DNA of 64,000 bases from positions 62,001 to 126,000 of the forward strand of contig JAFTZJ010000048.1 of assembly GCA_017461045.1 (NCBI GenBank), in the 5' to 3' direction. The notes beneath the pieces are model-generated. The model ran no database searches, was not told the origin of the DNA, and saw only the letters and a list, made by a program, of their open reading frames with translations. The position numbers and the translations under genes were made by a program. This stretch comes from Lachnospiraceae bacterium (GTDB lineage Bacteria > Bacillota > Clostridia > Lachnospirales > Lachnospiraceae). This document shows, in pieces, positions 1 to 64,000 of the stretch (position 1 is the stretch's first letter; each line of letters begins with the position of its first letter).

Positions 1-1
1 C

Positions 2-70
2 TCCAATTATCATCGTGAGGAAGGTAACCTTGAAACCTTGTTCCTTGAAATAACAGGAGGTGCGAAATAA
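2..70 (+). CDS. ABC transporter ATP-binding protein, C-terminal end only
   Basis: Only the last 22 codons are in the window, ending in TAA at 68-70. The tail reads NLETLFLEITGG, the usual C-terminus of ABC-2-type ATP-binding subunits (compare NLEDLFLELTGG). The stop overlaps the ATG of the permease gene by one base (TAATG), which indicates translational coupling and that the two encode one transporter. Everything upstream, including the Walker motifs, lies outside the window, so the family call rests on this tail and the neighbour. Confidence 0.75.
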   Translation, partial: SNYHREEGNLETLFLEITGGAK

Positions 71-1248
71 TGGCTGACGGAAAGAAGAAATTAAGATTAG
101 ACCCGATTTTGAAAAAAGAATTACGGCTTGGTTCCAGAAGTATTCGATTACCGTTAACCGTAATGTTTTATGATATCGTACTTGCGATTATTGCAGTAAT
201 TTCTATTTTTGTAGCAGGATTTGCAGGTAGCTATGATGGTGGAGTTGATTTCTCCGGATTTTTATATATCTTTCAGGTGATTGGCTGGACACAGTTAGGC
301 ATTTCTTTGCTAATCGTTCCGATTTTAACGGCAGGAACCATTTCCGGAGAACGGGAAAAGCAGACCTTGGAGATTTTGTTAACGACCCCAAAGAAACCGT
401 TGAGTATTGTATGGGGAAAATTGATGGCAGCATTATCAAATTACTTGATTTATGTAATTTCCAGTATTCCGATTATGGCCATTTCCTTTGTACTTGGAGG
501 CATGAATTGGTTTGCTTTGTTAGGATACATCTTTATGATGGTGGTTGTTGCAATTTATGTTGGTAGTATTGGTGTTTTCTGTTCCAGTGCATTTAAGAAA
601 ACAATTGTAGCAATTGTGTTGACCTTTGTTATTGAATTTGCTTTGTTGATAATGACGGTTGTATTATTCTTTATGGCAATTATGGTGCTGGCATTAATAC
701 ATGAAGCGATTTATTATGATATGCTGACTGCGCCGGATATAAACTTTGGAATTTTACCATTGATTATGATTGGTAATCCGTTAACCGGATTCTTTGACTA
801 TATGTTACGAACCATGGATGCAACCTCTCTTGCGGGAATTTTGAAGGATGCTGATACCTTTGGCGTGATTATGCCATTCATTGCACATGCATGGATTCCG
901 ATGAACTTAATTGTCTGTGCAGCTATTAGTTTCTTTTTCTTGTTCTTGGCAGCACGTAAGTTGGATCCGATTCGGAAATCAAAGAAGAAAAAGAAGAAAC
1001 AGGCAGTTGGACAGGTAATTTCGGGACAGCCTATACAAGCGGATGCAATGGTTGGAGGTATGAGTGGAACAACCGGAACCTTGCAAGGCAATCCGCAGCT
1101 ATATCAACCCCATGGATATGCAGAACAGCAACCGGCGATGACTCAACCGGAGGAACAACAACCGTCAATGACCCAACCGGCAGAACAACAACCGGTGCAG
1201 AATCCGGCACCGACTGCAATTACGGAAAAGTTGACAAGTCAGCAGTAG
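70..1248 (+). CDS. ABC-2 type transporter permease
   Basis: Integral membrane permease of 392 residues, about six or seven membrane segments (roughly 29-53, 65-90, 116-142, 148-170, 178-211, 276-296). The cytoplasmic stretch at 92-107 (SGEREKQTLEILLTTP) is the hallmark of ABC-2 permeases of the NatB/GldF kind. It should move an unknown substrate outward using the ATPase encoded just upstream, with which it overlaps by one base; the SD is AGGAGG at 55-60. After the last helix comes a lysine run (303-310) and a Pro/Gln-rich tail with three near-identical 10-residue repeats, unusual for this family. It is the second gene of a MoxR/VWA operon, so the exporter may act with those proteins; that is inference. 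Confidence 0.85.
   Translation: MADGKKKLRLDPILKKELRLGSRSIRLPLTVMFYDIVLAIIAVISIFVAGFAGSYDGGVDFSGFLYIFQVIGWTQLGISLLIVPILTAGTISGEREKQTLEILLTTPKKPLSIVWGKLMAALSNYLIYVISSIPIMAISFVLGGMNWFALLGYIFMMVVVAIYVGSIGVFCSSAFKKTIVAIVLTFVIEFALLIMTVVLFFMAIMVLALIHEAIYYDMLTAPDINFGILPLIMIGNPLTGFFDYMLRTMDATSLAGILKDADTFGVIMPFIAHAWIPMNLIVCAAISFFFLFLAARKLDPIRKSKKKKKKQAVGQVISGQPIQADAMVGGMSGTTGTLQGNPQLYQPHGYAEQQPAMTQPEEQQPSMTQPAEQQPVQNPAPTAITEKLTSQQ
1120..1198 (+). repeat. Three ~30-bp direct repeats coding the EQQP-rich tail of the permease
   Basis: Three imperfect tandem copies of a unit encoding AEQQPAMTQP / EEQQPSMTQP / AEQQPVQNP. They lie inside the reading frame and form the cytoplasmic tail of the ABC permease, so this is a protein-level repeat and not a mobile element. 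Confidence 0.7.
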
Positions 1249-1274
1249 TAGGAACTGCGAAGGAGGGCTTATAG

Positions 1275-2906
1275 ATGAATCAAATGGATTCTCAGATTGT
1301 AAAGTTCATAAAGCGTGTTCGAAGTCGTATGACAGAGCAAAAGATTCTGTTTTTTGGAATCTGGGGCGCAATGGGCGGATTTGGACTGGCAGTGATATTC
1401 TCAGTCATAGCATTGTTTGTTCCGTGGTATTATGCACCGGTATTTGCCATTGCAGGAGCCTTGCTTGGTATACTGGTGGGAATTGTGCTGGGTATTATCC
1501 GAAAACCGAATATGACAGAAGCAGCCTTAGGGCTGGATGCACATGGATTTCATGAACGATTGATTACATCCTATGGATTGATTGGAAAAGAAGATGTGTA
1601 CAGTCAGGTTCAGAAGCAGGACACCTTACGACGACTAGGTGCCTTCCAGATTCGCAAGACGTTTCCTCTAAAGGTAGAGTGGCAGAAACTGGTCACTGTA
1701 TTGGGTCTTGCATTGGCATTTGTAATTATAAGCTTTATCCCAACCGCTTCCAAAGAAGCAGCACAAGAGTATCATGAGATTGCTCAACAAGTGCAAGAGG
1801 AAGTGGCTAAGGTAGATGAGGCAATTGAAAAGATAGAAAGTATCGAGAATTTATCCGAGTTGGAAAAGGAAAATATGATTTCCACCCTGGTAGAGGCAAA
1901 AAAAGAGCTACAGGGTGTTGAGAATGCAGAAGAGCTTGCAAAGGCAAAAGAACGTATAGAAGTCAAGATGACGCAGGAAGCAGCTATGGCTGAGAATCGG
2001 AGTGTCCGGGAAGAATTACAGAAACTTTCCAATGGCATGAGTGATACGCCAAAGTCTCAGGAACAGCAATTGGCTGAAGATTTGAATGATTTACAGAAAG
2101 ATTTACAGAATCTGAATGAAAATACCAGTCAGGCAGACCGACAGGCGATTGCGAATGAAATGCAGAGATTGGGACAGCAGACCGGTAACCAGACCATGCA
2201 GAATCAGGCACAGAACGTTGCAAATAATACAATGTCCCAGGATCAGTTACAGCAGCTGCAGCAAGAGGTAAGCAACGAGCAACAAACAGCTCAAAACAAC
2301 AGCAATAATAACCAGATGGCAAATAACAGTCAAATGGGACAAACCACCCAGAATGGACAAAATGGCCAGAATAATCAGAATGGTCAAAACGGTCAGGAGA
2401 ATCAAAACGGCCAGAATAACCAAAATGGTCAAGAAAACCAGAACGGTCAAGGCAATCAGAATGGTCAGGAAAATCAGAATGGACAGACCATGCAGAATGC
2501 CCAGGGAAATGAAAATGGTCAAGGAAACCAGGACGGTGAAAATGGCAACGGCGGTAGTGGTGAAGGTAACCAGGGCGCCGGTGGTGAAGGAGGAACCGGA
2601 ACCGGGGGTGGCTATAATACGGGAAGTAACGTAGGAACCCAGAAAGATGTTGAATTGACCGGGCAGATGATTACAATCCCGAATCGTGAATTTCAGGAAA
2701 ATGAAAGTTTAGATGGAAAAGTAAATACTGAGAGTGGAAGTGCTACTTACCAGAAGGGCGGAGAAGCATGGGCAGGAACCTCTGTGGACTACCAACAGGT
2801 AGTAGGTGACTATTCTCAGAATGCATATAGTAAGGTGGAAAGCTCCAATTATCCAAGTGGAGTACAAGATATTGTAAAATCATACTTTGAGGAATTAAAC
2901 AAGTAA
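1275..2906 (+). CDS. Membrane protein with coiled coil and long Asn/Gln/Gly-rich repeat region
   Basis: 543 residues, not assigned to a named family; the layout recalls DUF4175-like proteins found next to MoxR/VWA genes. Two adjacent membrane helices lie at about 25-75 and a third at about 138-156. A Glu/Lys-rich coiled coil follows (about 160-260), then a Gln/Asn-rich stretch, then a long run of NGQ/NQNGQ/ENQNGQ repeats (about 355-440) leading into a Gly-rich stretch and a more ordinary C-terminal segment. The SD GGAGGG sits before the ATG. It lies between the ABC permease and the MoxR ATPase, with short gaps on both sides, so it belongs to this operon. The repeat section looks disordered and extracytoplasmic or scaffold-like; function unknown. 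Confidence 0.75.
   Translation: MNQMDSQIVKFIKRVRSRMTEQKILFFGIWGAMGGFGLAVIFSVIALFVPWYYAPVFAIAGALLGILVGIVLGIIRKPNMTEAALGLDAHGFHERLITSYGLIGKEDVYSQVQKQDTLRRLGAFQIRKTFPLKVEWQKLVTVLGLALAFVIISFIPTASKEAAQEYHEIAQQVQEEVAKVDEAIEKIESIENLSELEKENMISTLVEAKKELQGVENAEELAKAKERIEVKMTQEAAMAENRSVREELQKLSNGMSDTPKSQEQQLAEDLNDLQKDLQNLNENTSQADRQAIANEMQRLGQQTGNQTMQNQAQNVANNTMSQDQLQQLQQEVSNEQQTAQNNSNNNQMANNSQMGQTTQNGQNGQNNQNGQNGQENQNGQNNQNGQENQNGQGNQNGQENQNGQTMQNAQGNENGQGNQDGENGNGGSGEGNQGAGGEGGTGTGGGYNTGSNVGTQKDVELTGQMITIPNREFQENESLDGKVNTESGSATYQKGGEAWAGTSVDYQQVVGDYSQNAYSKVESSNYPSGVQDIVKSYFEELNK
2340..2550 (+). repeat. Degenerate short tandem repeat coding NGQ-type peptide
   Basis: About 210 bases of degenerate 9-12 base units such as aatggtcaa/aacggccag, in frame, encoding N-G-Q, N-Q-N-G-Q and E-N-Q-N-G-Q units. 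Synonymous third-base variation between units suggests the peptide repeat is kept by selection rather than being a fresh slippage product. It also produces long false open frames on both strands. Confidence 0.8.
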
Positions 2907-2918
2907 AGGAGAAGGGCT

Positions 2919-3893
2919 ATGATTCAGAATGAACAGGAAATGAAGCAGATGATAGATCAGGTATTACGCTGTGAAGCAGAGATAGGAAAATCCATTATTG
3001 GACAAAAAGCCATTATCCGGCAGATGATTATTGCTATTTTAACCGATGGTAATGTGTTGCTGGAAGGTGTACCGGGAGTTGGTAAGACACAGATGGTAAA
3101 GGCTGTTTCCAGAAGTATGAACCTGGCGTTTTCAAGAATTCAGTTTACACCGGATTTGATGCCGGCAGACGTAACAGGTACCAACCTGATTGTGAAAGAA
3201 GATGGTCAGAACAAGTTCCAGTTTGAAGCAGGTCCGATTTTCTCTAATATTGTTTTGGCAGATGAAATTAACCGTGCAACACCAAAGACGCAGTCTGCTT
3301 TATTGGAAGCCATGCAGGAAAAAACCGTTACAGTTGGTAAGCAGACCTATTTGTTACCAAAGCCGTTCATGGTATTGGCAACCCAGAACCCAATTGAGAA
3401 CGAAGGAACCTATCCATTGCCGGAGGCGCAGTTAGACCGTTTCTTATTTAAGTTAAATGTACGGTTCCCGGCAAAGGATGAATTGAAGGATATTGTTAAC
3501 CTGACTGTAAATCAAAAGGAACAGGCACTTGCACCGATTATGACCGCAGAGGATATTATTCGGATTCGTCAGGCGATTTATGATATGCCGATTGCAGATG
3601 CAGTTATGGATTATGCAATGAATTTAGTTTACAATACACATCCGGAGTTGAAGGATGTACCGGCGATTACGAAGAAGTATATCTCGAATGGAGCCAGTCC
3701 ACGTGCTGCTCAGGCGATTATTAAAACAGCGAAAGCAAGAGCATTTATGGAGAATCGATTCAATGTATCCTTTGAGGATATTCAGTATGTGGCGTTCCCT
3801 GTATTGAGACATCGTATTATCTGTAACTTTGAAGCACTTTCAGATAATATGACACCGGACAAGATTATTGCACAGTTGATTCAGCAGCAATAA
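2919..3893 (+). CDS. MoxR family AAA+ ATPase
   Basis: 324-residue cytosolic AAA+ ATPase of the MoxR class, usual family length. Walker A is GVPGVGKT at 50-57, Walker B IVLADEIN at 111-118, sensor-like ATQNP at 154-158, and the EAQLDRF motif follows. MoxR proteins act as chaperone-like ATPases that mature or load VWA-domain partners, and here the next three genes encode a DUF58 and two VWA proteins, the classical partner arrangement. The start has a strong SD (AAAGGAG at 2906-2912) and follows the previous stop by 12 bases. The family call is firm; the client is inferred from the neighbourhood. Confidence 0.95.
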   Translation: MIQNEQEMKQMIDQVLRCEAEIGKSIIGQKAIIRQMIIAILTDGNVLLEGVPGVGKTQMVKAVSRSMNLAFSRIQFTPDLMPADVTGTNLIVKEDGQNKFQFEAGPIFSNIVLADEINRATPKTQSALLEAMQEKTVTVGKQTYLLPKPFMVLATQNPIENEGTYPLPEAQLDRFLFKLNVRFPAKDELKDIVNLTVNQKEQALAPIMTAEDIIRIRQAIYDMPIADAVMDYAMNLVYNTHPELKDVPAITKKYISNGASPRAAQAIIKTAKARAFMENRFNVSFEDIQYVAFPVLRHRIICNFEALSDNMTPDKIIAQLIQQQ

Positions 3894-3940
3894 AATGAGG
3901 GTGAAATTCACAATCAGTAATAGAGAGACAGGAGAAGAAT

Positions 3941-4822
3941 ATGGGCGAGAAGCTATTTGACCAGGATTTCTTTTCAAAATTGAATAATCTTGCCATTGCA
4001 ATGAATACTCGAATGACCCACGGAATGGGTGGTGGAAGAAAATCCAATGCCAAGGGTACTTCCGTTGAGTTCTCGGATTATCGGGAATATATTCCCGGGG
4101 ATGATATTCGAAGAATCGATTGGGGTGCATATGGTCGTTTGGATAAGTTGTATATCAAACGATTTATGGAAGAAAAGGAAGGTATTTTCCAGATTTTCAT
4201 TGATACTTCTTCTTCCATGGATTTTGGTGAACCGAAGAAATCCAGAACGGCATTGCAGTTAGCAGGTGCATTGGCATATCTGGTTCTGAACAATCTGGAC
4301 CGTGTCTATATTAGTGAAATGCAGGAGGATTCTTTGACCCATGGGAAAGGACGGGCAGGAAAACAGGCATTTCAGCAGATTATGCAGGAATTGGAGCGTG
4401 TTACCTTTGATGGTAAAACGAATTTGAATAAATCCATTATGTCCCGACAGTATCAGGGAAGTGGAGTATCCATTGTTATTAGTGATTTTTTGGATGAAAA
4501 AGGAATTGAGGAAGCAGTAAAGTACCTTCGGTATAAAAAGCAACAGATTATTTTGATTCAGGTACTTGCAAGACAGGAGGTTGAAATTGAAGGCGACGGA
4601 ACGGTCAATCTTCTGGATATGGAAACCGGAGAAGAAGTGCGTCTGACCTTGAATCGTGCAACTATAGAACAGTACAATCAGGCATTGAAGGGCATGCAAG
4701 AGCGTATGCAGGCACTGGCAAGAAAGTACGAGATGTCTTATATTCAAATGGTGGCAGATGAACCGTTAGAAAAATTCCTTTATGATCATGTATGCAATCA
4801 GGGAATTATTGTACGCAAATAA
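3941..4822 (+). CDS. DUF58 domain protein (VWA-like fold)
   Basis: 293 residues. The DUF58 signature is clear at about 43-75 (FSDYREYIPGDDIRRIDWGA followed by LDKLYIKRF). A VWA-type metal-binding start, DTSSSMD, follows at 88-94. DUF58 proteins nearly always follow moxR and precede BatA/BatB-like VWA genes, as here. The protein lacks an obvious signal peptide or membrane helix, so it is probably cytosolic and may be the direct substrate of the MoxR ATPase (inference). The SD is AGGAG before the ATG. Confidence 0.9.
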   Translation: MGEKLFDQDFFSKLNNLAIAMNTRMTHGMGGGRKSNAKGTSVEFSDYREYIPGDDIRRIDWGAYGRLDKLYIKRFMEEKEGIFQIFIDTSSSMDFGEPKKSRTALQLAGALAYLVLNNLDRVYISEMQEDSLTHGKGRAGKQAFQQIMQELERVTFDGKTNLNKSIMSRQYQGSGVSIVISDFLDEKGIEEAVKYLRYKKQQIILIQVLARQEVEIEGDGTVNLLDMETGEEVRLTLNRATIEQYNQALKGMQERMQALARKYEMSYIQMVADEPLEKFLYDHVCNQGIIVRK

Positions 4823-4848
4823 ACAAGTTAGGATATGGGAGATAAAAC

Positions 4849-6672
4849 ATGACAATTAGTAACTGGTGGCCCCTAGCCTTATTGATATTGATACCAATCA
4901 TTATCCTGCTTTATATGTTGAAGCAGAAGGCACAGGAATATCCATTCTCCTCCAGTATGCTTTGGAGAGAGATATACAATAGCATAGAGGCAACAAAACC
5001 TTGGGAAAAGCTGAAGAAGAATCTATTAATGTTCTTGCAGATTTTTACGGTATTACTATTGATTTTTGCATTAATGGCACCATATCTAAAGCAGGGTGGC
5101 AGACGATTTGATAATGTTGTAATTGTAGTTGATACCAGTGCCAGTATGGGAATTCAGTATAACAATGACCGTACACGACTGGAAGAGGCAGTGCAGCGGG
5201 CTTGTGATTATGTAGATTCATTAAATGAAACGGCACAGGTAACGATTCTGACTTCTAATCAGGAAACCGGAATCATTAAAACCAACGTAACCGATAAAGC
5301 AGAACTGCGAAAAGCATTGAAGGCTTTGTTAGTAACTGATTTAAGCGGAGATACAGGACCTGCAGTTAGTGTGGTTCAATCCATGGCAAATCAGTGGGAA
5401 CAGTACGAAGCGGTATTCTTTACGGATACACCGGTAGAGTTGGGTAATCTGGAAGCGCAGGTCATTAACCTATATACGGATTATGAGAATCTTTCCATGG
5501 ATTATGTCAGTTACGGAACCGAGTATGATGAAAATGGTACACCATCGTTGACCGTAATCGCCAAGATTACCAGCGATGCGGCAGAGGATGTCATCACAGA
5601 TGTGAATCTTTATGGGGATAATAATTTGTTGATGGTACAGAGTGTACAAGTACCGGCCGGTGGTTCACAAATTGTATATTTCAATCAAGTGAATTTTGGT
5701 GGCGATGTATTGATGGCTGAAATTAATAGTGAAGACGACTTAGTGGCAGATAATAAGGCATATGCTGCTATGAATGCGGAAGGACAAAAGCGTGTATTAC
5801 TGGTAACCAATGACAATATGTTCTTGGAGAAGGCTATCATTAACATTCCTTGGGTGGATTTGTATAAGACCAATCAATTGTCAGCTGTTGGTAAGGATGA
5901 AACATTTGATTTGTATATATTTGATGGCATGATGCCGGAGACTTTGCCGGCACAAGGCAATATTATTTATATGAATCCGTCTACCGGAAATGATATCAAA
6001 GCCAGTGGAGCTATCAGTAATGTGAATCTGGAGTTTGTGGAAACTGAAATTACAAAATATGTAACAGATTTCAGCTTTGGTGTATCAGTTGCAAAGGAAT
6101 ATGAACGTCCGATTTGGGCAGATAGCTTTATTAGCAGTGGTACTGGTTGTGCCGGTTATTTTGGCGAAAATGATGGTCGCAGAATTGCAGTAATTGGATT
6201 TGATATTCATTATTCTGATTTAGCATTGCAGGCAGAATTTCCGATTCTTATATCCAATCTAATGGAATATATGATGGTAAGCGGTATGGTATCGGAAGAT
6301 GATTATGCGGCCGGTGATAAAATTGTATTTAACGGTAATCTAAATGGTTCAGATATTACTGTAACAGCTCCGGATGGAGACGTTACAACCTTGGCAGCAG
6401 CAGTTGCAACCAGTGCATATGCAGATACGAATCAGGCTGGTGTGTATAGCGTTGCGCAGACAGTAGATGAAGTAGAACGAAAAGAGTATTTTGTTGTACG
6501 GTTCCCGATAGAACTGGAATCTCATCAGGATGGGGAGACGGTAGAGGCAGGAGAAACCGTAGGAGAAGATGAAAAGAACCTGACAGGTGGAAGAGATTTG
6601 CGGAATATTATTATTCTGCTGATTTTACTGGCACTTGCTGTTGAATGGTTCGTGTATGTACGTCAGCATTAG
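4849..6672 (+). CDS. BatA-like VWA membrane protein
   Basis: 607 residues. Two N-terminal membrane helices (about 7-24 and 58-78) flank the segment typical of the BatA N-terminal domain. A VWA domain begins with a MIDAS motif DTSASMG at 95-101, with later VWA-like acidic/threonine positions (TDLSGDTGP, FFTDTP). A long beta-rich region follows, and a single C-terminal helix (about 586-603) ends in RQH. Topology suggests two domains presented on the same side of the membrane. It fits the MoxR/DUF58/VWA set; the biochemical role is unknown. The start follows the DUF58 stop by 26 bases with GGGAGA as SD. Confidence 0.85.
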   Translation: MTISNWWPLALLILIPIIILLYMLKQKAQEYPFSSSMLWREIYNSIEATKPWEKLKKNLLMFLQIFTVLLLIFALMAPYLKQGGRRFDNVVIVVDTSASMGIQYNNDRTRLEEAVQRACDYVDSLNETAQVTILTSNQETGIIKTNVTDKAELRKALKALLVTDLSGDTGPAVSVVQSMANQWEQYEAVFFTDTPVELGNLEAQVINLYTDYENLSMDYVSYGTEYDENGTPSLTVIAKITSDAAEDVITDVNLYGDNNLLMVQSVQVPAGGSQIVYFNQVNFGGDVLMAEINSEDDLVADNKAYAAMNAEGQKRVLLVTNDNMFLEKAIINIPWVDLYKTNQLSAVGKDETFDLYIFDGMMPETLPAQGNIIYMNPSTGNDIKASGAISNVNLEFVETEITKYVTDFSFGVSVAKEYERPIWADSFISSGTGCAGYFGENDGRRIAVIGFDIHYSDLALQAEFPILISNLMEYMMVSGMVSEDDYAAGDKIVFNGNLNGSDITVTAPDGDVTTLAAAVATSAYADTNQAGVYSVAQTVDEVERKEYFVVRFPIELESHQDGETVEAGETVGEDEKNLTGGRDLRNIIILLILLALAVEWFVYVRQH

Positions 6673-6688
6673 TTTGGTGGAGGAAATC

Positions 6689-9631
6689 ATGAGTATAGAG
6701 ATGAGTAATCCTTGGTGGCTGCTACTGATTCCGGTAGTTGTGGCTGGATTGGTGTTTTCCGGTCGTTTCTTTCGTATGCAGAACAAGGGAAAGAAAATTA
6801 GATACTTAGTAATGCGAGGGCTGATAGCAGCACTTTTGGTTCTAACGTTATGTGGGCTTAGCTTTAAGATTACAACCAAAAAGGTAACGACTATTTTCCT
6901 GTTGGATGTATCGGATAGTAACGAAAAGAACCTGGAAGATATGGAAGCCTTTGTGCGGGAAAGCATAGATGGAATGCCGAAGAAAAATCAGGTCGGTGTT
7001 GTAGTTTTTGGTGATGATGTATTAGTGGATCAGTTCGTAACGGATAAGAAGATTTTTGCTGAAGTTACGTCTGCACCGGTAACAACTGCTACGAATCTGG
7101 AGAAGGCAGTATCGTCAGCATTGACTATTTTCCCGGAAGATACAGCAAAGCGATTGGTATTGATTACTGATGGATTGGAAAATGCAGGTAGTATCGAAAA
7201 GATGGCAGGAACCGTTGGCTCTCAGGATGTGGATGTAAAGGTAATTAAGCTGGAGCAAAACATGGGAGAAGAGGTCTATGTCAGCAATTTGGAACTGCCG
7301 GATTTCGTCCATGTAGGAGATGCATTTAATGTTAAAGTAACCATAGAGAGTAATGTTGCAACCCAGGCAGTTGTAAGTCTGTATTCCGGCAGAACTTTAA
7401 AGGGGCAATCTACGGTAAATCTGACTACGGGACAGAACCAATTTGTGTTCCAGGATGTTGGAGAAAGTAATGGTACGCAGGATTATCGGGTTATGGTTGA
7501 ACCGGTAAATGATACCATGAGTATGAATAACGAATATTGTGCATTTACACAGGTAGAATCAGAACCAAAGGTGTTGTTAGTGGAAGGTACTCCGGAGGAA
7601 GGGGCACAGCTGGCAGCGATTTTTGATGCCTGTGGTGTAAAATATGACCGTATTACACCAACCGGTGTACCGGAAGAAATGTCTGCTTTGGTACAATATA
7701 AGGCAGTGGTAATGGTAAATGTTCATTCCCGGGATTTACGGGAAGGATTCTTGAATAATCTGGAAAGCTATGTACGGGATTATGCCGGTGGTTTGATTTG
7801 TACCGGTGGTGATAATAGTTATGCTATGGGTGGTTATCAGGAAACTTCCTTGGAAACCGTACTTCCTGTTAATATGTTCTTGGAAGGTGAGAATCAGGTG
7901 CCGAATATGGCAATTGTAATGGTAATTGACCATTCCGGTAGTATGACGACGCCGGCAGATGGCAGTTCCGATGCAACTTGTTTGGATTTGGCCAAGGAAG
8001 CGGCGATTGAAGGTGTAAAGACCTTACGGGATGAAGATGAAGTTGGTGTATTAGTATTTGATGACACCTTTGATTGGGCGGTTCCATTGCAACCGGCTTC
8101 CAATCGGGAAGGCGTAAATAACGGAATTGCTACCATTGACTTCGGTGGCGGTACCAGTATATATCCGGCGCTGGATGAAGCGGCAACGAAGCTTCAACAG
8201 TCTGATGCACAGGTAAAGCATATTATTCTTTTGACAGATGGACAAGATTATTATGATGAGTATAATGATGTTATCAATAAGATTAATGACAGCGGCATTA
8301 CCTTGTCTTCGGTAGCAGTAGGTGCAGATTCGGATCAGGCGTTACTGCAGTCTTTGGCAACACAATGTGGCGGACGATTCTACTATACAGATGTGAATAG
8401 CGGAATTCCAAAAATTTTCGCACAGGAGATTATTTTGTCCGGAAAGAGTTATTTGATTAATCGGGAATTTACACCGGTAATTACCAGTAACTCTGAATTG
8501 ATTGACGGGTTGATGGATGATGGAGTTCCAACCTTATTAGGTTATATTGGTTCTTCTGCAAAGCCGCAAGCAACGGTTGTATTGCAGTCTGACGAAGGAG
8601 ATCCGATACTGACCACGTGGCAGTATGGATTGGGACGTACCATTGCATGGAATACGGATGCGAGTAATGAATGGACCGGAAATTGGGCAAATTGGGAAAA
8701 CTATGTACAGCTGTGGGATAATATGGTAAATTATGTAGTGTCTAATACAGAAATTGGCGGAGATTCCGTAGAGATTGTACAGGAAGGCAGTTCTGCTGTG
8801 ATTTCTTACACAACAGACACTTACGACCAGAATACAGTTGTAAAAGCCATCTGTACAGATGCAGAGGGCAATACACAGGAATTAGTTTTGGATCCGATAG
8901 CACCGGGAAGTTATGAAACCCATATGCCAATGGATGATTTGGGAATCTATACAATTAGTCTCCAAAATACCAAAGGTGATGAAGTGCAGAAAAGCATGAT
9001 AACGGCAGCAGCTATGCAGTATTCTCCGGAGTACCGGTTTGATTTGGTTGCTGATGGATTGGATTCCTTTGTGGCACAGACCAATGGTCAGTATATTACC
9101 TATGAGGATGAAGTGTTTGTTGGGGATTTGGAAACCGTGCGGGCCAGAACCAATCTTGCGATTCCGTTAATGATTGCAGCATTGTTGTTATTCATGTTAG
9201 ATATATTAGCAAGACGTATGAATATTGACTATCTGGAGTGGATTGGCGGATTGTTCCGAGGAACGAAGCGGAAGAAAGCGACACAAGCTGCAAATGCAAC
9301 AAGTGTACAGTCAGAAACAGATACTCGAGTTGAAGAAAAGACTCGGAAAAAGTCCATGCAAGGCGAAACCGGCAGCCGTAAGCAGAAAGCAACGGCAGGA
9401 AAAACGGGCACGAATGAGGTCGGCGCAGAATCCGGTTCAGATAAGCGTGAAAGCGATTCAAACACAGTAATTGAAAATGACTGGGTAGCAGCCAACGAAA
9501 AGCGGAAGAAGAGAGAGGCTGCAAAGAAAGCGCGTGCTGAAAAAGCGGCAAAGAAGAAACAGCCACAGCAAGCAGAGCAAGGATTGGACATGGAAGAGTT
9601 ACTTCGTAAGAAGGAAGACCGTCAATGGTAA
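6689..9631 (+). CDS. Large membrane protein with two VWA domains and Lys-rich tail
   Basis: 980 residues from the ATG at 6689, chosen because GGTGGAGG lies just upstream and the product then begins MSIEMSNPWWLLLIP; the frame is open further upstream, overlapping the previous gene. Three features stand out. A first VWA domain starts at LLDVSDSN (71-78) after N-terminal helices. A central glutamine-amidotransferase-like segment comes before a second VWA domain with a full MIDAS (VIDHSGSM at about 412-419). A C-terminal helix at about 825-845 precedes a roughly 130-residue highly charged tail ending in KKKQ/KKEDR clusters, presumably cytosolic. It is the last gene of the MoxR operon. Confidence 0.85.
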   Translation: MSIEMSNPWWLLLIPVVVAGLVFSGRFFRMQNKGKKIRYLVMRGLIAALLVLTLCGLSFKITTKKVTTIFLLDVSDSNEKNLEDMEAFVRESIDGMPKKNQVGVVVFGDDVLVDQFVTDKKIFAEVTSAPVTTATNLEKAVSSALTIFPEDTAKRLVLITDGLENAGSIEKMAGTVGSQDVDVKVIKLEQNMGEEVYVSNLELPDFVHVGDAFNVKVTIESNVATQAVVSLYSGRTLKGQSTVNLTTGQNQFVFQDVGESNGTQDYRVMVEPVNDTMSMNNEYCAFTQVESEPKVLLVEGTPEEGAQLAAIFDACGVKYDRITPTGVPEEMSALVQYKAVVMVNVHSRDLREGFLNNLESYVRDYAGGLICTGGDNSYAMGGYQETSLETVLPVNMFLEGENQVPNMAIVMVIDHSGSMTTPADGSSDATCLDLAKEAAIEGVKTLRDEDEVGVLVFDDTFDWAVPLQPASNREGVNNGIATIDFGGGTSIYPALDEAATKLQQSDAQVKHIILLTDGQDYYDEYNDVINKINDSGITLSSVAVGADSDQALLQSLATQCGGRFYYTDVNSGIPKIFAQEIILSGKSYLINREFTPVITSNSELIDGLMDDGVPTLLGYIGSSAKPQATVVLQSDEGDPILTTWQYGLGRTIAWNTDASNEWTGNWANWENYVQLWDNMVNYVVSNTEIGGDSVEIVQEGSSAVISYTTDTYDQNTVVKAICTDAEGNTQELVLDPIAPGSYETHMPMDDLGIYTISLQNTKGDEVQKSMITAAAMQYSPEYRFDLVADGLDSFVAQTNGQYITYEDEVFVGDLETVRARTNLAIPLMIAALLLFMLDILARRMNIDYLEWIGGLFRGTKRKKATQAANATSVQSETDTRVEEKTRKKSMQGETGSRKQKATAGKTGTNEVGAESGSDKRESDSNTVIENDWVAANEKRKKREAAKKARAEKAAKKKQPQQAEQGLDMEELLRKKEDRQW

Positions 9632-9653
9632 TTACCGGTAAAGACCGGATTAC
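9628..9653 (+). other. Hairpin after the VWA operon, without T-tract
   Basis: GTAAT-TA-CCGG-TAAAGA-CCGG-ATTAC forms a stem of two blocks overlapping the stop codon of the VWA gene. No run of T follows, so it may be a 3'-end stabilising hairpin rather than an intrinsic terminator. Transcription may continue into the exchanger gene. Confidence 0.35.
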
Positions 9654-9695
9654 AATATAAAGCAAATAGAAAGGTTAGAATAAAAGGACGGAAAT

Positions 9696-10727
9696 ATGGA
9701 AGCAATTTTGAATGTATGGAATTCATTTATGACATTGCCGGAACGGGTACCGTTTTTGGTATATGTATACCTGATTGTAGGATTTGTATTATTAATTAAA
9801 GGTGCGGACTGGTTTGTAGATGGAGCTTCGGCAGTGGCCAAACTGTTAAAGATTCCGTCAGTGGTAATTGGACTTACCATTGTAGCCATGGGAACCAGTG
9901 CTCCAGAAGCAGCAGTTAGTATTACTGCAGGGTTAAGCGGTAGCAATGAAATTGCAATCAGTAATGTCATCGGTTCCAATATATTCAATTTATTGATGGT
10001 AATTGGTGTATGTGCAGCGATTAAGGCATTTGCTACGGATATGGAGATTCTAAAGAGGGATATGCCGGTAAATATTGGTGCAACGTTACTGCTACTCTTA
10101 TTTATATTAGATGGCAAATTGAGTCGTGTTGAAGCTGGCATTTTCCTTGTGGCATTGATTGTGTATTTAGTTTTTGTTGTACGTGCTGCATTAAAGAATC
10201 GAAAAACACAAATAGAAGTAGTAGAAGAATCCGAAAAGGAAGAGAAAAAGAAGAAACTTACCATACCTATAATTATTTTATGTATTATTGGTGGTTTGAT
10301 AGCCATCGTATGGGGTGGCGATTTGGTTGTTGATAATGCACAGCGAATTGCTTTGTCCTTCGGTATGAGCCCGATGTTGGTAGGCTTAACAATTGTAGCT
10401 ATGGGAACCTCTCTTCCGGAACTGGTAACATCAATTGTAGCATCAAGAAAGGGCGAAAGTGGTTTGGCACTTGGTAATGCAATTGGTTCCAGCATTTTTA
10501 ATATTCTTTTCATTTTAGGTATATCTGCAGTGCTTTCACCGATTGCCCCAACCGGTTCCGGTGTAATTGAAAGTATTACAGATACTGCAATATTAGCAGT
10601 TGTGTCTGTACTAATGTTGATTTTTGCAGCAACCGGTAAGAAGGTAAGCCGAGTGGAAGGAATCATATATGTAGTGCTTTATGCAGCCTATATGGCATTT
10701 GCTATTTTACGGTGTTATGTATTCTAA
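9696..10727 (+). CDS. Calcium/sodium antiporter, CaCA family (YrbG-like)
   Basis: 343-residue membrane protein with the two inverted alpha repeats of the CaCA superfamily. Repeat one carries VIGLTIVAMGTSAPE and later SNVIGSNIFNLL; repeat two carries LVGLTIVAMGTSLPE and GNAIGSSIFNILF. The acidic residue in each GTSxPE is the ion-binding glutamate. A charged cytosolic loop (EEKKKK) separates the halves. The length is usual for bacterial YrbG-type exchangers. It has its own terminator downstream and follows the VWA operon by 64 bases. Whether Ca2+ or another divalent cation is the substrate cannot be told from sequence. Confidence 0.92.
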   Translation: MEAILNVWNSFMTLPERVPFLVYVYLIVGFVLLIKGADWFVDGASAVAKLLKIPSVVIGLTIVAMGTSAPEAAVSITAGLSGSNEIAISNVIGSNIFNLLMVIGVCAAIKAFATDMEILKRDMPVNIGATLLLLLFILDGKLSRVEAGIFLVALIVYLVFVVRAALKNRKTQIEVVEESEKEEKKKKLTIPIIILCIIGGLIAIVWGGDLVVDNAQRIALSFGMSPMLVGLTIVAMGTSLPELVTSIVASRKGESGLALGNAIGSSIFNILFILGISAVLSPIAPTGSGVIESITDTAILAVVSVLMLIFAATGKKVSRVEGIIYVVLYAAYMAFAILRCYVF

Positions 10728-10750
10728 ATTTAGATGTAAATAGTGTAATT

Positions 10751-10788
10751 AAGCGTAGCGGTTGAACTGCTACGCTTTTGTTTTTTAT
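10751..10788 (+). terminator. Intrinsic terminator after the exchanger gene
   Basis: Perfect 9-bp stem AAGCGTAGC / GCTACGCTT (10751-10759 with 10769-10777), 9-base loop, then a T-rich tract TTTTGTTTTTT. Confidence 0.92.
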
Positions 10789-10821
10789 ATAAAAATCTGT
10801 TGTGCATGCCTAAAAAAGTGT

Positions 10822-10849
10822 TTGATTACTGAAATAATTGTAGTAGAAT
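10822..10849 (+). promoter_or_regulatory. Possible sigma-A promoter for the ECF S component gene
   Basis: TTGATT (10822-10827), 16-base spacer, TAGAAT (10844-10849). It lies between the terminator and the GTG start at 10900, the right place, but the match is moderate. Confidence 0.4.
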
Positions 10850-10899
10850 ATGTTGTGTGAATAGAATACATAGGATTGAAATAGAAAGAGGGGATATAT

Positions 10900-11439
10900 G
10901 TGAAAAAGCACATAAAAGAAATTACGATTACGGGATTATTTATTGCATTAACACTGGTTTTTACTGCTTGTGTAAACATTAAACTCCCTTTTGGATATGG
11001 TGGTTTAATTCATTTGGGAAATATTCCATTATTGTTGGCAGCAATGTTATATGGGAAACGAACCGGTTTTCTGGCAGGAGCATTTGGTATGGCGATATTT
11101 GATGTGTTGTCTAGTTGGGTAATTTATGCACCATGTACTTTTGTTACGTGTGGATTGATGGGGCTAGTAGTTGGTTGGATTGTCGAAAATAGAAAAGGAT
11201 TTGGCTGGAAGGTATTGGCAGTAGTAGTTGCTTTATGTATTAAATTGGTTGGATATTACATATTTGAGGCAGTTTTCTATCATAGCTGGATAGAACCATT
11301 TGCTTCAGTGCCAGGGAATATATTACAGATTGTATTAGCGGCAATTCCATCACTTATTCTGGTGATTCCGTTAGAAAAGATATTAAATCGAACAGGATTA
11401 TTACTGCACCAAAAAGCATCAGTGGAAATGAAGAACTAA
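10900..11439 (+). CDS. ECF transporter S component (substrate unknown)
   Basis: 179-residue, highly hydrophobic protein with about six membrane segments, typical of the substrate-binding S subunit of energy-coupling-factor vitamin importers. The opening ITGLFIALTLVFTACVNIKL and the following GGLIHLGNIPLLLAAMLYG match the pattern of S components (short helix 1, conserved region before helix 3). Start is GTG at 10900 with AGAGGGG as SD; the ATG two bases earlier is followed at once by a stop. No ECF A/A'/T genes are adjacent, so it would be a group II S component sharing a module encoded elsewhere. The neighbouring PLP-dependent aminotransferase makes a vitamin B6 link conceivable but unproven. 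Confidence 0.75.
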   Translation: MKKHIKEITITGLFIALTLVFTACVNIKLPFGYGGLIHLGNIPLLLAAMLYGKRTGFLAGAFGMAIFDVLSSWVIYAPCTFVTCGLMGLVVGWIVENRKGFGWKVLAVVVALCIKLVGYYIFEAVFYHSWIEPFASVPGNILQIVLAAIPSLILVIPLEKILNRTGLLLHQKASVEMKN

Positions 11440-11493
11440 AGGGATGTAAAATGACAGATAAGTAAGACGTTTATGGAAAGGAAGGCGTAGTGT

Positions 11494-12570
11494 ATGTTGA
11501 AATTAATGACCCCGGGACCAACCAGAGTTCGTGAGAATGTGAGAATGGCAAGAAGCTTGGAAACAACCAATCCGGATTTGGATTTGGAATTCTATAACTA
11601 TTATAAAGAAACCTGTGAGTTAATCAGTGAACTTCTAAATACAAAGAATCCTGCATATATTTTAAGTGGTGAGGGTATTCTGGGATTAGAGGCTGCTTGT
11701 GCTTCTCTTACGGAGCCCGGCGACCGCGTGCTGGTAATTGATAATGGTGTGTTTGGACGAGGGTTTGCTGATTTCGTTCGGATTTATGGCGGCGAGCCGG
11801 TATTATATACCACTGATTATCAGACCATGGTAGATGCTGCTGCATTAAAAGAGTATTTGGAACAAGATCATGATTTTAAGTACGCGACCATCGTACACTG
11901 TGATACTCCAAGTGGCAGATTGAATCCGATTCAGGATATTTGCCCACTGTTAAAATCGTACGGAATCCTAACAGTAGTGGATGCAGTAGCATCTATGTTT
12001 GGAGATGTTGTACAGGTTGATGACTGGCAGGTGGATATTGTTTGCGGCGGTTCCCAAAAGGCATTGTCGGCACCGGTCGGATTAACCTTTGTAACGGTAA
12101 GTTCGGATGCATTGCAGGCTATGAAGCAACGGAAGACACCAATTGCATCCTTCTATGCGAACTTAACGATATTTGAAAACTATTATGAGAATAAATGGTT
12201 TCCGTATACCATGCCAATCAGTGATATCTATGGTCTCCGCAGAGCGTTGGAAAATGTAAAGGCAGAGCCTGGAATTTATGAACGGCATAAGCAGGTGGCG
12301 GATTATGTCCGTGACACAATACTGGAAGCAGGCTATTGTATTTATGGCAAAAATGGATATGCAAACACTGTTACGGCTATGGTAATTCCGAATGGAATGG
12401 ATGAAAAAAGCATTTTGGAAGGTGTGGCAAAAGAGGCCAATATTATGCTGGCAGGTTCCTTTGATGTATTTGCAGGGAAGTTGATTCGAATTGGACATAT
12501 GGGTGAGAATGCAAACATGAATGATGCAAAACTTACCGTAGAAGCCTTATTAAAGGTATTGTCGAAATGA
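11494..12570 (+). CDS. Class V PLP-dependent aminotransferase (alanine-glyoxylate/serine-pyruvate type)
   Basis: 358 residues, fold type I aminotransferase of the alanine-glyoxylate family. The opening LMTPGPTRVRENV is the family N-terminus (PGPT). The catalytic aspartate lies in VVDAVASMFGD and the PLP lysine in CGGSQKALSAPVGL. The C-terminal IRIGHMGEN is also typical. It probably transfers an amino group between small amino acids and 2-oxo acids; substrate is not predictable. The ATG has AAGGAAGG upstream, 54 bases after the S component, so the two may be co-transcribed. Confidence 0.88.
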   Translation: MLKLMTPGPTRVRENVRMARSLETTNPDLDLEFYNYYKETCELISELLNTKNPAYILSGEGILGLEAACASLTEPGDRVLVIDNGVFGRGFADFVRIYGGEPVLYTTDYQTMVDAAALKEYLEQDHDFKYATIVHCDTPSGRLNPIQDICPLLKSYGILTVVDAVASMFGDVVQVDDWQVDIVCGGSQKALSAPVGLTFVTVSSDALQAMKQRKTPIASFYANLTIFENYYENKWFPYTMPISDIYGLRRALENVKAEPGIYERHKQVADYVRDTILEAGYCIYGKNGYANTVTAMVIPNGMDEKSILEGVAKEANIMLAGSFDVFAGKLIRIGHMGENANMNDAKLTVEALLKVLSK

Positions 12571-12587
12571 AAATAATGGGTTATAAT
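12559..12587 (+). promoter_or_regulatory. Sigma-A promoter for the HPr-like gene
   Basis: TTGTCG (12559-12564), 17-base spacer, TATAAT (12582-12587). The -35 box is inside the last codons of the aminotransferase gene; the start codon is 48 bases beyond the -10. Confidence 0.7.
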
Positions 12588-12634
12588 AAGTCTGTGTAGA
12601 ACATAATGTAAATTACTGGAAAGGAGTTTGTGCT

Positions 12635-12868
12635 ATGACTAAGGTAAAAGTTTTACTTGATTCCATTGACAAGGTTAAGAACTTCGTTAACACATTGATT
12701 AAGTTTGATTGTGATTTCGATATCAGCTCTAGCAGATATACCATCGACGCTAAGTCTATTATGGGTATTTTTAGCTTGGATTTATCTCAGCCATTGGATA
12801 TGATTATTCATAAAGATGGAGATGTTTCTGATATTTTAGAAGCAATTGCACCATATATCGTTGAATAG
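12635..12868 (+). CDS. HPr-like protein lacking the active-site histidine
   Basis: 77 residues that align with HPr along the whole length (HPr is about 85-88). The SIMG motif around the regulatory serine is kept (AKSIMGIFSLDL, Ser41, equivalent to Ser46 of HPr). The segment that should read GIHARPA around His15 instead reads SIDKVKNFV, so there is no histidine or following arginine for PEP-dependent phosphotransfer. It cannot be a normal PTS carrier. By analogy with Crh, which also lacks His15 but keeps Ser46, a regulatory role through HPr kinase is conceivable. It has its own promoter, a good SD (AAAGGAG) and its own terminator. Confidence 0.75.
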   Translation: MTKVKVLLDSIDKVKNFVNTLIKFDCDFDISSSRYTIDAKSIMGIFSLDLSQPLDMIIHKDGDVSDILEAIAPYIVE

Positions 12869-12873
12869 TATGT

Positions 12874-12906
12874 AAGAAAAGAAGCATGTCTGCTTCTTTT
12901 TCTTTT
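12874..12906 (+). terminator. Intrinsic terminator after the HPr-like gene
   Basis: Stem AAGAAAAGAAGCA / TGCTTCTTTTTCTT with loop TGTC (12887-12890). The T-rich 3' arm gives the tract. Confidence 0.88.
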
Positions 12907-12969
12907 GTATAGAAATAAAGGGAAATGACATACTAACTGTAAAAATGAAGAGAAAATGAGGTATCAGCA

Positions 12970-13953
12970 ATGAGAATTATGTTTTATGATACAAAGCCTT
13001 ATGACAAAATTTGGTTCCAACCTATGAGTGAGGAACTTGGATATAAGATTAAATTTCAAGAAGTAAAGTTAAACGAAGATACTGCAGTATTAGCAAAGAA
13101 TTATAACGCAGTTTGTATATTTGTAAATGATGATGCAGGAAAAGAAACCATTCAGGTATTAAAGGAAATTGGAGTGCATACGATTCTTCTCCGCTGTGCG
13201 GGCTTTAATAATGTTGACTTAAAGGCAGCACAGGAGGCTGGAATTCAAGTTTTACGTGTGCCAAGCTATTCTCCGGAGGCAGTAGCAGAGTATGCCATGG
13301 GATTGCTGCTAACTGTAAATCGTCAGATACACAGAGCTTATGTACGGACCAGAGATTTTAATTATAACATTAACGGCTTGATGGGAATTGATCTGGTAGG
13401 TAAGACGGCCGGCGTTGTCGGAACCGGTAAAATCGGTCAAATGATGATAGATATTCTAAAGGGCTTTAAGATGCACATTATAGCCTATGATCCGTATCCG
13501 GTGGAAGGATTGGATGTGGAATATGTGGATCTGGATCAGTTGTTTGAGCGATCAGATGTTATTTCATTGCACTGTCCTCTTACCAAGGATACCAAGCATC
13601 TGATTAACAAGAAAAGCATTAGCAAAATGAAAGATGGAGTTATACTGGTGAATACTTCCAGAGGAGGATTAATTAATACTTCAGATTTGATCGATGCATT
13701 AATGGAACGAAAATTCACCGGAGTGGGGTTGGATGTATACGAGGAAGAAGATGCGTATTTCTTCGAGGACAAATCCAATGACATTATTACAGATGAAGAC
13801 TTAATTCGATTAACCAGTTTTCGGAATGTAGTACTGACATCTCATCAGGCATTTTTTACCAAAGATGCAATGGAAGCTATCGCCCGAGTGACGCTTGAGA
13901 ATGCCAAAGCAGTAAAAGAAGGTTTGGAATTAAAGAATCAAGTGTTGCCATAA
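12970..13953 (+). CDS. ldhA: D-2-hydroxyacid dehydrogenase, probably D-lactate dehydrogenase
   Basis: 327 residues, close to the 329 of E. coli LdhA, whose N-terminus it resembles (IMFYDTKPYDKIWF). It has the NAD-binding GTGKIG motif and the catalytic set of the D-2-hydroxyacid family: Arg231 in NTSRGG, Glu258 in DVYEEED, and His292 in SHQAFFT. The expected reaction is reduction of pyruvate to D-lactate with NADH in fermentation. It sits alone between two terminators. The SD (GAGGT) is modest. Other D-2-hydroxyacids are possible, but the LdhA-like N-terminus and the SHQAF motif favour lactate. Confidence 0.87.
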   Translation: MRIMFYDTKPYDKIWFQPMSEELGYKIKFQEVKLNEDTAVLAKNYNAVCIFVNDDAGKETIQVLKEIGVHTILLRCAGFNNVDLKAAQEAGIQVLRVPSYSPEAVAEYAMGLLLTVNRQIHRAYVRTRDFNYNINGLMGIDLVGKTAGVVGTGKIGQMMIDILKGFKMHIIAYDPYPVEGLDVEYVDLDQLFERSDVISLHCPLTKDTKHLINKKSISKMKDGVILVNTSRGGLINTSDLIDALMERKFTGVGLDVYEEEDAYFFEDKSNDIITDEDLIRLTSFRNVVLTSHQAFFTKDAMEAIARVTLENAKAVKEGLELKNQVLP

Positions 13954-13978
13954 TGTGAAAAATTCATTGAATATATAG

Positions 13979-14006
13979 AAAACCGCCTGTAAATGGCGGT
14001 TTTTTC
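13979..14006 (+). terminator. Intrinsic terminator after ldhA
   Basis: AAAACCGCC (13979-13987), 7-base loop, GGCGGTTTTTT. Confidence 0.92.
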
Positions 14007-14037
14007 ACGAAAAATCATGTAAAAATGTAAATTAGGG

Positions 14038-14067
14038 TTGTATAGGTTTCTGCTTTTGCGTTATACT
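14038..14067 (+). promoter_or_regulatory. Sigma-A promoter before the polysaccharide deacetylase gene
   Basis: TTGTAT (14038-14043), 18-base spacer, TATACT (14062-14067). The expected transcript start near 14074 leaves almost no leader before the first ATG at 14078, which bears on start choice for the next gene. Confidence 0.55.
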
Positions 14068-14077
14068 AAAAATAAGT

Positions 14078-15100
14078 ATGAGTAAAATCAGGTTGGTGAA
14101 AATCGTGCAAGAGTATGCTACAAAACAAGCCGACAATTCAATAAGTGAAGCCCAAGCCAGAAGAAAGCGGATTGATCGATATAAAGCGTGTATCGTGTGG
14201 CTTTTTTTGGCTGCAACTATTATCCCTTCTTTGGTTAGCATAATTCTGTTGATTCAGGTGCATAGCTTGGAAAAGCAAGTGCTTGCATATGCAGAATCCG
14301 GTGATGGAGATATGAACACATTGATTTCCAGTGGTGAGGCATTAATGTCCAATCCGAATGTTGACATGGAGGCATTAACCGGAGAAGATATGAATTATTG
14401 GATTGATCCGGAGGGGTTGGAACCATCGTTGATTACAGGCACCAATCACAATGCAAAACGGGTATATTTAACTTTCGATGATGGACCGAGTATTTATACA
14501 GGGCAGATTTTGGATATTTTGGAAGCTAATGATGTAAAAGCTACATTCTTTGTAATTGCCAGAGAAAATGAATCCTATTGGCCGTATTACACACGGATTT
14601 TGGAAGAAGGACATACATTGGGTATGCATTCCTATACTCATAATTATAATCAGGTTTATGCATCCTTGGATAATTTCGAAGCGGATGTAGAACAGTTATC
14701 TCAGTTTTTGTATGAACGGACAGGAGAATATCCAACTATTTATCGGTTTCCGGGTGGAAGCAGTAATACGGTATGTGATGTGCCAATGACAGAGTGTATT
14801 GCCTATTTGAACGAACAACATATTGCCTATTACGATTGGAATGCTCTGAACGGAGATGCGGTTACGGAAGAACTATCGCCGGAAAAGTTGGTTGAAAATG
14901 TTATGAACAGTGTGCGACAGAACGATACATCCATTGTGTTAATGCATGATATGCAATCCAGACACAATACCGTAGAAAGCTTGCAAATGTTAATTGATAC
15001 TTTGAAGGAAGAAGGATATGAAATTCTTCCGATTGATGAGAAAGCACCGCTGATACAGCATGTGCCATATGATACAGGATTTGAGGAAGCAGCAGATTAG
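14078..15100 (+). CDS. Membrane-anchored polysaccharide deacetylase (NodB domain)
   Basis: Up to 340 residues. A cytosolic N-terminus and one membrane helix (about 45-67) anchor a NodB-type carbohydrate esterase 4 domain outside. Catalytic motifs are in order: TFDDGPS (two Asp at about 134-135), HSYTH (metal histidines), RFPGGSS, DWNALNGD and LMHD. The likely role is removal of N-acetyl groups from peptidoglycan or another surface glycan. The start is uncertain: ATG 14078 lacks an SD and lies a few bases after the predicted transcript start, while in-frame GTG codons at 14096 and 14105 have weak AGGT-type sites; all keep the helix. The gene runs directly into folC, overlapping or abutting it. 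Confidence 0.88.
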   Translation: MSKIRLVKIVQEYATKQADNSISEAQARRKRIDRYKACIVWLFLAATIIPSLVSIILLIQVHSLEKQVLAYAESGDGDMNTLISSGEALMSNPNVDMEALTGEDMNYWIDPEGLEPSLITGTNHNAKRVYLTFDDGPSIYTGQILDILEANDVKATFFVIARENESYWPYYTRILEEGHTLGMHSYTHNYNQVYASLDNFEADVEQLSQFLYERTGEYPTIYRFPGGSSNTVCDVPMTECIAYLNEQHIAYYDWNALNGDAVTEELSPEKLVENVMNSVRQNDTSIVLMHDMQSRHNTVESLQMLIDTLKEEGYEILPIDEKAPLIQHVPYDTGFEEAAD

Positions 15101-15111
15101 TGGAGATTGGT

Positions 15112-16395
15112 ATGAACGTAGCAGAAGCAATGAATTATATAGAGGAAAAGAACCAATTAGGAAGTGTTCTGGGACTGGAGAGCATTAAGGAACTGCTGTT
15201 TCGTTTAGGTAACCCTCAGAATCAATGCAAGGTGGTTCATATTGCTGGAACCAACGGAAAGGGTTCTATTCTCGCATTTATAGACGCTGTGTTACAGGAT
15301 GCAGGTTATCGGGTAGGAAGATATATATCTCCTACCGTATTTTCTTATTTTGAGCGATTTCAGATAAATGGTAATTTTATAGCTGAAACGGCATTTGCGG
15401 CTTATTTGAGCCGTATACGGGCTGTTGTGGAGGAAATGGAGGCTGATGGTATCCAAGGTGTAACTGCATTTGAAATCGAGACTGCGTTAGCCTTCTTATA
15501 TTTCTTAGACGAGCAGGTGGATGTGGTATTGTTGGAAACCGGTATGGGAGGCAGATTGGATGCTACTAACGTGGTAGCAAAGCCTATATGTACAATTTTG
15601 GCATCTATTAGTTTGGACCATACAAAGATATTAGGAGACACTATTGAGGCCATTGCTTATGAAAAGACCGGGATATTAAGGGAGGATGTACCTTGTGTAG
15701 TCTATCCGATAAATGAGGCAGCAATGCCTGTGATAGAAGAACAATGCAGTTTACATAATGCAGACTTGATTGCGCCGGATTTGGACGAATTGGTCATAAA
15801 GAGACAGGATTTAACACAAGAATTGTTTGATTATAAAAATGTGGAATATTCAATCGGGTTATTAGGTGAACATCAAGTGTATAATGCAATTACAGCGGTT
15901 GAAGCGTTGATGGTGATTGATAAGTTCTTAAAAAGTACCGGAAAAGACGGTTTGAAAAAAGTGAATGTTGTAAACGGTTTACATAATGCGAAATGGAAGG
16001 GCAGATTTGAGATTTTGGAGCGGAATCCTTATGTAATTCGGGATGGTGCACACAATCCGGATGCGGCTAAACAGCTCTACCAACTGATGACAAAGCATTT
16101 TACAAACCACAGGATAATTTATATAATAGGAGTATTAGGGGATAAGGATCATCAGGCTATTTTGTCTTTATTGGTTCCTTTGGCTTGGAAGGTGTATGTG
16201 GTAACGGTGCCGGATAATCCGCGGGCATTGCCTGCCAAGAAACTGGCGGAGGAAGTAAACGCTTATTGTAATCAGGTTGAGATTGCAGCAAGTCCGGAGC
16301 AGGCCTATGAGAGAGCAAAAGCCGAAGCTACATCGGAAGATGTTATTTTGGCATTTGGTTCCTTATATTATATAGGAAGAATTGGTGACAGATAA
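15112..16395 (+). CDS. folC: Folylpolyglutamate / dihydrofolate synthase (first copy)
   Basis: About 427 residues, usual length. ATG 15112 is preferred (GGAG at 15102-15105); an in-frame GTG at 15100 overlaps the preceding stop. The Mur-ligase family P-loop HIAGTNGKGS, the LETGMGGRLDATN motif, the SLDHTKILGDT segment and RDGAHNPDAA are all present. It adds glutamate to dihydropteroate or folates. It opens the folate block (folC, HD protein, folP, folB-folK). The usual SPHL motif after the P-loop reads SPTV here, unlike the second copy at 54504, so the two paralogues may have split dihydrofolate synthase and polyglutamylation roles (inference). Confidence 0.9.
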   Translation: MNVAEAMNYIEEKNQLGSVLGLESIKELLFRLGNPQNQCKVVHIAGTNGKGSILAFIDAVLQDAGYRVGRYISPTVFSYFERFQINGNFIAETAFAAYLSRIRAVVEEMEADGIQGVTAFEIETALAFLYFLDEQVDVVLLETGMGGRLDATNVVAKPICTILASISLDHTKILGDTIEAIAYEKTGILREDVPCVVYPINEAAMPVIEEQCSLHNADLIAPDLDELVIKRQDLTQELFDYKNVEYSIGLLGEHQVYNAITAVEALMVIDKFLKSTGKDGLKKVNVVNGLHNAKWKGRFEILERNPYVIRDGAHNPDAAKQLYQLMTKHFTNHRIIYIIGVLGDKDHQAILSLLVPLAWKVYVVTVPDNPRALPAKKLAEEVNAYCNQVEIAASPEQAYERAKAEATSEDVILAFGSLYYIGRIGDR

Positions 16396-16911
16396 ATGGA
16401 ACGGGTAGATACGCTTATGAAGCATCCGTTGTTTCGGGAATGCAGGGAATTGATTGACCGGGCAGAGGTGAATCGAATCTACTGCAAACACAATCTGGAG
16501 CACTCGTTGGATGTGGCAAGAATTGCATATATACTGAATCTGGAAGAGCAGGGTGCATTGGATAAGGAATTGATTTATGCAATGGCCTTGGTACATGATT
16601 TGGGCAGAAGTGAAGAATATCAAAATGGAAAGAATCATCATATAGCAGGGGCAGAGATTGCAAAGCAATTATTAGAAGCATCTGGCTTTTCGGCAGAGGA
16701 GGTTCATATGATTTGTCAGGCGGTTGCTGCTCATAAATCATGGAGTGATGAGGGACTTGTTAAGAAGGTAGAAGAGCAGGAAAAAGTAGTGGATTATTGC
16801 AAAAAACTGCTGTATCGGGCAGATAAATTGTCCCGAAACTGTTACGATTGTTCGGCTTCGAAAACGTGTTATTGGGATGAAAAAGCTCGGAATCATCAGG
16901 TGTTGATTTGA
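16396..16911 (+). CDS. HD-domain hydrolase inside the folate operon
   Basis: 171 residues with HD phosphohydrolase residues: H in LEHSLDVAR, the HD pair in ALVHDLG, further histidines in NHHIAGAE, and D in RADKLS. The C-terminus carries CYDCSASKTC, a C-x2-C-x5-C cluster that could bind a metal. The ATG follows the folC stop immediately (TAAATG), with no strong SD, suggesting translational coupling, and folP follows 13 bases later. HD proteins dephosphorylate nucleotides and related phosphates. In this position it could act on a pterin phosphate such as dihydroneopterin triphosphate; that is inference, and the family itself does not establish it. Confidence 0.8.
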   Translation: MERVDTLMKHPLFRECRELIDRAEVNRIYCKHNLEHSLDVARIAYILNLEEQGALDKELIYAMALVHDLGRSEEYQNGKNHHIAGAEIAKQLLEASGFSAEEVHMICQAVAAHKSWSDEGLVKKVEEQEKVVDYCKKLLYRADKLSRNCYDCSASKTCYWDEKARNHQVLI

Positions 16912-16924
16912 ATTGACATGACAA

Positions 16925-17749
16925 ATGGAGGATTTGAAAAACGTGAAGATAGGAAAATGGACCTTTGATACAACTCAGGATGTATTTATGATGGGAATTC
17001 TGAATGTAACACCGGATTCTCTCTCAGACGGAGGGCATTTTTTCGGTATAGACCAGGCACTTTTTCATGCAGAAGCATTGATTCAGGAAGGCGCAAGTAT
17101 TCTGGATATTGGTGGTGAATCCACGAGACCCAATCATGTGAAGATTTCAGCAGAGGAAGAAATGGAACGGGTGTGTCCTGTTATTGAGGCGGTAAAGGCG
17201 AGAATGGATATTCCGATTTCTTTGGATACTTATAAGTCTCAGGTGGCCGGTGCAGGTATTCAAGCCGGTGCGGATATGATTAATGATATCTGGGGCTTGA
17301 AGTGGGATGACGCTATGGCAAAGGTGATTGCAGAGAACCGTGCCTCTGTTTGTCTGATGCATAATCGCAAGGAACCGGTTTATGAAGATTTTATACAAAA
17401 TGTAATTGATGATTTACAAGAGAGCGTGGACCTAGCTATAAAGGCGGGAATTGATAAAGAACGGATTTGCGTGGATCCGGGAATTGGATTTGCAAAGAGT
17501 TATGAGCAAAACCTGCTGCTAATGAATCATTTAGAACGATTACAAGAGCTTGAATATCCGGTTTTGTTAGGAACTTCCCGAAAGTCTATGATTGGTTTGA
17601 CCTTAGACTTGCCGGTAGAGGAACGGGAGGAAGGAACCATTGCGACCACAGTTCTGGGAATCGTGAAGGGAGCATCCATTATTCGTGTTCATGATGTGCA
17701 AGGAAACCTAAGGGCGGCCAAAATGACATTGGCAATGCTGCAGGCCTAG
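16925..17749 (+). CDS. folP: Dihydropteroate synthase
   Basis: 274 residues, TIM-barrel enzyme joining 6-hydroxymethyl-dihydropterin pyrophosphate and p-aminobenzoate. Signatures: MGILNVTPDSLSDGG, DIGGESTRP, LDTYKSQVA, MINDIWG, and the late LLGTSRKSMIG with RVHDV at the end. The start is uncertain: ATG 16925 has no upstream SD, whereas the GGAGG at 16927-16931 would serve the in-frame GTG at 16943, giving VKIGKWTFDTT. Both give normal lengths. The serine of the second motif (LSDGG) replaces the common FSDGG phenylalanine. Confidence 0.95.
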   Translation: MEDLKNVKIGKWTFDTTQDVFMMGILNVTPDSLSDGGHFFGIDQALFHAEALIQEGASILDIGGESTRPNHVKISAEEEMERVCPVIEAVKARMDIPISLDTYKSQVAGAGIQAGADMINDIWGLKWDDAMAKVIAENRASVCLMHNRKEPVYEDFIQNVIDDLQESVDLAIKAGIDKERICVDPGIGFAKSYEQNLLLMNHLERLQELEYPVLLGTSRKSMIGLTLDLPVEEREEGTIATTVLGIVKGASIIRVHDVQGNLRAAKMTLAMLQA

Positions 17750-17824
17750 GGCTATAGACAGTGGGATGTGAACAGAAATGGTAAATAGAATTACTTGGAT
17801 TAGAATGTAGATTGGAGTAACGAC

Positions 17825-18652
17825 ATGGATGAAATTCGTATTTCGAACTTAGAGGTGTTTGGGCACCATGGAGTTTTTGCAGAAGAAAACACATTGGGAC
17901 AGAAATTTCTGGTTTCTGCTGTTTTGTACACTGATACACGACAGGCAGGAAGGACAGACCATTTAGAAGATTCCATTCATTATGGGGAAGTGTGCCACGC
18001 TATTAAGGCGATTATGGAGGAACGGAATTATAAATTATTAGAGACAGTAGCAGAAACCATAGCGGAGCGACTGTTGCATCAATATGATAATTTGTTGGGG
18101 ATCCGTTTGGAGATTAAGAAACCTTGGGCACCTATTATGTTACCCATTGATACGGTTTCTGTTGTAATTGAACGCAGTTGGCATACAGTGTATTTTAGCA
18201 TTGGCTCTAATATGGGTGATAAGAAGGCACATTTAGATTATGCGGTAGAACAGTTGCAGCAGCATAAAGCATATAAGAATGTGGTGGTGTCTTCCTATAT
18301 AGAAACAGAACCATATGGGAATGTTGAGCAGGATAATTTCCTGAATGCTTGTATTGGTTGTAAAACGTTGCTAACACCACATGAGGTTTTGGAGCATATT
18401 CATCAGATTGAAGCTGAACGGCTAAGAACCCGAGAGATTCATTGGGGACCAAGAACTTTGGATGTTGATATTTTGTATTATGATAAAGCAATTGTAGAGG
18501 ATTCGGATTTGTGTATTCCACATCCGGAATTACCATTAAGGACCTTTGTATTGAAGCCATTATCTGAGTTGGCACCGAATTTCCGGGATCCGATTACCGG
18601 TCAGACGGTTCGGCAAATGCTGACAATGTTAGAAGGATTTCAGACGCCGTAG
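17825..18652 (+). CDS. folB-folK: FolB-FolK fusion: dihydroneopterin aldolase / HPPK
   Basis: 275 residues with two enzymes in one chain. Residues about 1-118 are dihydroneopterin aldolase (IRISNLEVFGHHGVFAEEN, then LLETVAETIAERLL, KKPWAPI). Residues about 123-275 are 6-hydroxymethyl-dihydropterin pyrophosphokinase (YFSIGSNMGDKKAHL, NACIGCKT, GPRTLDVDIL, IPHPELPLRTFVLKPL). These are consecutive steps before FolP. The ATG has GGAGTAA upstream and follows folP by 75 bases. Such fusions are known in Firmicutes. No folE, folD or pab gene is present in the window. Confidence 0.95.
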   Translation: MDEIRISNLEVFGHHGVFAEENTLGQKFLVSAVLYTDTRQAGRTDHLEDSIHYGEVCHAIKAIMEERNYKLLETVAETIAERLLHQYDNLLGIRLEIKKPWAPIMLPIDTVSVVIERSWHTVYFSIGSNMGDKKAHLDYAVEQLQQHKAYKNVVVSSYIETEPYGNVEQDNFLNACIGCKTLLTPHEVLEHIHQIEAERLRTREIHWGPRTLDVDILYYDKAIVEDSDLCIPHPELPLRTFVLKPLSELAPNFRDPITGQTVRQMLTMLEGFQTP

Positions 18653-18722
18653 CCATAAGCTTGAGTAGTGGTGCGGATGTGAAGAATAGCAGATGAAAAC
18701 AAGAGAAAAGAGGGAACGGAAC

Positions 18723-19856
18723 GTGGACTTAAGTCAAATACGTGTAGAAATTGATTCAGTAGATCAGCAGATGGTTGCGTTATTTCAAAGAAGAATGGAA
18801 TTAGCAGGGGCTGTAGCAGAAAGTAAGCGAGAATCCGGAAAGGCCATTTATGACCGCCAGAGAGAATTGGAAAAATTAGAAAAGCTGGGTGCATTGGCGG
18901 ATAGTGATTTTAATCGTCATAGCATTGAGGAATTGTTCTTGCAGATTATGTCAATTAGTCGCCGGTATCAATATAGTATTTTGGGAGATCGGGAACAGCT
19001 GATTACAAAGGCATATACGCAGTTGGATAAGTTAAATGTTACACCGGATACGAAGGTGGTTTATCAGGGAGTGCCGGGAGCCTTTAGTGAACAGGCAATG
19101 TTGCAATTCTTTGGTTCTCAGGTGCAAAGCACGAATGTTGAGAAGTTTGAAGATATTGTTGAAGTGATTGAGCAGGGGAAGGCTGATTATGGAGTTCTTC
19201 CAATCGAGAATTCTTCCGCAGGCTTCGTTAGTGGCATATATCATTTGTTACAGGCACATGATGTTACGATTGTGGGAAGTGTCGCATTAGAAGTGTCCCA
19301 AGCGCTGTTGGGAGTAAAGGGAGCTACCATTGCCGACATACAGACTGTGTACTCCCATCCACAGGCATTGATGCAGACAAATCCATATTTGGAGGAGCAT
19401 GGCTGGAAGCAGATTAGTTTAGCGAATACCGCAGTGAGTGCTCAAAAGATTCAGGAGGATGGGGACAAGACGCAGGCGGCTGTTGCCAGTGTACGTGCGG
19501 CTGAGATTTATAATCTGGAAGTGCTTCATCCAAGTATTAATACATTGAAGAATAATACAACCCGTTTTGTTGTGATTGCTAAGGAGAAGGTTTATACGAA
19601 AGATGCAGATAGCATTAGTATTAGCTTTACGTTGCCACATGAAAGCGGAAGTCTTTATAATATTTTGGGACATTTTATATTCAATAATTTGAATATGACA
19701 AGTATTGAGTCAGAACCGCTGGCTGAACATCAATGGGAGTATCGCTTCTTTATTACCTTTGATGGTAATTTGAGTGATGCATCCGTACAGAATGCTTTGA
19801 CAGCAATACGAAGTGAGTCAACGGACTTTAAGTTATTGGGGAATTATCAAAAATAG
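18723..19856 (+). CDS. pheA: Bifunctional chorismate mutase / prephenate dehydratase (P-protein)
   Basis: 377 residues from GTG 18723, which has AGAGGGA at a good distance and gives the family-like opening VDLSQIRVEIDSVDQQM; an in-frame ATG at 18693 would add 10 residues without a clear SD. The N-terminal AroQ-type chorismate mutase (about 1-85) is followed by prephenate dehydratase (YQGVPGAFSEQAM, LPIENSSAG, VYSHPQALMQ, NNTTRFVVI) and a C-terminal ACT domain (SLYNILGHFIFNNLNMTSIESEP) for phenylalanine feedback. It makes phenylpyruvate for phenylalanine synthesis. It follows folB-folK closely; both pathways draw on chorismate (the folate route through p-aminobenzoate). Confidence 0.93.
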   Translation: MDLSQIRVEIDSVDQQMVALFQRRMELAGAVAESKRESGKAIYDRQRELEKLEKLGALADSDFNRHSIEELFLQIMSISRRYQYSILGDREQLITKAYTQLDKLNVTPDTKVVYQGVPGAFSEQAMLQFFGSQVQSTNVEKFEDIVEVIEQGKADYGVLPIENSSAGFVSGIYHLLQAHDVTIVGSVALEVSQALLGVKGATIADIQTVYSHPQALMQTNPYLEEHGWKQISLANTAVSAQKIQEDGDKTQAAVASVRAAEIYNLEVLHPSINTLKNNTTRFVVIAKEKVYTKDADSISISFTLPHESGSLYNILGHFIFNNLNMTSIESEPLAEHQWEYRFFITFDGNLSDASVQNALTAIRSESTDFKLLGNYQK

Positions 19857-19880
19857 TAGTTAAGAAACGGAGGAGTGTAT

Positions 19881-21416
19881 ATGGCATATCAGATGTTTGC
19901 TGCGATTGATGTAGGTTCAAATGATATTTCCATGAAAATTTTTGAGGTTACAGCAAAGTGGGGTTCTAAAGAGGTGGATTGTGTCAGTCATATCCTGGAA
20001 TTGGGAAGTGACACCTATCGTCTGGGTTATGTAAGCAATGAGAAAATTAATGAATTGTGTAACTGCCTGAATAAATTTAAGGATAAGATGAAGGAATATG
20101 GTTGTAAGGAGTATCGGGCTTATGCAACCAGTGCTATCCGAGAAGCCAGCAACAGCTTAATGATTATTGAATTAATTGAGCTTCGCACTGGTATTCAGGT
20201 AAAGATTCTGAGTAATTCGGAACATCGTTTTATGATGCTAAAGGGTTGTGCATCTACCATGGAGGAATTTGATGAGATTACCGGTCGTAATACAGCTTTA
20301 TTGGATATGGGTGCCGGAAGTATCCAGATTTCTTTATTTGAGAAACAGTTATTGACTGCTACCCAGAATATTAAAATTGGTTCCATTCGTGTTCGTGATA
20401 TGATGTCCGGTATCGAATCCAGAGTTACCAATGGTGAAGAGGTTATTGAAGAATATGTGCAGAATGAATTAGGCACCTTTAATACCATGTATCTGGGGGA
20501 TAAGAAGATTAAAAACGTAATTGCCATAGGAGATGAGATTCAGGCATTACAGAAACTGGCACCGGAATTGAAGATTCAAAAGTTGATGACAAAGGATCAG
20601 ATTGACTATTTGTATAACAAAATCTTGAATGTGTCACCACAGGATATGGCATCTAAGTATGGCATTCCGTTTGAACGTGCTACATTAATCCGACCGGCAA
20701 TTATTGTTTATCGGATTCTGGTAGAGACTACAAAGGCAGATGAGATTTTCTTGCATGATATTACCCTTTGTGATGGTATTGTAGCAGATTATATGGATAC
20801 AGAACGGAAATACACCGTTGGACGAAAATACGAGCAGGATATTATTGCCTCAGCTACGGCTATGGCAAAGCGGTATAAGAGTAATCGTCCTCATGTTTCA
20901 TATGTGTCAGAGGTGGCATTGGCAATCTTTGATGCTATGAAAAAGCAGCATGGTATGAATCGGAGACAGCGGTTACAATTGGAAATTGCATGTATTCTTC
21001 ATGATTGTGGTAAATTCATTAACATGCAGAATGTAGCAAATAATTCTTATAATATTATCATGTCTACGGAAATGGTAGGACTTTCTCACAAGGAGCGTGA
21101 GGAAATTGCCAATGCGGTTCGGTATAATACCTTGTATTTGCCGGCATATCAGCAGGTAAAGGATTCCTTGGGAGATGCTTCCTATACGACTGTAGCTAAG
21201 CTGGCAGCAATTCTGCGGGTGGCCAATGCTTTGGACCGTTCGCATAAGCAGAAGGTAGAAAAATTCAGTATGCAAATTAAAGATAAGAAACTGGTGATTA
21301 GTGTAGATACGGTGCATAATATCACCTTAGAAGCAGCATTATTTAAGGAAAAAGCAGATTTCTTTGAACAGATTTATGGAATCCGTCCAGTATTGAAGCA
21401 GAGGAGGAATGTATAA
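19881..21416 (+). CDS. ppx: Ppx/GppA-type exopolyphosphatase with C-terminal HD domain
   Basis: 511 residues from ATG 19881 (SD CGGAGGAG). The N-terminal half is an ASKHA phosphatase of the Ppx/GppA family (AAIDVGSNDISMKIFE, ATSAIREASNS, LLDMGAGSIQ, IAIGDEIQALQ). The C-terminal half is HD-like (EIACILHDCGKFINMQN, then LAAILRVANALDRSHKQK). The usual SGG motif after the DxG is LLDMGAGSIQ here. It degrades polyphosphate from the end or hydrolyses pppGpp. Its stop overlaps the ppk start (TAATG), so synthesis and degradation are translationally coupled. The exact substrate preference is not visible. Confidence 0.88.
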   Translation: MAYQMFAAIDVGSNDISMKIFEVTAKWGSKEVDCVSHILELGSDTYRLGYVSNEKINELCNCLNKFKDKMKEYGCKEYRAYATSAIREASNSLMIIELIELRTGIQVKILSNSEHRFMMLKGCASTMEEFDEITGRNTALLDMGAGSIQISLFEKQLLTATQNIKIGSIRVRDMMSGIESRVTNGEEVIEEYVQNELGTFNTMYLGDKKIKNVIAIGDEIQALQKLAPELKIQKLMTKDQIDYLYNKILNVSPQDMASKYGIPFERATLIRPAIIVYRILVETTKADEIFLHDITLCDGIVADYMDTERKYTVGRKYEQDIIASATAMAKRYKSNRPHVSYVSEVALAIFDAMKKQHGMNRRQRLQLEIACILHDCGKFINMQNVANNSYNIIMSTEMVGLSHKEREEIANAVRYNTLYLPAYQQVKDSLGDASYTTVAKLAAILRVANALDRSHKQKVEKFSMQIKDKKLVISVDTVHNITLEAALFKEKADFFEQIYGIRPVLKQRRNV

Positions 21417-23563
21417 TGGCAGATAAAAAAGGAAACAAAGAATTGAAAAAAACTTCCAACTATGTGAATCGGGAATTGTCCTGGCTGGAATTTAATTATC
21501 GGATTCTGGGTGAAGCAAAGGATAAAACCATTCGCCCATTTGAGCGGATTAAGTTCTTAGGAATTACAGCTTCGAATTTGGATGAATTCTTTATGGTGCG
21601 GGTGGCATCCTTGATGGATATGGTTCACGCAGGCTACAATAAGCCGGATATTGCGGATATGACACCGGCGCAACAATTAGAAGAAATTATTCCGATGACA
21701 AAGGCTTTTATGAATAGTCAGTACACCACATATAATCGTTCACTGCTTCCGCTTTTAGAGAAAAATGGTTTGCACGTGATTACCCATCATGAGGATTTGA
21801 CAGAAGAACAGCAGAATTATGTGGATGATTTCTTTGATAAAGATGTTTATCCGGTATTAACTCCAATGGCAGTGGATGCCTCCAGACCATTTCCGTTAAT
21901 TCGGAATAAGTCTTTGAATATTGGTGCATTAATTCGTAAAAAAGACTCCAATGAGGTGGAAATTGCAACGGTACAGGTGCCGTCTGTATTGCCGAGAATT
22001 GTGCATGTGCCAAGCAATCAGGAGGGCATGGAAGAGGTTATTTTGCTGGAGCAGGTAATAGAGAAAAACATTTCCAAGCTGTTCCTGAATTATGAAGTAA
22101 CCTGTGCACATCCGTATCGGATTATGCGAAATGCAGATTTGACGATTGATGAAGATGAAGCAGCAGATTTGCTGAAGGAAATTGAAAAGCAGATTAAGCA
22201 ACGTCAATGGGGCGAGGTTATTCGTCTGGAAGTAGAAGAATCCATTGATAAGGCGCTTTTGAAGGAATTAAGTCAACAGTTGCATGTGGATAAAACAAAT
22301 ATATTCCCGATAAATGGACCTCTTGACCTGACCTTCTTAAGTAAATTAAGCGGACTTTCCGGATATGACCATTTAAAGAATCCGAAGTATACACCACAAC
22401 CGATACCGGAATTAAATCATGATGAGAGTATTTTTGAGCAGATTAAGCGGAAGGATATTTTCTTACATCATCCGTATCAGACCTTTGATCCGGTGGTACA
22501 GTTCATTAGTCAGGCAGCAGTAGATCCGAATGTTCTGGCAATTAAGCAAACGCTGTATCGTGTGTCCAGCAATTCGCCGATTGTTGCTGCGTTAGCACTG
22601 GCGGCAGAGAATGGCAAACAGGTAACGGTGTTGGTAGAATTGAAGGCACGATTTGATGAAGAAAATAATATTAACTGGGCAAAGAAGCTGGAGAAAACAG
22701 GCTGTCATGTAATCTATGGTTTGGTTGGTTTGAAGACCCATTCCAAGATTTCACTGGTGGTACGTCGGGAAGAAGACGGTATCAAGCGGTATGTACATTT
22801 GGGAACTGGTAATTACAATGATGTAACGGCACGTATTTATACAGATACGGGAATTCTGACTGCATCTGATTCCATCGGTGAAGATGCAACTGCTGTATTT
22901 AATATGTTATCCGGTTATTCAGAGCCTGCAAGCTGGAATAAGCTGGCTGTCGCACCAATTTGGTTAAAGAATACGGTGTTGGATCTGATTCGACGGGAGG
23001 CAGAGAATGCGAAAGTCGGAAAGCCGGCGCATATTATTGCTAAAATGAATTCTTTATGTGATCCTGCGGTTATGGAAGCATTATACGAAGCATCGAATGC
23101 AGGTGTTAAGATTGATTTGATTATCCGTGGTATTTGCTGTCTGCGAGCAGGAGTGCCGGGATTAAGTGAGAATATTACAGTGCGTTCGATTGTAGGTGAT
23201 TTTCTGGAACATGCCAGAATTCTGTACTGCTACAATGATGGTTTTGAAGAAATCTATATGGGTAGTGCGGACTGGATGCCAAGAAACTTAGATAAGCGTG
23301 TGGAAATTATGTTCCCGGTAGAAGATAAGGATGCAAAGGCACAGGCAAAACACATTCTGGATGTACAGTTAGCCGATACTCTGAAAGCATATATATTGCA
23401 GCCGGATGGCACCTATGAGAAACTGGATCTTCGCGGAAAAGAGAAGATAAGTGCACAGGAAACCTTCTGTCGAGAAGCGGTAGAGCGTGCGAAGAAAGAA
23501 AAAGAATCCAATCAGGAGAAACGAGTATTTGAGCCGATTACTAACACCTTGTCAAAAAATTGA
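21416..23563 (+). CDS. ppk1: Polyphosphate kinase 1
   Basis: 715 residues, the usual length. The N-terminal YVNRELSWLEFNYRIL and SNLDEFFMVRVA are Ppk1 signatures. The phospholipase-D-like catalytic half shows DPNVLAIKQTLYRVSSNSPI, VLVELKARFDEENNI with KTHSKISLVVRRE (the autophosphorylated histidine in KTHSK) and GTGNYND. A second conserved histidine region is VGDFLEHARI. It polymerises the terminal phosphate of ATP into polyphosphate on the inner membrane face. It overlaps ppx upstream, and its own 3' end overlaps the ttcA-like gene. Confidence 0.96.
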   Translation: MADKKGNKELKKTSNYVNRELSWLEFNYRILGEAKDKTIRPFERIKFLGITASNLDEFFMVRVASLMDMVHAGYNKPDIADMTPAQQLEEIIPMTKAFMNSQYTTYNRSLLPLLEKNGLHVITHHEDLTEEQQNYVDDFFDKDVYPVLTPMAVDASRPFPLIRNKSLNIGALIRKKDSNEVEIATVQVPSVLPRIVHVPSNQEGMEEVILLEQVIEKNISKLFLNYEVTCAHPYRIMRNADLTIDEDEAADLLKEIEKQIKQRQWGEVIRLEVEESIDKALLKELSQQLHVDKTNIFPINGPLDLTFLSKLSGLSGYDHLKNPKYTPQPIPELNHDESIFEQIKRKDIFLHHPYQTFDPVVQFISQAAVDPNVLAIKQTLYRVSSNSPIVAALALAAENGKQVTVLVELKARFDEENNINWAKKLEKTGCHVIYGLVGLKTHSKISLVVRREEDGIKRYVHLGTGNYNDVTARIYTDTGILTASDSIGEDATAVFNMLSGYSEPASWNKLAVAPIWLKNTVLDLIRREAENAKVGKPAHIIAKMNSLCDPAVMEALYEASNAGVKIDLIIRGICCLRAGVPGLSENITVRSIVGDFLEHARILYCYNDGFEEIYMGSADWMPRNLDKRVEIMFPVEDKDAKAQAKHILDVQLADTLKAYILQPDGTYEKLDLRGKEKISAQETFCREAVERAKKEKESNQEKRVFEPITNTLSKN

Positions 23564-24392
23564 ACAAAGTATTCATAAGAAGTACCGAAAGGATATTTGG
23601 AGTCCTTTTACCACTGCCATTAAGCGATATGCTTTAATTCAGGAAAATGACCATATAGCAGTTTGCATTTCCGGTGGAAAGGATTCCATGCTTCTGGCAA
23701 AGTGTATGCAACTTTTACAGCGAGTTAGCGATGTACCTTTTGAATTAACGTATCTGGTAATGGACCCGGGATACAATCCTGCCAATCGTCAGAAGATTTT
23801 AGATAATGCGGAACTGTTGGAAATTCCCATAACGGTATTTAATTCCGATATTTTCGATGTGGCAAATAATACCGACCGGAATCCTTGTTATCTCTGTGCA
23901 AGAATGCGACGGGGCAATCTATACGCGAAAGCAAAGGAGCTTGGATGCAACAAGATAGCGTTAGGACATCATTTTAGTGATGTGATTGAAACCACCTTAA
24001 TGGGGATGTTATACGGCGCACAGATTCAGGGTATGCGTCCGCGCTTAAAGAGTACAAACTTCGAAGGAATGGAGCTGATTCGTCCGCTGTATTGTGTTCA
24101 TGAGGATGCCATTATATCCTGGCGGAATTACAACCATTTAGAATTCCTACAGTGTGCTTGCCGATTTACGGAAAGCTATGAGACAACGAATAACGAGGAT
24201 GGAACCTCCAAACGTCAGGAGACGAAGGAGTTAATTCGCGTTTTGAAGAAAACCAATCCATTGGTGGAAATGAACATTTTTAATTCGATTCATGATGTAA
24301 ATGTGGATACATTGGTAGGGTATAAGACCAAGGGACAGGAACATCCGTTTCTGGAGGAATTTGAAAATGAAAAAAATCACTTGCCCGAATAA
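23529..24392 (+). CDS. ttcA: TtcA-family tRNA 2-thiocytidine synthetase
   Basis: About 287 residues from a TTG at 23529, chosen because AGGAGA lies 10 bases upstream; it overlaps ppk1 by 35 bases. An in-frame GTG at 23487 is possible but has a poor SD. The PP-loop CISGGKDSML (about 46-55) adenylates the target base, and the CxxC in NPCYLCARMRRG (about 120-123) together with later cysteines in LQCACRF could hold the iron-sulfur cluster known for TtcA. GHHFSDVIETTLM is the second family motif. It would thiolate cytidine 32 of some tRNAs. A tRNA-Leu gene lies 30 bases downstream. Confidence 0.85.
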   Translation: MSRLLTPCQKIEQSIHKKYRKDIWSPFTTAIKRYALIQENDHIAVCISGGKDSMLLAKCMQLLQRVSDVPFELTYLVMDPGYNPANRQKILDNAELLEIPITVFNSDIFDVANNTDRNPCYLCARMRRGNLYAKAKELGCNKIALGHHFSDVIETTLMGMLYGAQIQGMRPRLKSTNFEGMELIRPLYCVHEDAIISWRNYNHLEFLQCACRFTESYETTNNEDGTSKRQETKELIRVLKKTNPLVEMNIFNSIHDVNVDTLVGYKTKGQEHPFLEEFENEKNHLPE

Positions 24393-24409
24393 AGATTCCT
24401 TGTTATAAT
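24381..24409 (+). promoter_or_regulatory. Sigma-A promoter of tRNA-Leu
   Basis: TTGCCC (24381-24386), 17-base spacer, TATAAT (24404-24409). The -35 is within the last codons of ttcA. The -10 ends 13 bases before the mature tRNA 5' end, a normal short leader. Confidence 0.82.
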
Positions 24410-24422
24410 CAGACTTGTGCAA

Positions 24423-24503
24423 GCGGGCATGGCGGAATTGGCAGACGCGCTAGATTTAGGTTCTAGTGTCCCCGACGTGCAGGTTCAAGTCCTGTTGCCC
24501 GCA
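24423..24503 (+). tRNA. tRNA-Leu (anticodon TAG)
   Basis: Acceptor stem GCGGGCA pairs with TGCCCGC, discriminator A at 24503. The anticodon stem CTAGA/TCTAG (24450-24454 and 24462-24466) closes the loop TTTAGGT with anticodon TAG at 24457-24459, reading CUA/CUN leucine codons. There is a long variable arm, and a T arm with TTCAAGT, as for class II leucine tRNAs. The 3' CCA is not encoded; the next bases are TGA. Confidence 0.95.
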
Positions 24504-24510
24504 TGAAAAT

Positions 24511-24560
24511 AAGAGCCAAGAAGGTTGAAGATACAACGTTCTTGGCTCTTGATTTATTTT
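24511..24560 (+). terminator. Terminator after tRNA-Leu
   Basis: 12-bp stem AAGAGCCAAGAA (24511-24522) with TTCTTGGCTCTT (24539-24550), followed by a T-rich stretch (GATTTATTTT). Confidence 0.88.
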
Positions 24561-24627
24561 GTGATTCTGCATACAATATATTTGTATAAGCTTTTATAGA
24601 GTTATGTTAATTAATTGAGGTGATAGT

Positions 24628-24807
24628 ATGTGTGATGTAAAGAAGTTTAATGAAATATATAATGTTATAGCAAAGCTTCAACCAGAAGATACATTGCAGT
24701 TGGTGTTGGAAGCTGAGACAGAAGAAGAAAAGAATTTCTATGAGATGGTAGGCGATTTTCTACTTCAAACAAAACAAAAAAAAGTAGTTGAGGGGAATTT
24801 GTTTTAG
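24628..24807 (+). CDS. Small protein, putative antitoxin partner of the zeta-like kinase
   Basis: 59 residues, MCDVKKFNEIYNVIAKLQPE at the start and ending VVEGNLF; acidic and probably helical. The ATG has GAGGTGA at a good distance. Its stop shares one base with the GTG of the next gene (TAGTG), the tight coupling typical of antitoxin-toxin pairs. I do not recognise the family, so the antitoxin role is inferred from size, order and overlap with a zeta-like protein. Base composition is richer in A/T than in surrounding genes, which hints at a foreign cassette. Confidence 0.6.
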   Translation: MCDVKKFNEIYNVIAKLQPEDTLQLVLEAETEEEKNFYEMVGDFLLQTKQKKVVEGNLF

Positions 24808-25373
24808 TGAAAAAGTATGTAATAATTGCCGGTGTTAATGGAGCCGGTAAATCTACTTTGTATCAAACGATTGATAATTTGAAAGAAATGCCACGAGTAA
24901 ATGTGGATGAAATAGTAAGAGAAAATGGTAATTGGCAAAATGTTAGTGATGTATATAAGGCCGGAAGACTTGCGGTGAACAGGATTTCTGATTTTTTGGA
25001 CGAAGGCGTATCCTTTAATCAAGAAACAACATTATGTGGCAAATCAATTATTAGAAATATTTTAAAGGCAAAAAAATTAGGATATGTTATTGAACTACAT
25101 TATGTTGGAGTGGAGTCTGTGGAAATTGCAAAAAGAAGGGTAAGACATCGAGTTGAACAAGGTGGACATGGGATACCGGAATTGGATATTGAAAAACGAT
25201 ATGTTGAAACATTTCAACAATTAAATAAAATCGTAAAAGAATGTGATTTGATTGCTTTTTATGATAATACAGAATACTTTAGACGATTTGCAATTTGTAG
25301 AAATGGTGAGTTGATAAGACTTTCTCATAACGTGCCAAAGTGGTTTTCTAAGGTTGAGTTACCAGAAAAATAG
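24807..25373 (+). CDS. Zeta-toxin-like P-loop kinase
   Basis: 188 residues. A Walker A motif opens the protein (IIAGVNGAGKSTLYQ), followed by NVDEIVRENG and FNQETTLCGKSIIRN, which match the zeta/Doc-like kinase pattern of PF06414-type proteins (NxDE, then an arginine-rich lid such as AKRRVRHRVEQGGHG). Zeta toxins phosphorylate UDP-N-acetylglucosamine; other members of this fold act on different small molecules, so toxicity is not certain. It starts with GTG, overlapping the small upstream gene by one base. Gene pair, low GC and isolated position between terminators suggest an acquired toxin-antitoxin-like unit. Confidence 0.7.
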   Translation: MKKYVIIAGVNGAGKSTLYQTIDNLKEMPRVNVDEIVRENGNWQNVSDVYKAGRLAVNRISDFLDEGVSFNQETTLCGKSIIRNILKAKKLGYVIELHYVGVESVEIAKRRVRHRVEQGGHGIPELDIEKRYVETFQQLNKIVKECDLIAFYDNTEYFRRFAICRNGELIRLSHNVPKWFSKVELPEK

Positions 25374-25390
25374 GAATAAGAATAAGTAAT

Positions 25391-25431
25391 GTAAAATGCC
25401 GTTGATTTAAGAGAAATCAGCGGCATTTTAC
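25391..25431. terminator. Bidirectional terminator between convergent genes
   Basis: 18-bp nearly perfect stem (25391-25408 with 25414-25431; one G-T pair), loop AAGAG, with A-rich and T-rich ends on both sides. It serves the zeta-like gene (+) and the DUF1846 gene (-). Confidence 0.9.
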
Positions 25432-25459
25432 ATACTATTTCAATATTCAAATAAATCAG

Positions 25460-26920
25460 TTACATCGTCTGTGGTTCGCAGGTTACATCACATTCCAATC
25501 GGTGGAAGGTGTTGCGGTCTACGGATGATAGCAATACCGTAGAGTGAACCTGACAGCCCTTCATTTTCTGTAACTGGGATAACGCTAAAGCAGCATCCTC
25601 ATTATATGCGGCTGTTGCAGATAAAGCGATTAAAACTTCGTCCGTATGCAATCTTGGATTCTTGCTTCCTAAATACTGGGTCTTTAACCGTTGAATCGGT
25701 GCGATAGCTTCCGGTGAAAGAATGGCTTTCTCATGAGGAATATCTGCTAAGACCTTCAGTGTGTTCAAAAGGGCAGCGGAGCTGGAACCTAATAAATCAC
25801 CGGTTTTACCGGTTATAATGCGTCCGTCCGGCAATTCAATTGCCACAGCCGGTGCGCCGGTTGCTTCAGCACGTTCCAAAGCCGGTTTTACAGTATGGCG
25901 ACATTCTTTCGTAAGATTCTCCCGGTTCATTAACAGTTCAATCTTGCCAACTTCTTCTTCGCTACGGGTTCCGTCGGTTACACCTGCTAATGCCTGATAG
26001 TATCTGCGAATGATTTCCTGTCTGGATGCTTCCCGACAAGCCTCGTCATCAATGATACAGTTTCCGGCCATATTTACACCCATGTCTGTTGGGGAAGCAT
26101 ATGGGCTTTTACCCAAAATCTTCATAAAAATTGTATTCAAAACAGGGAAAATCTCAACATCCCGGTTATAATTTACCGTTGTTTCCCCATAAGCCTTCAA
26201 ATGAAATGGATCAATCATATTAATGTCATTTAAGTCTGCGGTTGCTGACTCGTATGCCAGATTCACCGGATGATCCAATGGCAGATTCCATACAGGGAAG
26301 GTTTCGTACTTGGCATAGCCTGCACAAATTCCGCGCTTGTGTTCATGATAGAGCTGAGATAAACATGTGCTCATTTTGCCGCTTCCCGGTCCCGGAGCCG
26401 TTACAACAACCAAAGGTCGTGTGGTTTCAATATAGTCATTTTTTCCAAAACCATCTTCGCTTACGATTTGGGAAATGTTGGTTGGATAGCCCGGAATCAT
26501 ATAGTGACGATAGACCTTAAAACCAAGATGTTCTAAACGCTTCTGGAACGCTTCGGCCAGACACTGACCGGTAAACTTGGTGAGAACTACGCTTCCAACA
26601 TAGAGTCCCTTACTTTGGAATTCATCAATTAGTCGGATAACATCATTGTCATATGTGATGCCTAAATCCCCGCGGATTTTATTCCGTTCAATATCGTCGG
26701 CACTTACTACCATAACGATTTCGGCCTTGTCTGCAAGTTGCATGAGCATCTGAAGCTTACTATCTGCAGCAAAACCCGGTAGTACGCGGGCAGCGTGGAA
26801 GTCGTCAAATAATTTGCCACCGAATTCCAGATATAGCTTGTTGCCGAATTTCTCGATTCGTTCCATAATGTGTTCCGATTGCATTTTTAGATATTTATCA
26901 TTGTCGAAGCCGATTTGCAT
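25460..26920 (-). CDS. DUF1846 domain protein
   Basis: 486 residues, the full DUF1846 length. The N-terminus MQIGFDNDKYLKMQSEHI and the ATP-binding-like loop VTAPGPGSGKMSTCLSQLYH are characteristic of this family, found widely in Firmicutes and Actinobacteria. A structure of a family member is known but, to my knowledge, no clear function. It is the only sizeable gene on the minus strand up to 46 kb. It has its own promoter in the divergent region with csoR and shares a terminator with the zeta-like gene. Confidence 0.9.
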   Translation of the reverse strand: MQIGFDNDKYLKMQSEHIMERIEKFGNKLYLEFGGKLFDDFHAARVLPGFAADSKLQMLMQLADKAEIVMVVSADDIERNKIRGDLGITYDNDVIRLIDEFQSKGLYVGSVVLTKFTGQCLAEAFQKRLEHLGFKVYRHYMIPGYPTNISQIVSEDGFGKNDYIETTRPLVVVTAPGPGSGKMSTCLSQLYHEHKRGICAGYAKYETFPVWNLPLDHPVNLAYESATADLNDINMIDPFHLKAYGETTVNYNRDVEIFPVLNTIFMKILGKSPYASPTDMGVNMAGNCIIDDEACREASRQEIIRRYYQALAGVTDGTRSEEEVGKIELLMNRENLTKECRHTVKPALERAEATGAPAVAIELPDGRIITGKTGDLLGSSSAALLNTLKVLADIPHEKAILSPEAIAPIQRLKTQYLGSKNPRLHTDEVLIALSATAAYNEDAALALSQLQKMKGCQVHSTVLLSSVDRNTFHRLECDVTCEPQTM

Positions 26921-26970
26921 GTTATTACCTCTGTCTATTTGTCATATTCGATATTTAAAAATACTGTAAT

Positions 26971-26999
26971 AGTATACCACATTATTTATTTGTTAACAA
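26971..26999 (-). promoter_or_regulatory. Sigma-A promoter for the DUF1846 gene
   Basis: On the minus strand TTGTTA (complement of 26994-26999), 17-base spacer, TATACT (complement of 26971-26976). Confidence 0.72.
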
Positions 27000-27034
27000 T
27001 TCTTTTCTTGGTATATTCTGTAAGAATTTGTTTC

Positions 27035-27063
27035 TTGAAACATACCCCTAGGGGGTATATAAT
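27035..27063 (+). promoter_or_regulatory. Sigma-A promoter of csoR-copA
   Basis: TTGAAA (27035-27040), 17-base spacer, TATAAT (27058-27063). The spacer is filled by the CsoR operator. Confidence 0.85.
27042..27058. promoter_or_regulatory. CsoR operator
   Basis: Perfect inverted repeat ATACCCC-TAG-GGGGTAT (27042-27048 and 27052-27058), the known shape of CsoR sites. It occupies the -35/-10 spacer, so apo-CsoR should block RNA polymerase and Cu(I) should release it. Confidence 0.88.
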
Positions 27064-27138
27064 GAATAGAGAATAAATATGAATGATAAATAAGGCAAAT
27101 TCGTTAACAATATAGATGATGCTGGAAGGAGTAACTTT

Positions 27139-27444
27139 ATGGAAGAAGAGAAGATTTGTTCCTGTCACAAGACGAAGGAACGTTCCCCTGAGGAGTATAA
27201 GGATCTAATTCATCGTTTGAATCGCATCGAAGGACAGATTCGCGGCATTAAAGGAATGGTAGAAAATGATGCCTATTGTACGGATATTCTGACACAGGTT
27301 TCGGCGGTAAATGCGGCGTTAAACAGTTTCAATAAAGTGCTGCTGGCCAACCATATTAAAACATGTGTAACACAGGATATTAAAGATGGAAAAGAAGAAA
27401 CGGTAGATGAATTAGTTACAACATTACAGAAACTCATGAAATGA
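27139..27444 (+). CDS. csoR: CsoR copper-sensing repressor
   Basis: 101 residues, all-helical metalloregulator of the CsoR/RcnR family. Opening RLNRIEGQIRGIKGMVEND is the family signature. The Cu(I) ligands are Cys47 (DAYCTDI), His72 and Cys76 (NHIKTCV), the Cys-His-Cys set of copper sensors rather than the nickel set. An extra N-terminal CSCH is present before the core. The ATG has GGAAGGAG as SD. Autoregulation through the operator at 27042-27058 and control of copA, 17 bases downstream, are expected. Confidence 0.94.
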   Translation: MEEEKICSCHKTKERSPEEYKDLIHRLNRIEGQIRGIKGMVENDAYCTDILTQVSAVNAALNSFNKVLLANHIKTCVTQDIKDGKEETVDELVTTLQKLMK

Positions 27445-27461
27445 TAGGAAGCAGGTGAAAT

Positions 27462-30047
27462 ATGGAACAATATACAGTGACAGGAATGAGTTGCGCAGCA
27501 TGTAGTGCCAGAGTCGAGAAGGCAGTTTCAAAGGTGCCGGGCGTAACGTCCTGTTCCGTTAGTTTATTAACCAATTCTATGGGAGTTGAGGGAACCGCAG
27601 ATGCGCAGGCAATTATACAGGCGGTTCAGGCGGCAGGATACGGGGCAACACAGAAGACGGTATCTGAGAATAAGAAAAATGGTGGAGATTCTACTTCCCG
27701 GCTGGATGACTTACAGGATAAAGAAAGTCCGGTTTTGAAGCGGCGATTAATTGCCTCCTTAGGATTCTTAATTGTATTAATGTATGTGTCTATGGGGCAT
27801 ACCATGTGGAACTGGTGGGTTCCCGCTTGGTTATCGGATAACCATATTGCCATGGGATTGATACAAATGCTGTTAACCATAGTTGTTATGGTAATTAACC
27901 AGAAGTTTTTTATTAGCGGATTTCGGAGCCTTCTGCGAGGGGCTCCCAATATGGATACTTTAGTAGCTATGGGTTCCGGTGCCGCATTTGTTTATAGCAC
28001 CTATGCACTATTTGCCATGACAGATGCACAGGTAAAAGGAAATACAGAACAGGTTATGGCATTCATGCATGAGTTCTATTTTGAATCAGCGGCAATGATT
28101 TTGACCCTGATTACTGTAGGTAAGATGCTGGAAGCTATATCCAAGGGCAGAACTACAGATGCATTGAAGGGGTTAATGAAACTGGCACCCAAGACTGCCA
28201 GAATTCTTCGGAATGGAGAGGAAGTAGAAGTATCCATTGAACAGGTGAAGAAGGGGGATATTTTTCTGGTTCGCCCGGGGGAAAATATACCGGTAGATGG
28301 TATTGTTTTGGAAGGGCATAGTGCTGTGAATGAAGCAGCATTAACCGGAGAAAGTATTCCGGTTGATAAAGTGGCAGGTGATAGGGTGTCGGCTGCTACA
28401 GTAAATCAGTCTGGGTTCATAAAATGTGAGGCGACCCGAGTGGGCGAGGATACGACCTTATCCCAGATTATCCAAATGGTAAGTGATGCGGCAGCAACGA
28501 AAGCACCGATTGCAAAGGTGGCAGATAAGGTTTCCGGTGTATTTGTACCGATAGTACTCGGAATTGCTGTACTTACGGTTGCTGTGTGGTTACTGGTTGG
28601 TGAAGAGGTGGGATTCGCCTTGGCAAGAGGTATCTCTGTGTTGGTAATCAGTTGCCCTTGTGCATTAGGCTTAGCAACGCCTGTGGCGATTATGGTAGGC
28701 AATGGGGTAGGTGCCAAGCAGGGAATTATGTTCAAGACGGCAGTGTCCTTAGAGGAGGCCGGGAAAGTGCAGATTGTGGCATTGGATAAGACCGGAACCA
28801 TTACAGTCGGGGAACCAAAGGTAACAAATATATTTCCCGCAGAAGGAATTACTCAACAGGAATTATTGGCCATTGCCTATTCGCTTGAATACAACAGTGA
28901 ACATCCATTGGCAAAAGCCATTGTAAAAGAAGCGCAGGAACAGAATCTCAATGCAGAAAGTGTCACGGATTTCAAAGCAATGCCGGGAAATGGGTTGTCT
29001 GCTTGCAGGAATGACAGTATGTTCTATGGCGGCAATGCTACGTTTATCGAAAAACAAGTAGAAATTCCTAAGGCAATCAAGGAAGAGGCAATACATTTGG
29101 CAGAAGAAGGTAAGACCCCATTGTTCTTCGCACAAGTAATGGGAGAAACCGGAAAGGAAGCAAATGATAATGCGGCAATTAAGCGGTTTCTTGGAATGAT
29201 AGCTGTTGCAGATGTAATAAAGCCGGAAAGTCCGCAGGCAATTCAAGAATTGCAGAACATGGGAATTCGAGTAGTTATGTTAACCGGTGACAATCCGGGA
29301 ACAGCGAAAGCAATCGGAAAGCAGGCAGGTGTAGACGAAGTAATCGCCGGAGTTTTTCCGGATGGTAAAGAAGCAGTCATACGGGAGCTGAAGAAGCAAG
29401 GAAAAGTTGCAATGGTTGGCGATGGTATAAATGATGCCCCGGCGTTAACCAGAGCAGATCTTGGAATTGCTATTGGAGCCGGAACAGATATTGCCATTGA
29501 TGCGGCAGATGTGGTATTAATGAAGAGTAAGCTAAATGATGTGCCGGCAGCCATACGGTTAAGCCGGCGAACCTTGCGAAATATACATGAAAATTTGTTT
29601 TGGGCATTTATTTACAATATCATCGGCATTCCTTTGGCAGCAGGTGTATGGATTCCGTTATTTGGGTGGCAATTGAATCCGATGTTTGGAGCAGCGGCAA
29701 TGAGCTTATCCAGCTTCTGCGTAGTAACCAATGCACTGCGCTTAAATGGAATTCGAATCTACGATACGAAGCGTGACAAATATTATAAACGAAAAGCAAT
29801 TTCTCAGTTAGAGATACAAGAAATGGAGGAAACGAATATGAAAAAAACTATGAAGATTGAAGGTATGATGTGTGGACATTGTGAGGCAAGAGTTAAAAAA
29901 TGCTTAGAAGCACTTCCGGAGGTTGAAGTAGCAGAAGTAAGTCATGAGAATGGAACTGCCATTGTAACCTTGAAAAGTGATTTGACTGATGAAGCGTTAA
30001 AGAAGACAGTAGAGGATCAGGACTATACGGTAGTTTCAATTGACTAG
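27462..30047 (+). CDS. copA: Copper-exporting P1B ATPase with C-terminal CopZ-like domain
   Basis: 861 residues. An N-terminal heavy-metal domain has GMSCAAC at 8-14. The membrane part carries the ion-binding CPC in [11 protein letters not shown] (about 397-399). The phosphorylation site DKTGT is at 442-446 and the hinge GDGINDAP at about 653-660. After the final helices a second heavy-metal domain follows, with GMMCGHC at 801-807. Most CopA proteins carry such domains only at the N-terminus. Just before it the gene has GGAGGA and ATG (29825-29840), so a free chaperone could also be made (see the separate entry). It exports Cu(I) at the cost of ATP and is controlled by CsoR. Confidence 0.95.
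29838..30047 (+). CDS. copZ: Possible internal CopZ-like chaperone, in frame within copA
   Basis: An in-frame ATG at 29838 is preceded by GGAGGA (29825-29830), spacing 7, as good a ribosome site as any in the window. It would yield a 69-residue protein starting [20 protein letters not shown], the length and layout of a free CopZ chaperone with a CxxC Cu(I) site. It shares frame and stop with copA. Either the full-length fusion is made, or both products are; the sequence upstream (EIQEMEETN) looks like a tail plus an SD-encoding stretch. E. coli copA makes a free chaperone by frameshifting, so dual output has precedent. Confidence 0.55.
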
Positions 30048-30124
30048 TTCCAATTTCGCAGTTTTGTAGTAAATGCAGTCTGGAAACGAGTAACAAAATG
30101 AGAATGTGGAAAGGGCAGAAGTAG

Positions 30125-30829
30125 ATGGAAAATCAGTTTTCAAGAACCGAATTACTGTTGGGTGAAGAAGCAATTCAAAAGTTAAACCGATCCAGAGTAG
30201 CAGTGTTTGGCATAGGCGGTGTTGGTGGCTATACAGCAGAAGCATTAGTACGAAGTGGTGTTGGTGCTATTGACTTAATCGATAAAGATACGGTATCTCT
30301 CACTAATTTGAACCGTCAGATTATTGCTTTGCATAGTTCTGTAGGACGAGATAAAGTAGATGTTATGCGTGAACGGATTTTGGATATTAATCCGAATTGT
30401 CAGGTACGAGCGTACAAGTGCTTTTATTTACCGGAAACTAAGGACGATTTTGATTTTTCACAATATACTTATATAGTGGATGCAGTAGATACTGTAACGG
30501 CGAAGCTACAACTGGTAATGGAAGCGAAGGAACACCAAGTTCCGATTATTAGTAGTATGGGAGCCGGCAATAAGTTAAATCCTGCGGATTTTGAAGTGGC
30601 AGACATTTATCAGACCTCTGTATGCCCGTTGGCAAAGGTAATGCGACGGGAGTTGAAGAAACGGGGGGTGGAGCAGTTAAAGGTGGTTTATTCTAAGGAA
30701 GAGCCGATTACACACGACAATGGAAGAACCTTTGAGAATGGTAAAGCAATTCCCGGTTCGGTGGCATTTGTACCTTCTGTGGTTGGTTTAATAATTGCTT
30801 CGGAAGTGGTGAAGGATATCATAAAATAG
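30125..30829 (+). CDS. tcdA: ThiF/E1-family protein, probably tRNA t6A dehydratase TcdA
   Basis: 234 residues. The nucleotide-binding loop VFGIGGVGGYTAEAL, LIDKDTVSLTNLNRQ and the SSMGAGNKLNP motif match the TcdA (CsdL/YgdL) branch of the E1-like superfamily, which cyclises t6A37 of tRNAs to ct6A in an ATP-dependent way. The length is close to E. coli TcdA (268), slightly shorter. It stands alone between copA and the CIRCE-controlled hsp20. MoeB/ThiF-like roles are less likely because no partner genes are near. Confidence 0.82.
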   Translation: MENQFSRTELLLGEEAIQKLNRSRVAVFGIGGVGGYTAEALVRSGVGAIDLIDKDTVSLTNLNRQIIALHSSVGRDKVDVMRERILDINPNCQVRAYKCFYLPETKDDFDFSQYTYIVDAVDTVTAKLQLVMEAKEHQVPIISSMGAGNKLNPADFEVADIYQTSVCPLAKVMRRELKKRGVEQLKVVYSKEEPITHDNGRTFENGKAIPGSVAFVPSVVGLIIASEVVKDIIK

Positions 30830-30832
30830 AAA

Positions 30833-30859
30833 TTAGCACTCACCTCTTGACAGTGCTAA
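30833..30859. promoter_or_regulatory. CIRCE element (HrcA operator)
   Basis: TTAGCACTC - 9 bases - CAGTGCTAA against consensus TTAGCACTC-N9-GAGTGCTAA, one mismatch in the right arm. It overlaps the -35 box of the hsp20 promoter, so HrcA should repress hsp20 until heat shock. Confidence 0.93.
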
Positions 30860-30875
30860 CAATATGTGTTATATT
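30847..30875 (+). promoter_or_regulatory. Strong sigma-A promoter of hsp20
   Basis: TTGACA (30847-30852), exact 17-base spacer, TATATT (30870-30875), interlocked with CIRCE. Confidence 0.88.
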
Positions 30876-30934
30876 GCATATAGAACAACGGAATTGGCCT
30901 TGCTAATTCTAGAAAACATAAGGAGGACACGATT

Positions 30935-31348
30935 ATGATAGTACCAAGTTTTTTCAGTGACAGTTATTTTGATGAGGTGTTTAATTCGTTGAATGGGAAA
31001 GAAAGCACAAAACCATTGATGAGAACGGATGTTAAGGAAGTTGGAACGGATTATCTGTTGGAGATTGAGATGCCTGGCTTTGATAAAGATGAAATTCATG
31101 CGGAGCTGGAAAAGGGTTATTTAACCATTAGCGGTGTCCATACCAACAAGATTGACGAAGATGAAAAATGCGGAAAATATATTCGCAGAGAACGCTATAT
31201 GGGTAAATGCTCCAGAACCTTCTATATTGGTGAGAATTTGAAGCAGGAGGATGTAAAAGCAAAATATGAAAATGGTATTCTTTCCATTGCATTTCCAAAG
31301 GATAAGAAACCGGAAATTGAGGAGAAGAAACGCATCTCTATTGAATAG
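30935..31348 (+). CDS. Hsp20/alpha-crystallin small heat-shock protein
   Basis: 137 residues. Alpha-crystallin domain with DVKEVGTDYLLEIEMPGFDK and the strand GYLTISGVH, ending with the conserved ENGILSIAFPK and a short charged tail containing ISIE (I-x-I motif for oligomer contact). It holds unfolding proteins under stress. ATG with AAGGAGG as SD. Single-gene unit under CIRCE control, so belongs to the HrcA regulon; in many Firmicutes hsp20 is arranged this way. Confidence 0.95.
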   Translation: MIVPSFFSDSYFDEVFNSLNGKESTKPLMRTDVKEVGTDYLLEIEMPGFDKDEIHAELEKGYLTISGVHTNKIDEDEKCGKYIRRERYMGKCSRTFYIGENLKQEDVKAKYENGILSIAFPKDKKPEIEEKKRISIE

Positions 31349-31489
31349 TTTCACGAAACGATAATAATTTTTACACAGATTTATCACATTTCTTTTTTAA
31401 GCTAAGTACTGTCCGGGAACGGATTGAGGAAGGGCTGAGGTGAAATTTGAAGAGCTACGAGAATTTTGCTAGAAAGAAGGAATGAGATT

Positions 31490-32728
31490 ATGAAAAAATT
31501 CATTCAGACCGCTGGCATAATTGCTGTCAGCGGTTTGCTATTTGGCGGCTTGGCTGGAGGAAGCTTTTATGGTATGAAAACAGGAATGGAGTATGTGACA
31601 GAAGCCATAGAGCAGCAACGCAATACTGCTGGGAAAGATGGAAAAGTTACTGAAACAGATAAGAAGGACGCTGAGGTACAGCTTGGCGGCGAACAGACCA
31701 TCCATGTGCCTGTAAATGAAGAAAGTCAAATGTATCATGTTGCAGATTTGGCTGAGGCGGTTATGCCGTCCATTGTTTCTATTACAAGTACTACTATTTA
31801 TCAAAATCCATATGCATATTTTTATGGTGGTTCCCCTGAACAGGCAATTACCGGTTGTGGTTCCGGTGTGATTATTGGTGAGGATGACTCACGGTTGCTG
31901 ATTGTTACCAATAACCATGTGGTAGAAGGGACCGAATCTCTGACTGTGGGATTCTTTGATGAAACAGATGCAGAGGCTGTAATCGTTGGAACGGAAACCG
32001 GTAATGATTTGGCAGTGGTAGCGGTGGAAAAAGCAGATTTGACACCGGAAACTTTGGAAGCGCTGGTGCTTGCAGAATTAGGAGATTCTGAAACAACAAG
32101 AGTTGGTGAACCGGCAATTGCTATTGGCAATGCACTGGGCTATGGTCAGTCGGTTACAGTTGGATATATTAGTGCTTTGAATAAGTCTATTACAATTAAT
32201 AACAAAACCATTAATATGATTCAAACCGATGCTGCCATTAATGAAGGCAATAGTGGTGGAGCGTTGTTCAATTTGCAAGGACAGTTAATTGGAATTAATT
32301 CGGCAAAGGCAAATAATCTGAATAATAATGTAGAAGGCATGGGATATGCAATCCCAATTTCAGAAGCAATGCCGATTGTTCAGAGTATTATTGAAGGAAC
32401 GCAATCCAGTCTTGCAATTGGTTCTGCGTATATAGGCATTCAAGGAAGAGATTTGACTATGTACGATGCGACATCTTTTAATATGCCACAAGGGGTGTAT
32501 TTGTTGGCCGTTGTGGAAGGAGGTCCGGCAGAACAGGCGGGTCTTCGATCCGGTGATGTGATTACCGCTATTGATGGTACGAATCTTTCAACCATGGGTG
32601 AGATTAAGGAAATTCTAAGTCATAAGGAGCCGGAAGAAACCATTTTGGTAACGATTTCCCGTTCAGATGCCAGAGGAAATTATGAGAATCAAGAGATAGA
32701 AGTAACTTTAGGAAACTATGTAGAATAA
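31490..32728 (+). CDS. HtrA/DegP-like membrane-anchored serine protease
   Basis: 412 residues from ATG 31490 (AGAAGGAA upstream; an in-frame TTG at 31466 lies further up). An N-terminal signal anchor (about 9-28) is followed by a trypsin-like domain with the triad His143 (TNNHVVEG), Asp173 (GNDLAVV) and Ser255 (EGNSGGAL). A C-terminal PDZ domain (GVYLLAVVEGGPAEQAGLRS, GDVITAIDG) binds substrate ends. It degrades misfolded exported proteins. It follows hsp20 by about 140 bases that contain no clear terminator, so partial co-expression in stress is possible. Confidence 0.94.
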   Translation: MKKFIQTAGIIAVSGLLFGGLAGGSFYGMKTGMEYVTEAIEQQRNTAGKDGKVTETDKKDAEVQLGGEQTIHVPVNEESQMYHVADLAEAVMPSIVSITSTTIYQNPYAYFYGGSPEQAITGCGSGVIIGEDDSRLLIVTNNHVVEGTESLTVGFFDETDAEAVIVGTETGNDLAVVAVEKADLTPETLEALVLAELGDSETTRVGEPAIAIGNALGYGQSVTVGYISALNKSITINNKTINMIQTDAAINEGNSGGALFNLQGQLIGINSAKANNLNNNVEGMGYAIPISEAMPIVQSIIEGTQSSLAIGSAYIGIQGRDLTMYDATSFNMPQGVYLLAVVEGGPAEQAGLRSGDVITAIDGTNLSTMGEIKEILSHKEPEETILVTISRSDARGNYENQEIEVTLGNYVE

Positions 32729-32868
32729 AACTCTCATATAGGGAAAAATTGAAAATAACTTGTGCTTGAACCGCAAATTCGGTACTATAACGTAAGTATG
32801 ATAAAGGAAAGCGGTACAAGACAACAGGAATGAAATAGCATGTCGGTGTCGCTTTAAGGAGTAAGAAG

Positions 32869-33753
32869 ATGAAGAAAGCGGCACCGATATTTGTATTTTT
32901 AGCAGGAATATTATGGGGAACCATGGGGATATTTGTCCGTCAATACAATGCACAGGGAATGGATTCTATGGAAATTGTTGCGGTGCGGGCAGTGGTTACC
33001 GCTATATTAATGGGGAGCTTTATGTTGATATACAATCCGAAGTTGTTACGTATTCGGTGGAAAGATATTTGGTGTTTTCTGGGAACCGGTTTGTTGAGTA
33101 TTCTGTTCTTTAACTTTTGCTACTTTAAAGCTATCAGTATGACTTCTATGTCTGTAGCTGCTGTATTACTTTATACAGCGCCTGCAATTGTAATGGTTTT
33201 GTCCCGAATACTCTTTCAGGAGAAACTGACAGGAGTCAAAATAGGTGCCTTAATAGCAACTTTTATTGGTTGTGTTTTCGTGACTGGCATGGTGGGAAGT
33301 GATGAATGTCTAAGTATTCAGGGAATTCTCGTAGGTTTAGGTGCCGGATTGGGATATGCCCTATATTCCATTTTTAGTCGTTATGCATTAGAACGAGGAT
33401 ATCATAGTTTTACGATTTCGTTTTATACATTTCTGATTGCAGCAATTGGAGTGCTTCCGTTTGTGAAGCTTCCGGTTATGGTGCAAGTATGTTTTGACAA
33501 CTGGTATATGGTAGGCTTTACCATTGTGTTTGGACTGGTAAGTACGGTGCTTCCGTATATTCTCTACACCATTGGTTTAGAAAAAGTGGAGAATGGAAAG
33601 GCGTCTATTATTGCATCTATTGAGCCTGTAGTAGCAACGATTCTGGGAATCTTAGTTTTTCATGAAGCCTTGAAATTCCATGTGATTCTGGGAATTTGTT
33701 TGGTATTGGGGGCAATTATAGTGTGCAACCTTTGGAAGAAGGGCATAGAATAA
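32869..33753 (+). CDS. EamA/DMT-family transporter
   Basis: 294-residue membrane protein with ten predicted helices in two repeated EamA halves. The opening IFVFLAGILWGTMGIFVRQYN and the second-half GLGAGLGYALYSIFSRYA are the repeat signatures, and EPVVATILGILVFHE ends the second repeat. DMT transporters export amino acids or other metabolites; substrate unknown. SD AAGGAG lies before the ATG. It is followed after 27 bases by a subtilase gene, with no visible functional link. Confidence 0.88.
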   Translation: MKKAAPIFVFLAGILWGTMGIFVRQYNAQGMDSMEIVAVRAVVTAILMGSFMLIYNPKLLRIRWKDIWCFLGTGLLSILFFNFCYFKAISMTSMSVAAVLLYTAPAIVMVLSRILFQEKLTGVKIGALIATFIGCVFVTGMVGSDECLSIQGILVGLGAGLGYALYSIFSRYALERGYHSFTISFYTFLIAAIGVLPFVKLPVMVQVCFDNWYMVGFTIVFGLVSTVLPYILYTIGLEKVENGKASIIASIEPVVATILGILVFHEALKFHVILGICLVLGAIIVCNLWKKGIE

Positions 33754-33780
33754 TAGAAATACATAGTAAGAGCGTTTGTT

Positions 33781-35544
33781 ATGAGCAACCCTAAAATTGA
33801 TACAGAACTGCAATTGTCTCTGGCGTTAACGGAAGAAGAACGGGAGAAAAGTCTGGACTTAAATGTAGGGTTTGATGACCTGTTTCAGGAATGGGAGTTG
33901 ATAGTGAAATATTCAGGGGATATTACACCTATTATGCAGGAATTATCCGCTACCATAACTCCATTATTAAATGAATATGCAATCCTAAGGATTCACGAAA
34001 ATCAAATCGATAAATTATCCGAGTTTCCACAAATAGAATATATAGAAAAGCCTAAAAGTCTGGTTCTGGGAGAAATGGAGGGAATCCGAGCTTCCTGTAT
34101 GAATCCGGTGAAGTTCCCGCCGTTATCACTGACGGGTACAGGGATAGTAGTGGCAATCATTGATTCGGGAATTGATTATGCACATCCGGATTTTCGGAAT
34201 CTGGACGGAAGCACACGGATTTTGCAAATGTGGGATCAGTCAACTGCGGGTAATCCGCCCTCCGGTTATAACATGGGTACGATATATACAGCGGCTGACA
34301 TTAACCGAGCGTTGAAGGCGGAGTCAATAACACGTCGATTGGAACTTGTACCGGAAGTGGATTTGTCCGGGCATGGTACTCACGTGGCAGGAATTGCAGT
34401 GGGAAACGGAAGGGCTTCCCAAGGGCGGTACATAGGTGCAGCCCCCGAAGCCGGGATTGTAGTGGTAAAGTTGGCTTCTGGTTCCAGAGAGTCTTTTCCA
34501 AGAACCTCAGAATTGATGCAAGGAATAGACTGGGTAATACGATATGCATTGGAGGCGGCAGTTCCTTTGGTGGTGAATTTGAGTTTTGGGAATAATTATG
34601 GTGATCATGGTGGAAATAGTCTCCTGGAGCAGTACATGGATGATGTGGCGAATTTGGGAAGAACCGTAATTGTAACCGGTGCCGGTAATGAAGGGAATAC
34701 CGGAAGACATGTGATGGGACAGTTAGAATTAGGAGAATGGAATCAGGGAATTCAACAAACCGGCAATCAGGAAATTGAATTTACGGTTGCTCCCTATGAA
34801 GCTGGGATAAATCTGCAGATTTGGAAAGAATATGGAGATGACTTTGCTATAGGACTTCGGACTCCATCTGGAAAATTGGTTGGACCATTCGATGAATTGT
34901 TGGAGAAGCAGACGGTAACAGTGGGGCAGACAAATGTGGCATTGTATTATGGCTCTCCAACCCCCTATACTGTTCGACAGGAAATATATATTGCACTGAT
35001 TCCGGTTGAAAATGCAATTGAAGAAGGAATATGGACATTGTTTCTGTATCCGAGAAATATTCGCTCCGGGGTCTATAATGTCTGGTTGCCGGTAGCAGGT
35101 GCTACGAATGTCCGAACAGAATTCCTTAGACCGGATGCTTTGCTGACATTGACCATTCCATCAACAGCAGAACGGGTGATTACGGTTGGTGCCTATGATT
35201 CACGAACGGACAGTTATGCGGCTTTTTCCGGACGGGGAGAAGAAGGGTTCATTTATGGGAAGCCGGATATTGTGGCACCCGGAGTGGATATTACGGCTCC
35301 GGCACCGGGAGGAGGATACGATACCAGAAGTGGTACTTCCATGGCTGCACCCTTTGTATCCGGTGGAGCAGCATTATTGATGGAATGGGGAATCATTCAA
35401 GGAAATGACCCTTTTCTATACGGTGAGAAAATAAAAGCATATTTAACAAAAGGAGCCAGAAGTTTGCCGGGATTTTCACGCTTTCCAAATCCACAGGTGG
35501 GCTGGGGAGCATTGTGCATAGCAGATTCCTTGCCGAATTCATAA
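33781..35544 (+). CDS. S8 family subtilisin-like peptidase (Csp-like)
   Basis: 587 residues. A prodomain-like N-terminus (about 1-95) precedes the subtilase fold. The triad is intact: Asp128 (IIDSGIDYAHPDF), His198 (SGHGTHVAGIA), Ser520 (SGTSMAAPFV); oxyanion Asn in GAGNEGN. A beta-rich insertion (about 310-450) between the Asn and Ser motifs is typical of clostridial CspA/B/C peptidases involved in germination. There is no signal peptide, also as in Csp. Whether it acts on SleC or elsewhere cannot be decided; no sleC is in the window. Confidence 0.87.
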   Translation: MSNPKIDTELQLSLALTEEEREKSLDLNVGFDDLFQEWELIVKYSGDITPIMQELSATITPLLNEYAILRIHENQIDKLSEFPQIEYIEKPKSLVLGEMEGIRASCMNPVKFPPLSLTGTGIVVAIIDSGIDYAHPDFRNLDGSTRILQMWDQSTAGNPPSGYNMGTIYTAADINRALKAESITRRLELVPEVDLSGHGTHVAGIAVGNGRASQGRYIGAAPEAGIVVVKLASGSRESFPRTSELMQGIDWVIRYALEAAVPLVVNLSFGNNYGDHGGNSLLEQYMDDVANLGRTVIVTGAGNEGNTGRHVMGQLELGEWNQGIQQTGNQEIEFTVAPYEAGINLQIWKEYGDDFAIGLRTPSGKLVGPFDELLEKQTVTVGQTNVALYYGSPTPYTVRQEIYIALIPVENAIEEGIWTLFLYPRNIRSGVYNVWLPVAGATNVRTEFLRPDALLTLTIPSTAERVITVGAYDSRTDSYAAFSGRGEEGFIYGKPDIVAPGVDITAPAPGGGYDTRSGTSMAAPFVSGGAALLMEWGIIQGNDPFLYGEKIKAYLTKGARSLPGFSRFPNPQVGWGALCIADSLPNS

Positions 35545-35656
35545 GAAAGTACATGTGCGTGCATACAAAGTCTTTAAAAAGAACAGTGAAAATGATATGA
35601 TATTAAAGTATTAATATAACCATTGAGAATGAAGAAAAACGGAGGTACATAGATAC

Positions 35657-36583
35657 ATGCATTCACCATTGGAAATTGCTAGAAATTTTGTGGAAATAGG
35701 AATCCATAAGGCGAACATGTCGATTTTTAAGATGCTGGTATTGGGGTTTTTTGCCGGTATGTTTATTGGATTTGCCGGAGTTGCGGCTACTGTAGCATCT
35801 GCCACGGTTGAAGTGGGTTCGATTGCAAGACTGCTAAGTGCAGTGGTGTTTCCGGCAGGATTGGCTATGGTATTGATTGCCGGTAGTGAGCTGTTTACCG
35901 GTAACAATTTGATGATTCTTGCAGTTTTGGAGCAGAAGATATCCGCATTTCGTATGATTAAGAATTGGATATTCGTTGCAATCGGTAACTTCATCGGTGC
36001 AGCATTCGTTTCTGTATTAGTGGTGTATGGTCACACTCCGGATTTATTCGGTGGAGAATTGGCACAGGCAATTGTAAACTCCGGTGCGTCTAGAACGAGT
36101 TTAACCATACCGGATGCATTTATACGTGGTATTCTGTGTAACGTGTTGGTATGTCTGGCGGTATGGATGTCTTTTGCAGCAAAGCGTATGTCCGGAAAGC
36201 TGATTATTAGTTTTTGGCCGATTATGCTATTTGTTCTGTGTGGTTTCGAACATAGTATTGCTGATATGTATTTTGGAGTAGCGGCGTTGTTAACTGCAGA
36301 TAAGTATGAAATTGCTGTGGAAGGCTTAACATGGGGAAATCTCTTCTTGAATTGCCTGATTCCTGTTACCCTTGGTAATGTGGTTGGAGGTGCCGGAATA
36401 GTTGGTTTCGGTTATTGGCTCTGTTATCTGTGCCCAAGTCCGTTTATTCAGGCAACGGCGGAAGAAGAGCAGGAAGAAATCGATCTTGCAGAGGGTTACT
36501 ATAAGAGTCGGACAGAAAAGATTAAAGACAAATTAAAAGAAAAGATGAAAATGAAGGAATTCAAAGAACATAAAGAAAATTAA
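35657..36583 (+). CDS. Formate/nitrite transporter (FNT) family channel
   Basis: 308 residues. Six-helix FNT channel: FAGMFIGFAG, the AGSELFTGNNLMI loop region, NFIGAAFVS, GILCNVLVCLAVWM and GNVVGGAGIVGFGYW are all family positions. A Lys/Glu-rich tail of about 40 residues follows the last helix. It would pass formate, nitrite, lactate or hydrosulfide depending on subtype; formate export during fermentation is the likely use (inference). The ATG has CGGAGGT about ten bases upstream. It is directly followed by the riboswitch region. Confidence 0.9.
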   Translation: MHSPLEIARNFVEIGIHKANMSIFKMLVLGFFAGMFIGFAGVAATVASATVEVGSIARLLSAVVFPAGLAMVLIAGSELFTGNNLMILAVLEQKISAFRMIKNWIFVAIGNFIGAAFVSVLVVYGHTPDLFGGELAQAIVNSGASRTSLTIPDAFIRGILCNVLVCLAVWMSFAAKRMSGKLIISFWPIMLFVLCGFEHSIADMYFGVAALLTADKYEIAVEGLTWGNLFLNCLIPVTLGNVVGGAGIVGFGYWLCYLCPSPFIQATAEEEQEEIDLAEGYYKSRTEKIKDKLKEKMKMKEFKEHKEN

Positions 36584-36633
36584 AATATAAGTTCTTGACG
36601 TGGAGGAAATGTTCATGTTAGAATTCAGGCAGA

Positions 36634-36739
36634 TTGATATTAGGGAGTAGTTCGCATTCCGAACGGAGTGTTGTGCTTTTCGTCATCACGTTATTTATAA
36701 CCGGACAGCACATTGAGACAGGAACGAGACTTTTATCAC
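36634..36739 (+). ncRNA. Probable yybP-ykoY manganese riboswitch
   Basis: The stretch has the conserved parts in order: GGGAGTAG (36643-36650), a hairpin, CGTCATCACG (36681-36690), ACCGGACAGCA (36700-36710) and GAACGAGACTTTT closing the basal stem. The 5' TGATATTAG can pair with CTTTTATCA at 36730-36738. That closing segment also forms the 5' arm of the terminator, so ligand binding would free the polymerase. This is the yybP-ykoY layout as I know it (Mn2+ sensing), and a P-type cation ATPase lies downstream, a usual target. Called by eye, without a covariance model. Confidence 0.75.
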
Positions 36740-36768
36740 ACTTTTTGTGTGGTAAAGGTCTCTTTTTT
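36726..36768 (+). terminator. Riboswitch expression-platform terminator
   Basis: 16-bp stem (36726-36741 with 36747-36762), two G-T pairs, TTTTT loop, then six T. The 5' arm overlaps the riboswitch basal stem, giving mutually exclusive structures. Confidence 0.9.
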
Positions 36769-36842
36769 ATTTGAAAAATGACACTGAACTAAGGTAGGGG
36801 ACAATGCCCCGTTAGGAGAATAAGATTAGGAGGTAAAAGAAA

Positions 36843-37271
36843 ATGATTACAGCAAGTATACGAAGAATAACCATTTTTATAATGCTGGCGTTGCTGGTTT
36901 TCGGTTCAATTACCTTATCTACTCAATTGGATGTAATACAATCTTTAACGGAAACCACCGGTCGTTCTATCGGTGAAAGTAAAGACTCGAATTATATGCA
37001 GATTACATCAAGTAAACTGGATGTGCGACGGCTTGTAAAAGCGGAAGAACGGATGGCATTTAAGAACCAAATGAGCTTCGTTGCTCCGACTACAACCAAA
37101 ATCAAAAACACTCGTCGACAGATAGATTCTATTTCTTGCATGGCAGTTCTGTCATGCGCAATTGCTTGCTATTTTGAGCACTATCAAAGTGGAGTATGCA
37201 GTATCGGAAAGCAGGACACATCCGGTTATTGCATTATTCAGTATATTCAACTTCAGGATGGTAAAAAATAA
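36843..37271 (+). CDS. Unrecognised 142-residue membrane/secreted protein under the Mn riboswitch
   Basis: Not recognised. A hydrophobic segment at about 8-27 is a signal peptide or anchor. The middle is polar and basic (about 45-92). A cysteine-bearing hydrophobic stretch follows (CMAVLSCAIACYF), then two further cysteines and the end IIQYIQLQDGKK. In all there are five cysteines after residue 98. The start is well set by TTAGGAGGT at 36826-36834. It lies between the terminator of the riboswitch and the cation ATPase, so its expression should respond to Mn. A role as metal-sensing partner or small subunit of the ATPase is possible but only inferred. Confidence 0.6.
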   Translation: MITASIRRITIFIMLALLVFGSITLSTQLDVIQSLTETTGRSIGESKDSNYMQITSSKLDVRRLVKAEERMAFKNQMSFVAPTTTKIKNTRRQIDSISCMAVLSCAIACYFEHYQSGVCSIGKQDTSGYCIIQYIQLQDGKK

Positions 37272-37328
37272 TACCATTCTTCTTAACGTATTTCCAAGAA
37301 AAAATTGAATTGAATAGGAGGCTATCTT

Positions 37329-39992
37329 ATGGAAGCATTTTGGAAATGTTCGGTTCAGGAAATCGAACAAAAATTTAATGTTACCAAAGAAGGATTGAGC
37401 CAGGAACAGGTAGTTGAAATCCGGGAGAAATGCGGCGAAAACGTACTGTCAGAGAAAAAGCAGAAGAGCATAATTGCGGTATTCTTCGGACAATTTTGCG
37501 ATTTGTTGATTGTCATTTTGCTGATTGCAGCAGGAATTTCTATGTTCTCAGGCAATTTGGAAAGCACCATTGTAATTGTGTTGGTATTAATTATGAATGC
37601 GGTGTTAGGAACGGTTCAGCATGTGAAGGCACAACGTTCTTTGGAGAGTTTGAAGCAATTATCGTCACCTATGGCAAAGGTTTTGCGTGATGGTATGGTA
37701 CAGGAGGTTCCTTCCAGGGATATTGTACCGGGAGACGTGGTAATGCTGGAAGCGGGAGATTTGATTGTAGCAGACGGAAGAATTCTGCACAATTATTCTC
37801 TGCAGGTAAATGAAAGTGCTTTGACCGGCGAATCAACCAATGTAGATAAAACAGATGAAACCTTGACAGGTGATATTCCTTTAGGAGATCGAACCAATAT
37901 GGTATATTCCGGTAGTTTGGTAACTTATGGCCGGGCAGAGGTTGTAATTACGGCAACCGGTATGGATACCGAATTAGGTAAAATTGCAGGAATGATGAAT
38001 GACATTCAGGAGCGAAAGACTCCGTTACAGGTAAGTCTGGACCAGTTTAGTAAACGACTTGCCATATTAATTATGATTGTTTGTGTGATTGTATTTGGTC
38101 TGTGTATCTATCGCAAGATGCCGTTGTTAGATTCTATGATGTTTGCAGTTGCCTTGGCAGTTGCTGCTATTCCGGAAGCGTTGAGTTCCATTGTTACCAT
38201 TGTGCAGGCCATGGGAACACAGAAAATGGCAAAGGAACAGGCAATTATCAAAGAATTAAAGGCAGTAGAAAGCCTTGGATGTGTGTCTGTCATATGTTCG
38301 GATAAGACCGGAACCTTGACTCAGAATAAAATGACAGTAAAAAAAGTCTATATTAATCGAAATGAATTGGAACCGACAGAATTGAAGATTAGCGACCAGA
38401 CGCATCGGTATTTGTTATACAATGCCATTTTAACCAATGATTCCAGTTTGGTAGACGGTAAGGGAATCGGTGACCCAACGGAATACGCTTTGTTAGAAAT
38501 GCTCCGTCAGATACCGGTTCTGGAAAATGGTTTATTAAAGGAATGTGGTCTCCATGAGAATATGCTGCGTCATTCTATGAAACGATTGGAAGAGTTACCA
38601 TTTGATTCGACCAGAAAACTGATGAGTACAAAATATTGCTTACATGGTGTTTCAACGATTTTAACTAAGGGTGCCGTGGATGTGCTGTTGGATCGGTGTG
38701 ACCGGATTCGTACTTCCGATGGAATCCTACCAATGAGTCAGGAGGAACGGGAAGCAATACAGGAACAGAATCAGCGGTTTTCTGAGCAGGGCTTGCGTGT
38801 GCTTGCATTTGGTTATCGGGAAACAGAAGAAGCATTAACTATGGAAACAGAAACCGGATTTACATTTATTGGTTTAATCGCCATGGTTGATCCGCCTCGT
38901 CCGGAAGCCGTTGCTGCAGTGCGGGATGCAAAACACGCAGGTATTCGTACCGTAATGATTACCGGTGACCACAAAATTACGGCAACTGCGATTGCAAAGG
39001 AAATCGGTATTTTCAGTGAAGGTGATATGGCAGTAACCGGAATGGAATTAGACGCTATGTCGGATCAGGAACTGGATGAAGTAATACAGCGGATTACCGT
39101 ATATGCGAGAGTATCGCCGGAAAACAAGATTCGTATCGTAGAGGCATGGCAGCGTAAAGGTAAGATTGTGTCTATGACAGGAGATGATGTAAATGATGCA
39201 CCGGCTCTTAAGCGGGCAGATATCGGAGTTGCCATGGGAATTACCGGAACAGAAGTGTCAAAGGATGCTTCCGCTATGATTCTGGCAGATGATAATTTTG
39301 CGACTATAATCAAAGCAGTTTTGAATGGTAGAAATGTATATCGGAATATTAAGAATGCCATTCTCTTTTTGCTATCCGGAAATATGGCAGGAATTTTATC
39401 GGTGCTTTATACGTCCATTATGGCATTGCCGGTTCCGTTTGCTCCGGTGCACTTACTATTTATTAACCTATTAACAGATTCCTTGCCTGCTATTGCAATC
39501 GGTATGGAGCCAACGGATAAGACCTTACTGGATGAGAAACCGAGAGACCCGAAGGTAGGAATTTTGAACCGGAGCTTCTTCCTGCAAATGTTTGGTCAGG
39601 GTGTATTAATTGCAGTTGTAGTTATGGTAGCCTATTATCTTGGATTGCAGACCAGTGCGGCGGCAGCATCCACCTTTGCATTTGCAACCTTAACCTTGGC
39701 TCGGTTATTCCATGGTTTCAACTGTCGTAGTAAGTTATCCATGTTTAAGGCCGGATGGGGCTCAAATCCGTATAGTTTGTTGGCATTTGGTGCCGGCGTT
39801 TGCTTGTTGGTATTGGTACTGTTGGTACCGCCATTACAGAACTTGTTTAGTGTAGTACCACTGAGTGGTAAGGATTTTGTGGAGATTGTAGGACTTGCAA
39901 TGTTACCGACCATTTTGATTCAGATTTATAAATGGATTCGAGATTTGGTAGAAGAGCGAAGACAATATGAGGCAAAAGAAAGTAAAGAGTAA
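37329..39992 (+). CDS. P2-type cation-transporting ATPase (Ca2+/Mn2+ type)
   Basis: 887 residues, the full P2A/PMCA-like length. N-terminal cation ATPase domain, TGES in ESALTGESTNVDK, membrane motif AAIPEALSSIV (PEAL in place of PEGL), phosphorylation site DKTGT at Asp325, ITGDHKITATAIA and the hinge GDDVNDAPALKRADIG. The C-terminal helices include NLLTDSLPAIAIGME, an ion-site sequence of this class. Export of Ca2+ or Mn2+ is expected; the upstream riboswitch favours Mn2+. It follows the unknown 142-residue gene by 57 bases with SD AATAGGAGG. Confidence 0.92.
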   Translation: MEAFWKCSVQEIEQKFNVTKEGLSQEQVVEIREKCGENVLSEKKQKSIIAVFFGQFCDLLIVILLIAAGISMFSGNLESTIVIVLVLIMNAVLGTVQHVKAQRSLESLKQLSSPMAKVLRDGMVQEVPSRDIVPGDVVMLEAGDLIVADGRILHNYSLQVNESALTGESTNVDKTDETLTGDIPLGDRTNMVYSGSLVTYGRAEVVITATGMDTELGKIAGMMNDIQERKTPLQVSLDQFSKRLAILIMIVCVIVFGLCIYRKMPLLDSMMFAVALAVAAIPEALSSIVTIVQAMGTQKMAKEQAIIKELKAVESLGCVSVICSDKTGTLTQNKMTVKKVYINRNELEPTELKISDQTHRYLLYNAILTNDSSLVDGKGIGDPTEYALLEMLRQIPVLENGLLKECGLHENMLRHSMKRLEELPFDSTRKLMSTKYCLHGVSTILTKGAVDVLLDRCDRIRTSDGILPMSQEEREAIQEQNQRFSEQGLRVLAFGYRETEEALTMETETGFTFIGLIAMVDPPRPEAVAAVRDAKHAGIRTVMITGDHKITATAIAKEIGIFSEGDMAVTGMELDAMSDQELDEVIQRITVYARVSPENKIRIVEAWQRKGKIVSMTGDDVNDAPALKRADIGVAMGITGTEVSKDASAMILADDNFATIIKAVLNGRNVYRNIKNAILFLLSGNMAGILSVLYTSIMALPVPFAPVHLLFINLLTDSLPAIAIGMEPTDKTLLDEKPRDPKVGILNRSFFLQMFGQGVLIAVVVMVAYYLGLQTSAAAASTFAFATLTLARLFHGFNCRSKLSMFKAGWGSNPYSLLAFGAGVCLLVLVLLVPPLQNLFSVVPLSGKDFVEIVGLAMLPTILIQIYKWIRDLVEERRQYEAKESKE

Positions 39993-40013
39993 GCGTGCAA
40001 AGGAGAACATAAA

Positions 40014-41072
40014 ATGGAATATGAGGTTTCGTTTGTATATTTCCTGCAACAAATGGGTGAACACCCAATGTTGTTGGTTTCTGTACTGTTAACCTTAGGA
40101 GTAATTTTTGTAAATGGCTGGACAGATGCACCGAATGCAATCGCAACCTGTGTATCTACCCGAAGTATCGGAGTGAATCAGGCGATTATTATGGCAGCAG
40201 CCTGTAACTTTTTAGGTGTGTTGGTTATGACCTTTTTTAATGCAAAGGTTGCTATGACAATTAAGAACATGGTGAACTTCGAGGGTGATAATCAAAAAGC
40301 GTTAATTGCCTTATGTGCAGCAATGGCGGCCATTGTAATCTGGGCAATAGGGGCATGGTTTTTCGGAATACCAACCAGTGAAAGTCATGCGTTAATTGCC
40401 GGTTTGACCGGTGCGGCTATTGCGTTACAAGGCGGTTTGAATGGTGTAAATGGAGCTGAATGGATAAAAGTTGTCTACGGACTGGTGTTATCCACTATTG
40501 GCGGCTTTGGACTTGGATTTTTGATTTGTAAGCTATTGTCCCTTTTATTTTACAACAGCAATCGGGAGAAGTTGAATCGATTTTTCCAAGGAGGACAGAT
40601 TGTAGGTGGTGCTGCTATGGCATTTGTACATGGAGCACAGGATGGACAGAAGTTTATGGGTGTATTACTGCTTGGGTTGTTCCTTGTTACAGGACAGGGT
40701 AATACCGATGGTGCAGTGGTGCCAATTTGGATGATGATTCTTTGCTCTGTAGTAATGGGTGTGGGAACATCTATTGGAGGAAAGAAAATTATCAAATCCG
40801 TTGGTATGGATATGGTAAAACTGGAAAAGTATCAGGGATTTTCAGCAGATATTGCGGCGTCAATTAGCATTTTGGCATCTACACTGTTTGGAATTCCGGT
40901 TAGTACCACTCATGTGAAGACAACGGCCATTATGGGCGTTGGAGCAGTGAAGCGGAAATCAGCTATTAACTATAGTGTCGTAAAGGAAATGATATTGGCT
41001 TGGGTGCTGACATTTCCGGGATGTGGGCTGATTGGATTCGGAATGGCAAAGCTGTTCTTGTTATTAATGTAG
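40014..41072 (+). CDS. pit: PiT-family inorganic phosphate transporter
   Basis: 352-residue membrane protein with two PD001131-like repeats: GWTDAPNAIATCVSTRS near the N-terminus and FVHGAQDGQKFMG in the second half, typical for PiT permeases (cation/phosphate symport). ESHALIAGLTGAAIA and STTHVKTTAIMGVGAV are further family motifs. It is 21 bases after the ATPase and is followed by a PhoU-like DUF47 gene, the usual partner. SD AAAGGAG precedes the ATG. Low-affinity phosphate or metal-phosphate uptake is expected. Confidence 0.93.
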   Translation: MEYEVSFVYFLQQMGEHPMLLVSVLLTLGVIFVNGWTDAPNAIATCVSTRSIGVNQAIIMAAACNFLGVLVMTFFNAKVAMTIKNMVNFEGDNQKALIALCAAMAAIVIWAIGAWFFGIPTSESHALIAGLTGAAIALQGGLNGVNGAEWIKVVYGLVLSTIGGFGLGFLICKLLSLLFYNSNREKLNRFFQGGQIVGGAAMAFVHGAQDGQKFMGVLLLGLFLVTGQGNTDGAVVPIWMMILCSVVMGVGTSIGGKKIIKSVGMDMVKLEKYQGFSADIAASISILASTLFGIPVSTTHVKTTAIMGVGAVKRKSAINYSVVKEMILAWVLTFPGCGLIGFGMAKLFLLLM

Positions 41073-41102
41073 AATAAAAGATTAACGGAAAGGAACATAA
41101 AT

Positions 41103-41723
41103 ATGAAAAAGAAGAAGGATGAATTTTATTATAAGAATCTTAACACATGTGTAGAGTATTCGTACGAGGCAGCCGGTTTGTTGCAGGATACGGTAAAGCA
41201 GTATGCAAAAGAGAGTTTGCAAGAGCGAATTGCACAAATGCATGAGATAGAACAACAGGCAGATTTTAAGAAACATAAAATGATGTCGGTGGTTAGTCAG
41301 GCATTTATTACACCGATTGAACGGGAAGATTTGGTTGCACTCAGTAATTATTTGGATGATATTACAGATGCCGTAGAAGATGTGTTGTTGCAGATTTATA
41401 TGTGTAACATTGATGAAATGCGGGAAGATATACTGCCGATGATTAAGCTTCTAAAGAAATGTATTCAGGCATTAGGAGATGTGATTGGAGAATTGAAGAA
41501 TTTCAAGCATTCTAAGAAATTGGCAGAATATATCATTAAGGTTAATGATTTAGAAGAACAGGGAGATAAGCTTTACATGGAAGCAATGCATCGATTACAT
41601 CAGGAATCAGATATCCGTACCATCATGATTTGGAGAAATATTTATGAATGCGTTGAAGTTTGCATGGATACCTGTGAGCATGCCGCAGATATTGTGGAAA
41701 CTGTTCGTATGAAGAATGTATAA
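41103..41723 (+). CDS. DUF47 PhoU-like regulator of PiT transport
   Basis: 206-residue all-helical protein of the DUF47 family (formerly PhoU-like, Pit accessory). Motifs include HEIEQQADFKKHKMM, PIEREDLVALSNYLDDITDAVED and EEQGDKLYMEAMHRL; acidic E/D-xxx-D clusters bind metals. These proteins are nearly always beside pit genes and probably modulate the transporter at the membrane. The ATG follows the pit stop by 30 bases with GGAAAGGAAC as SD. Confidence 0.92.
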   Translation: MKKKKDEFYYKNLNTCVEYSYEAAGLLQDTVKQYAKESLQERIAQMHEIEQQADFKKHKMMSVVSQAFITPIEREDLVALSNYLDDITDAVEDVLLQIYMCNIDEMREDILPMIKLLKKCIQALGDVIGELKNFKHSKKLAEYIIKVNDLEEQGDKLYMEAMHRLHQESDIRTIMIWRNIYECVEVCMDTCEHAADIVETVRMKNV

Positions 41724-41831
41724 GTCTTATTGGATTGAACGAATATATAAATCGGGTCTTACTAGACTAAAAGAATGTATTTGAAGAACATCGAATAAAT
41801 TGAAATAATAGATTCGTAAGGATTTGGAAGC

Positions 41832-42632
41832 ATGAAGAATTGGAAACAGTTATTGAAAGCAGTATGGATTGGTGCCACCATGACGATACCGGGAGTCTCC
41901 GGTGGCACGATGGCGGTAGTAACAGGCATCTATGAAGATTTGATTCATGCCGTAAACGGAGTTCGAAAGGAAGCGAAAAAGCATATAGGATTCTTGCTGC
42001 GGTTCCTCTTAGGGGCCGGTTGCGGATTTCTGTTGTTGGCACGCTTGGTAACATGGTTATTGGAACAACCCCAAATGGGAGAGATAACAAGATTTTTCTT
42101 TTGCGGAATCGTATTAGGAGGAATTCCTTTGCTGGTAAAGAAAGCAGAACTTTCTAAGGTATCGGTTTCCCATGTGTTATGTTTACTCTTGGGGGCAGGA
42201 ATTGTATTAGGTTTAGGTCAGATGCCACAAGGGCTTTTTTCGTCCGGAACCGGAATTGTATTCCTGTTATTACAGCTGGTTGGAGGATTCTTGATTGCGG
42301 TGGCGTTGGTGCTGCCGGGAATTAGTGTCAGTCACATGCTATATATTCTGGGACTTTATGAGATGGTGTTACAACGAATTTACGCCTTTCGATTCTGGGA
42401 ATTGATTCCTTTGGCAATTGGAGGAATATTGGGAACATTTCAGACGGCTGATGCATTAGAACGCTTGTTGGAGCGTTTCCCGTCCCAAGTGTATATGGCC
42501 ATAGTAGGATTTGTGGCAGGTTCTATTGTAACGCTGATACCTACAGGTGGATTTGCACAACCGGTCTGGGATGGTGTCCTTGGTGTGCTTGGATTTGTTG
42601 GCATGTACCTGTTGTCAAAGAAAGGGTTATAA
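41832..42632 (+). CDS. DUF368 membrane protein, putative undecaprenyl phosphate translocase
   Basis: 266 residues, about eight helices. The opening MTIPGVSGGTMAVVTGIYEDLI and the second LPGISVSHMLYILGLYE form the two PG(V/I)S repeats of DUF368. DUF368 proteins (PopT-type) have been reported to recycle the C55-P carrier across the membrane in Gram-positive bacteria. SD AAGGAT precedes the ATG. It lies 108 bases after the DUF47 gene and 46 bases before a metallo-hydrolase gene; no functional tie to phosphate import is established. Confidence 0.87.
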   Translation: MKNWKQLLKAVWIGATMTIPGVSGGTMAVVTGIYEDLIHAVNGVRKEAKKHIGFLLRFLLGAGCGFLLLARLVTWLLEQPQMGEITRFFFCGIVLGGIPLLVKKAELSKVSVSHVLCLLLGAGIVLGLGQMPQGLFSSGTGIVFLLLQLVGGFLIAVALVLPGISVSHMLYILGLYEMVLQRIYAFRFWELIPLAIGGILGTFQTADALERLLERFPSQVYMAIVGFVAGSIVTLIPTGGFAQPVWDGVLGVLGFVGMYLLSKKGL

Positions 42633-42678
42633 TGATACACTAATGTATGGTTTATTACACTTGGAAAGCGGTGAAATC

Positions 42679-43392
42679 ATGCAAGTAACGTACTTATATC
42701 ACAGTGGATATTTTGTGGAAACGGAAACAGCTTATTTACTGTTTGATTATTATAAAGGAACCATACCGGAAATGGTGGAAGAAAAGCCATTGGTTGTCTT
42801 TGTCAGCCACAGTCATGTGGACCACTATAATCGGGAAATCTATCATTTGTTAGAAATACATCCGGATACCAGATATATATTGGCAAAGGATATTCCTACG
42901 AAGAAATTAATTGCAGAGTGGAAGGAACAAGGGATAGATTTGGAACCGCATATTACAAGTATACGGAAGAATACTACGGAATCATTGGAATTGTCCAATG
43001 GAAAGCGGATTTGTATTACAACCTTAAAGTCTACAGATGCCGGTGTTGCATATTTGGTAGATTATGAGAATCAGACCATTTATCATGCCGGTGATTTGAA
43101 TCTCTGGTACTGGGAAGGAGAAAGTAAGCAATACAATGACAATATGACCAAAGGATATTTGCGGGAAATGGAGAAGCTACGGAACAAGCATATCGATGTG
43201 GCATTCGTACCACTGGATCCGCGGTTGGAATTACATGCCTTTGATGGAATGAAAATTTTCATGGAGTATACGGATTGCCAGCAGGTGTATCCGATGCATA
43301 TGTGGGAAGATTATCGGATTATTCAGGAGTTTGTGGCGTGCAATGAAAAATACAGAAAAAGAATAGTTGATATTGTAAGTAAATATACATAG
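42679..43392 (+). CDS. Metallo-beta-lactamase-fold hydrolase (UlaG-like)
   Basis: 237 residues from ATG 42679; a second in-frame ATG at 42643 and an even longer frame lie upstream, but the family start MQVTYLYHSGYFVET fits here. The metal motif SHSHVDH and later YHAGDLNLWYW and VAFVPLDPRLELHAFDG are MBL-fold features, and HMWED near the end adds the last histidine. Substrate unknown; UlaG-like members hydrolyse lactones or phosphodiesters. A terminator directly follows. Confidence 0.85.
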   Translation: MQVTYLYHSGYFVETETAYLLFDYYKGTIPEMVEEKPLVVFVSHSHVDHYNREIYHLLEIHPDTRYILAKDIPTKKLIAEWKEQGIDLEPHITSIRKNTTESLELSNGKRICITTLKSTDAGVAYLVDYENQTIYHAGDLNLWYWEGESKQYNDNMTKGYLREMEKLRNKHIDVAFVPLDPRLELHAFDGMKIFMEYTDCQQVYPMHMWEDYRIIQEFVACNEKYRKRIVDIVSKYT

Positions 43393-43435
43393 AAAAACCA
43401 CCCATGTATACTTGGCAGGTGCAGGGTGGTTTTCT
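43392..43435 (+). terminator. Intrinsic terminator after the MBL-fold gene
   Basis: AGAAAAACCACCC paired with GGGTGGTTTTCT (43424-43435), one bulged A, 20-base loop. The tract is short (TTTTCT) but the stem is strong. Confidence 0.72.
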
Positions 43436-43519
43436 GCGTAAAAGCAAAAGGTAATCTTCCCTTGTTCCTGTATTTCGTGTATAATATTACTGTTGAGCAT
43501 TTAGAAAGTAGGAAAAACG

Positions 43520-45517
43520 TTGAAGAACTTATACATAGCAGAAAAACCGAGTGTAGCTAGAGAATTTGCAAAAGCACTACAAGTGAAAAATGGAAATCAT
43601 GATGGATATATTGAGGACGAAAATAGCATTGTAACCTGGTGCGTGGGTCATTTGGTGACAATGAGTTATCCGGAGGCATATGATGCAGCATTGGCGAAGT
43701 GGAGTATGGAAACTGTTCCCTTTGTTCCGGATACATTTCGTTATGAAGTAATTGGAAGTGCCGCAAAGCAGTTTCAGATTGTGAAGGGCTTGCTGAGTCG
43801 GGAGGATGTAGGCTGTATTTATGTCTGTACGGACTCCGGACGAGAAGGGGAATACATTTATCGTTTGGTTGACCAGATGGCACAGGTGGACCCGAAGAAA
43901 GAAAAGCGCCGCGTGTGGATTGATTCCCAGACAGAAGAAGAGATTCTGCGAGGAGTTCGGGAAGCAAAGCCGTTAGCGGAATATGATAATTTGTGTGCGG
44001 CAGCTTATTCTAGGGCAAAAGAAGATTATTTGATGGGTATTAATTTCTCCAGAGTATTGACGTTAAAATACGGTTATGCAGTGAGAAATTATTTGAATGA
44101 GAATCGTTCCGGTGCAATTTCTGTTGGTCGTGTTATGACCTGCGTATTAGGAATGGTAGTACAGCGGGAACGAAGTATCCGTGAATTTGTTAAGACGCCA
44201 TTTTATCGGATTATGGCAACCATTGGTGCCGGGGAAGACAGCTTTGAAGCAGAGTGGCGTGCGGTAGAAGGTAGTCAGTATTTTGAATCGCCGAAGTTGT
44301 ATAAGGAAAATGGATTCTTAAAACGGGAAGATGCAGAAGCTTTGATTGCACAAATGCAGGAGCCAAAGCCTTGGACCATGCAGGTAGAGAAGGTAGAGAA
44401 AAAGGTAGAGAAGAAGAATCCGCCGATGCTTTACAATTTGGCGGATTTGCAGAATGATTGTTCTCGACTATTCAAGATTAGTCCGGACGAAACATTGAAG
44501 ATTGTACAGGAATTATACGAGAAGAAATTAGTAACCTACCCGAGAACAGATGCCAGAGTGTTATCAACAGCCGTTAGTAAGGAAATTTATAAGAATATTA
44601 ATGGTTTAAAAGGATATGAAGCATTATCCGGATTTGCAGCGCATATTTTAGAAGATGGGTCATACAAGTCCATTGCCAAGACTAAGTATGTAAATGATAA
44701 GCAGATTACGGACCATTATGCGATTATTCCTACCGGTCAGGGATTAAGTGCACTGAATTCTATGTCGCCTACGGCAAAGGGCGTTTATGATATTATTGCA
44801 AGACGGTTTTTATCAATTTTCTATCCGGCAGCAGAATATCAGAAGGCATCATTGGTGCTGTTGCGCAATGGAGAGCGTTTTTTTGCCAGCTTTAAGGTAC
44901 TGTATAAGCAAGGGTTCCTGGAAGTGGCAGGAAATGCATTTACCAAGAAGAAAAATGAAGACGAGGAAGAAGAGAAGTTCAGTCCGGAACTGATTCGATA
45001 TGTGGCTTCTTTGAAAAAAGGAAGCCAGGTAGAAGCACAAAGCTTCGATATTCGGGAAGGAGAAACGAAACCGCCGAGCCGATATACTTCCGGTACTTTG
45101 GTAATTGCTATGGAAAAGGCCGGTTCTGACATAGAAGATGAAGAACTGCGGGATTATATGAAGGGTAGCGGTATCGGAACCAGTGCTACGCGGGCGGAAA
45201 TCATTAAGAAGTTAATTAACATTGAGTATATGGCGTTGAATAAGAAGACCCAGGTGGTAACGCCTACCTTAAAGGGAGAAATGATTTACGACATCGTCTA
45301 CTATTCCATTAACGCATTATTACAACCGAAACTGACTGCCAGTTGGGAAAAAGGATTGGGTCAGGTAGAGCGTGGTGAGATAACCGAAGAGCATTACATG
45401 AAGATTTTAGAGGATTTTGTAGTCAAGAAAACAGAATTAGTAAAAAGTTTAAATAATCAATATGCCTTTAAGCCATTGTTTGACAAGGTGGCGGTGTATT
45501 ATAAGAAAGGAAAATGA
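43520..45517 (+). CDS. topB: DNA topoisomerase III
   Basis: 665 residues, type IA topoisomerase. It opens KNLYIAEKPSVAREFAKAL (TOPRIM start with catalytic Glu), DSGREGEYIYRLV (DxD-like acidic motif as DSGREGEYI), active-site tyrosine in LVTYPRTDARVLS, and the SRYTSGTLVIAMEKAG segment. The start is TTG at 43520 with AGTAGGA about seven bases before. There is no C-terminal zinc-finger tail, as for compact TopB. It decatenates DNA by single-strand passage. It overlaps nothing but is one base from the next ATG. Confidence 0.93.
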   Translation: MKNLYIAEKPSVAREFAKALQVKNGNHDGYIEDENSIVTWCVGHLVTMSYPEAYDAALAKWSMETVPFVPDTFRYEVIGSAAKQFQIVKGLLSREDVGCIYVCTDSGREGEYIYRLVDQMAQVDPKKEKRRVWIDSQTEEEILRGVREAKPLAEYDNLCAAAYSRAKEDYLMGINFSRVLTLKYGYAVRNYLNENRSGAISVGRVMTCVLGMVVQRERSIREFVKTPFYRIMATIGAGEDSFEAEWRAVEGSQYFESPKLYKENGFLKREDAEALIAQMQEPKPWTMQVEKVEKKVEKKNPPMLYNLADLQNDCSRLFKISPDETLKIVQELYEKKLVTYPRTDARVLSTAVSKEIYKNINGLKGYEALSGFAAHILEDGSYKSIAKTKYVNDKQITDHYAIIPTGQGLSALNSMSPTAKGVYDIIARRFLSIFYPAAEYQKASLVLLRNGERFFASFKVLYKQGFLEVAGNAFTKKKNEDEEEEKFSPELIRYVASLKKGSQVEAQSFDIREGETKPPSRYTSGTLVIAMEKAGSDIEDEELRDYMKGSGIGTSATRAEIIKKLINIEYMALNKKTQVVTPTLKGEMIYDIVYYSINALLQPKLTASWEKGLGQVERGEITEEHYMKILEDFVVKKTELVKSLNNQYAFKPLFDKVAVYYKKGK

Positions 45518-45518
45518 G

Positions 45519-46217
45519 ATGAGTCAGGAAGAATTAAAAAAAGCATGTAGCGTGAATCAGTTGTTTCATGATTTAGAGGAAACACAAGCGAAGTCATTGT
45601 TGGAGCAAGTGGAATTTCCGTGGGAGGCATTACCGAAGATTCATGATTTTATTCTTCAACTGGGACCGACCTTGTCTAAGGATGAATATGAAGAGCGGGA
45701 TGAACATGTGTGGATTGCTAAGACAGCGAAGATTTATCCGAATACCTATATTGCCGGACCGACTATTATCGGACCGAATACAGAGGTGCGTCCGGGAGCA
45801 TTTGTCCGTGGGAATGCATTAGTAGGTGCCGGATGTGTCATTGGCAATTCGACAGAGCTGAAGAACGTGATAATTTTTAATTCGGTACAAGTACCACATT
45901 ATAATTATGTTGGCGATTCGATTTTGGGCTATAAGTCCCATATGGGTGCAGGCAGTATTACCAGTAATGTAAAGGCCGAGAAGACATTGGTAGACGTAAA
46001 AGGGTTGGATGGCATGATTCCAACCGGTTTGAAGAAGTTCGGTGCAATGCTCGGCGATCATGTAGAGATTGGGTGTAATACGGTTCTGAATCCGGGAAGT
46101 GTTGTAGGCTGTTATAGTAACGTATATCCGGTATCTATGGTTCGGGGATACATTCCGGCAAACAGCATCTACAAGAAGCAAGGTGAGATAGCACAGAAGC
46201 AGAATGAGTCTGTGTAA
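45519..46217 (+). CDS. Left-handed beta-helix (hexapeptide repeat) transferase-like protein
   Basis: 232 residues from ATG 45519 (SD GAAAGGA), immediately after topB. After a helical N-terminal part (about 1-65) the chain follows hexapeptide repeats (AKIYPNTYIAGPTIIGPNTE, then VRPGAFVRGNALVGAGCVIG, and SHMGAGSITSN), as in the GlmU C-terminal domain and related UDP-sugar acyltransferases. No nucleotidyltransferase domain is present. The GlmU-like acetyltransferase acceptor residues cannot be assigned with confidence, so it is either an acyltransferase or a carbonic-anhydrase-like beta helix. Confidence 0.82.
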   Translation: MSQEELKKACSVNQLFHDLEETQAKSLLEQVEFPWEALPKIHDFILQLGPTLSKDEYEERDEHVWIAKTAKIYPNTYIAGPTIIGPNTEVRPGAFVRGNALVGAGCVIGNSTELKNVIIFNSVQVPHYNYVGDSILGYKSHMGAGSITSNVKAEKTLVDVKGLDGMIPTGLKKFGAMLGDHVEIGCNTVLNPGSVVGCYSNVYPVSMVRGYIPANSIYKKQGEIAQKQNESV

Positions 46218-46240
46218 ATGACAGGTAAAATGTACAAGAA

Positions 46241-46265
46241 AAAACTCCTCATATTGAGGAGTTTT
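46241..46265. terminator. Bidirectional terminator between convergent genes
   Basis: AAAACTCCTC-ATATT-GAGGAGTTTT, perfect 10-bp stem, A-tract on one side and T-tract on the other. It serves the beta-helix gene (+) and the FMN-bind-like gene (-). Confidence 0.92.
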
Positions 46266-46268
46266 CTG

Positions 46269-46718
46269 TTATTTCGTTTCCGGTGTTGCAGATTCCAGAG
46301 CATTTTTAATTGCCTGAATCAGTATAACTGAGGTGTATTGACTGTCGGCAGAGCCCGCCAATTCATCAGCCGATTCAATATCCGGAAGTTGGCTGTTGAT
46401 TTCATCTAAAGCAGGTGTTAACAGCGGATACATGGTAGTAACTGTCTCGTTTAGGTTTACAATCGAAACATCACAGATACGATTGCTGTCTACGGTCACC
46501 TGAACGTCCAAAGTAGATTCTCCCAGTTGAACAGTGGAGGAATATACTCCGGGTATGTATGTAGCAGCTTCGGTTGTCTCCGGTAGGGGCTGTTCTCCTT
46601 TATCCGGCAGGAACATGAACAGAAGTAGTAGGAGCAGAAGAATGCCAAGTACCACGAAGATAATGGTATAGATGAGCTCTTTTGCTTTGAATATTAAGAT
46701 TTTTGTATTTGAACTCAT
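46269..46718 (-). CDS. Membrane-anchored FMN-bind-like domain protein
   Basis: 149 residues from the ATG at 46716-46718 (complement), which follows GAGAGGTGA, a good SD. One helix (about 15-38) anchors an extracytoplasmic domain. That domain reads GVYSSTVQLGESTLDVQVTV, DSNRICDVSIVNLNET and DELAGSADSQYTSVILIQAIK, the pattern of FMN-bind domains, in which a SGAT(Y/S)(T/S)S motif carries covalent FMN on its threonine. Here the motif is GSADSQYTS, with no SGAT threonine, so covalent FMN is doubtful. A role in extracytoplasmic redox or as a non-flavin relative is open. Confidence 0.65.
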   Translation of the reverse strand: MSSNTKILIFKAKELIYTIIFVVLGILLLLLLLFMFLPDKGEQPLPETTEAATYIPGVYSSTVQLGESTLDVQVTVDSNRICDVSIVNLNETVTTMYPLLTPALDEINSQLPDIESADELAGSADSQYTSVILIQAIKNALESATPETK

Positions 46719-46845
46719 AGCGGTCACCTCTCGTTTTCTATATTTATATATATTCAAAATGAGAAAAAATATGACCAAAATATCAAGGAAAGGGAAAGTA
46801 ATCGAATTACCCGGCAGGGGATAGTTGGATTATATAGGTAGAGAT

Positions 46846-49800
46846 ATGATTCAGATTATAGAAGGTGCCAGTGGCTCCGGAAAAAGTTATACGATTTATC
46901 AGGAACTAATACAGGCATCTTTAAAAATGCCGGAAAAGCAATTTTTCTTTCTGGTTCCTGAGCAGTTTACCATGCAGGCACAGCGGGATATTGTTACCAT
47001 GCATCCCCATCATGGAACCATGAACATTGATATTGTTAGCTTTAATCGTTTAGCATACCGCATTTTTGAGGAATTGAATATTCATTGCGAGCATGTATTA
47101 GAGGATTTTGGTAAAAGTATGCTGTTGCAACGAATTCTTATGGAACACAGGAAGGAACTACCGATATTCGGAACCAACTTGAATAAAGTCGGATTTATTG
47201 ATGAATTGAAGTCCTTGTTGACGGAATTATTCCAGTATCGGATTGGTCGGGAGGATATTGTAAAGGTATACGAATCTATGACAGAAGCATCTATGCTGAA
47301 ACGTAAACTGCATGATGTATTGTATGTATACGATGCGTTTGAGAAGGAAGTGGAAGGTAACTATATCATTGCGGAGCATATGTTGGAAATGCTGGCAATG
47401 CATATACCGGAATCACAATTACTACAGGATAGTGTAATATACATGGATGGATTTACCGGATTTACGCCGATTCAGTATGAAGTGCTGGAGGCATTGGCAC
47501 AAGTGAGTGAAGCATTAACGGTTACAGTTACCATTGATAAACAAAGTGTTGAAAAAGAGACTTGTGAGGAACATGCGTTATTTTATTTAAGCAAGGATAC
47601 GATTCTGCGAATTCGTAAGCTGGCGGAACGTCTGAATCTTTATGTAGAAGAACGATTTATTGAAGGAGAGAAAAATCGGTTCTCTCAAGCCTCGGAGCTA
47701 AAGCATTTGGAAGAGAATTTATTCCGGTATCCCTATGCAGTATGGAAAGAACCTGTGAATCAGATTCACATTCAGGCAATGCGGACTCCAAGGCAGGAGT
47801 TCCATCATGTAGCAAGACAAGTGCGTTCTTTGGTGCGTAATGGATACCGCTATCGGGACATTGCAATTATTCATGGAAATTTGGAGGCAATTGAACCATT
47901 TGCAGAAGAGATTTTGCCAAAACTCCATATTCCGTATTTTATAGATACCAATCAGAGTATTTATATGAATCCTTGTTTGGAAGCAATCCGGGCAATTCTG
48001 GAGATTGCAATTCAGGATTATTCCTACGAAAGCGTATTTCGTTTTTTGAAAACCGGAGTAACGGAATTTCATGGGGAATTATTGGAGCAGTTAGAGAATT
48101 ACGTGCTTCAGAAGGGAATTCGTGGTATTAGTTGGTGGAAGAAAGCATTTGCTTCTGATATTGAACTCGAAGAAATACAAGAAACCAATAAGTTAAGAGG
48201 ACTTACAGAAGAACAAGTGCAAGTATTGCTTTGCGGACAGCAGGTGCTACAGTTTTTAGAGCCGTTTGTACAAGCATTGCAGAAAGCGGAACAGGTACAG
48301 GAGTATGTGATTGCACTGGAAGATTTTCTGAATCACTTGGATATGGTGCAACAACTGGAAGAGGCAGCAGATTCTTTTGAAGTAGTAGGCAATTTGGTAC
48401 AGGCAAAGGCATACAGGCAAATACCGGAGAAATTAGAAAGTATCTGGGAAAAAATGAAGAGTATTTTAGGCTCAAAAGAGATGAAACTGGAGGAGTTTCA
48501 ATCGTTGTTAGAGACTGGCTTAGATGAGATTTCTTTAGGCGTCATTCCGCCTAGTTTGGATCAGATAACCATTGGAGACATTGAGCGAACCCGTTTGAAT
48601 CATATTAAGGTGTTGTTCGTAATAGGTGTGAATGACGGCATTATTCCGCGTATTACGAAGGGCGGTGGAATTCTTTCGGAAGCGGATCGGAAATGTCTGG
48701 AAGAATCCTTAGAACTGGCTCCGGATTCCAGAAGTCGGGTATTTACAGAGCAATTTTATCTGTATCAGAATCTAACTAAAGAATCAGAAGGATTGTATTT
48801 GACTTATCATGTGCAGGATAGCGATGGGAACGAGACCATACCGGCTTATGTCATTGGGCGTGTAAAGAAGCTTTTTCCAACCATGGAGACAGAGGATTGG
48901 ACAGGGAATGAAATTGGTTGGGATAGCTTGGAAACTTCCTCTGACAGTATGGAAGTATTAACTGCCGGTTTGCAAAAGGAAGACGGATGGAGCACAGAAA
49001 AAGCAGACATCTGGAAGACATTGTTTGATTATTATTATGAAAATCAGCCAGAGGTCATTGAACGAATTCAAAAGGGCTGGTTTTATCATAATCTGGATTC
49101 TCAGATTACACAGGAAACTGCTAAGCGTTTATATGGCAATATCCTGAACGCCAGTGTATCCCGATTAGAGACTTACAGCCGTTGTCCATATCGTTTCTTC
49201 TTAGAATATGGGCTTGGATTGAGAAAACGTGAGATTAATGAAGTGAGTTTGGCAGACATGGGTAGTTTGTTACACCATGTTGTAGAACAGGTATTCAGCC
49301 GTGTTGAGAATCGAAAAGCTGAGGAATTAATGCTTTCAGATGAGGGAAGCAGTGTCTGGGATACTGTGGAGGATGCAACCTTGGTTCAGATGGTAGAGGA
49401 AGCTGTTCGTGCCCATGTGGAAGAGGAACCAGATAGTGTTTACCTATATTCCAATGCCAACAAGCAGTTATTGCATCGTATTCAAAAGACGGCAGAATAT
49501 GCAGTAGTGAATCTAAAGCAACAACTGTTACAAGGAAAAATGATTCCCTATCGGTTTGAAATGGATTTCAATCGTCGGAATTCAGAGGATGCATGTAAGG
49601 ATCTAACAGCAACGAATATACAACTGGAACAAGATGCTAGGATGCAGTTATCCGGAGTAATTGATCGAATTGATATCTGTCAGGACGAAGAACACGTATA
49701 TGTAAAGGTATTGGATTATAAGAGTAGCGGAAAAGACATAGAGACTGGACAGGTAGCTGCCGGATTACAGCTACAATTATTGGTATATACCAATGTGGCA

Positions 49801-50331
49801 ATGGAAGTATTACAAAGACAATTCCCGAATAAGAAGATTATTCCGGCGGGCTCCCTATATTATGGTTTTCGATTGCCAATGGTTGAGAAAACCGCACAGA
49901 AGATTACTGATGGTCTTACTCGGAAGATTCATAAGGAAACGGCCATGACCGGTGTTGTGAATAAGGAGGAACCATGTATTTCTCTGTTAGGGGACATCGA
50001 ATCGCTTCCGGTAAAAATGAAAGAGATTGATGGTGAAAAAGTTATTACTGAAAGCGAGACAGTAGTAGATGGAGCAAAGTATCAGGACTTATTAAATGAA
50101 GCCAAAGGAATGGCAACCAACATTGGTAATCAGATGCTGCAAGGAGAAATTCCGATTCGTCCGGTAAAAATAGGTAGAGGAATAGTTTGCGATTATTGTG
50201 ATTACAAAGATGTTTGTAAACTGGATTGTATCGACGGGGGCAATCAGATATATACAGTAGAACAATTAGCGATTCAGCAGAAGGGAGGCGGAAACCATGC
50301 AATGGACAAAGGAACAACAGACAATCATTGA
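46846..50331 (+). CDS. addB: ATP-dependent helicase/nuclease subunit B
   Basis: 1161 residues from ATG 46846, chosen since AddB proteins open with a P-loop close to the N-terminus (MIQIIEGASGSGKSYTIYQE); an in-frame TTG at 46825 has an SD (CAGGGGAT) and remains possible. A RecB-like nuclease domain lies at the C-terminus (VKVLDYKSSGKD), framed by iron-sulfur cysteines: YSRCPYRFFLEYG early and GIVCDYCDYKDVCKLD late. With AddA it resects double-strand breaks up to Chi for RecA. addA overlaps by 35 bases. Confidence 0.95.
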   Translation: MIQIIEGASGSGKSYTIYQELIQASLKMPEKQFFFLVPEQFTMQAQRDIVTMHPHHGTMNIDIVSFNRLAYRIFEELNIHCEHVLEDFGKSMLLQRILMEHRKELPIFGTNLNKVGFIDELKSLLTELFQYRIGREDIVKVYESMTEASMLKRKLHDVLYVYDAFEKEVEGNYIIAEHMLEMLAMHIPESQLLQDSVIYMDGFTGFTPIQYEVLEALAQVSEALTVTVTIDKQSVEKETCEEHALFYLSKDTILRIRKLAERLNLYVEERFIEGEKNRFSQASELKHLEENLFRYPYAVWKEPVNQIHIQAMRTPRQEFHHVARQVRSLVRNGYRYRDIAIIHGNLEAIEPFAEEILPKLHIPYFIDTNQSIYMNPCLEAIRAILEIAIQDYSYESVFRFLKTGVTEFHGELLEQLENYVLQKGIRGISWWKKAFASDIELEEIQETNKLRGLTEEQVQVLLCGQQVLQFLEPFVQALQKAEQVQEYVIALEDFLNHLDMVQQLEEAADSFEVVGNLVQAKAYRQIPEKLESIWEKMKSILGSKEMKLEEFQSLLETGLDEISLGVIPPSLDQITIGDIERTRLNHIKVLFVIGVNDGIIPRITKGGGILSEADRKCLEESLELAPDSRSRVFTEQFYLYQNLTKESEGLYLTYHVQDSDGNETIPAYVIGRVKKLFPTMETEDWTGNEIGWDSLETSSDSMEVLTAGLQKEDGWSTEKADIWKTLFDYYYENQPEVIERIQKGWFYHNLDSQITQETAKRLYGNILNASVSRLETYSRCPYRFFLEYGLGLRKREINEVSLADMGSLLHHVVEQVFSRVENRKAEELMLSDEGSSVWDTVEDATLVQMVEEAVRAHVEEEPDSVYLYSNANKQLLHRIQKTAEYAVVNLKQQLLQGKMIPYRFEMDFNRRNSEDACKDLTATNIQLEQDARMQLSGVIDRIDICQDEEHVYVKVLDYKSSGKDIETGQVAAGLQLQLLVYTNVAMEVLQRQFPNKKIIPAGSLYYGFRLPMVEKTAQKITDGLTRKIHKETAMTGVVNKEEPCISLLGDIESLPVKMKEIDGEKVITESETVVDGAKYQDLLNEAKGMATNIGNQMLQGEIPIRPVKIGRGIVCDYCDYKDVCKLDCIDGGNQIYTVEQLAIQQKGGGNHAMDKGTTDNH

Positions 50332-53300
50332 CCATAGACAAGGAAATGTATTGGTTTCTGCAGCGGCCGGTTCCGGCAAAACGGCTGTACTGGTACAGCG
50401 AATTCTGGAATGGGTAATTACCGATGGAAAGAATATAGATGAATTTCTTGTGGTTACATTTACCCGGGCAGCAGCCAGTCAGATGAAGCAAAAAATCCGC
50501 ACTGCATTAGAAAGAATTCAGGAGGAGCAACCGGATAATCAACATGTAATTAAGCAAATGTCATTGATTCATCGTGCCAATATTACTACGATAGACAGCT
50601 TCTGTAAGCAAATTGTAGATGAGAATTTTCAGGTGCTGGGAATTGACCCATCCATGCGGATTATGGATGAAACCGAAGGAAAATTAATGCAGGAAGATGT
50701 GTTAAGTCGGGTTTTGGAAGAAGCCTATGAAAAGAATCCGGAGGCTATGCTGGAACTCCATCAATATATGAACGATATTCGTTCAAATGAGAATATTCGT
50801 GGATTGTTGCAAAGGATTCAGCAACAGGCGGAGAGTTTTCCTTATCCGAAGTTGTGGTTGGAGCAAGCAAGAGAAGATGTGCAAGTGTTGGAGACGGATT
50901 CCTTGGAACAGCAACCATGGATGCAGATGTTAGTGGCAGATGTAAAGAATCTTATGGAACCTATGCGACAGGTTCCGGAACAGATTTGCCAGGAATATTT
51001 GCAATTGGAAACTGAGTTTCGCCCGAAATCTTATGACAAGTATTGTATCTATTTTGCCGAAGAGTGCCGATTGATAGAGGCTGTTTGTCAGGCAGAAACC
51101 TATTCTCAGTTGGCAGCGGCATTTGATAATAGTGGACGTGTCTATAAACGTTTTTCATGGAAGAATTCCGGTGTTCCGGAATCCCATTATATAACCGAGG
51201 TATGGGAAGGGTATCATGCGCTTAAGAAAAAGGCGTCAGAAATGGTTCGGATTCCTTTTTCTGAGATTCAGGAGCAGCAAAAAGCCGTCGCACCGGTGTT
51301 GCTTACAATTTTGGATTTGGAAGAGCAATTTATGAAGGCATTCCAACAAGAAAAGCAGAAAAAGAACTGTATGGATTTCAGTGATGTAGAGCATTATGCA
51401 TTACAGGTGCTTCAGATTGAGGAGCGGGGCCAGTGGAAACCGTCTGAGGTGGCAGAACAATTGCAAAGTACCTATGTGGAGATTTTGATTGATGAATATC
51501 AGGATTCCAATGATTTGCAGGAAGCCATTTTGACCAGTGTTGCCCGTCAAGATGCGGATGGATATTGTAACCTGTTCATGGTAGGTGACATGAAGCAGAG
51601 TATTTATAAATTTCGTATGGCAAGACCGAAGTTGTTTCTTAATAAGTATCAGACCTATTCGCCGGATTTGGAGGCAGAAGGCAATTCAAAAATGATTGAA
51701 TTGAAGCGGAATTTCCGGAGCCGTAACACGGTATTAGAGTCCGTTAATATTCTGTTTTATCAGTTAATGTCTAAGACCTATGGTGGAATGGGCTATACAG
51801 AACAAGTGGCGTTGGTGCCGGGACGGGAATTTAAGGAGCAGGAATCAGAGGCAGATTATCGCACGGAAATCGTGTTTTTAGATATGACTTCCGATGAGCA
51901 GGCTGCTGAGGAAGAAATAGCAAAAGAAGTAGGAAAGGAACAAATAACAAAGCTAGAAGAAACTGATGGAAATGAATCAGAGAATTTAGAGCAGATAAAT
52001 AAGCTGGAATGGGAAGCGCGATATGTTGCGAAGCGGGTTCGACAACTATGTGATCCCAAGGAATCTCTTCCTATTTGGGATGAAGCTATGCAAGCTTATC
52101 GTCCATGCCAATACAAGGACATTGTGATTCTCTTGCGTACGGTGAAGGGACAGGCAGAGGTCTTCCGGCAGGTATTTATGGATGCCGGAATTCCGATTCA
52201 TGCAGAAACCAGTAAAGGCTATTTTGATTCTGTGGAAGTGAAGAATCTGCTGTGTATGTTGGCGGTTATTGATAATGCACAGGATGATATTGCGTTGGCA
52301 GGTGTGCTTCGCAGTCCATTTGTTACGGTATCTAATGAAGAATTGGCATATATACGTAGTTACCGAAAACGGGGGAATCTGTGGAAAGCAGTTCAGCACT
52401 ATAGAGCATTAGAAGATGGAAAGACCGAATTGCATGAGAAGCTAGAGCATTTCTTGATAAAATTGGAGCAATGGAAAAAGCAGAAGACATACAGTACAAT
52501 TCGGGAATTGATTTGGAGTATTCTAAACGAAACCGGATATTTTGAATATGTAGGTGCTATGCCAAGTGGTGAACGACGACAGGGGAATATTTTGAAGCTG
52601 ATTGAAAAGGCAAGCGCCTACGAGAATACCAGTTACCGAGGCTTATTTGATTTTCTTCGATATATTGAGCGAATGAAGATAACGGAACAGGATTTTGGAG
52701 AAGCGGTTGTATTAGGTTCCAACGACAATCTGGTGCGGGTAATGTCCATTCATAAGAGTAAGGGCTTGGAATTCCCTGTAGTATTTCTTTGTGGTTGTGG
52801 AAAACAGTTTAATCAGAGAGATGCCGAAGATACGGTTTTGGTAGATGCGGATGGCTATTTGGGTGTGAATTATAAGCATTTAGAAGAGCATTATTATGAA
52901 CGGACCGTAAAGCGAAATGCTCTGGCGAATCATATGAAGAATGAGAATTTGGCAGAAGAATTACGGATTCTTTATGTAGCAATGACGCGGGCACAAGAGA
53001 AATTAATTATGACCGGTGTGGTAGATGCAAAGATGCGGAAGAAAGAATCAGGATTTCGTATAACAGATGGATACTCATATTTGACTTGGTTTGCGGCTTG
53101 TCTGGAACAATTAAAGCAGACCGAAAAAGAACATGATTGGTTAATCTATAACATCCAGCGACGGGAGGACTTAGATGCTACTGTACTTGAAGAAGTAGAA
53201 CAATTGCAGACCAAGGAAATGATTTGGGAGCAGCGGTTACAGGGCGTTAGTCAAGAAACAACTCGAAAAGAATTGGAACAGCGATTTACGTGGTGTTATG

Positions 53301-53962
53301 CATATCCAATGGCAGCAGTGAAGAAGGGTAAACTATCCGTATCTGAAATCAAGAAAATGAGTCAGTTAATTGATGAGGAAGAGTCAAAGTCTATGAAGAC
53401 GGCGAATAGAGCAATTTGGAGTGAAACTTCCGGCGGTGCGGCTTACGGAACAATGATACACCTGGTAATGGAAAAGATAGATTTTCAGAAAATGGATTCT
53501 TTAGAACAGGTGGAAAAAGGATTACAAATCTTAAAAGAGACCGGAGTTCTTACGGAGAGTGACTTGGAACAGGTTTCAGCACAGATGATTTATAATATGA
53601 TGAACTCCCAACTGGGTGTCCGTATGGCACAGGCAGAAGTACGAGGAGAATTGCATCGGGAGCAGCAGTTTGTAATTGGCATTCCAATGAATCAAGTGTA
53701 TCCGGAAGTAGAAGAAACGGATTTGGAATTGGTACAAGGAATTATTGATGCATACTTTGAGGAAGATGGTGAATTGGTACTGATGGATTATAAAACTGAC
53801 CGGGTATCACAGAAAAACGGTGCCGAGGAGTTGATTCAGAAATATCGTACTCAATTACAATACTACAAACGTACCTTAGAACAATTGACTGGAAAAACGG
53901 TAAAAGAAGTCTATCTGTATTCCTTCTGTTTAGAAGAGGCAATAAGGTTGCCGATGGAATAA
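50297..53962 (+). CDS. addA: ATP-dependent helicase/nuclease subunit A
   Basis: 1221 residues, UvrD-like helicase with C-terminal nuclease. Walker A is AAAGSGKT at 22-29 followed by the usual VLVQRILEW; motif Ia [12 protein letters not shown]; Walker B-type [37 protein letters not shown]; and [10 protein letters not shown]. The nuclease centre is [11 protein letters not shown] at about 1160-1170. The ATG with GGGAGGCGG lies inside the end of addB, so the two subunits are translationally coupled, as usual. Confidence 0.97.
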
Positions 53963-54000
53963 AGGTAGTGTATAATGGCAGTGCTAAAGGAGTGAAACAA

Positions 54001-54495
54001 ATGAGTAGAGAAAAAGAAGAAATGGGCGACATTTCCTTATTGGGCAACCAAGGAGTGAAATACCCGATGGATTATGCACCGGAAGTTTTGGAGACCTTTA
54101 TGAACAAGCATCCGGATCATGATTATTTTGTAAAGTTTAACTGTCCGGAGTTTACCAGCTTGTGTCCGATTACAGGACAACCGGATTTTGCAACAATAAC
54201 CATTTCCTATGTTCCGAACATTAAGATGGTGGAAAGCAAATCCTTAAAGCTATATTTATTTAGTTTTCGTAATCACGGAGATTTCCATGAAGATTGCGTC
54301 AATATCATTATGGAAGATTTGATTCGCTTAATGGAACCGAAGTACATTGAGGTATGGGGAAAGTTTACCCCACGTGGTGGTATATCCATTGATCCATATT
54401 GCAATTACGGACAACCGGGTACCCGTTGGGAAACAGTAGCACAAAACCGCTTGGAACAGCATGATTTATATCCTGAAAAAGTAGATAATCGGTAG
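54001..54495 (+). CDS. queF: NADPH-dependent preQ0 reductase
   Basis: 164 residues from ATG 54001 (AAAGGAG upstream). Type I QueF of tunnelling-fold size: catalytic Cys55 and Asp62 in [14 protein letters not shown], and the QueF signature [20 protein letters not shown]. It reduces 7-cyano-7-deazaguanine to preQ1 for queuosine in tRNA. No queC, queD or queE in the window, so the substrate comes from genes elsewhere or from salvage. It sits between addA and the second folC. Confidence 0.96.
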
Positions 54496-54503
54496 GAAAT
54501 ACT

Positions 54504-55805
54504 ATGAACTATAAGGAAGCAGTGGATTACCTGTTCAGCATTCCGAAGTTTGCAAGCAAAACCAGTCATGAGAATTTGAATGGTTTTCTGGAATGCTTAG
54601 GGAATCCGCAGAATTCAATACCGGCCATTCATATAGCAGGCACAAATGGAAAGGGTTCCACTTGTGCTTTCTTGGCGTCCATATTAAAACAGGCCGGATA
54701 CCGGGTTGGATTGTTTACGTCACCACACTTAATTCGGGTGAATGAACGATTTCGTATTAATGACAGTATGATTGAGGATGAGGACTTTTTGCGGAATTTC
54801 TTGCGGGTTAAAGAAGTTGTGGAAGATGGAATTCAGAATCGGAATCAAGTACATCCGAACTTCTTTGAATTCTTGTTTTTGATGGCAACCTGTTGGTATC
54901 AGGAAGCAGGTGTGGACTATGTAATCTATGAAACCGGATTGGGTGGTCGATTAGATGCAACGAATGTATTACAGCCCAAGTTGACGGTAATTACGTCTAT
55001 TGGTATGGACCACATGCAATATTTGGGAGATACCTTGGAAAAAATAGCCGGAGAAAAAGCCGGAATTATGAAAGCGGGTACTCCTTGTATTTACATTCAG
55101 CAGGAGGATGTAACCGCAAAGGTTTTGGAGAAACGGGGAAAGGAACTAGGCATTCCTTTAATACCTGTCGAAAAAACCAAGATTACCATAGATGAAATCG
55201 GCGAACAAAGAATTGATTTTTCCTATGAGAATCGGTATGATAAAGAATACAATCAAGGGGCTTGTACATATCAGATGCGAAAGACAGCATTATACCAACT
55301 GGAGAATGCTGCGCTTGCAATTGAGGCAGGATATTATCTGCTACAGGACCGAGTGAATGCTGTTCATGAAGGGATTGCAAATATGCAATGGAATGGGCGG
55401 ATGGAGGAAATCCAATCGGGCTTTTTTGTGGATGGCGCACATAATGAACCGGCAATCCGGGCATTTTGTGAAACAATTACCGGAATATACCAGGATAAAA
55501 AAATTGTATTATTGTTTGCAGTAGCAAGCGATAAGCGTTATAATGAGATGATACGGTTATTATGTACCGGTATTACATATGAGAATATTATCGTTACAGC
55601 TATAGAAGGAGACCGGGCAACCCCGGTAGAGCAGGTAGCGAAGGAATTTAGGGAGTATATAGATTGTCCTATACAGGTAGAGCCTGATTTGAACCATGCA
55701 TTGGTATTGGCAAAGACTTATATCAGCTCAGATACAAGAGTATTTTGTGTAGGATCGTTATATCTGGTAGGAAGTGTGGAAGCCAGTAAGGAGGAGACAC
55801 CATGA
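54504..55805 (+). CDS. folC: Folylpolyglutamate / dihydrofolate synthase (second copy)
   Basis: 433 residues. P-loop HIAGTNGKGS, then the canonical SPHL (TSPHLIRVNERFRI), YETGLGGRLDATNV, SIGMDHMQYLGDTLEKIA and VDGAHNEPA. All family motifs are standard, unlike copy one at 15112, which reads SPTV. It lies 8 bases after queF and overlaps the next small gene by ATGA. Having two FolC genes is not rare in Clostridia, and one may be devoted to polyglutamylation or a non-folate Mur-like reaction (inference). Confidence 0.93.
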   Translation: MNYKEAVDYLFSIPKFASKTSHENLNGFLECLGNPQNSIPAIHIAGTNGKGSTCAFLASILKQAGYRVGLFTSPHLIRVNERFRINDSMIEDEDFLRNFLRVKEVVEDGIQNRNQVHPNFFEFLFLMATCWYQEAGVDYVIYETGLGGRLDATNVLQPKLTVITSIGMDHMQYLGDTLEKIAGEKAGIMKAGTPCIYIQQEDVTAKVLEKRGKELGIPLIPVEKTKITIDEIGEQRIDFSYENRYDKEYNQGACTYQMRKTALYQLENAALAIEAGYYLLQDRVNAVHEGIANMQWNGRMEEIQSGFFVDGAHNEPAIRAFCETITGIYQDKKIVLLFAVASDKRYNEMIRLLCTGITYENIIVTAIEGDRATPVEQVAKEFREYIDCPIQVEPDLNHALVLAKTYISSDTRVFCVGSLYLVGSVEASKEETP

Positions 55806-55957
55806 TTAATTTTGATGAGGAAATTAAGAAATTTCAACCGGCTGCTGAGATGCATCAGTTGGAAGCGAATATATATCAGAATGATTTTAGTGATGTTGCA
55901 GATGTTTTAATTGAGGTTATGAAACAGGCACAGATGCCACCACAGAATATGGAATAG
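55802..55957 (+). CDS. Unrecognised 51-residue protein overlapping folC
   Basis: ATG at 55802 overlaps the folC stop (ATGA), SD AAGGAGG at 55790-55796, stop at 55955-55957. The product starts MINFDEEIKKFQPAAEMHQL and ends with MPPQNME; acidic, likely helical, no cysteine, no membrane segment. The overlap and SD make it a convincing gene although small. I know no function. It lies before the zinc-ribbon/TPR gene by 16 bases, so the operon continues. Confidence 0.7.
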   Translation: MINFDEEIKKFQPAAEMHQLEANIYQNDFSDVADVLIEVMKQAQMPPQNME

Positions 55958-55973
55958 ATAGGTGTGAAGAACG

Positions 55974-57449
55974 ATGAATTGTTTACATTGTGGAGCACCG
56001 GTACTCATAAATGATGTGTGTAGCGAGTGCGGATTAAAACAGGAATATTTGATAAAGGCGTGGAATACATCGCTATATTACTATAATCAGGGCTTAAAGG
56101 ATGCAAAAATCCGGAACTTGACGGGAGCGGAAGAAGCATTAAAGTTGTCCTTGCGTTATTATAAGGCCAATATTGATGCCAGAAATCTGTTGGGTTTGGT
56201 ATATTATGAAACCGGACAGGTAGTAGAAGCATTAGCTCAATGGGTAATTAGCTCGAATTATCAGCCTCAGGAAAATCCGGCATTGCGTTATCTGAAGATT
56301 GTTCAGGGAAATCAGAACAAGCTGAATGCATATGATCAGGCAGCGAAAAAGTATAATTTGACCTTGCATTATGTAAGACAGAAGAATCATGATTTAGCAT
56401 TGATTCAGTTAAAGCGTGTGTTAAGTGAGAATCCGCATTTTGTAAAAGCGTATTTAGTACTCGCTTTGGTTTATATGCAAAATGGAAATGCGGATAAGGC
56501 AAAGAAGGCATTGCAGCGTGCATTGAAAATTGATAAGTTCAATCCACTGGCACAGCATTATTTGACGGATTTACAAAAAAACGAAAGACAGTATACTTCC
56601 GGCGTAGTTGCAGAGCCTATATATGAAGATGATTGGGCAAATGAAAAAGCAGTTGAAGAATTGGATGCACCGGAGGATGAAGAAGAATTAGATAGTGAGG
56701 AAACTGCTCGCCGTAAGATTCGGGAAATCATTGAACGAGGTGCGGCAGCAGAAGATATTAATTCCGAACAGAATCTGGAGGTCGGAAGCTACAAAGAAAT
56801 CAAGTATGGTAAACACAATGTACTGTACCTGATTGCAGGATTAACAATCGGAATTGCAGCAATGTTTTTCCTGATAATGCCGGCAAGAGTAAAACGGATT
56901 ACCAATGAAAATCAGGAATTAAAATCTGCGTATAGTGCGGAATTATCCGGTAAGAATGTAATGATTGCAAGCTTGCAGGATAGCAATGCGCAATTAGAGG
57001 CAGACATTACAGCCTTACGTCAGCAGATGGAAGCCGAGGCTGCAGCGAATGGCGGAAATAGTATTAATGATTCTGTTATGACAGGTGTACAGGCTTATAT
57101 GAATGGTAGTAAACAAGATGCGTTAGTTGCACTTGGAACCATAGATTTGACCCGGTCAGACTTGTCGGAAGCCACCAAGAGCTGCATCCGAACAATTGTA
57201 AATGGCTGTCCGGATGAAATGGCAGCTTATCGGAGTAACGGACTGACTGCTTATGGTGCAGAGAACTATCAGGAAGCCATTAATCAGTTGCAGATATTCT
57301 GTAATTTGAATCCGGATGATGTTGAGGCAAGATTCAGCCTTGCAAAATCCTATGAGAATGTGGGTAATGTAGAAGCATCCAATGCGTTATATCAAGACAT
57401 TAATACCCGATTCCCGGATTCAGAGTACGTAACAACCATGTATCAATAA
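55974..57449 (+). CDS. Zinc-ribbon and TPR protein with one membrane helix
   Basis: 491 residues. The N-terminus has a zinc ribbon (Cys3, Cys6, Cys16, Cys19). Tetratricopeptide units fill about 25-205 (for example LIQLKRVLSENPHFVKAYLV and the KAKKALQRALKIDKFNPLAQ unit). An acidic linker precedes a membrane helix at about 282-302, after which a coiled coil (about 305-350) and further TPR-like repeats lie on the other side. It presumably scaffolds a protein complex at the membrane; function unknown. A hairpin terminator follows. Confidence 0.82.
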   Translation: MNCLHCGAPVLINDVCSECGLKQEYLIKAWNTSLYYYNQGLKDAKIRNLTGAEEALKLSLRYYKANIDARNLLGLVYYETGQVVEALAQWVISSNYQPQENPALRYLKIVQGNQNKLNAYDQAAKKYNLTLHYVRQKNHDLALIQLKRVLSENPHFVKAYLVLALVYMQNGNADKAKKALQRALKIDKFNPLAQHYLTDLQKNERQYTSGVVAEPIYEDDWANEKAVEELDAPEDEEELDSEETARRKIREIIERGAAAEDINSEQNLEVGSYKEIKYGKHNVLYLIAGLTIGIAAMFFLIMPARVKRITNENQELKSAYSAELSGKNVMIASLQDSNAQLEADITALRQQMEAEAAANGGNSINDSVMTGVQAYMNGSKQDALVALGTIDLTRSDLSEATKSCIRTIVNGCPDEMAAYRSNGLTAYGAENYQEAINQLQIFCNLNPDDVEARFSLAKSYENVGNVEASNALYQDINTRFPDSEYVTTMYQ

Positions 57450-57491
57450 TGAGTGACAGGTACATAGTAGTATAATAAATAATAGCAATAC

Positions 57492-57526
57492 AAAAGAGAA
57501 ATTCGAAAGGATTTCTCTTTTTTTAT
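57492..57526 (+). terminator. Hairpin with T-tract directly before spoIIAA
   Basis: AAAAGAGAAAT (57492-57502), loop TCGAAAGG, ATTTCTCTTTTTTTATT. It ends the TPR operon, but only 9 bases separate the T-tract from the spoIIAA SD (57535-57540), so any spoIIA promoter must lie upstream and be read through this hairpin. Confidence 0.8.
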
Positions 57527-57543
57527 TGCGTATAGGAGGAAGT

Positions 57544-57894
57544 ATGAACGATGAATTAAAACTGGAACAAGACTGGCTTTGGATTCCTTTGCCGGCTGAA
57601 ATCGACCATTTTCAAGTGGAGCAGATTCGACAGAAGATAAAGGAGAAAATGCAGGAAGCCTATGTGAAATACATCGTGTTTGATTTTCAGAATACGAATC
57701 TGATGGATAGCTCCGGTATTGGTTTGATTGCAGGAAGATATCGGGAATTGGCAGTGCGGGGAGGACAAGTCTACGTAAGCAATGTAAGTGATAACATGAA
57801 GAAGGTGCTCTCATTTTCCGGATTGTATCGGATTGTGACACCATGGGAACAGGTGGTGGTAGACGAGGCTACAGAAATGGAGTTAAAAGAATAA
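57544..57894 (+). CDS. spoIIAA: Anti-sigma-F factor antagonist
   Basis: 116 residues from ATG 57544 with GGAGGA upstream. STAS-domain protein; the phosphorylatable serine lies in NLMDSSGIGLIAGRY. Dephosphorylated SpoIIAA binds SpoIIAB and releases sigma-F in the forespore; SpoIIAB phosphorylates this serine to switch it off. First gene of the standard spoIIAA-spoIIAB-sigF order, so the assignment is firm. Confidence 0.95.
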   Translation: MNDELKLEQDWLWIPLPAEIDHFQVEQIRQKIKEKMQEAYVKYIVFDFQNTNLMDSSGIGLIAGRYRELAVRGGQVYVSNVSDNMKKVLSFSGLYRIVTPWEQVVVDEATEMELKE

Positions 57895-57969
57895 CGCCTG
57901 TAAAGTAATGGAAAATGGATAATAAGAGCGAAAAATGAATGCAGAGATGCGGATAATAAGGAGGATATG

Positions 57970-58413
57970 ATGGGTAACACCAATGAAATGTTAGTTGAAT
58001 TTGAAGCAATTGGAGAAAATGAAAGTCTTGCAAGAATAGTCGTTGCGGCATTTGTGTCCAAAGTGAATCCCACGCTGGAAGAGCTGGGAGACATTAAGGT
58101 GGCAGTATCAGAAGCAGTAACCAATGCAATTATTCATGGTTATGAGGGAAACGGCGGAACCATACAAATGCGTATTGCCTTGGATGGACACAAGTTAACG
58201 ATTGTGATTACGGACAAAGGTAAAGGTATTCCGGATGTTGAAAAAGCCATGGAACCATTGTTCACAACCAAACCGGAGGAAGAACGCTCCGGCATGGGAT
58301 TCTCATTCATGGAAGCATTTACCAATGAGTTGATGGTGGAATCCAAACCGGGAGAGGGAACTCGGATCACAATGGTAAAAATGATGGGAGAACAGGATGG
58401 ATCGGACAATTGA
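57970..58413 (+). CDS. spoIIAB: Anti-sigma-F factor / serine kinase
   Basis: 147 residues from the second of two adjacent ATGs (57970); AAGGAGG at 57958-57964 sits too close to the first (57967). GHKL-fold kinase: N-box AVSEAVTNAIIHGYEG, G1 box TDKGKGIPD, G2 RSGMGFSFM. It holds sigma-F inactive and phosphorylates SpoIIAA. It overlaps sigF by 17 bases. Confidence 0.96.
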   Translation: MGNTNEMLVEFEAIGENESLARIVVAAFVSKVNPTLEELGDIKVAVSEAVTNAIIHGYEGNGGTIQMRIALDGHKLTIVITDKGKGIPDVEKAMEPLFTTKPEEERSGMGFSFMEAFTNELMVESKPGEGTRITMVKMMGEQDGSDN

Positions 58414-59128
58414 ATTGATTAAGCTTGCGAAAGAGGGCAATCAGGAAGCACGGAATCAAGTAGCGTCTGAGAATTTGGGTTTGGTTTGGAGCGTGGTACG
58501 ACGATTTGCAGGTCGTGGTCATGATTTGGAAGATTTGTACCAGATTGGCTGTATTGGATTATTAAAATGTATTGACAAGTTTGAGCTTTCCTATGATGTT
58601 AAGTTTTCTACCTATGCTGTGCCCATGATCATGGGAGAAATCAAACGGTTTCTCAGAGACGACGGAATGGTAAAGGTAAGTCGTTCCTTGAAGGAAACGG
58701 CATATAAGGTATATGTAACAAGAGAACGTATGATGAATGAAAAAGGCTTGGAACCTACGTTGGAGGAGTTGGCAAGCTGTTTAGAAATCGATAAAGAAGA
58801 AATTGTAGTTGCCATGGAGGCAAGTGCAGAAGTGGAATCTATATACAAAACAATATATCAAAATGATGGGAATTCTATTTATCTGATTGATAAGCTGGTA
58901 AGTTCAGAAGATGAAAGTCAAAAGGCAGTCAACCAGTTAGCCTTGGAAGAGTTAATGGGCGAATTGGACGAAAAAGAAAAACGAATTATTCATATGCGTT
59001 ATTTTGAAGATAAGACGCAAACGGAGATTGCCGGAATCATCGGTATTTCTCAGGTGCAAGTGTCCAGAATTGAGAAAAAGGTATTGTTGAAAATGCGAGA
59101 ACAAATGAATAATGGTAAGAATTGTTAA
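58397..59128 (+). CDS. sigF: Forespore sigma factor F
   Basis: 243 residues. Sigma-70 regions 2 (LEDLYQIGCIGLLKCIDKFE, KFSTYAVPMIMGEIKRFLRD), 3 and 4 (ELDEKEKRIIHMRYFEDKTQ, then TEIAGIIGISQVQVSRIEK) are all present; no region 1.1, as in sporulation sigmas. Third gene of the operon, overlapping spoIIAB. It directs early forespore transcription after asymmetric division. Directly downstream are spoVA genes, typical late forespore genes. Confidence 0.96.
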   Translation: MDRTIELIKLAKEGNQEARNQVASENLGLVWSVVRRFAGRGHDLEDLYQIGCIGLLKCIDKFELSYDVKFSTYAVPMIMGEIKRFLRDDGMVKVSRSLKETAYKVYVTRERMMNEKGLEPTLEELASCLEIDKEEIVVAMEASAEVESIYKTIYQNDGNSIYLIDKLVSSEDESQKAVNQLALEELMGELDEKEKRIIHMRYFEDKTQTEIAGIIGISQVQVSRIEKKVLLKMREQMNNGKNC

Positions 59129-59202
59129 GGTTACTTTCTCATAGAACTCCTTTGATTGGTAATACTACCCTTAAATCAGAATAAACATAAGGAGTGAGTG
59201 GA

Positions 59203-59418
59203 ATGCCGGGAAAACGATTGCGATGGTTCTGGTGGATGTTAGCTGTATTATTGATTGGAGCAGGTATTTGGTATGCAGTATGGAACAATAAAACAGAAGA
59301 TTATCCGGATGGAACACTGGTTATAAACCCTACGGAAGTCTTTCGTACAGCGAATCGTAACCATTGTCACCTAATCACGTTTTACAAACCGATAAAAACG
59401 AATGAGGAAGGAGCATAG
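59203..59418 (+). CDS. Small membrane protein between sigF and spoVAA
   Basis: 71 residues from ATG 59203 (AAGGAGTGAG upstream; an in-frame GTG at 59194 falls inside the SD). One helix at about 9-25 (WFWWMLAVLLIGAGIWYAVW); the rest is polar, ending FYKPIKTNEEGA. Unrecognised. It is 3 bases from the spoVAA start and 74 bases after sigF, so it belongs to the forespore-associated cluster by position. Confidence 0.65.
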   Translation: MPGKRLRWFWWMLAVLLIGAGIWYAVWNNKTEDYPDGTLVINPTEVFRTANRNHCHLITFYKPIKTNEEGA

Positions 59419-59420
59419 AT

Positions 59421-60050
59421 ATGTCGGAAACAATTTATCTGAATGTACAGCAAAGCTCCGCAATTCAACGTCCGGTGGTGCGAATTGGTGATGTAGCAGA
59501 AGTTTTTTGCGAAAATAAGACGGTAAAAAAACAAGTGGGAAAAATCATAATCACGGAATTTGAATCAACAAAAGCCTTTAAAAAAGTCTTTTCAACGTGT
59601 TATTTAATCCAATTAATTACGGATTTGGTACCGAATTGCCAGGTAGAAAGCATTGGTGAAACGGATTTTATTGTCTACTATAAGCCCGTAGGTAAACAAG
59701 GAGTCTGGAAGGACCGCATTAAGTGTATGATTGTCAGTTTAATCGCTTTTTTTGGTGCGGCATTTTCCATTATGACCTTTAATACAGATGTGACCACTCC
59801 AAACTTATTTGCCCAGCTGACGGAACTTTTCACAGGACAGCCGGAACAAGGACCCGGAATATTACAGTTAACATATTCCATTGGGTTGTTTTTAGGAATC
59901 ATTCTATTCTTTAATCATGGGGGTAAATACAAATTAACCAACGACCCGTCTCCATTGCAGGTACAGATGCGCCAGTACGAGCAGGGAGTCAATCAGGCTT
60001 TTATTATTGATGCGGAGCGGAATCAGGAGAACAAAGATGTGGATTCGTAA
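59421..60050 (+). CDS. spoVAA: Stage V sporulation protein AA
   Basis: 209 residues. SpoVAA-like: beta-rich N-terminal domain (ETIYLNVQQSS, VRIGDVAEVFCENKTVKKQV) then two membrane helices (about 100-120 and 148-170) and a short polar tail. SD AAGGAG at 59407. SpoVA proteins form the channel that moves dipicolinic acid into the forespore and out at germination. Overlaps spoVAB by about 14 bases. Confidence 0.9.
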   Translation: MSETIYLNVQQSSAIQRPVVRIGDVAEVFCENKTVKKQVGKIIITEFESTKAFKKVFSTCYLIQLITDLVPNCQVESIGETDFIVYYKPVGKQGVWKDRIKCMIVSLIAFFGAAFSIMTFNTDVTTPNLFAQLTELFTGQPEQGPGILQLTYSIGLFLGIILFFNHGGKYKLTNDPSPLQVQMRQYEQGVNQAFIIDAERNQENKDVDS

Positions 60051-60456
60051 TATTTTGTTGGCAATTATTGGGTTGTCAGCAGGAGGTGTCATAGCAGGTG
60101 CATATGTGGCATTTATCGCTTCTCTGGGAATCTATACACGACTGGAGGCCTGGGCAAATTCCGGGAAACGAATTCTTACTACTGAGACAATTATTTTGCT
60201 GGGAACAACTGTTGGAAATGTTATTACGTTATATAATGTAGCGATTCCGGTTGGTACAATTGGTTTGGCGGTGTGTGGATTGTTCTTTGGAATATTTACA
60301 GGCTGTTTGGCGGCAGCATTGTCGGATGTTGTGAAGCTGTTTCCGATTCTGTGTAGACGAATAGGGTTGCGGCGAGGCTTACCATATATAATTGCCAGCG
60401 TTGGATTGGGGAAAGCAGTTGGCAACTGGGTGCAGTATTTTTTACTTTTGAAATAG
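60037..60456 (+). CDS. spoVAB: Stage V sporulation protein AB
   Basis: 139 residues from ATG 60037 with AGGAGA, overlapping spoVAA. Four or five helices; SAGGVIAGAYVAFIASLGIYTR and the end IIASVGLGKAVGNWVQYF fit SpoVAB. Membrane component of the dipicolinate channel system. Confidence 0.9.
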   Translation: MWIRNILLAIIGLSAGGVIAGAYVAFIASLGIYTRLEAWANSGKRILTTETIILLGTTVGNVITLYNVAIPVGTIGLAVCGLFFGIFTGCLAAALSDVVKLFPILCRRIGLRRGLPYIIASVGLGKAVGNWVQYFLLLK

Positions 60457-60478
60457 AGATGGAAAGAAGGTATATCTT

Positions 60479-60940
60479 ATGAAAAAAGAACCAAGCAATG
60501 AAGAATATAATGCGTATGTGAAGCAGGTAACCCCGAAGCATAATTGTGTATTGAATTGTTTGCGGGCGTTTCTGATTGGCGGTATCATCTGTACAGTCGG
60601 AGAAGTAATATCTCAAGTGCTACAGAATCAATGGGGATTGAATATGGATGATACCGGAAGTTATGTTTCGATGATACTGGTGGCCTTAAGTGTTATTCTA
60701 ACAGGATTCAACTTGTATGGGCCACTGGCAAAGTTCGGTGGGGCAGGTGCTTTGGTTCCGATTACCGGATTTGCGAATTCCGTTGCGTCCCCTTGTATAG
60801 AGTATCAGAAGGAAGGACAGGTCTTTGGTATTGGCGTAAAAGTATTTACCATTGCAGGACCGGTTATTTTGTATGGTATTTTTACCAGCTTTGTGCTAGG
60901 ATTAATTTATTGGATATTAAAGGCTTTGGAAATATTGTAA
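60479..60940 (+). CDS. spoVAC: Stage V sporulation protein AC
   Basis: 153 residues. SpoVAC signature: KHNCVLNCLRAFLIGGIICTVGE early, GPLAKFGGAGALVPITGFAN and SPCIEYQKEGQVFGIGVKVF later. SpoVAC acts as the mechanosensitive part of the channel. In most spore formers spoVAC is followed by spoVAD and spoVAE; here a zinc-ribbon gene follows instead, so those must be elsewhere or replaced. Confidence 0.95.
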   Translation: MKKEPSNEEYNAYVKQVTPKHNCVLNCLRAFLIGGIICTVGEVISQVLQNQWGLNMDDTGSYVSMILVALSVILTGFNLYGPLAKFGGAGALVPITGFANSVASPCIEYQKEGQVFGIGVKVFTIAGPVILYGIFTSFVLGLIYWILKALEIL

Positions 60941-60985
60941 AAAACTACAAATGAAGTATATGAGTTACGATAGGAGAGAAGAAGC

Positions 60986-61348
60986 ATGGATGAACGGGAA
61001 AGAGAACGAGAAAGACAAAGAACAGAATTATATGAGCGGGTTGAGAGAAACCGAGGCTGGTACAAGCGTTTAAGATTATATTACATTGGTTTGATTGTGC
61101 CTTGGATTCTGGATATTATTATTTTTTGTGTGTTTATGAGTTTAGAAAGTCATCCGATGATATTGGTATATCTGATGGCGGGAGTACTTGTTTTGTGGGC
61201 TGGTTGGTGTGTATTTGGTACATTTTTGATTCGTTGTCCGCATTGTGACGGACCACTTAATCGTGCACCCCTTAATATGCGTTGCTGTCCGTATTGCGGA
61301 ACGAGAATGGATGTATACGAAGTGTATAAAGATCCGAAGGATGAATAA
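60986..61348 (+). CDS. Small membrane protein with C-terminal zinc ribbon
   Basis: 120 residues. A strongly charged opening (DERERERERQRTELYERVER) precedes two helices (about 32-52 and 58-78), then a zinc ribbon with two CxxC knuckles (RCPHCDGPL and CCPYCGTRM). Unrecognised. SD GGAGAG before the ATG, 45 bases after spoVAC; it may be the last gene of the cluster. Confidence 0.75.
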   Translation: MDERERERERQRTELYERVERNRGWYKRLRLYYIGLIVPWILDIIIFCVFMSLESHPMILVYLMAGVLVLWAGWCVFGTFLIRCPHCDGPLNRAPLNMRCCPYCGTRMDVYEVYKDPKDE

Positions 61349-61365
61349 AAATTATAAAAATGTAG

Positions 61366-61394
61366 TTGACTTTTGAAAAACATTACGTTATACT
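61366..61394 (+). promoter_or_regulatory. Sigma-A promoter of infC-rpmI-rplT
   Basis: TTGACT (61366-61371), 17-base spacer, TATACT (61389-61394). It starts an approximately 150-base leader before infC. Confidence 0.88.
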
Positions 61395-61400
61395 TTAGAA

Positions 61401-61541
61401 GTTGTTATGAAAAGAAAGCAGAGTATCCACTCTCACCTTAGCGCAAGGGCGACTCGGGTTAATAAAAAGTAAGTGTTTGAAAAAGCTTTTTATGTAGTGG
61501 ATAGGTATGCTATCCACTTTTCTTGTATTCAAACTATTTTT
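61401..61541 (+). ncRNA. infC-operon leader (L20-leader-like attenuator)
   Basis: Structured leader containing GTATCCACT near its 5' end (61423-61431), a CTCACCTTAGCGCAAGGGCGACT segment and AATAAAAAG / CTTTTTAT that can pair. The 5' GTATCCACT can pair with AGTGGATA of the terminator's left arm, so terminator and antiterminator are alternatives. This is the layout of L20-controlled leaders of Firmicutes infC operons, where r-protein L20 binding favours termination. Called from position and base pairing, not from a model search. Confidence 0.75.
61496..61525 (+). terminator. Attenuator terminator in the infC leader
   Basis: AGTGGATAG-GTATG-CTATCCACT, perfect 9-bp stem, then TTTTCTTGT. It lies upstream of the infC SD. 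Confidence 0.88.
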
Positions 61542-61555
61542 GGAGGTGTACGACT

Positions 61556-62062
61556 ATTAGCGATTTAATGATTAACGAACAAATCAGAGACAAAGAAGTA
61601 CGTGTAATTGGCGAAGACGGTGAGCAGCTTGGCATTATGTCTTCAAAGGATGCTTTGAAGATGGCAAAGGAAGCAGATCTGGATTTAATAAAGATTGCAC
61701 CAACAGCAAAACCACCGGTATGCAAGATTGTGGATTATGGTAAGTACCGCTATGAACAGATGCGGAAAGAAAAGGAAGCAAAGAAGAAGCAGAAGACTGT
61801 TGATATCAAAGAAATCCGCTTCTCACCAAATATTGATACCAACGATTTGAACACAAAGGCAAATCAAGCCAGAAAGTTCTTAACAAAGGGTGATAAGGTG
61901 AAGGTTTCCGTTCGATTCCGTGGTAGAGAATTAGCACATACTGAAATTGGTATCGAAATTCTGAACAACTTCGCGGCAAAGTTGGAAGATGTAGCCGTTG
62001 TAGAGAAGCCTGCAAAGGTTGAAGGAAGAAGCATGGTAATGTTTTTAGCTGAAAAACGTTAA
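61556..62062 (+). CDS. infC: Translation initiation factor IF-3 (ATT start)
   Basis: 168 residues from ATT at 61556, preceded by TGGAGGTG (61541-61548) at ideal distance. No ATG, GTG or TTG fits the SD in this frame; the first in-frame ATG (61568) is too far. AUU start codons are the classical autoregulatory device of infC because IF-3 rejects them. The protein shows INEQIRDKEVRVIGEDGEQLG, then KPPVCKIVDYGKYRYE and SVRFRGRELAHTEIG. First gene of infC-rpmI-rplT. Confidence 0.93.
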   Translation: MSDLMINEQIRDKEVRVIGEDGEQLGIMSSKDALKMAKEADLDLIKIAPTAKPPVCKIVDYGKYRYEQMRKEKEAKKKQKTVDIKEIRFSPNIDTNDLNTKANQARKFLTKGDKVKVSVRFRGRELAHTEIGIEILNNFAAKLEDVAVVEKPAKVEGRSMVMFLAEKR

Positions 62063-62099
62063 ATTCAAAATAGACGATATATATTAAGGAGGAAATGAC

Positions 62100-62297
62100 A
62101 TGCCAAAATTAAAGACAAAGAAAGCTGCTGCAAAGCGCTTCAAGACAACAGGAACTGGTAAATTAAAGAGAATGAAAGCTTATAAGAGCCATATCTTAAC
62201 AAAGAAGACAGCTAAGAGAAAGAGAAATCTTAGACAGGCAACTATGACAGATGCAACTAATGTTAAGACAATGAAGAAGATTTTACCATACGTTTAA
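62100..62297 (+). CDS. rpmI: 50S ribosomal protein L35
   Basis: 65 residues, [20 protein letters not shown] opening and the typical [10 protein letters not shown] segment. Strongly basic. SD AAGGAGG. Lies between infC and rplT in the standard order. Confidence 0.98.
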
Positions 62298-62315
62298 GGA
62301 TAGGAGGAAGCGATA

Positions 62316-62669
62316 ATGGCAAGAGTAAAAGGTGGCTTAAACGCAAAGAAGAAGCATAATCGAGTATTAAAGCTGGCAAAAGGCTATAGAGGAGCTCGCT
62401 CAAAGCAGTATAGAGTAGCAAAGCAGTCCGTAATGAGAGGTTTAACAACCGCTTATGCTGGACGTAAGGAAAGAAAGAGACAGTTCAGACAGTTATGGAT
62501 TGCACGTATTAACGCTGCAGCAAGAATGAATGGTATCTCTTACAGCAAGTTAATGCACGGCTTAAAGGTAGCTGGTGTAGACATCAACAGAAAGATGCTT
62601 TCTGAAATGGCTATCAGCGATGCTGAAGGTTTTGCAAAGTTAGTAGATGTTGCAAAGGCTAACATCTAA
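62316..62669 (+). CDS. rplT: 50S ribosomal protein L20
   Basis: 117 residues, [20 protein letters not shown] opening and the [12 protein letters not shown] and [11 protein letters not shown] motifs. Binds 23S rRNA early in assembly and, in Firmicutes, the infC leader as repressor, matching the attenuator upstream. Confidence 0.98.
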
Positions 62670-62683
62670 ATTATAAGATGGTT

Positions 62684-62717
62684 AAAAATCCGGGATTGAA
62701 AAATTCCGGATTTTTTT
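62684..62717 (+). terminator. Terminator after rplT
   Basis: AAAAATCCGG (62684-62693), 12-base loop, CCGGATTTTTTT (62706-62717). Confidence 0.93.
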
Positions 62718-62820
62718 ATTTTCGGTAGTATTTTGTCAAATACATATAGTATACTATACACATGAGAAATGATTGATTTGGAGCTACAGACGAATTAAGG
62801 CAAAGAATGGGGGCATTCGT

Positions 62821-64000
62821 ATGAAGGTTAGAGCGAAGAAACTATGTGGCATTTTATGTGCAGCAGTTATGGTAATGGGATTTAGTGGCTGTCAGAGCAT
62901 TTTCCCGGATATGGGTAACGGACAGTTGCAGGGTGGTGAGCTATCAAGTGAAGGACAATCTGATGCTAATGACGATATTACTATAGATAAGAAGCTGATT
63001 GAGGCTTTGGATACAGAAAGTAGTGTAGTGTCTGTTAGCATTGATGAAACGGAGCAGATTGAAGTTACATTTACGAAATCAGAGGATGCCGTATATCGGT
63101 TACAGTATTCATCTTCAGATGAGTCGATTTTCACGGTTACACCGGATGGAACCGTGCAGGGAATTGCGGCCGGTAAGGCAACGGTGTTTGTGGAGGATAT
63201 TTTTAGCGGATTAAAAGCAAAGGTACTGGTGTTGGTTCATGAAACTTGTTCGGCAGAGTCGATTCGTCTTTCTGTAGAAGAGTTAGTAATTAGTGTTGAT
63301 GAATCTGTCGGAATCACCGCAACTGTATTGCCACAGGAAGCAGAAGATAAAGAAGTTACATGGAAGAGTAGTGATGAATCTATTGCAACAGTAAGTTCAG
63401 AGGGTGAAGTGACCGGTGTAGCAAAGGGTAAATGCGTGATTACAGCTACCTTGAAAGCAGATACTTCCATTCTGGCAGAAGTGGCAGTAGAAGTAACAGA
63501 AGATAAGAGTGCTACAGATGCAAACGGAACCGATGGTAATAATGCTAATAACAATGGTTCTAATAGCGGTAGTAGTAATAATTCCGGCAATAATACGAAT
63601 GCCAATAGTGGAAATAATAGCAATTCGGGAAGCAGTAACTCCAATAGTGCTAATAATAACAATAATAGCAATAATAATAACAATTCCAATAACAGTTCAT
63701 CCGGTGGAAGTACAGCAGGAACAACCGCTGCTACGACAGAAGAAGCTACAACAGAGACGCAAGCAGCATACTATATGGACGGATATGCAGAGCAAGTGCT
63801 TAGTATAGTAAATGCAAGAAGAGCAGAAGCAGGATTGGCACCATTGTCAATGAATTATACTTTGGTTTCAGCAGCAAAGGTACGTGCCGGTGAGATTACC
63901 CAAAGCTTTTCTCATACAAGACCAAATGGCAGTAGTTGTTTTACTGCATTTAGTGAAGCCGGTGTTGGCTATTCCGGTGCCGGTGAGAACATTGCAGCAG
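62821..64000 (+). CDS. Lipoprotein with Big2-like domains, Asn/Ser-rich linker and CAP domain (3' end outside)
   Basis: Open to the window end (393 residues seen). Lipoprotein signal with lipobox GFSGC, Cys24. Two bacterial Ig-like (Big2) units follow: VVSVSIDETEQIEVTF ... PDGTVQGIAAGKATV, and IRLSVEELVISVDESVG ... SDESIATVSSEGEVTGVAKG. A linker of about 65 residues rich in Asn, Ser and Gly (about 238-300) leads to a CAP/SCP domain with SIVNARRAEAGLAPL, FSHTRPNGSSCF and GAGENIAA. GGGGG serves as SD. Anchored outside the membrane; CAP proteins have mixed roles. A start of CAP histidine positions is visible; the rest is cut. Confidence 0.88.
   Translation, partial: MKVRAKKLCGILCAAVMVMGFSGCQSIFPDMGNGQLQGGELSSEGQSDANDDITIDKKLIEALDTESSVVSVSIDETEQIEVTFTKSEDAVYRLQYSSSDESIFTVTPDGTVQGIAAGKATVFVEDIFSGLKAKVLVLVHETCSAESIRLSVEELVISVDESVGITATVLPQEAEDKEVTWKSSDESIATVSSEGEVTGVAKGKCVITATLKADTSILAEVAVEVTEDKSATDANGTDGNNANNNGSNSGSSNNSGNNTNANSGNNSNSGSSNSNSANNNNNSNNNNNSNNSSSGGSTAGTTAATTEEATTETQAAYYMDGYAEQVLSIVNARRAEAGLAPLSMNYTLVSAAKVRAGEITQSFSHTRPNGSSCFTAFSEAGVGYSGAGENIAA
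63514..63710 (+). repeat. Asn/Ser/Gly codon-rich linker repeat
   Basis: AAT/AAC/AGT/GGT-rich, irregular low-complexity stretch inside the CAP lipoprotein, producing a long false open frame on the opposite strand. Confidence 0.75.

Follow-up and report, generated by a model that had tools for sequence, protein, structure and literature searches.

A candidate translation-arrest leader stacked behind a predicted Mn2+ riboswitch upstream of a cation ATPase gene in a Lachnospiraceae bacterium

The 142-codon open reading frame (ORF) lying between a predicted Mn2+ riboswitch and a cation ATPase gene is probably a D-G-x-K-stop leader that acts by translation arrest, and we put the probability that it is stacked behind the riboswitch in this role, with the ATPase gated twice, at roughly 60%. 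Since the ORF ends in the D-G-x-K-stop signature of a known stalling peptide, it would likely act as a second, translation-level gate and not as a partner of the pump. The window, i.e. the whole stretch of DNA that was analysed, was 64 kb long, and all features given below are on its + strand. Every part named in an earlier sequence-only reading, namely the yybP-ykoY elements, a terminator sharing the basal stem, the 142-residue ORF with its strong Shine-Dalgarno (SD) site and the P2-type ATPase, was present.

A sigma-70-like promoter (TTGACG-18-TAGAAT, 36595..36624) was found ahead of the leader by consensus scan. It had 10 of 12 consensus matches and a TG before the second hexamer, in a region where five promoter-like sites were seen and 2.2 were expected, and the hexamers TTCTTGACG..TGTTAGAAT were also present in L003 and L089, the loci of the closest relatives of the ORF. 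The yybP-ykoY-type elements GGGAGTAG (36643-36650), CGTCATCACG (36681-36690), ACCGGACAGCA (36700-36710) and GAACGAGAC (36722-36730) lie in the leader; we take the conserved L1/L3-type loop sequences of this riboswitch to be GGGAGUAG and GUCANNACG. An intrinsic terminator (36726..36768), read as 16 pairs with a U tail over 36726-36762, overlaps, by its 5' arm, the 3' strand of the aptamer basal stem. Within that arm CTTTTATC (36730-36737) can pair at six of eight positions with GATATTAG (36636-36643); as it pairs either there or in the terminator, basal stem and terminator are mutually exclusive as read from the sequence. The leader folded better than 200 of 200 shuffled sequences (z -4.9). A match to the miRNA family RF03664 at the terminator hairpin was weak (20.7 bits, gathering score 74) and was discarded.

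The Rfam yybP-ykoY model (RF00080) did not recognise this leader. No match was obtained at the gathering score across the whole window, at E<=1 within 36560-36860, or at E<=10 at the leader site when the organism's own genome was searched. Among 41 relatives none scored above the cut-off, and five had sub-threshold matches at E<=0.1. A covariance model, R1, was derived from the ATPase leaders of 26 loci in other species with the window left out, and it matched 36633-36741 with 74.5 bits (E 1.1e-15), the sole match in the 64 kb at E<=10. The automatic R1 fold has 18 pairs, of which 10 changed on both sides and 6 were invariant; it differs from the published four-helix fold, so a match to R1 is evidence of shared sequence more than of shared structure. 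Despite the RF00080 miss, the assignment of the leader (36633..36741) to the Mn-riboswitch type is supported by these sequence comparisons, as a variant missed by the Rfam model, and Mn2+ binding is predicted.

The same leader type is widespread at related ATPase genes. Of the 78 ATPase loci that have 200 nt or more of upstream sequence, 73 had R1-type leaders, comprising the 26 in the model and 47 of the 52 others searched, some of these 47 being weak matches (down to E 0.87). R1 gave no leader match at L008, L017, L058, L080 and L081. Elsewhere in the organism's own genome R1 has another strong site, which precedes a Na/Ca exchanger gene and has an MntP-family gene nearby. As in the L. lactis yoaB yybP-ykoY riboswitch described in PMC9190785, the window leader has L1/L3-type loops and a basal switch helix opposed to a terminator, and ON logic would be expected. 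Unlike yoaB and RF00080, it falls below detection by the Rfam model and represents a compact variant that is common before this ATPase family.

The ATPase gene (37329..39992) encodes a P2A-type cation (Ca2+/Mn2+-like) ATPase of 887 aa with the Pfam domains E1-E2_ATPase, Cation_ATPase_N and Cation_ATPase_C. The best NCBIfam match was TIGR01522 (PMR1-type) with 647 bits, under its cut-off of 798, and TIGR01116 gave 642 bits, under its cut-off of 703 (PMR1/SERCA-type equivalogs). A comparable arrangement is reported for S. pneumoniae MgtA (CaxP), a Mn2+/Ca2+ efflux P-type ATPase under a yybP-ykoY riboswitch (PMC11434433); in contrast to the window, the account of MgtA in that source does not mention a leader ORF separating the riboswitch from the ATPase.

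The 142-codon ORF, the predicted arrest leader, occupies 36843..37271 and is preceded by an AGGAGG SD site. It has an N-terminal membrane segment at about residues 9-28 (hydropathy 2.24 at residue 9), a variable middle and a weaker hydrophobic stretch at about residues 94-112. The C-terminal motif IIQYIQLQDGKK with the stop codon (37233..37271), the predicted stalling site, was defined from alignments A2, A5 and A6 and from codon counts. It ends at residue 142, placing the localization signal well over 30, indeed more than 100, residues before it. DGKK (37257-37268) is followed directly by TAA (37269-37271), so D-G-x-K stands exactly at the stop. The gap to the ATPase gene is 57 nt (37272..37328), and the AGGAGG at 37316-37321 serves the ATPase.

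The order leader, ORF, ATPase was found in the organism's own genome and in both congeners having the ATPase (judged at E<=1e-100), hence in three species of the genus; in the remaining five of the eight genomes nothing matched the ORF at E<=10. Locus L006 has the same order with a pyruvate-kinase-like gene in between. The expected recurrence of homologues beside riboswitch-linked ATPases was thus borne out in these genomes, yet it is rare, since such an ORF lay within 1.5 kb upstream of the ATPase at only two of the 78 loci (L003 and L006). The ORF had appeared to be an orphan in a single-sequence protein search and a plasmid tblastn, an interpretation dropped after synteny and profile searches; weak A2, A5 and A7 matches that stopped short of the motif end, including one in congener G002 (E 0.29), were treated as chance.

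These distributions bear on whether the unit is an ordinary Mn-riboswitch ATPase unit in which the ORF is a fast-evolving, functionless passenger. Such a reading would fit the start of the leader lying within 311 nt of the ATPase at 67 of the 71 loci with a motif-defined leader, the lack of the ORF at 76 of the 78 loci, and the low similarity between species in alignment A2. We consider it highly improbable, because the ORF has been retained in this organism, in the two congeners with the ATPase and in L006, has a good SD site, and carries a motif kept at the protein level across many genera.

By sequence comparison, the ORF belongs to an undescribed, fast-evolving family whose members have an N-terminal membrane segment and a variable middle and end like [IV]I.YI[HQ]..DG.K. 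The N-terminal hydrophobic segment was present in all 32 aligned members (19-residue mean >=1.66). The middle is hypervariable, and only the C-terminal motif, the last ~12 residues, is well conserved; identity to the window protein over alignment A6 was 10-21%. Codons of the motif vary synonymously (GAT/GAC 20/12; GGA/GGT/GGG/GGC 15/8/7/2). The final K was present in 30/32 members and was not imposed by the search expression, whereas Y, I, H, D and G were partly imposed (a few alternatives were allowed at each of them except G). L170, L175, L178 and L184 had no motif ORF by this expression and were left out of the 32-member counts. Of a further set of 30 loci 12 were inspected, seven with a motif ORF and five without one by the same expression. 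No cysteine was invariant among the aligned relatives.

DGxK stood exactly at the stop in 8/32 members and was followed by a single residue in 7/32, and by 1-11 residues in 24/32 as a whole. A motif this near the C-terminus (0-11 residues after DGxK) could also be a tag that acts after synthesis, marking small proteins, secreted or anchored, for degradation or sorting, with the nearby transporters as a by-product. This is very unlikely, as it does not account for the repeated position before transporters and secD and leaves the exact DGKK-stop and the recurrence within the riboswitch unit unexplained.

An ion transporter or ion-pumping ATPase was encoded downstream of 17/32 members (within ~2.2 kb, same strand), or of 20/32 if VCA0040-like, SecD and YitT proteins are included. 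Besides the ATPase, the family precedes Na/Ca exchangers, CitMHS/ArsB and Na/Pi carriers, ATP synthase and secD. Directly upstream of secD, the member at L173 ends in YIHRSDGKK plus a tail and that at L218 in FIHDSDGEK plus a tail, while L223 encodes a look-alike with DGKK-stop and without the YIH part. Tiny one-TM ORFs (WWxENG, TDKxLPDxK, IYRKxKYGxSLYD) often come after the family ORF.

R1 matched at two of 19 family loci (a member was confirmed at 17), and no others were added among 28 larger member regions, where these two again matched. Both aptamers belong to a neighbouring exchanger, and Mn-riboswitch control of the whole family was dropped; GGGGAGTAG, 3' of the ORF in L103, resembled a leader but had no R1 match, and the contig ends there. 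The proposal that the small protein is specifically a member of a manganese homeostasis unit was not supported, since the family also stands before unrelated transporters, ATP synthase and secD and has the R1 leader at only two of 28 loci.

The main competing explanation is a stable accessory protein with one or two TM segments that binds transporters through its conserved tail and is co-induced with the ATPase by the Mn riboswitch. Family ORFs adjoin many ion transporters, the tiny ORFs after them suggest small membrane subunits, and in many members some 7-31 residues separate the end of a hydrophobic stretch from the motif; several members would also be compatible with two TM segments and a cytoplasmic tail. 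On the other hand, conservation is nearly confined to the tail, and the neighbouring transporters, secD and ATP synthase among them, are mutually unrelated. Not every family member has the second hydrophobic segment, and it is weak in the closest relatives (0.86 in L003, 0.67 in L089), so that the tail would fall on different sides of the membrane. We regard this explanation as unlikely. An arrest leader acting in cis is more probable than the suggested ATPase partner, given that conservation is limited to the motif, that the second hydrophobic segment is inconstant and that DGKK-stop agrees with a stalling motif already described.

The arrest-leader reading draws on the architecture of the ORF, which resembles that of known monitoring leaders and was counted in its favour. 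SecM, MifM and VemP are likewise upstream ORFs in operons that begin with a signal or TM segment, vary in the middle and carry their arrest sequence close to the C-terminus; these arrest sequences, as generally described, differ from that of the window ORF. Their targets are secA, yidC2 and secDF rather than ion pumps. The nearest known counterparts are the uDF_DGMK-stop leaders (Fujiwara et al. 2024, Nat Commun, PMC10987492), which precede secDF in Clostridia and stall ribosomes. In that account the stop codon is most likely in the A site, arrest needs residues -4 to -1, mutation of any of these affected arrest, and most of the product was full-length when the stop was omitted from a lacZ fusion. 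The window ORF shares with these leaders an N-terminal localization signal, D-G-x-K at the stop and a position upstream of a membrane-protein gene in Clostridia, and its last lysine is residue 142, compared with 139 in the tested peptide (PMC10987492). The similar endings of the three ORFs before secD tie the family to these leaders.

Several differences weaken the arrest reading. The six uDF_DGMK-stop sequences reported in PMC10987492 all precede secDF, and the leaders of this type described there stand before sec genes and not ATPases, whereas the window ORF precedes a cation ATPase and lies behind a riboswitch. Residue -2 is M in the published motif and K in the window. Compared by published description, the family motif is longer, and most members have residues after DGxK. 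When a ribosome was modelled at the leader stop, unmasking of the next SD gained at least 0.3 in 11/27 family ORFs versus 8/77 control ORF ends (27 of 32 and 77 of 211 were evaluable), and gains were higher in the family (one-sided Mann-Whitney p 0.003), which speaks for the arrest reading. The gain was 0.53 in L089, 0.06 in L003 and 0.04 in the window, so that SD unmasking is absent in the window and counts against the reading, as does the lack of the ORF at most ATPase loci. A simple hairpin masking the ATPase SD was looked for in the window and none was found.

For the arrest leader we infer the following course of events, from Mn2+ binding through stalling and what triggers it to the consequence for the ATPase. 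High Mn2+ would stabilise the aptamer basal stem and prevent the terminator, letting RNA polymerase enter the leader ORF. The N-terminal membrane segment of the product would engage the membrane-insertion or export machinery, and when insertion is slow the nascent chain ending in IIQYIQLQDGKK would keep the ribosome from leaving the stop codon. Such a stall would alter translation or stability of the ATPase message so that more pump is made, and the stall would be released once the nascent chain is pulled out.

The window thus offers a directly testable case of a predicted riboswitch and a candidate arrest leader in series, and the Rfam model overlooks a compact form of the Mn riboswitch that is common. 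Arrest leaders of such kind have so far been described at protein-localization genes (PMC10987492). We tentatively suggest, as a possibility somewhat short of even, that in Lachnospiraceae-type bacteria a large DGxK arrest-leader family sets ion-pump levels by membrane-protein insertion or export, the unit in the window reading Mn2+ by RNA and insertion state by the nascent chain. If so, the pumps tuned in this way would be Ca/Mn ATPases, Na/Ca exchangers, CitMHS/ArsB and Na/Pi carriers and ATP synthase. Such a family before ion transporters would couple ion pumping to the membrane-insertion machinery, and would account for many small 'hypothetical' genes in these bacteria.

The unit lies on the plus strand of the window, within 36634-39992 apart from a promoter-like site (36595-36624) ahead of the leader, and is preceded by a formate/nitrite transporter gene. 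Leader elements GGGAGTAG, CGTCATCACG, ACCGGACAGCA and GAACGAGAC and a strong terminator (36726-36762) are followed by a 142-codon small ORF (36843-37271), a 57-nt gap carrying AGGAGG and a gene for a P2A-type ATPase of 887 residues (37329-39992). The leader parts, the overlap of terminator and basal stem, the 142-residue ORF and the P2-type ATPase described in the sequence-only reading were thus all present. The 5' arm of the terminator contains CTTTTATC (36730-36737), of which 6 of 8 positions can pair with GATATTAG (36636-36643); a yybP-ykoY riboswitch is expected to have just this kind of expression platform. Genes for a PHO4-family phosphate transporter, a PhoU-like protein and a VCA0040-like protein lie 3' of the ATPase (40014-42632), and VCA0040-like proteins or Na/Pi carriers were also seen 3' of other relatives of the small ORF (L169, L172, L180).

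The same reading had assigned the leader to the Mn2+-sensing yybP-ykoY class, but the Rfam model RF00080 did not match it at any threshold tried. In 41 relatives RF00080 found no copy over its cut-off and weak matches in 5, and among ATPase loci L003-L018 none of the 16 reached the gathering score, though 14 have the leader. Counts of Mn riboswitches in Clostridia that rely on RF00080 may therefore be too low. Despite the RF00080 miss, the window leader is, judged by its sequence, of the yybP-ykoY type. The best 80 of 205 ATPase relatives were fetched; 78 of them had 200 nt or more of upstream sequence, and in 71 of these both motif ends occurred in the correct order. A covariance model, R1, was built from 26 of these leaders, leaving out the window and its two congeners; its automatic fold differs from the published four-helix fold, so that R1 is mainly a sequence test. 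R1 gave a single match in the window (36633-36741, 74.5 bits, E 1.1e-15) and, at E<=1, matched 48 of 53 other loci, many of them weakly (47 ATPase loci and the congener region L089). No R1 match was found in ATPase loci L008, L017, L058, L080 and L081. In all, 73 of the 78 loci from the best 80 of 205 relatives carried the leader. By eye, the leaders of L003-L082 fall into at least three sequence types (window-like, bromii-like and 'TTTTAATGCAT..GTCAACA') before one ATPase family, and at L009 a Mn-type leader (866-989) precedes a 428-codon ORF of another family (1044-2327) and then the ATPase.

A second strong R1 site in the window's own genome (L216, G000:C40:8595-8696, 73.5 bits), not listed by the RF00080 search of that genome, lies directly 5' of a gene for a Na/Ca exchanger. 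In this assembly the exchanger gene is broken up into two frames, and an MntP-family gene (Pfam) lies upstream of it; a third R1 site was weak (29.8 bits). The window holds another Na/Ca exchanger gene at about 9762-10706 (G000:C21:71762-72706), without an R1 match. The yybP-ykoY element of L. lactis yoaB is reported as a Mn2+ ON-switch working by stem/terminator competition (PMC9190785), and that of S. pneumoniae mgtA lies ahead of a Mn/Ca ATPase (PMC11434433). We infer that the window leader binds Mn2+.

Searched as a single sequence against 5.8 billion proteins, the small ORF matched its own cluster alone, and neither it nor its relatives fell into a Pfam or NCBIfam family. Synteny indicates that it is not an orphan. 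Its next relative, a 115-codon ORF in congener G005 (L003), also stands between leader and ATPase; both ORFs have a membrane segment at the N-terminus and end in IQYIQxQDGKK. A profile of these two sequences found a 140-codon ORF ending TIRYIQSQDGKK at the same position in congener G001 (E 0.2). Among the 8 genomes of the genus, including the window's own (67.5% complete), the ATPase (E<=1e-100) was found in 3 and the small ORF in the same 3. At L006 the order is leader, family member, pyruvate-kinase-like gene and ATPase; L157 (genome G128) has the last three in this order, without an R1 match. The intervening genes (L006 2401-2979; L157 4362-4904, minus strand) encode shortened pyruvate-kinase-barrel proteins of 181-193 aa, and full-length pyruvate kinase was seen 3' of other members at L167 and L171 (Pfam) and L180 (by eye). 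From the best 80 of 205 relatives, such an ORF lay within 1.5 kb upstream in 2 of 78 ATPase loci (L003 and L006). The idea that homologues recur beside riboswitch-linked ATPases therefore held for the congeners (L003, G001) and L006, but ATPase loci with the small ORF are exceptions.

Profiles of the whole small ORF and of its last 45 residues, each run against 299 genomes, matched similarly built ORFs, about 115-175 codons long. Hand selection among the listed matches that reached or nearly reached the motif end gave 31 regions; L170, L175, L178 and L184, where the search expression found no motif ORF, were left out, and the retained regions with the window, L003, L089, L006 and L103 made a set of 32. 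Every member has a hydrophobic stretch in its N-terminal part (19-residue mean >=1.66); in many a second precedes the motif, but L003 and L089 have it in weak form. Members are 10-21% identical to the window protein. The motif residues were Y/F in 32, I in 31, H/Q in 32, D in 32, G in 32 and K in 30, positions partly imposed by the search expression except the last K. Different members encode the motif with different synonymous codons (GAT/GAC 20/12; all four for Gly), which places selection on the protein. Against a large database the 32-member profile found 11 proteins at E<=10, and the 2 with a source name were 'hypothetical protein'.

Same-strand genes within about 2.2 kb downstream of the family ORF were counted. 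A P-type ATPase followed 5 members (window, L003, L089, L006, L157), of which three are congeners and not independent, a Na/Ca exchanger 6 (L159, L161, L165, L167, L176, L181), a CitMHS/ArsB carrier 3 (L177, L182, L183), a Na/Pi carrier 2 (L172, L180) and an ATP synthase a-subunit 1 (L164), together 17 of 32, or 20 of 32 with VCA0040 (L169), SecD (L173) and YitT (L162). The other 12 (L154, L155, L156, L158, L160, L163, L166, L168, L171, L174, L179, L103) include a pyruvate kinase neighbour (L171), an upstream P-type ATPase (L174) and a contig end (L103). In 343 genomes of the order, further motif ORFs were found before CitMHS/ArsB carriers (L192, L208) and an ATP synthase a-subunit (L199). Of 40 sampled genomes, 23 had a Na/Ca exchanger, mostly as a single gene; with about 2,500 genes assumed per genome, the chance of six such neighbours among 31 would be near 2e-14, although the set is not a random one. 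The Mn riboswitch linked to the exchanger at L165 and L168 is part of the exchanger, not of the small ORF.

In plan the family, whose hypervariable ORFs carry a membrane signal and a conserved ending and precede a membrane-protein gene, resembles SecM, MifM and VemP. Six Clostridia ORFs ahead of secDF, uDF_DGMK-stop, are reported to end D-G-M-K-stop, where the window ORF ends D-G-K-K-stop, and to stall in vitro, where peptidyl-tRNA reached about 30-50% on E. coli and >50% on B. subtilis ribosomes. The A site of the stalled ribosome most likely holds the stop codon, and stalling needs residues -4 to -1 and the stop codon (Fujiwara et al. 2024, PMC10987492). Because of this likeness and the published case, the window small ORF is predicted, with a probability of roughly 0.6, to be a translation-arrest leader of the D-G-x-K-stop type. 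Among 30 secD loci fetched, the best from 300 genomes with a match (391 searched), a DGxK-ending ORF directly preceded secD in 2: at L218 it ends FIHDSDGEK plus tail, at L223 DGKK-stop. A third stood at the query locus, L173. With a ribosome modelled on the stop, the next Shine-Dalgarno was unmasked more often in family members (gain >=0.3 in 11 of the 27 that could be evaluated out of 32) than at control ORF ends from those regions (8 of the 77 evaluable out of 211; one-sided Mann-Whitney p 0.003). The gain was 0.53 in congener region L089; no unmasking was seen in the window (0.04) or L003 (0.06). The published stall depends on the stop codon, whereas most members have residues after DGxK (0 in 8, 1 in 7, 2-3 in 5 and 6-11 in 12 of 32). 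The missing unmasking, these residues and the lack of the ORF in most ATPase relatives count against an arrest leader.

Possibly the small protein is instead a membrane accessory protein, which the tiny one-TM ORFs often adjoining family members would suit too. Such ORFs were seen just 3' of the small protein at L154, L155, L159-L163, L165, L167, L169, L172, L176, L180, L181, L193 and L196, of types WWxENG-like with acidic tail, ending TDKxLPDxK or ending IYRKxKYGxSLYD (by eye); the window has none.

A literature search (titles and abstracts; arrest leaders with transporter or Clostridia) found no report of DGxK leaders at ion-transporter genes. The riboswitch-ATPase pairing by itself is already known. 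What would be new is a DGxK leader within a riboswitch-ATPase unit, and a DGxK family ahead of ion transporters.
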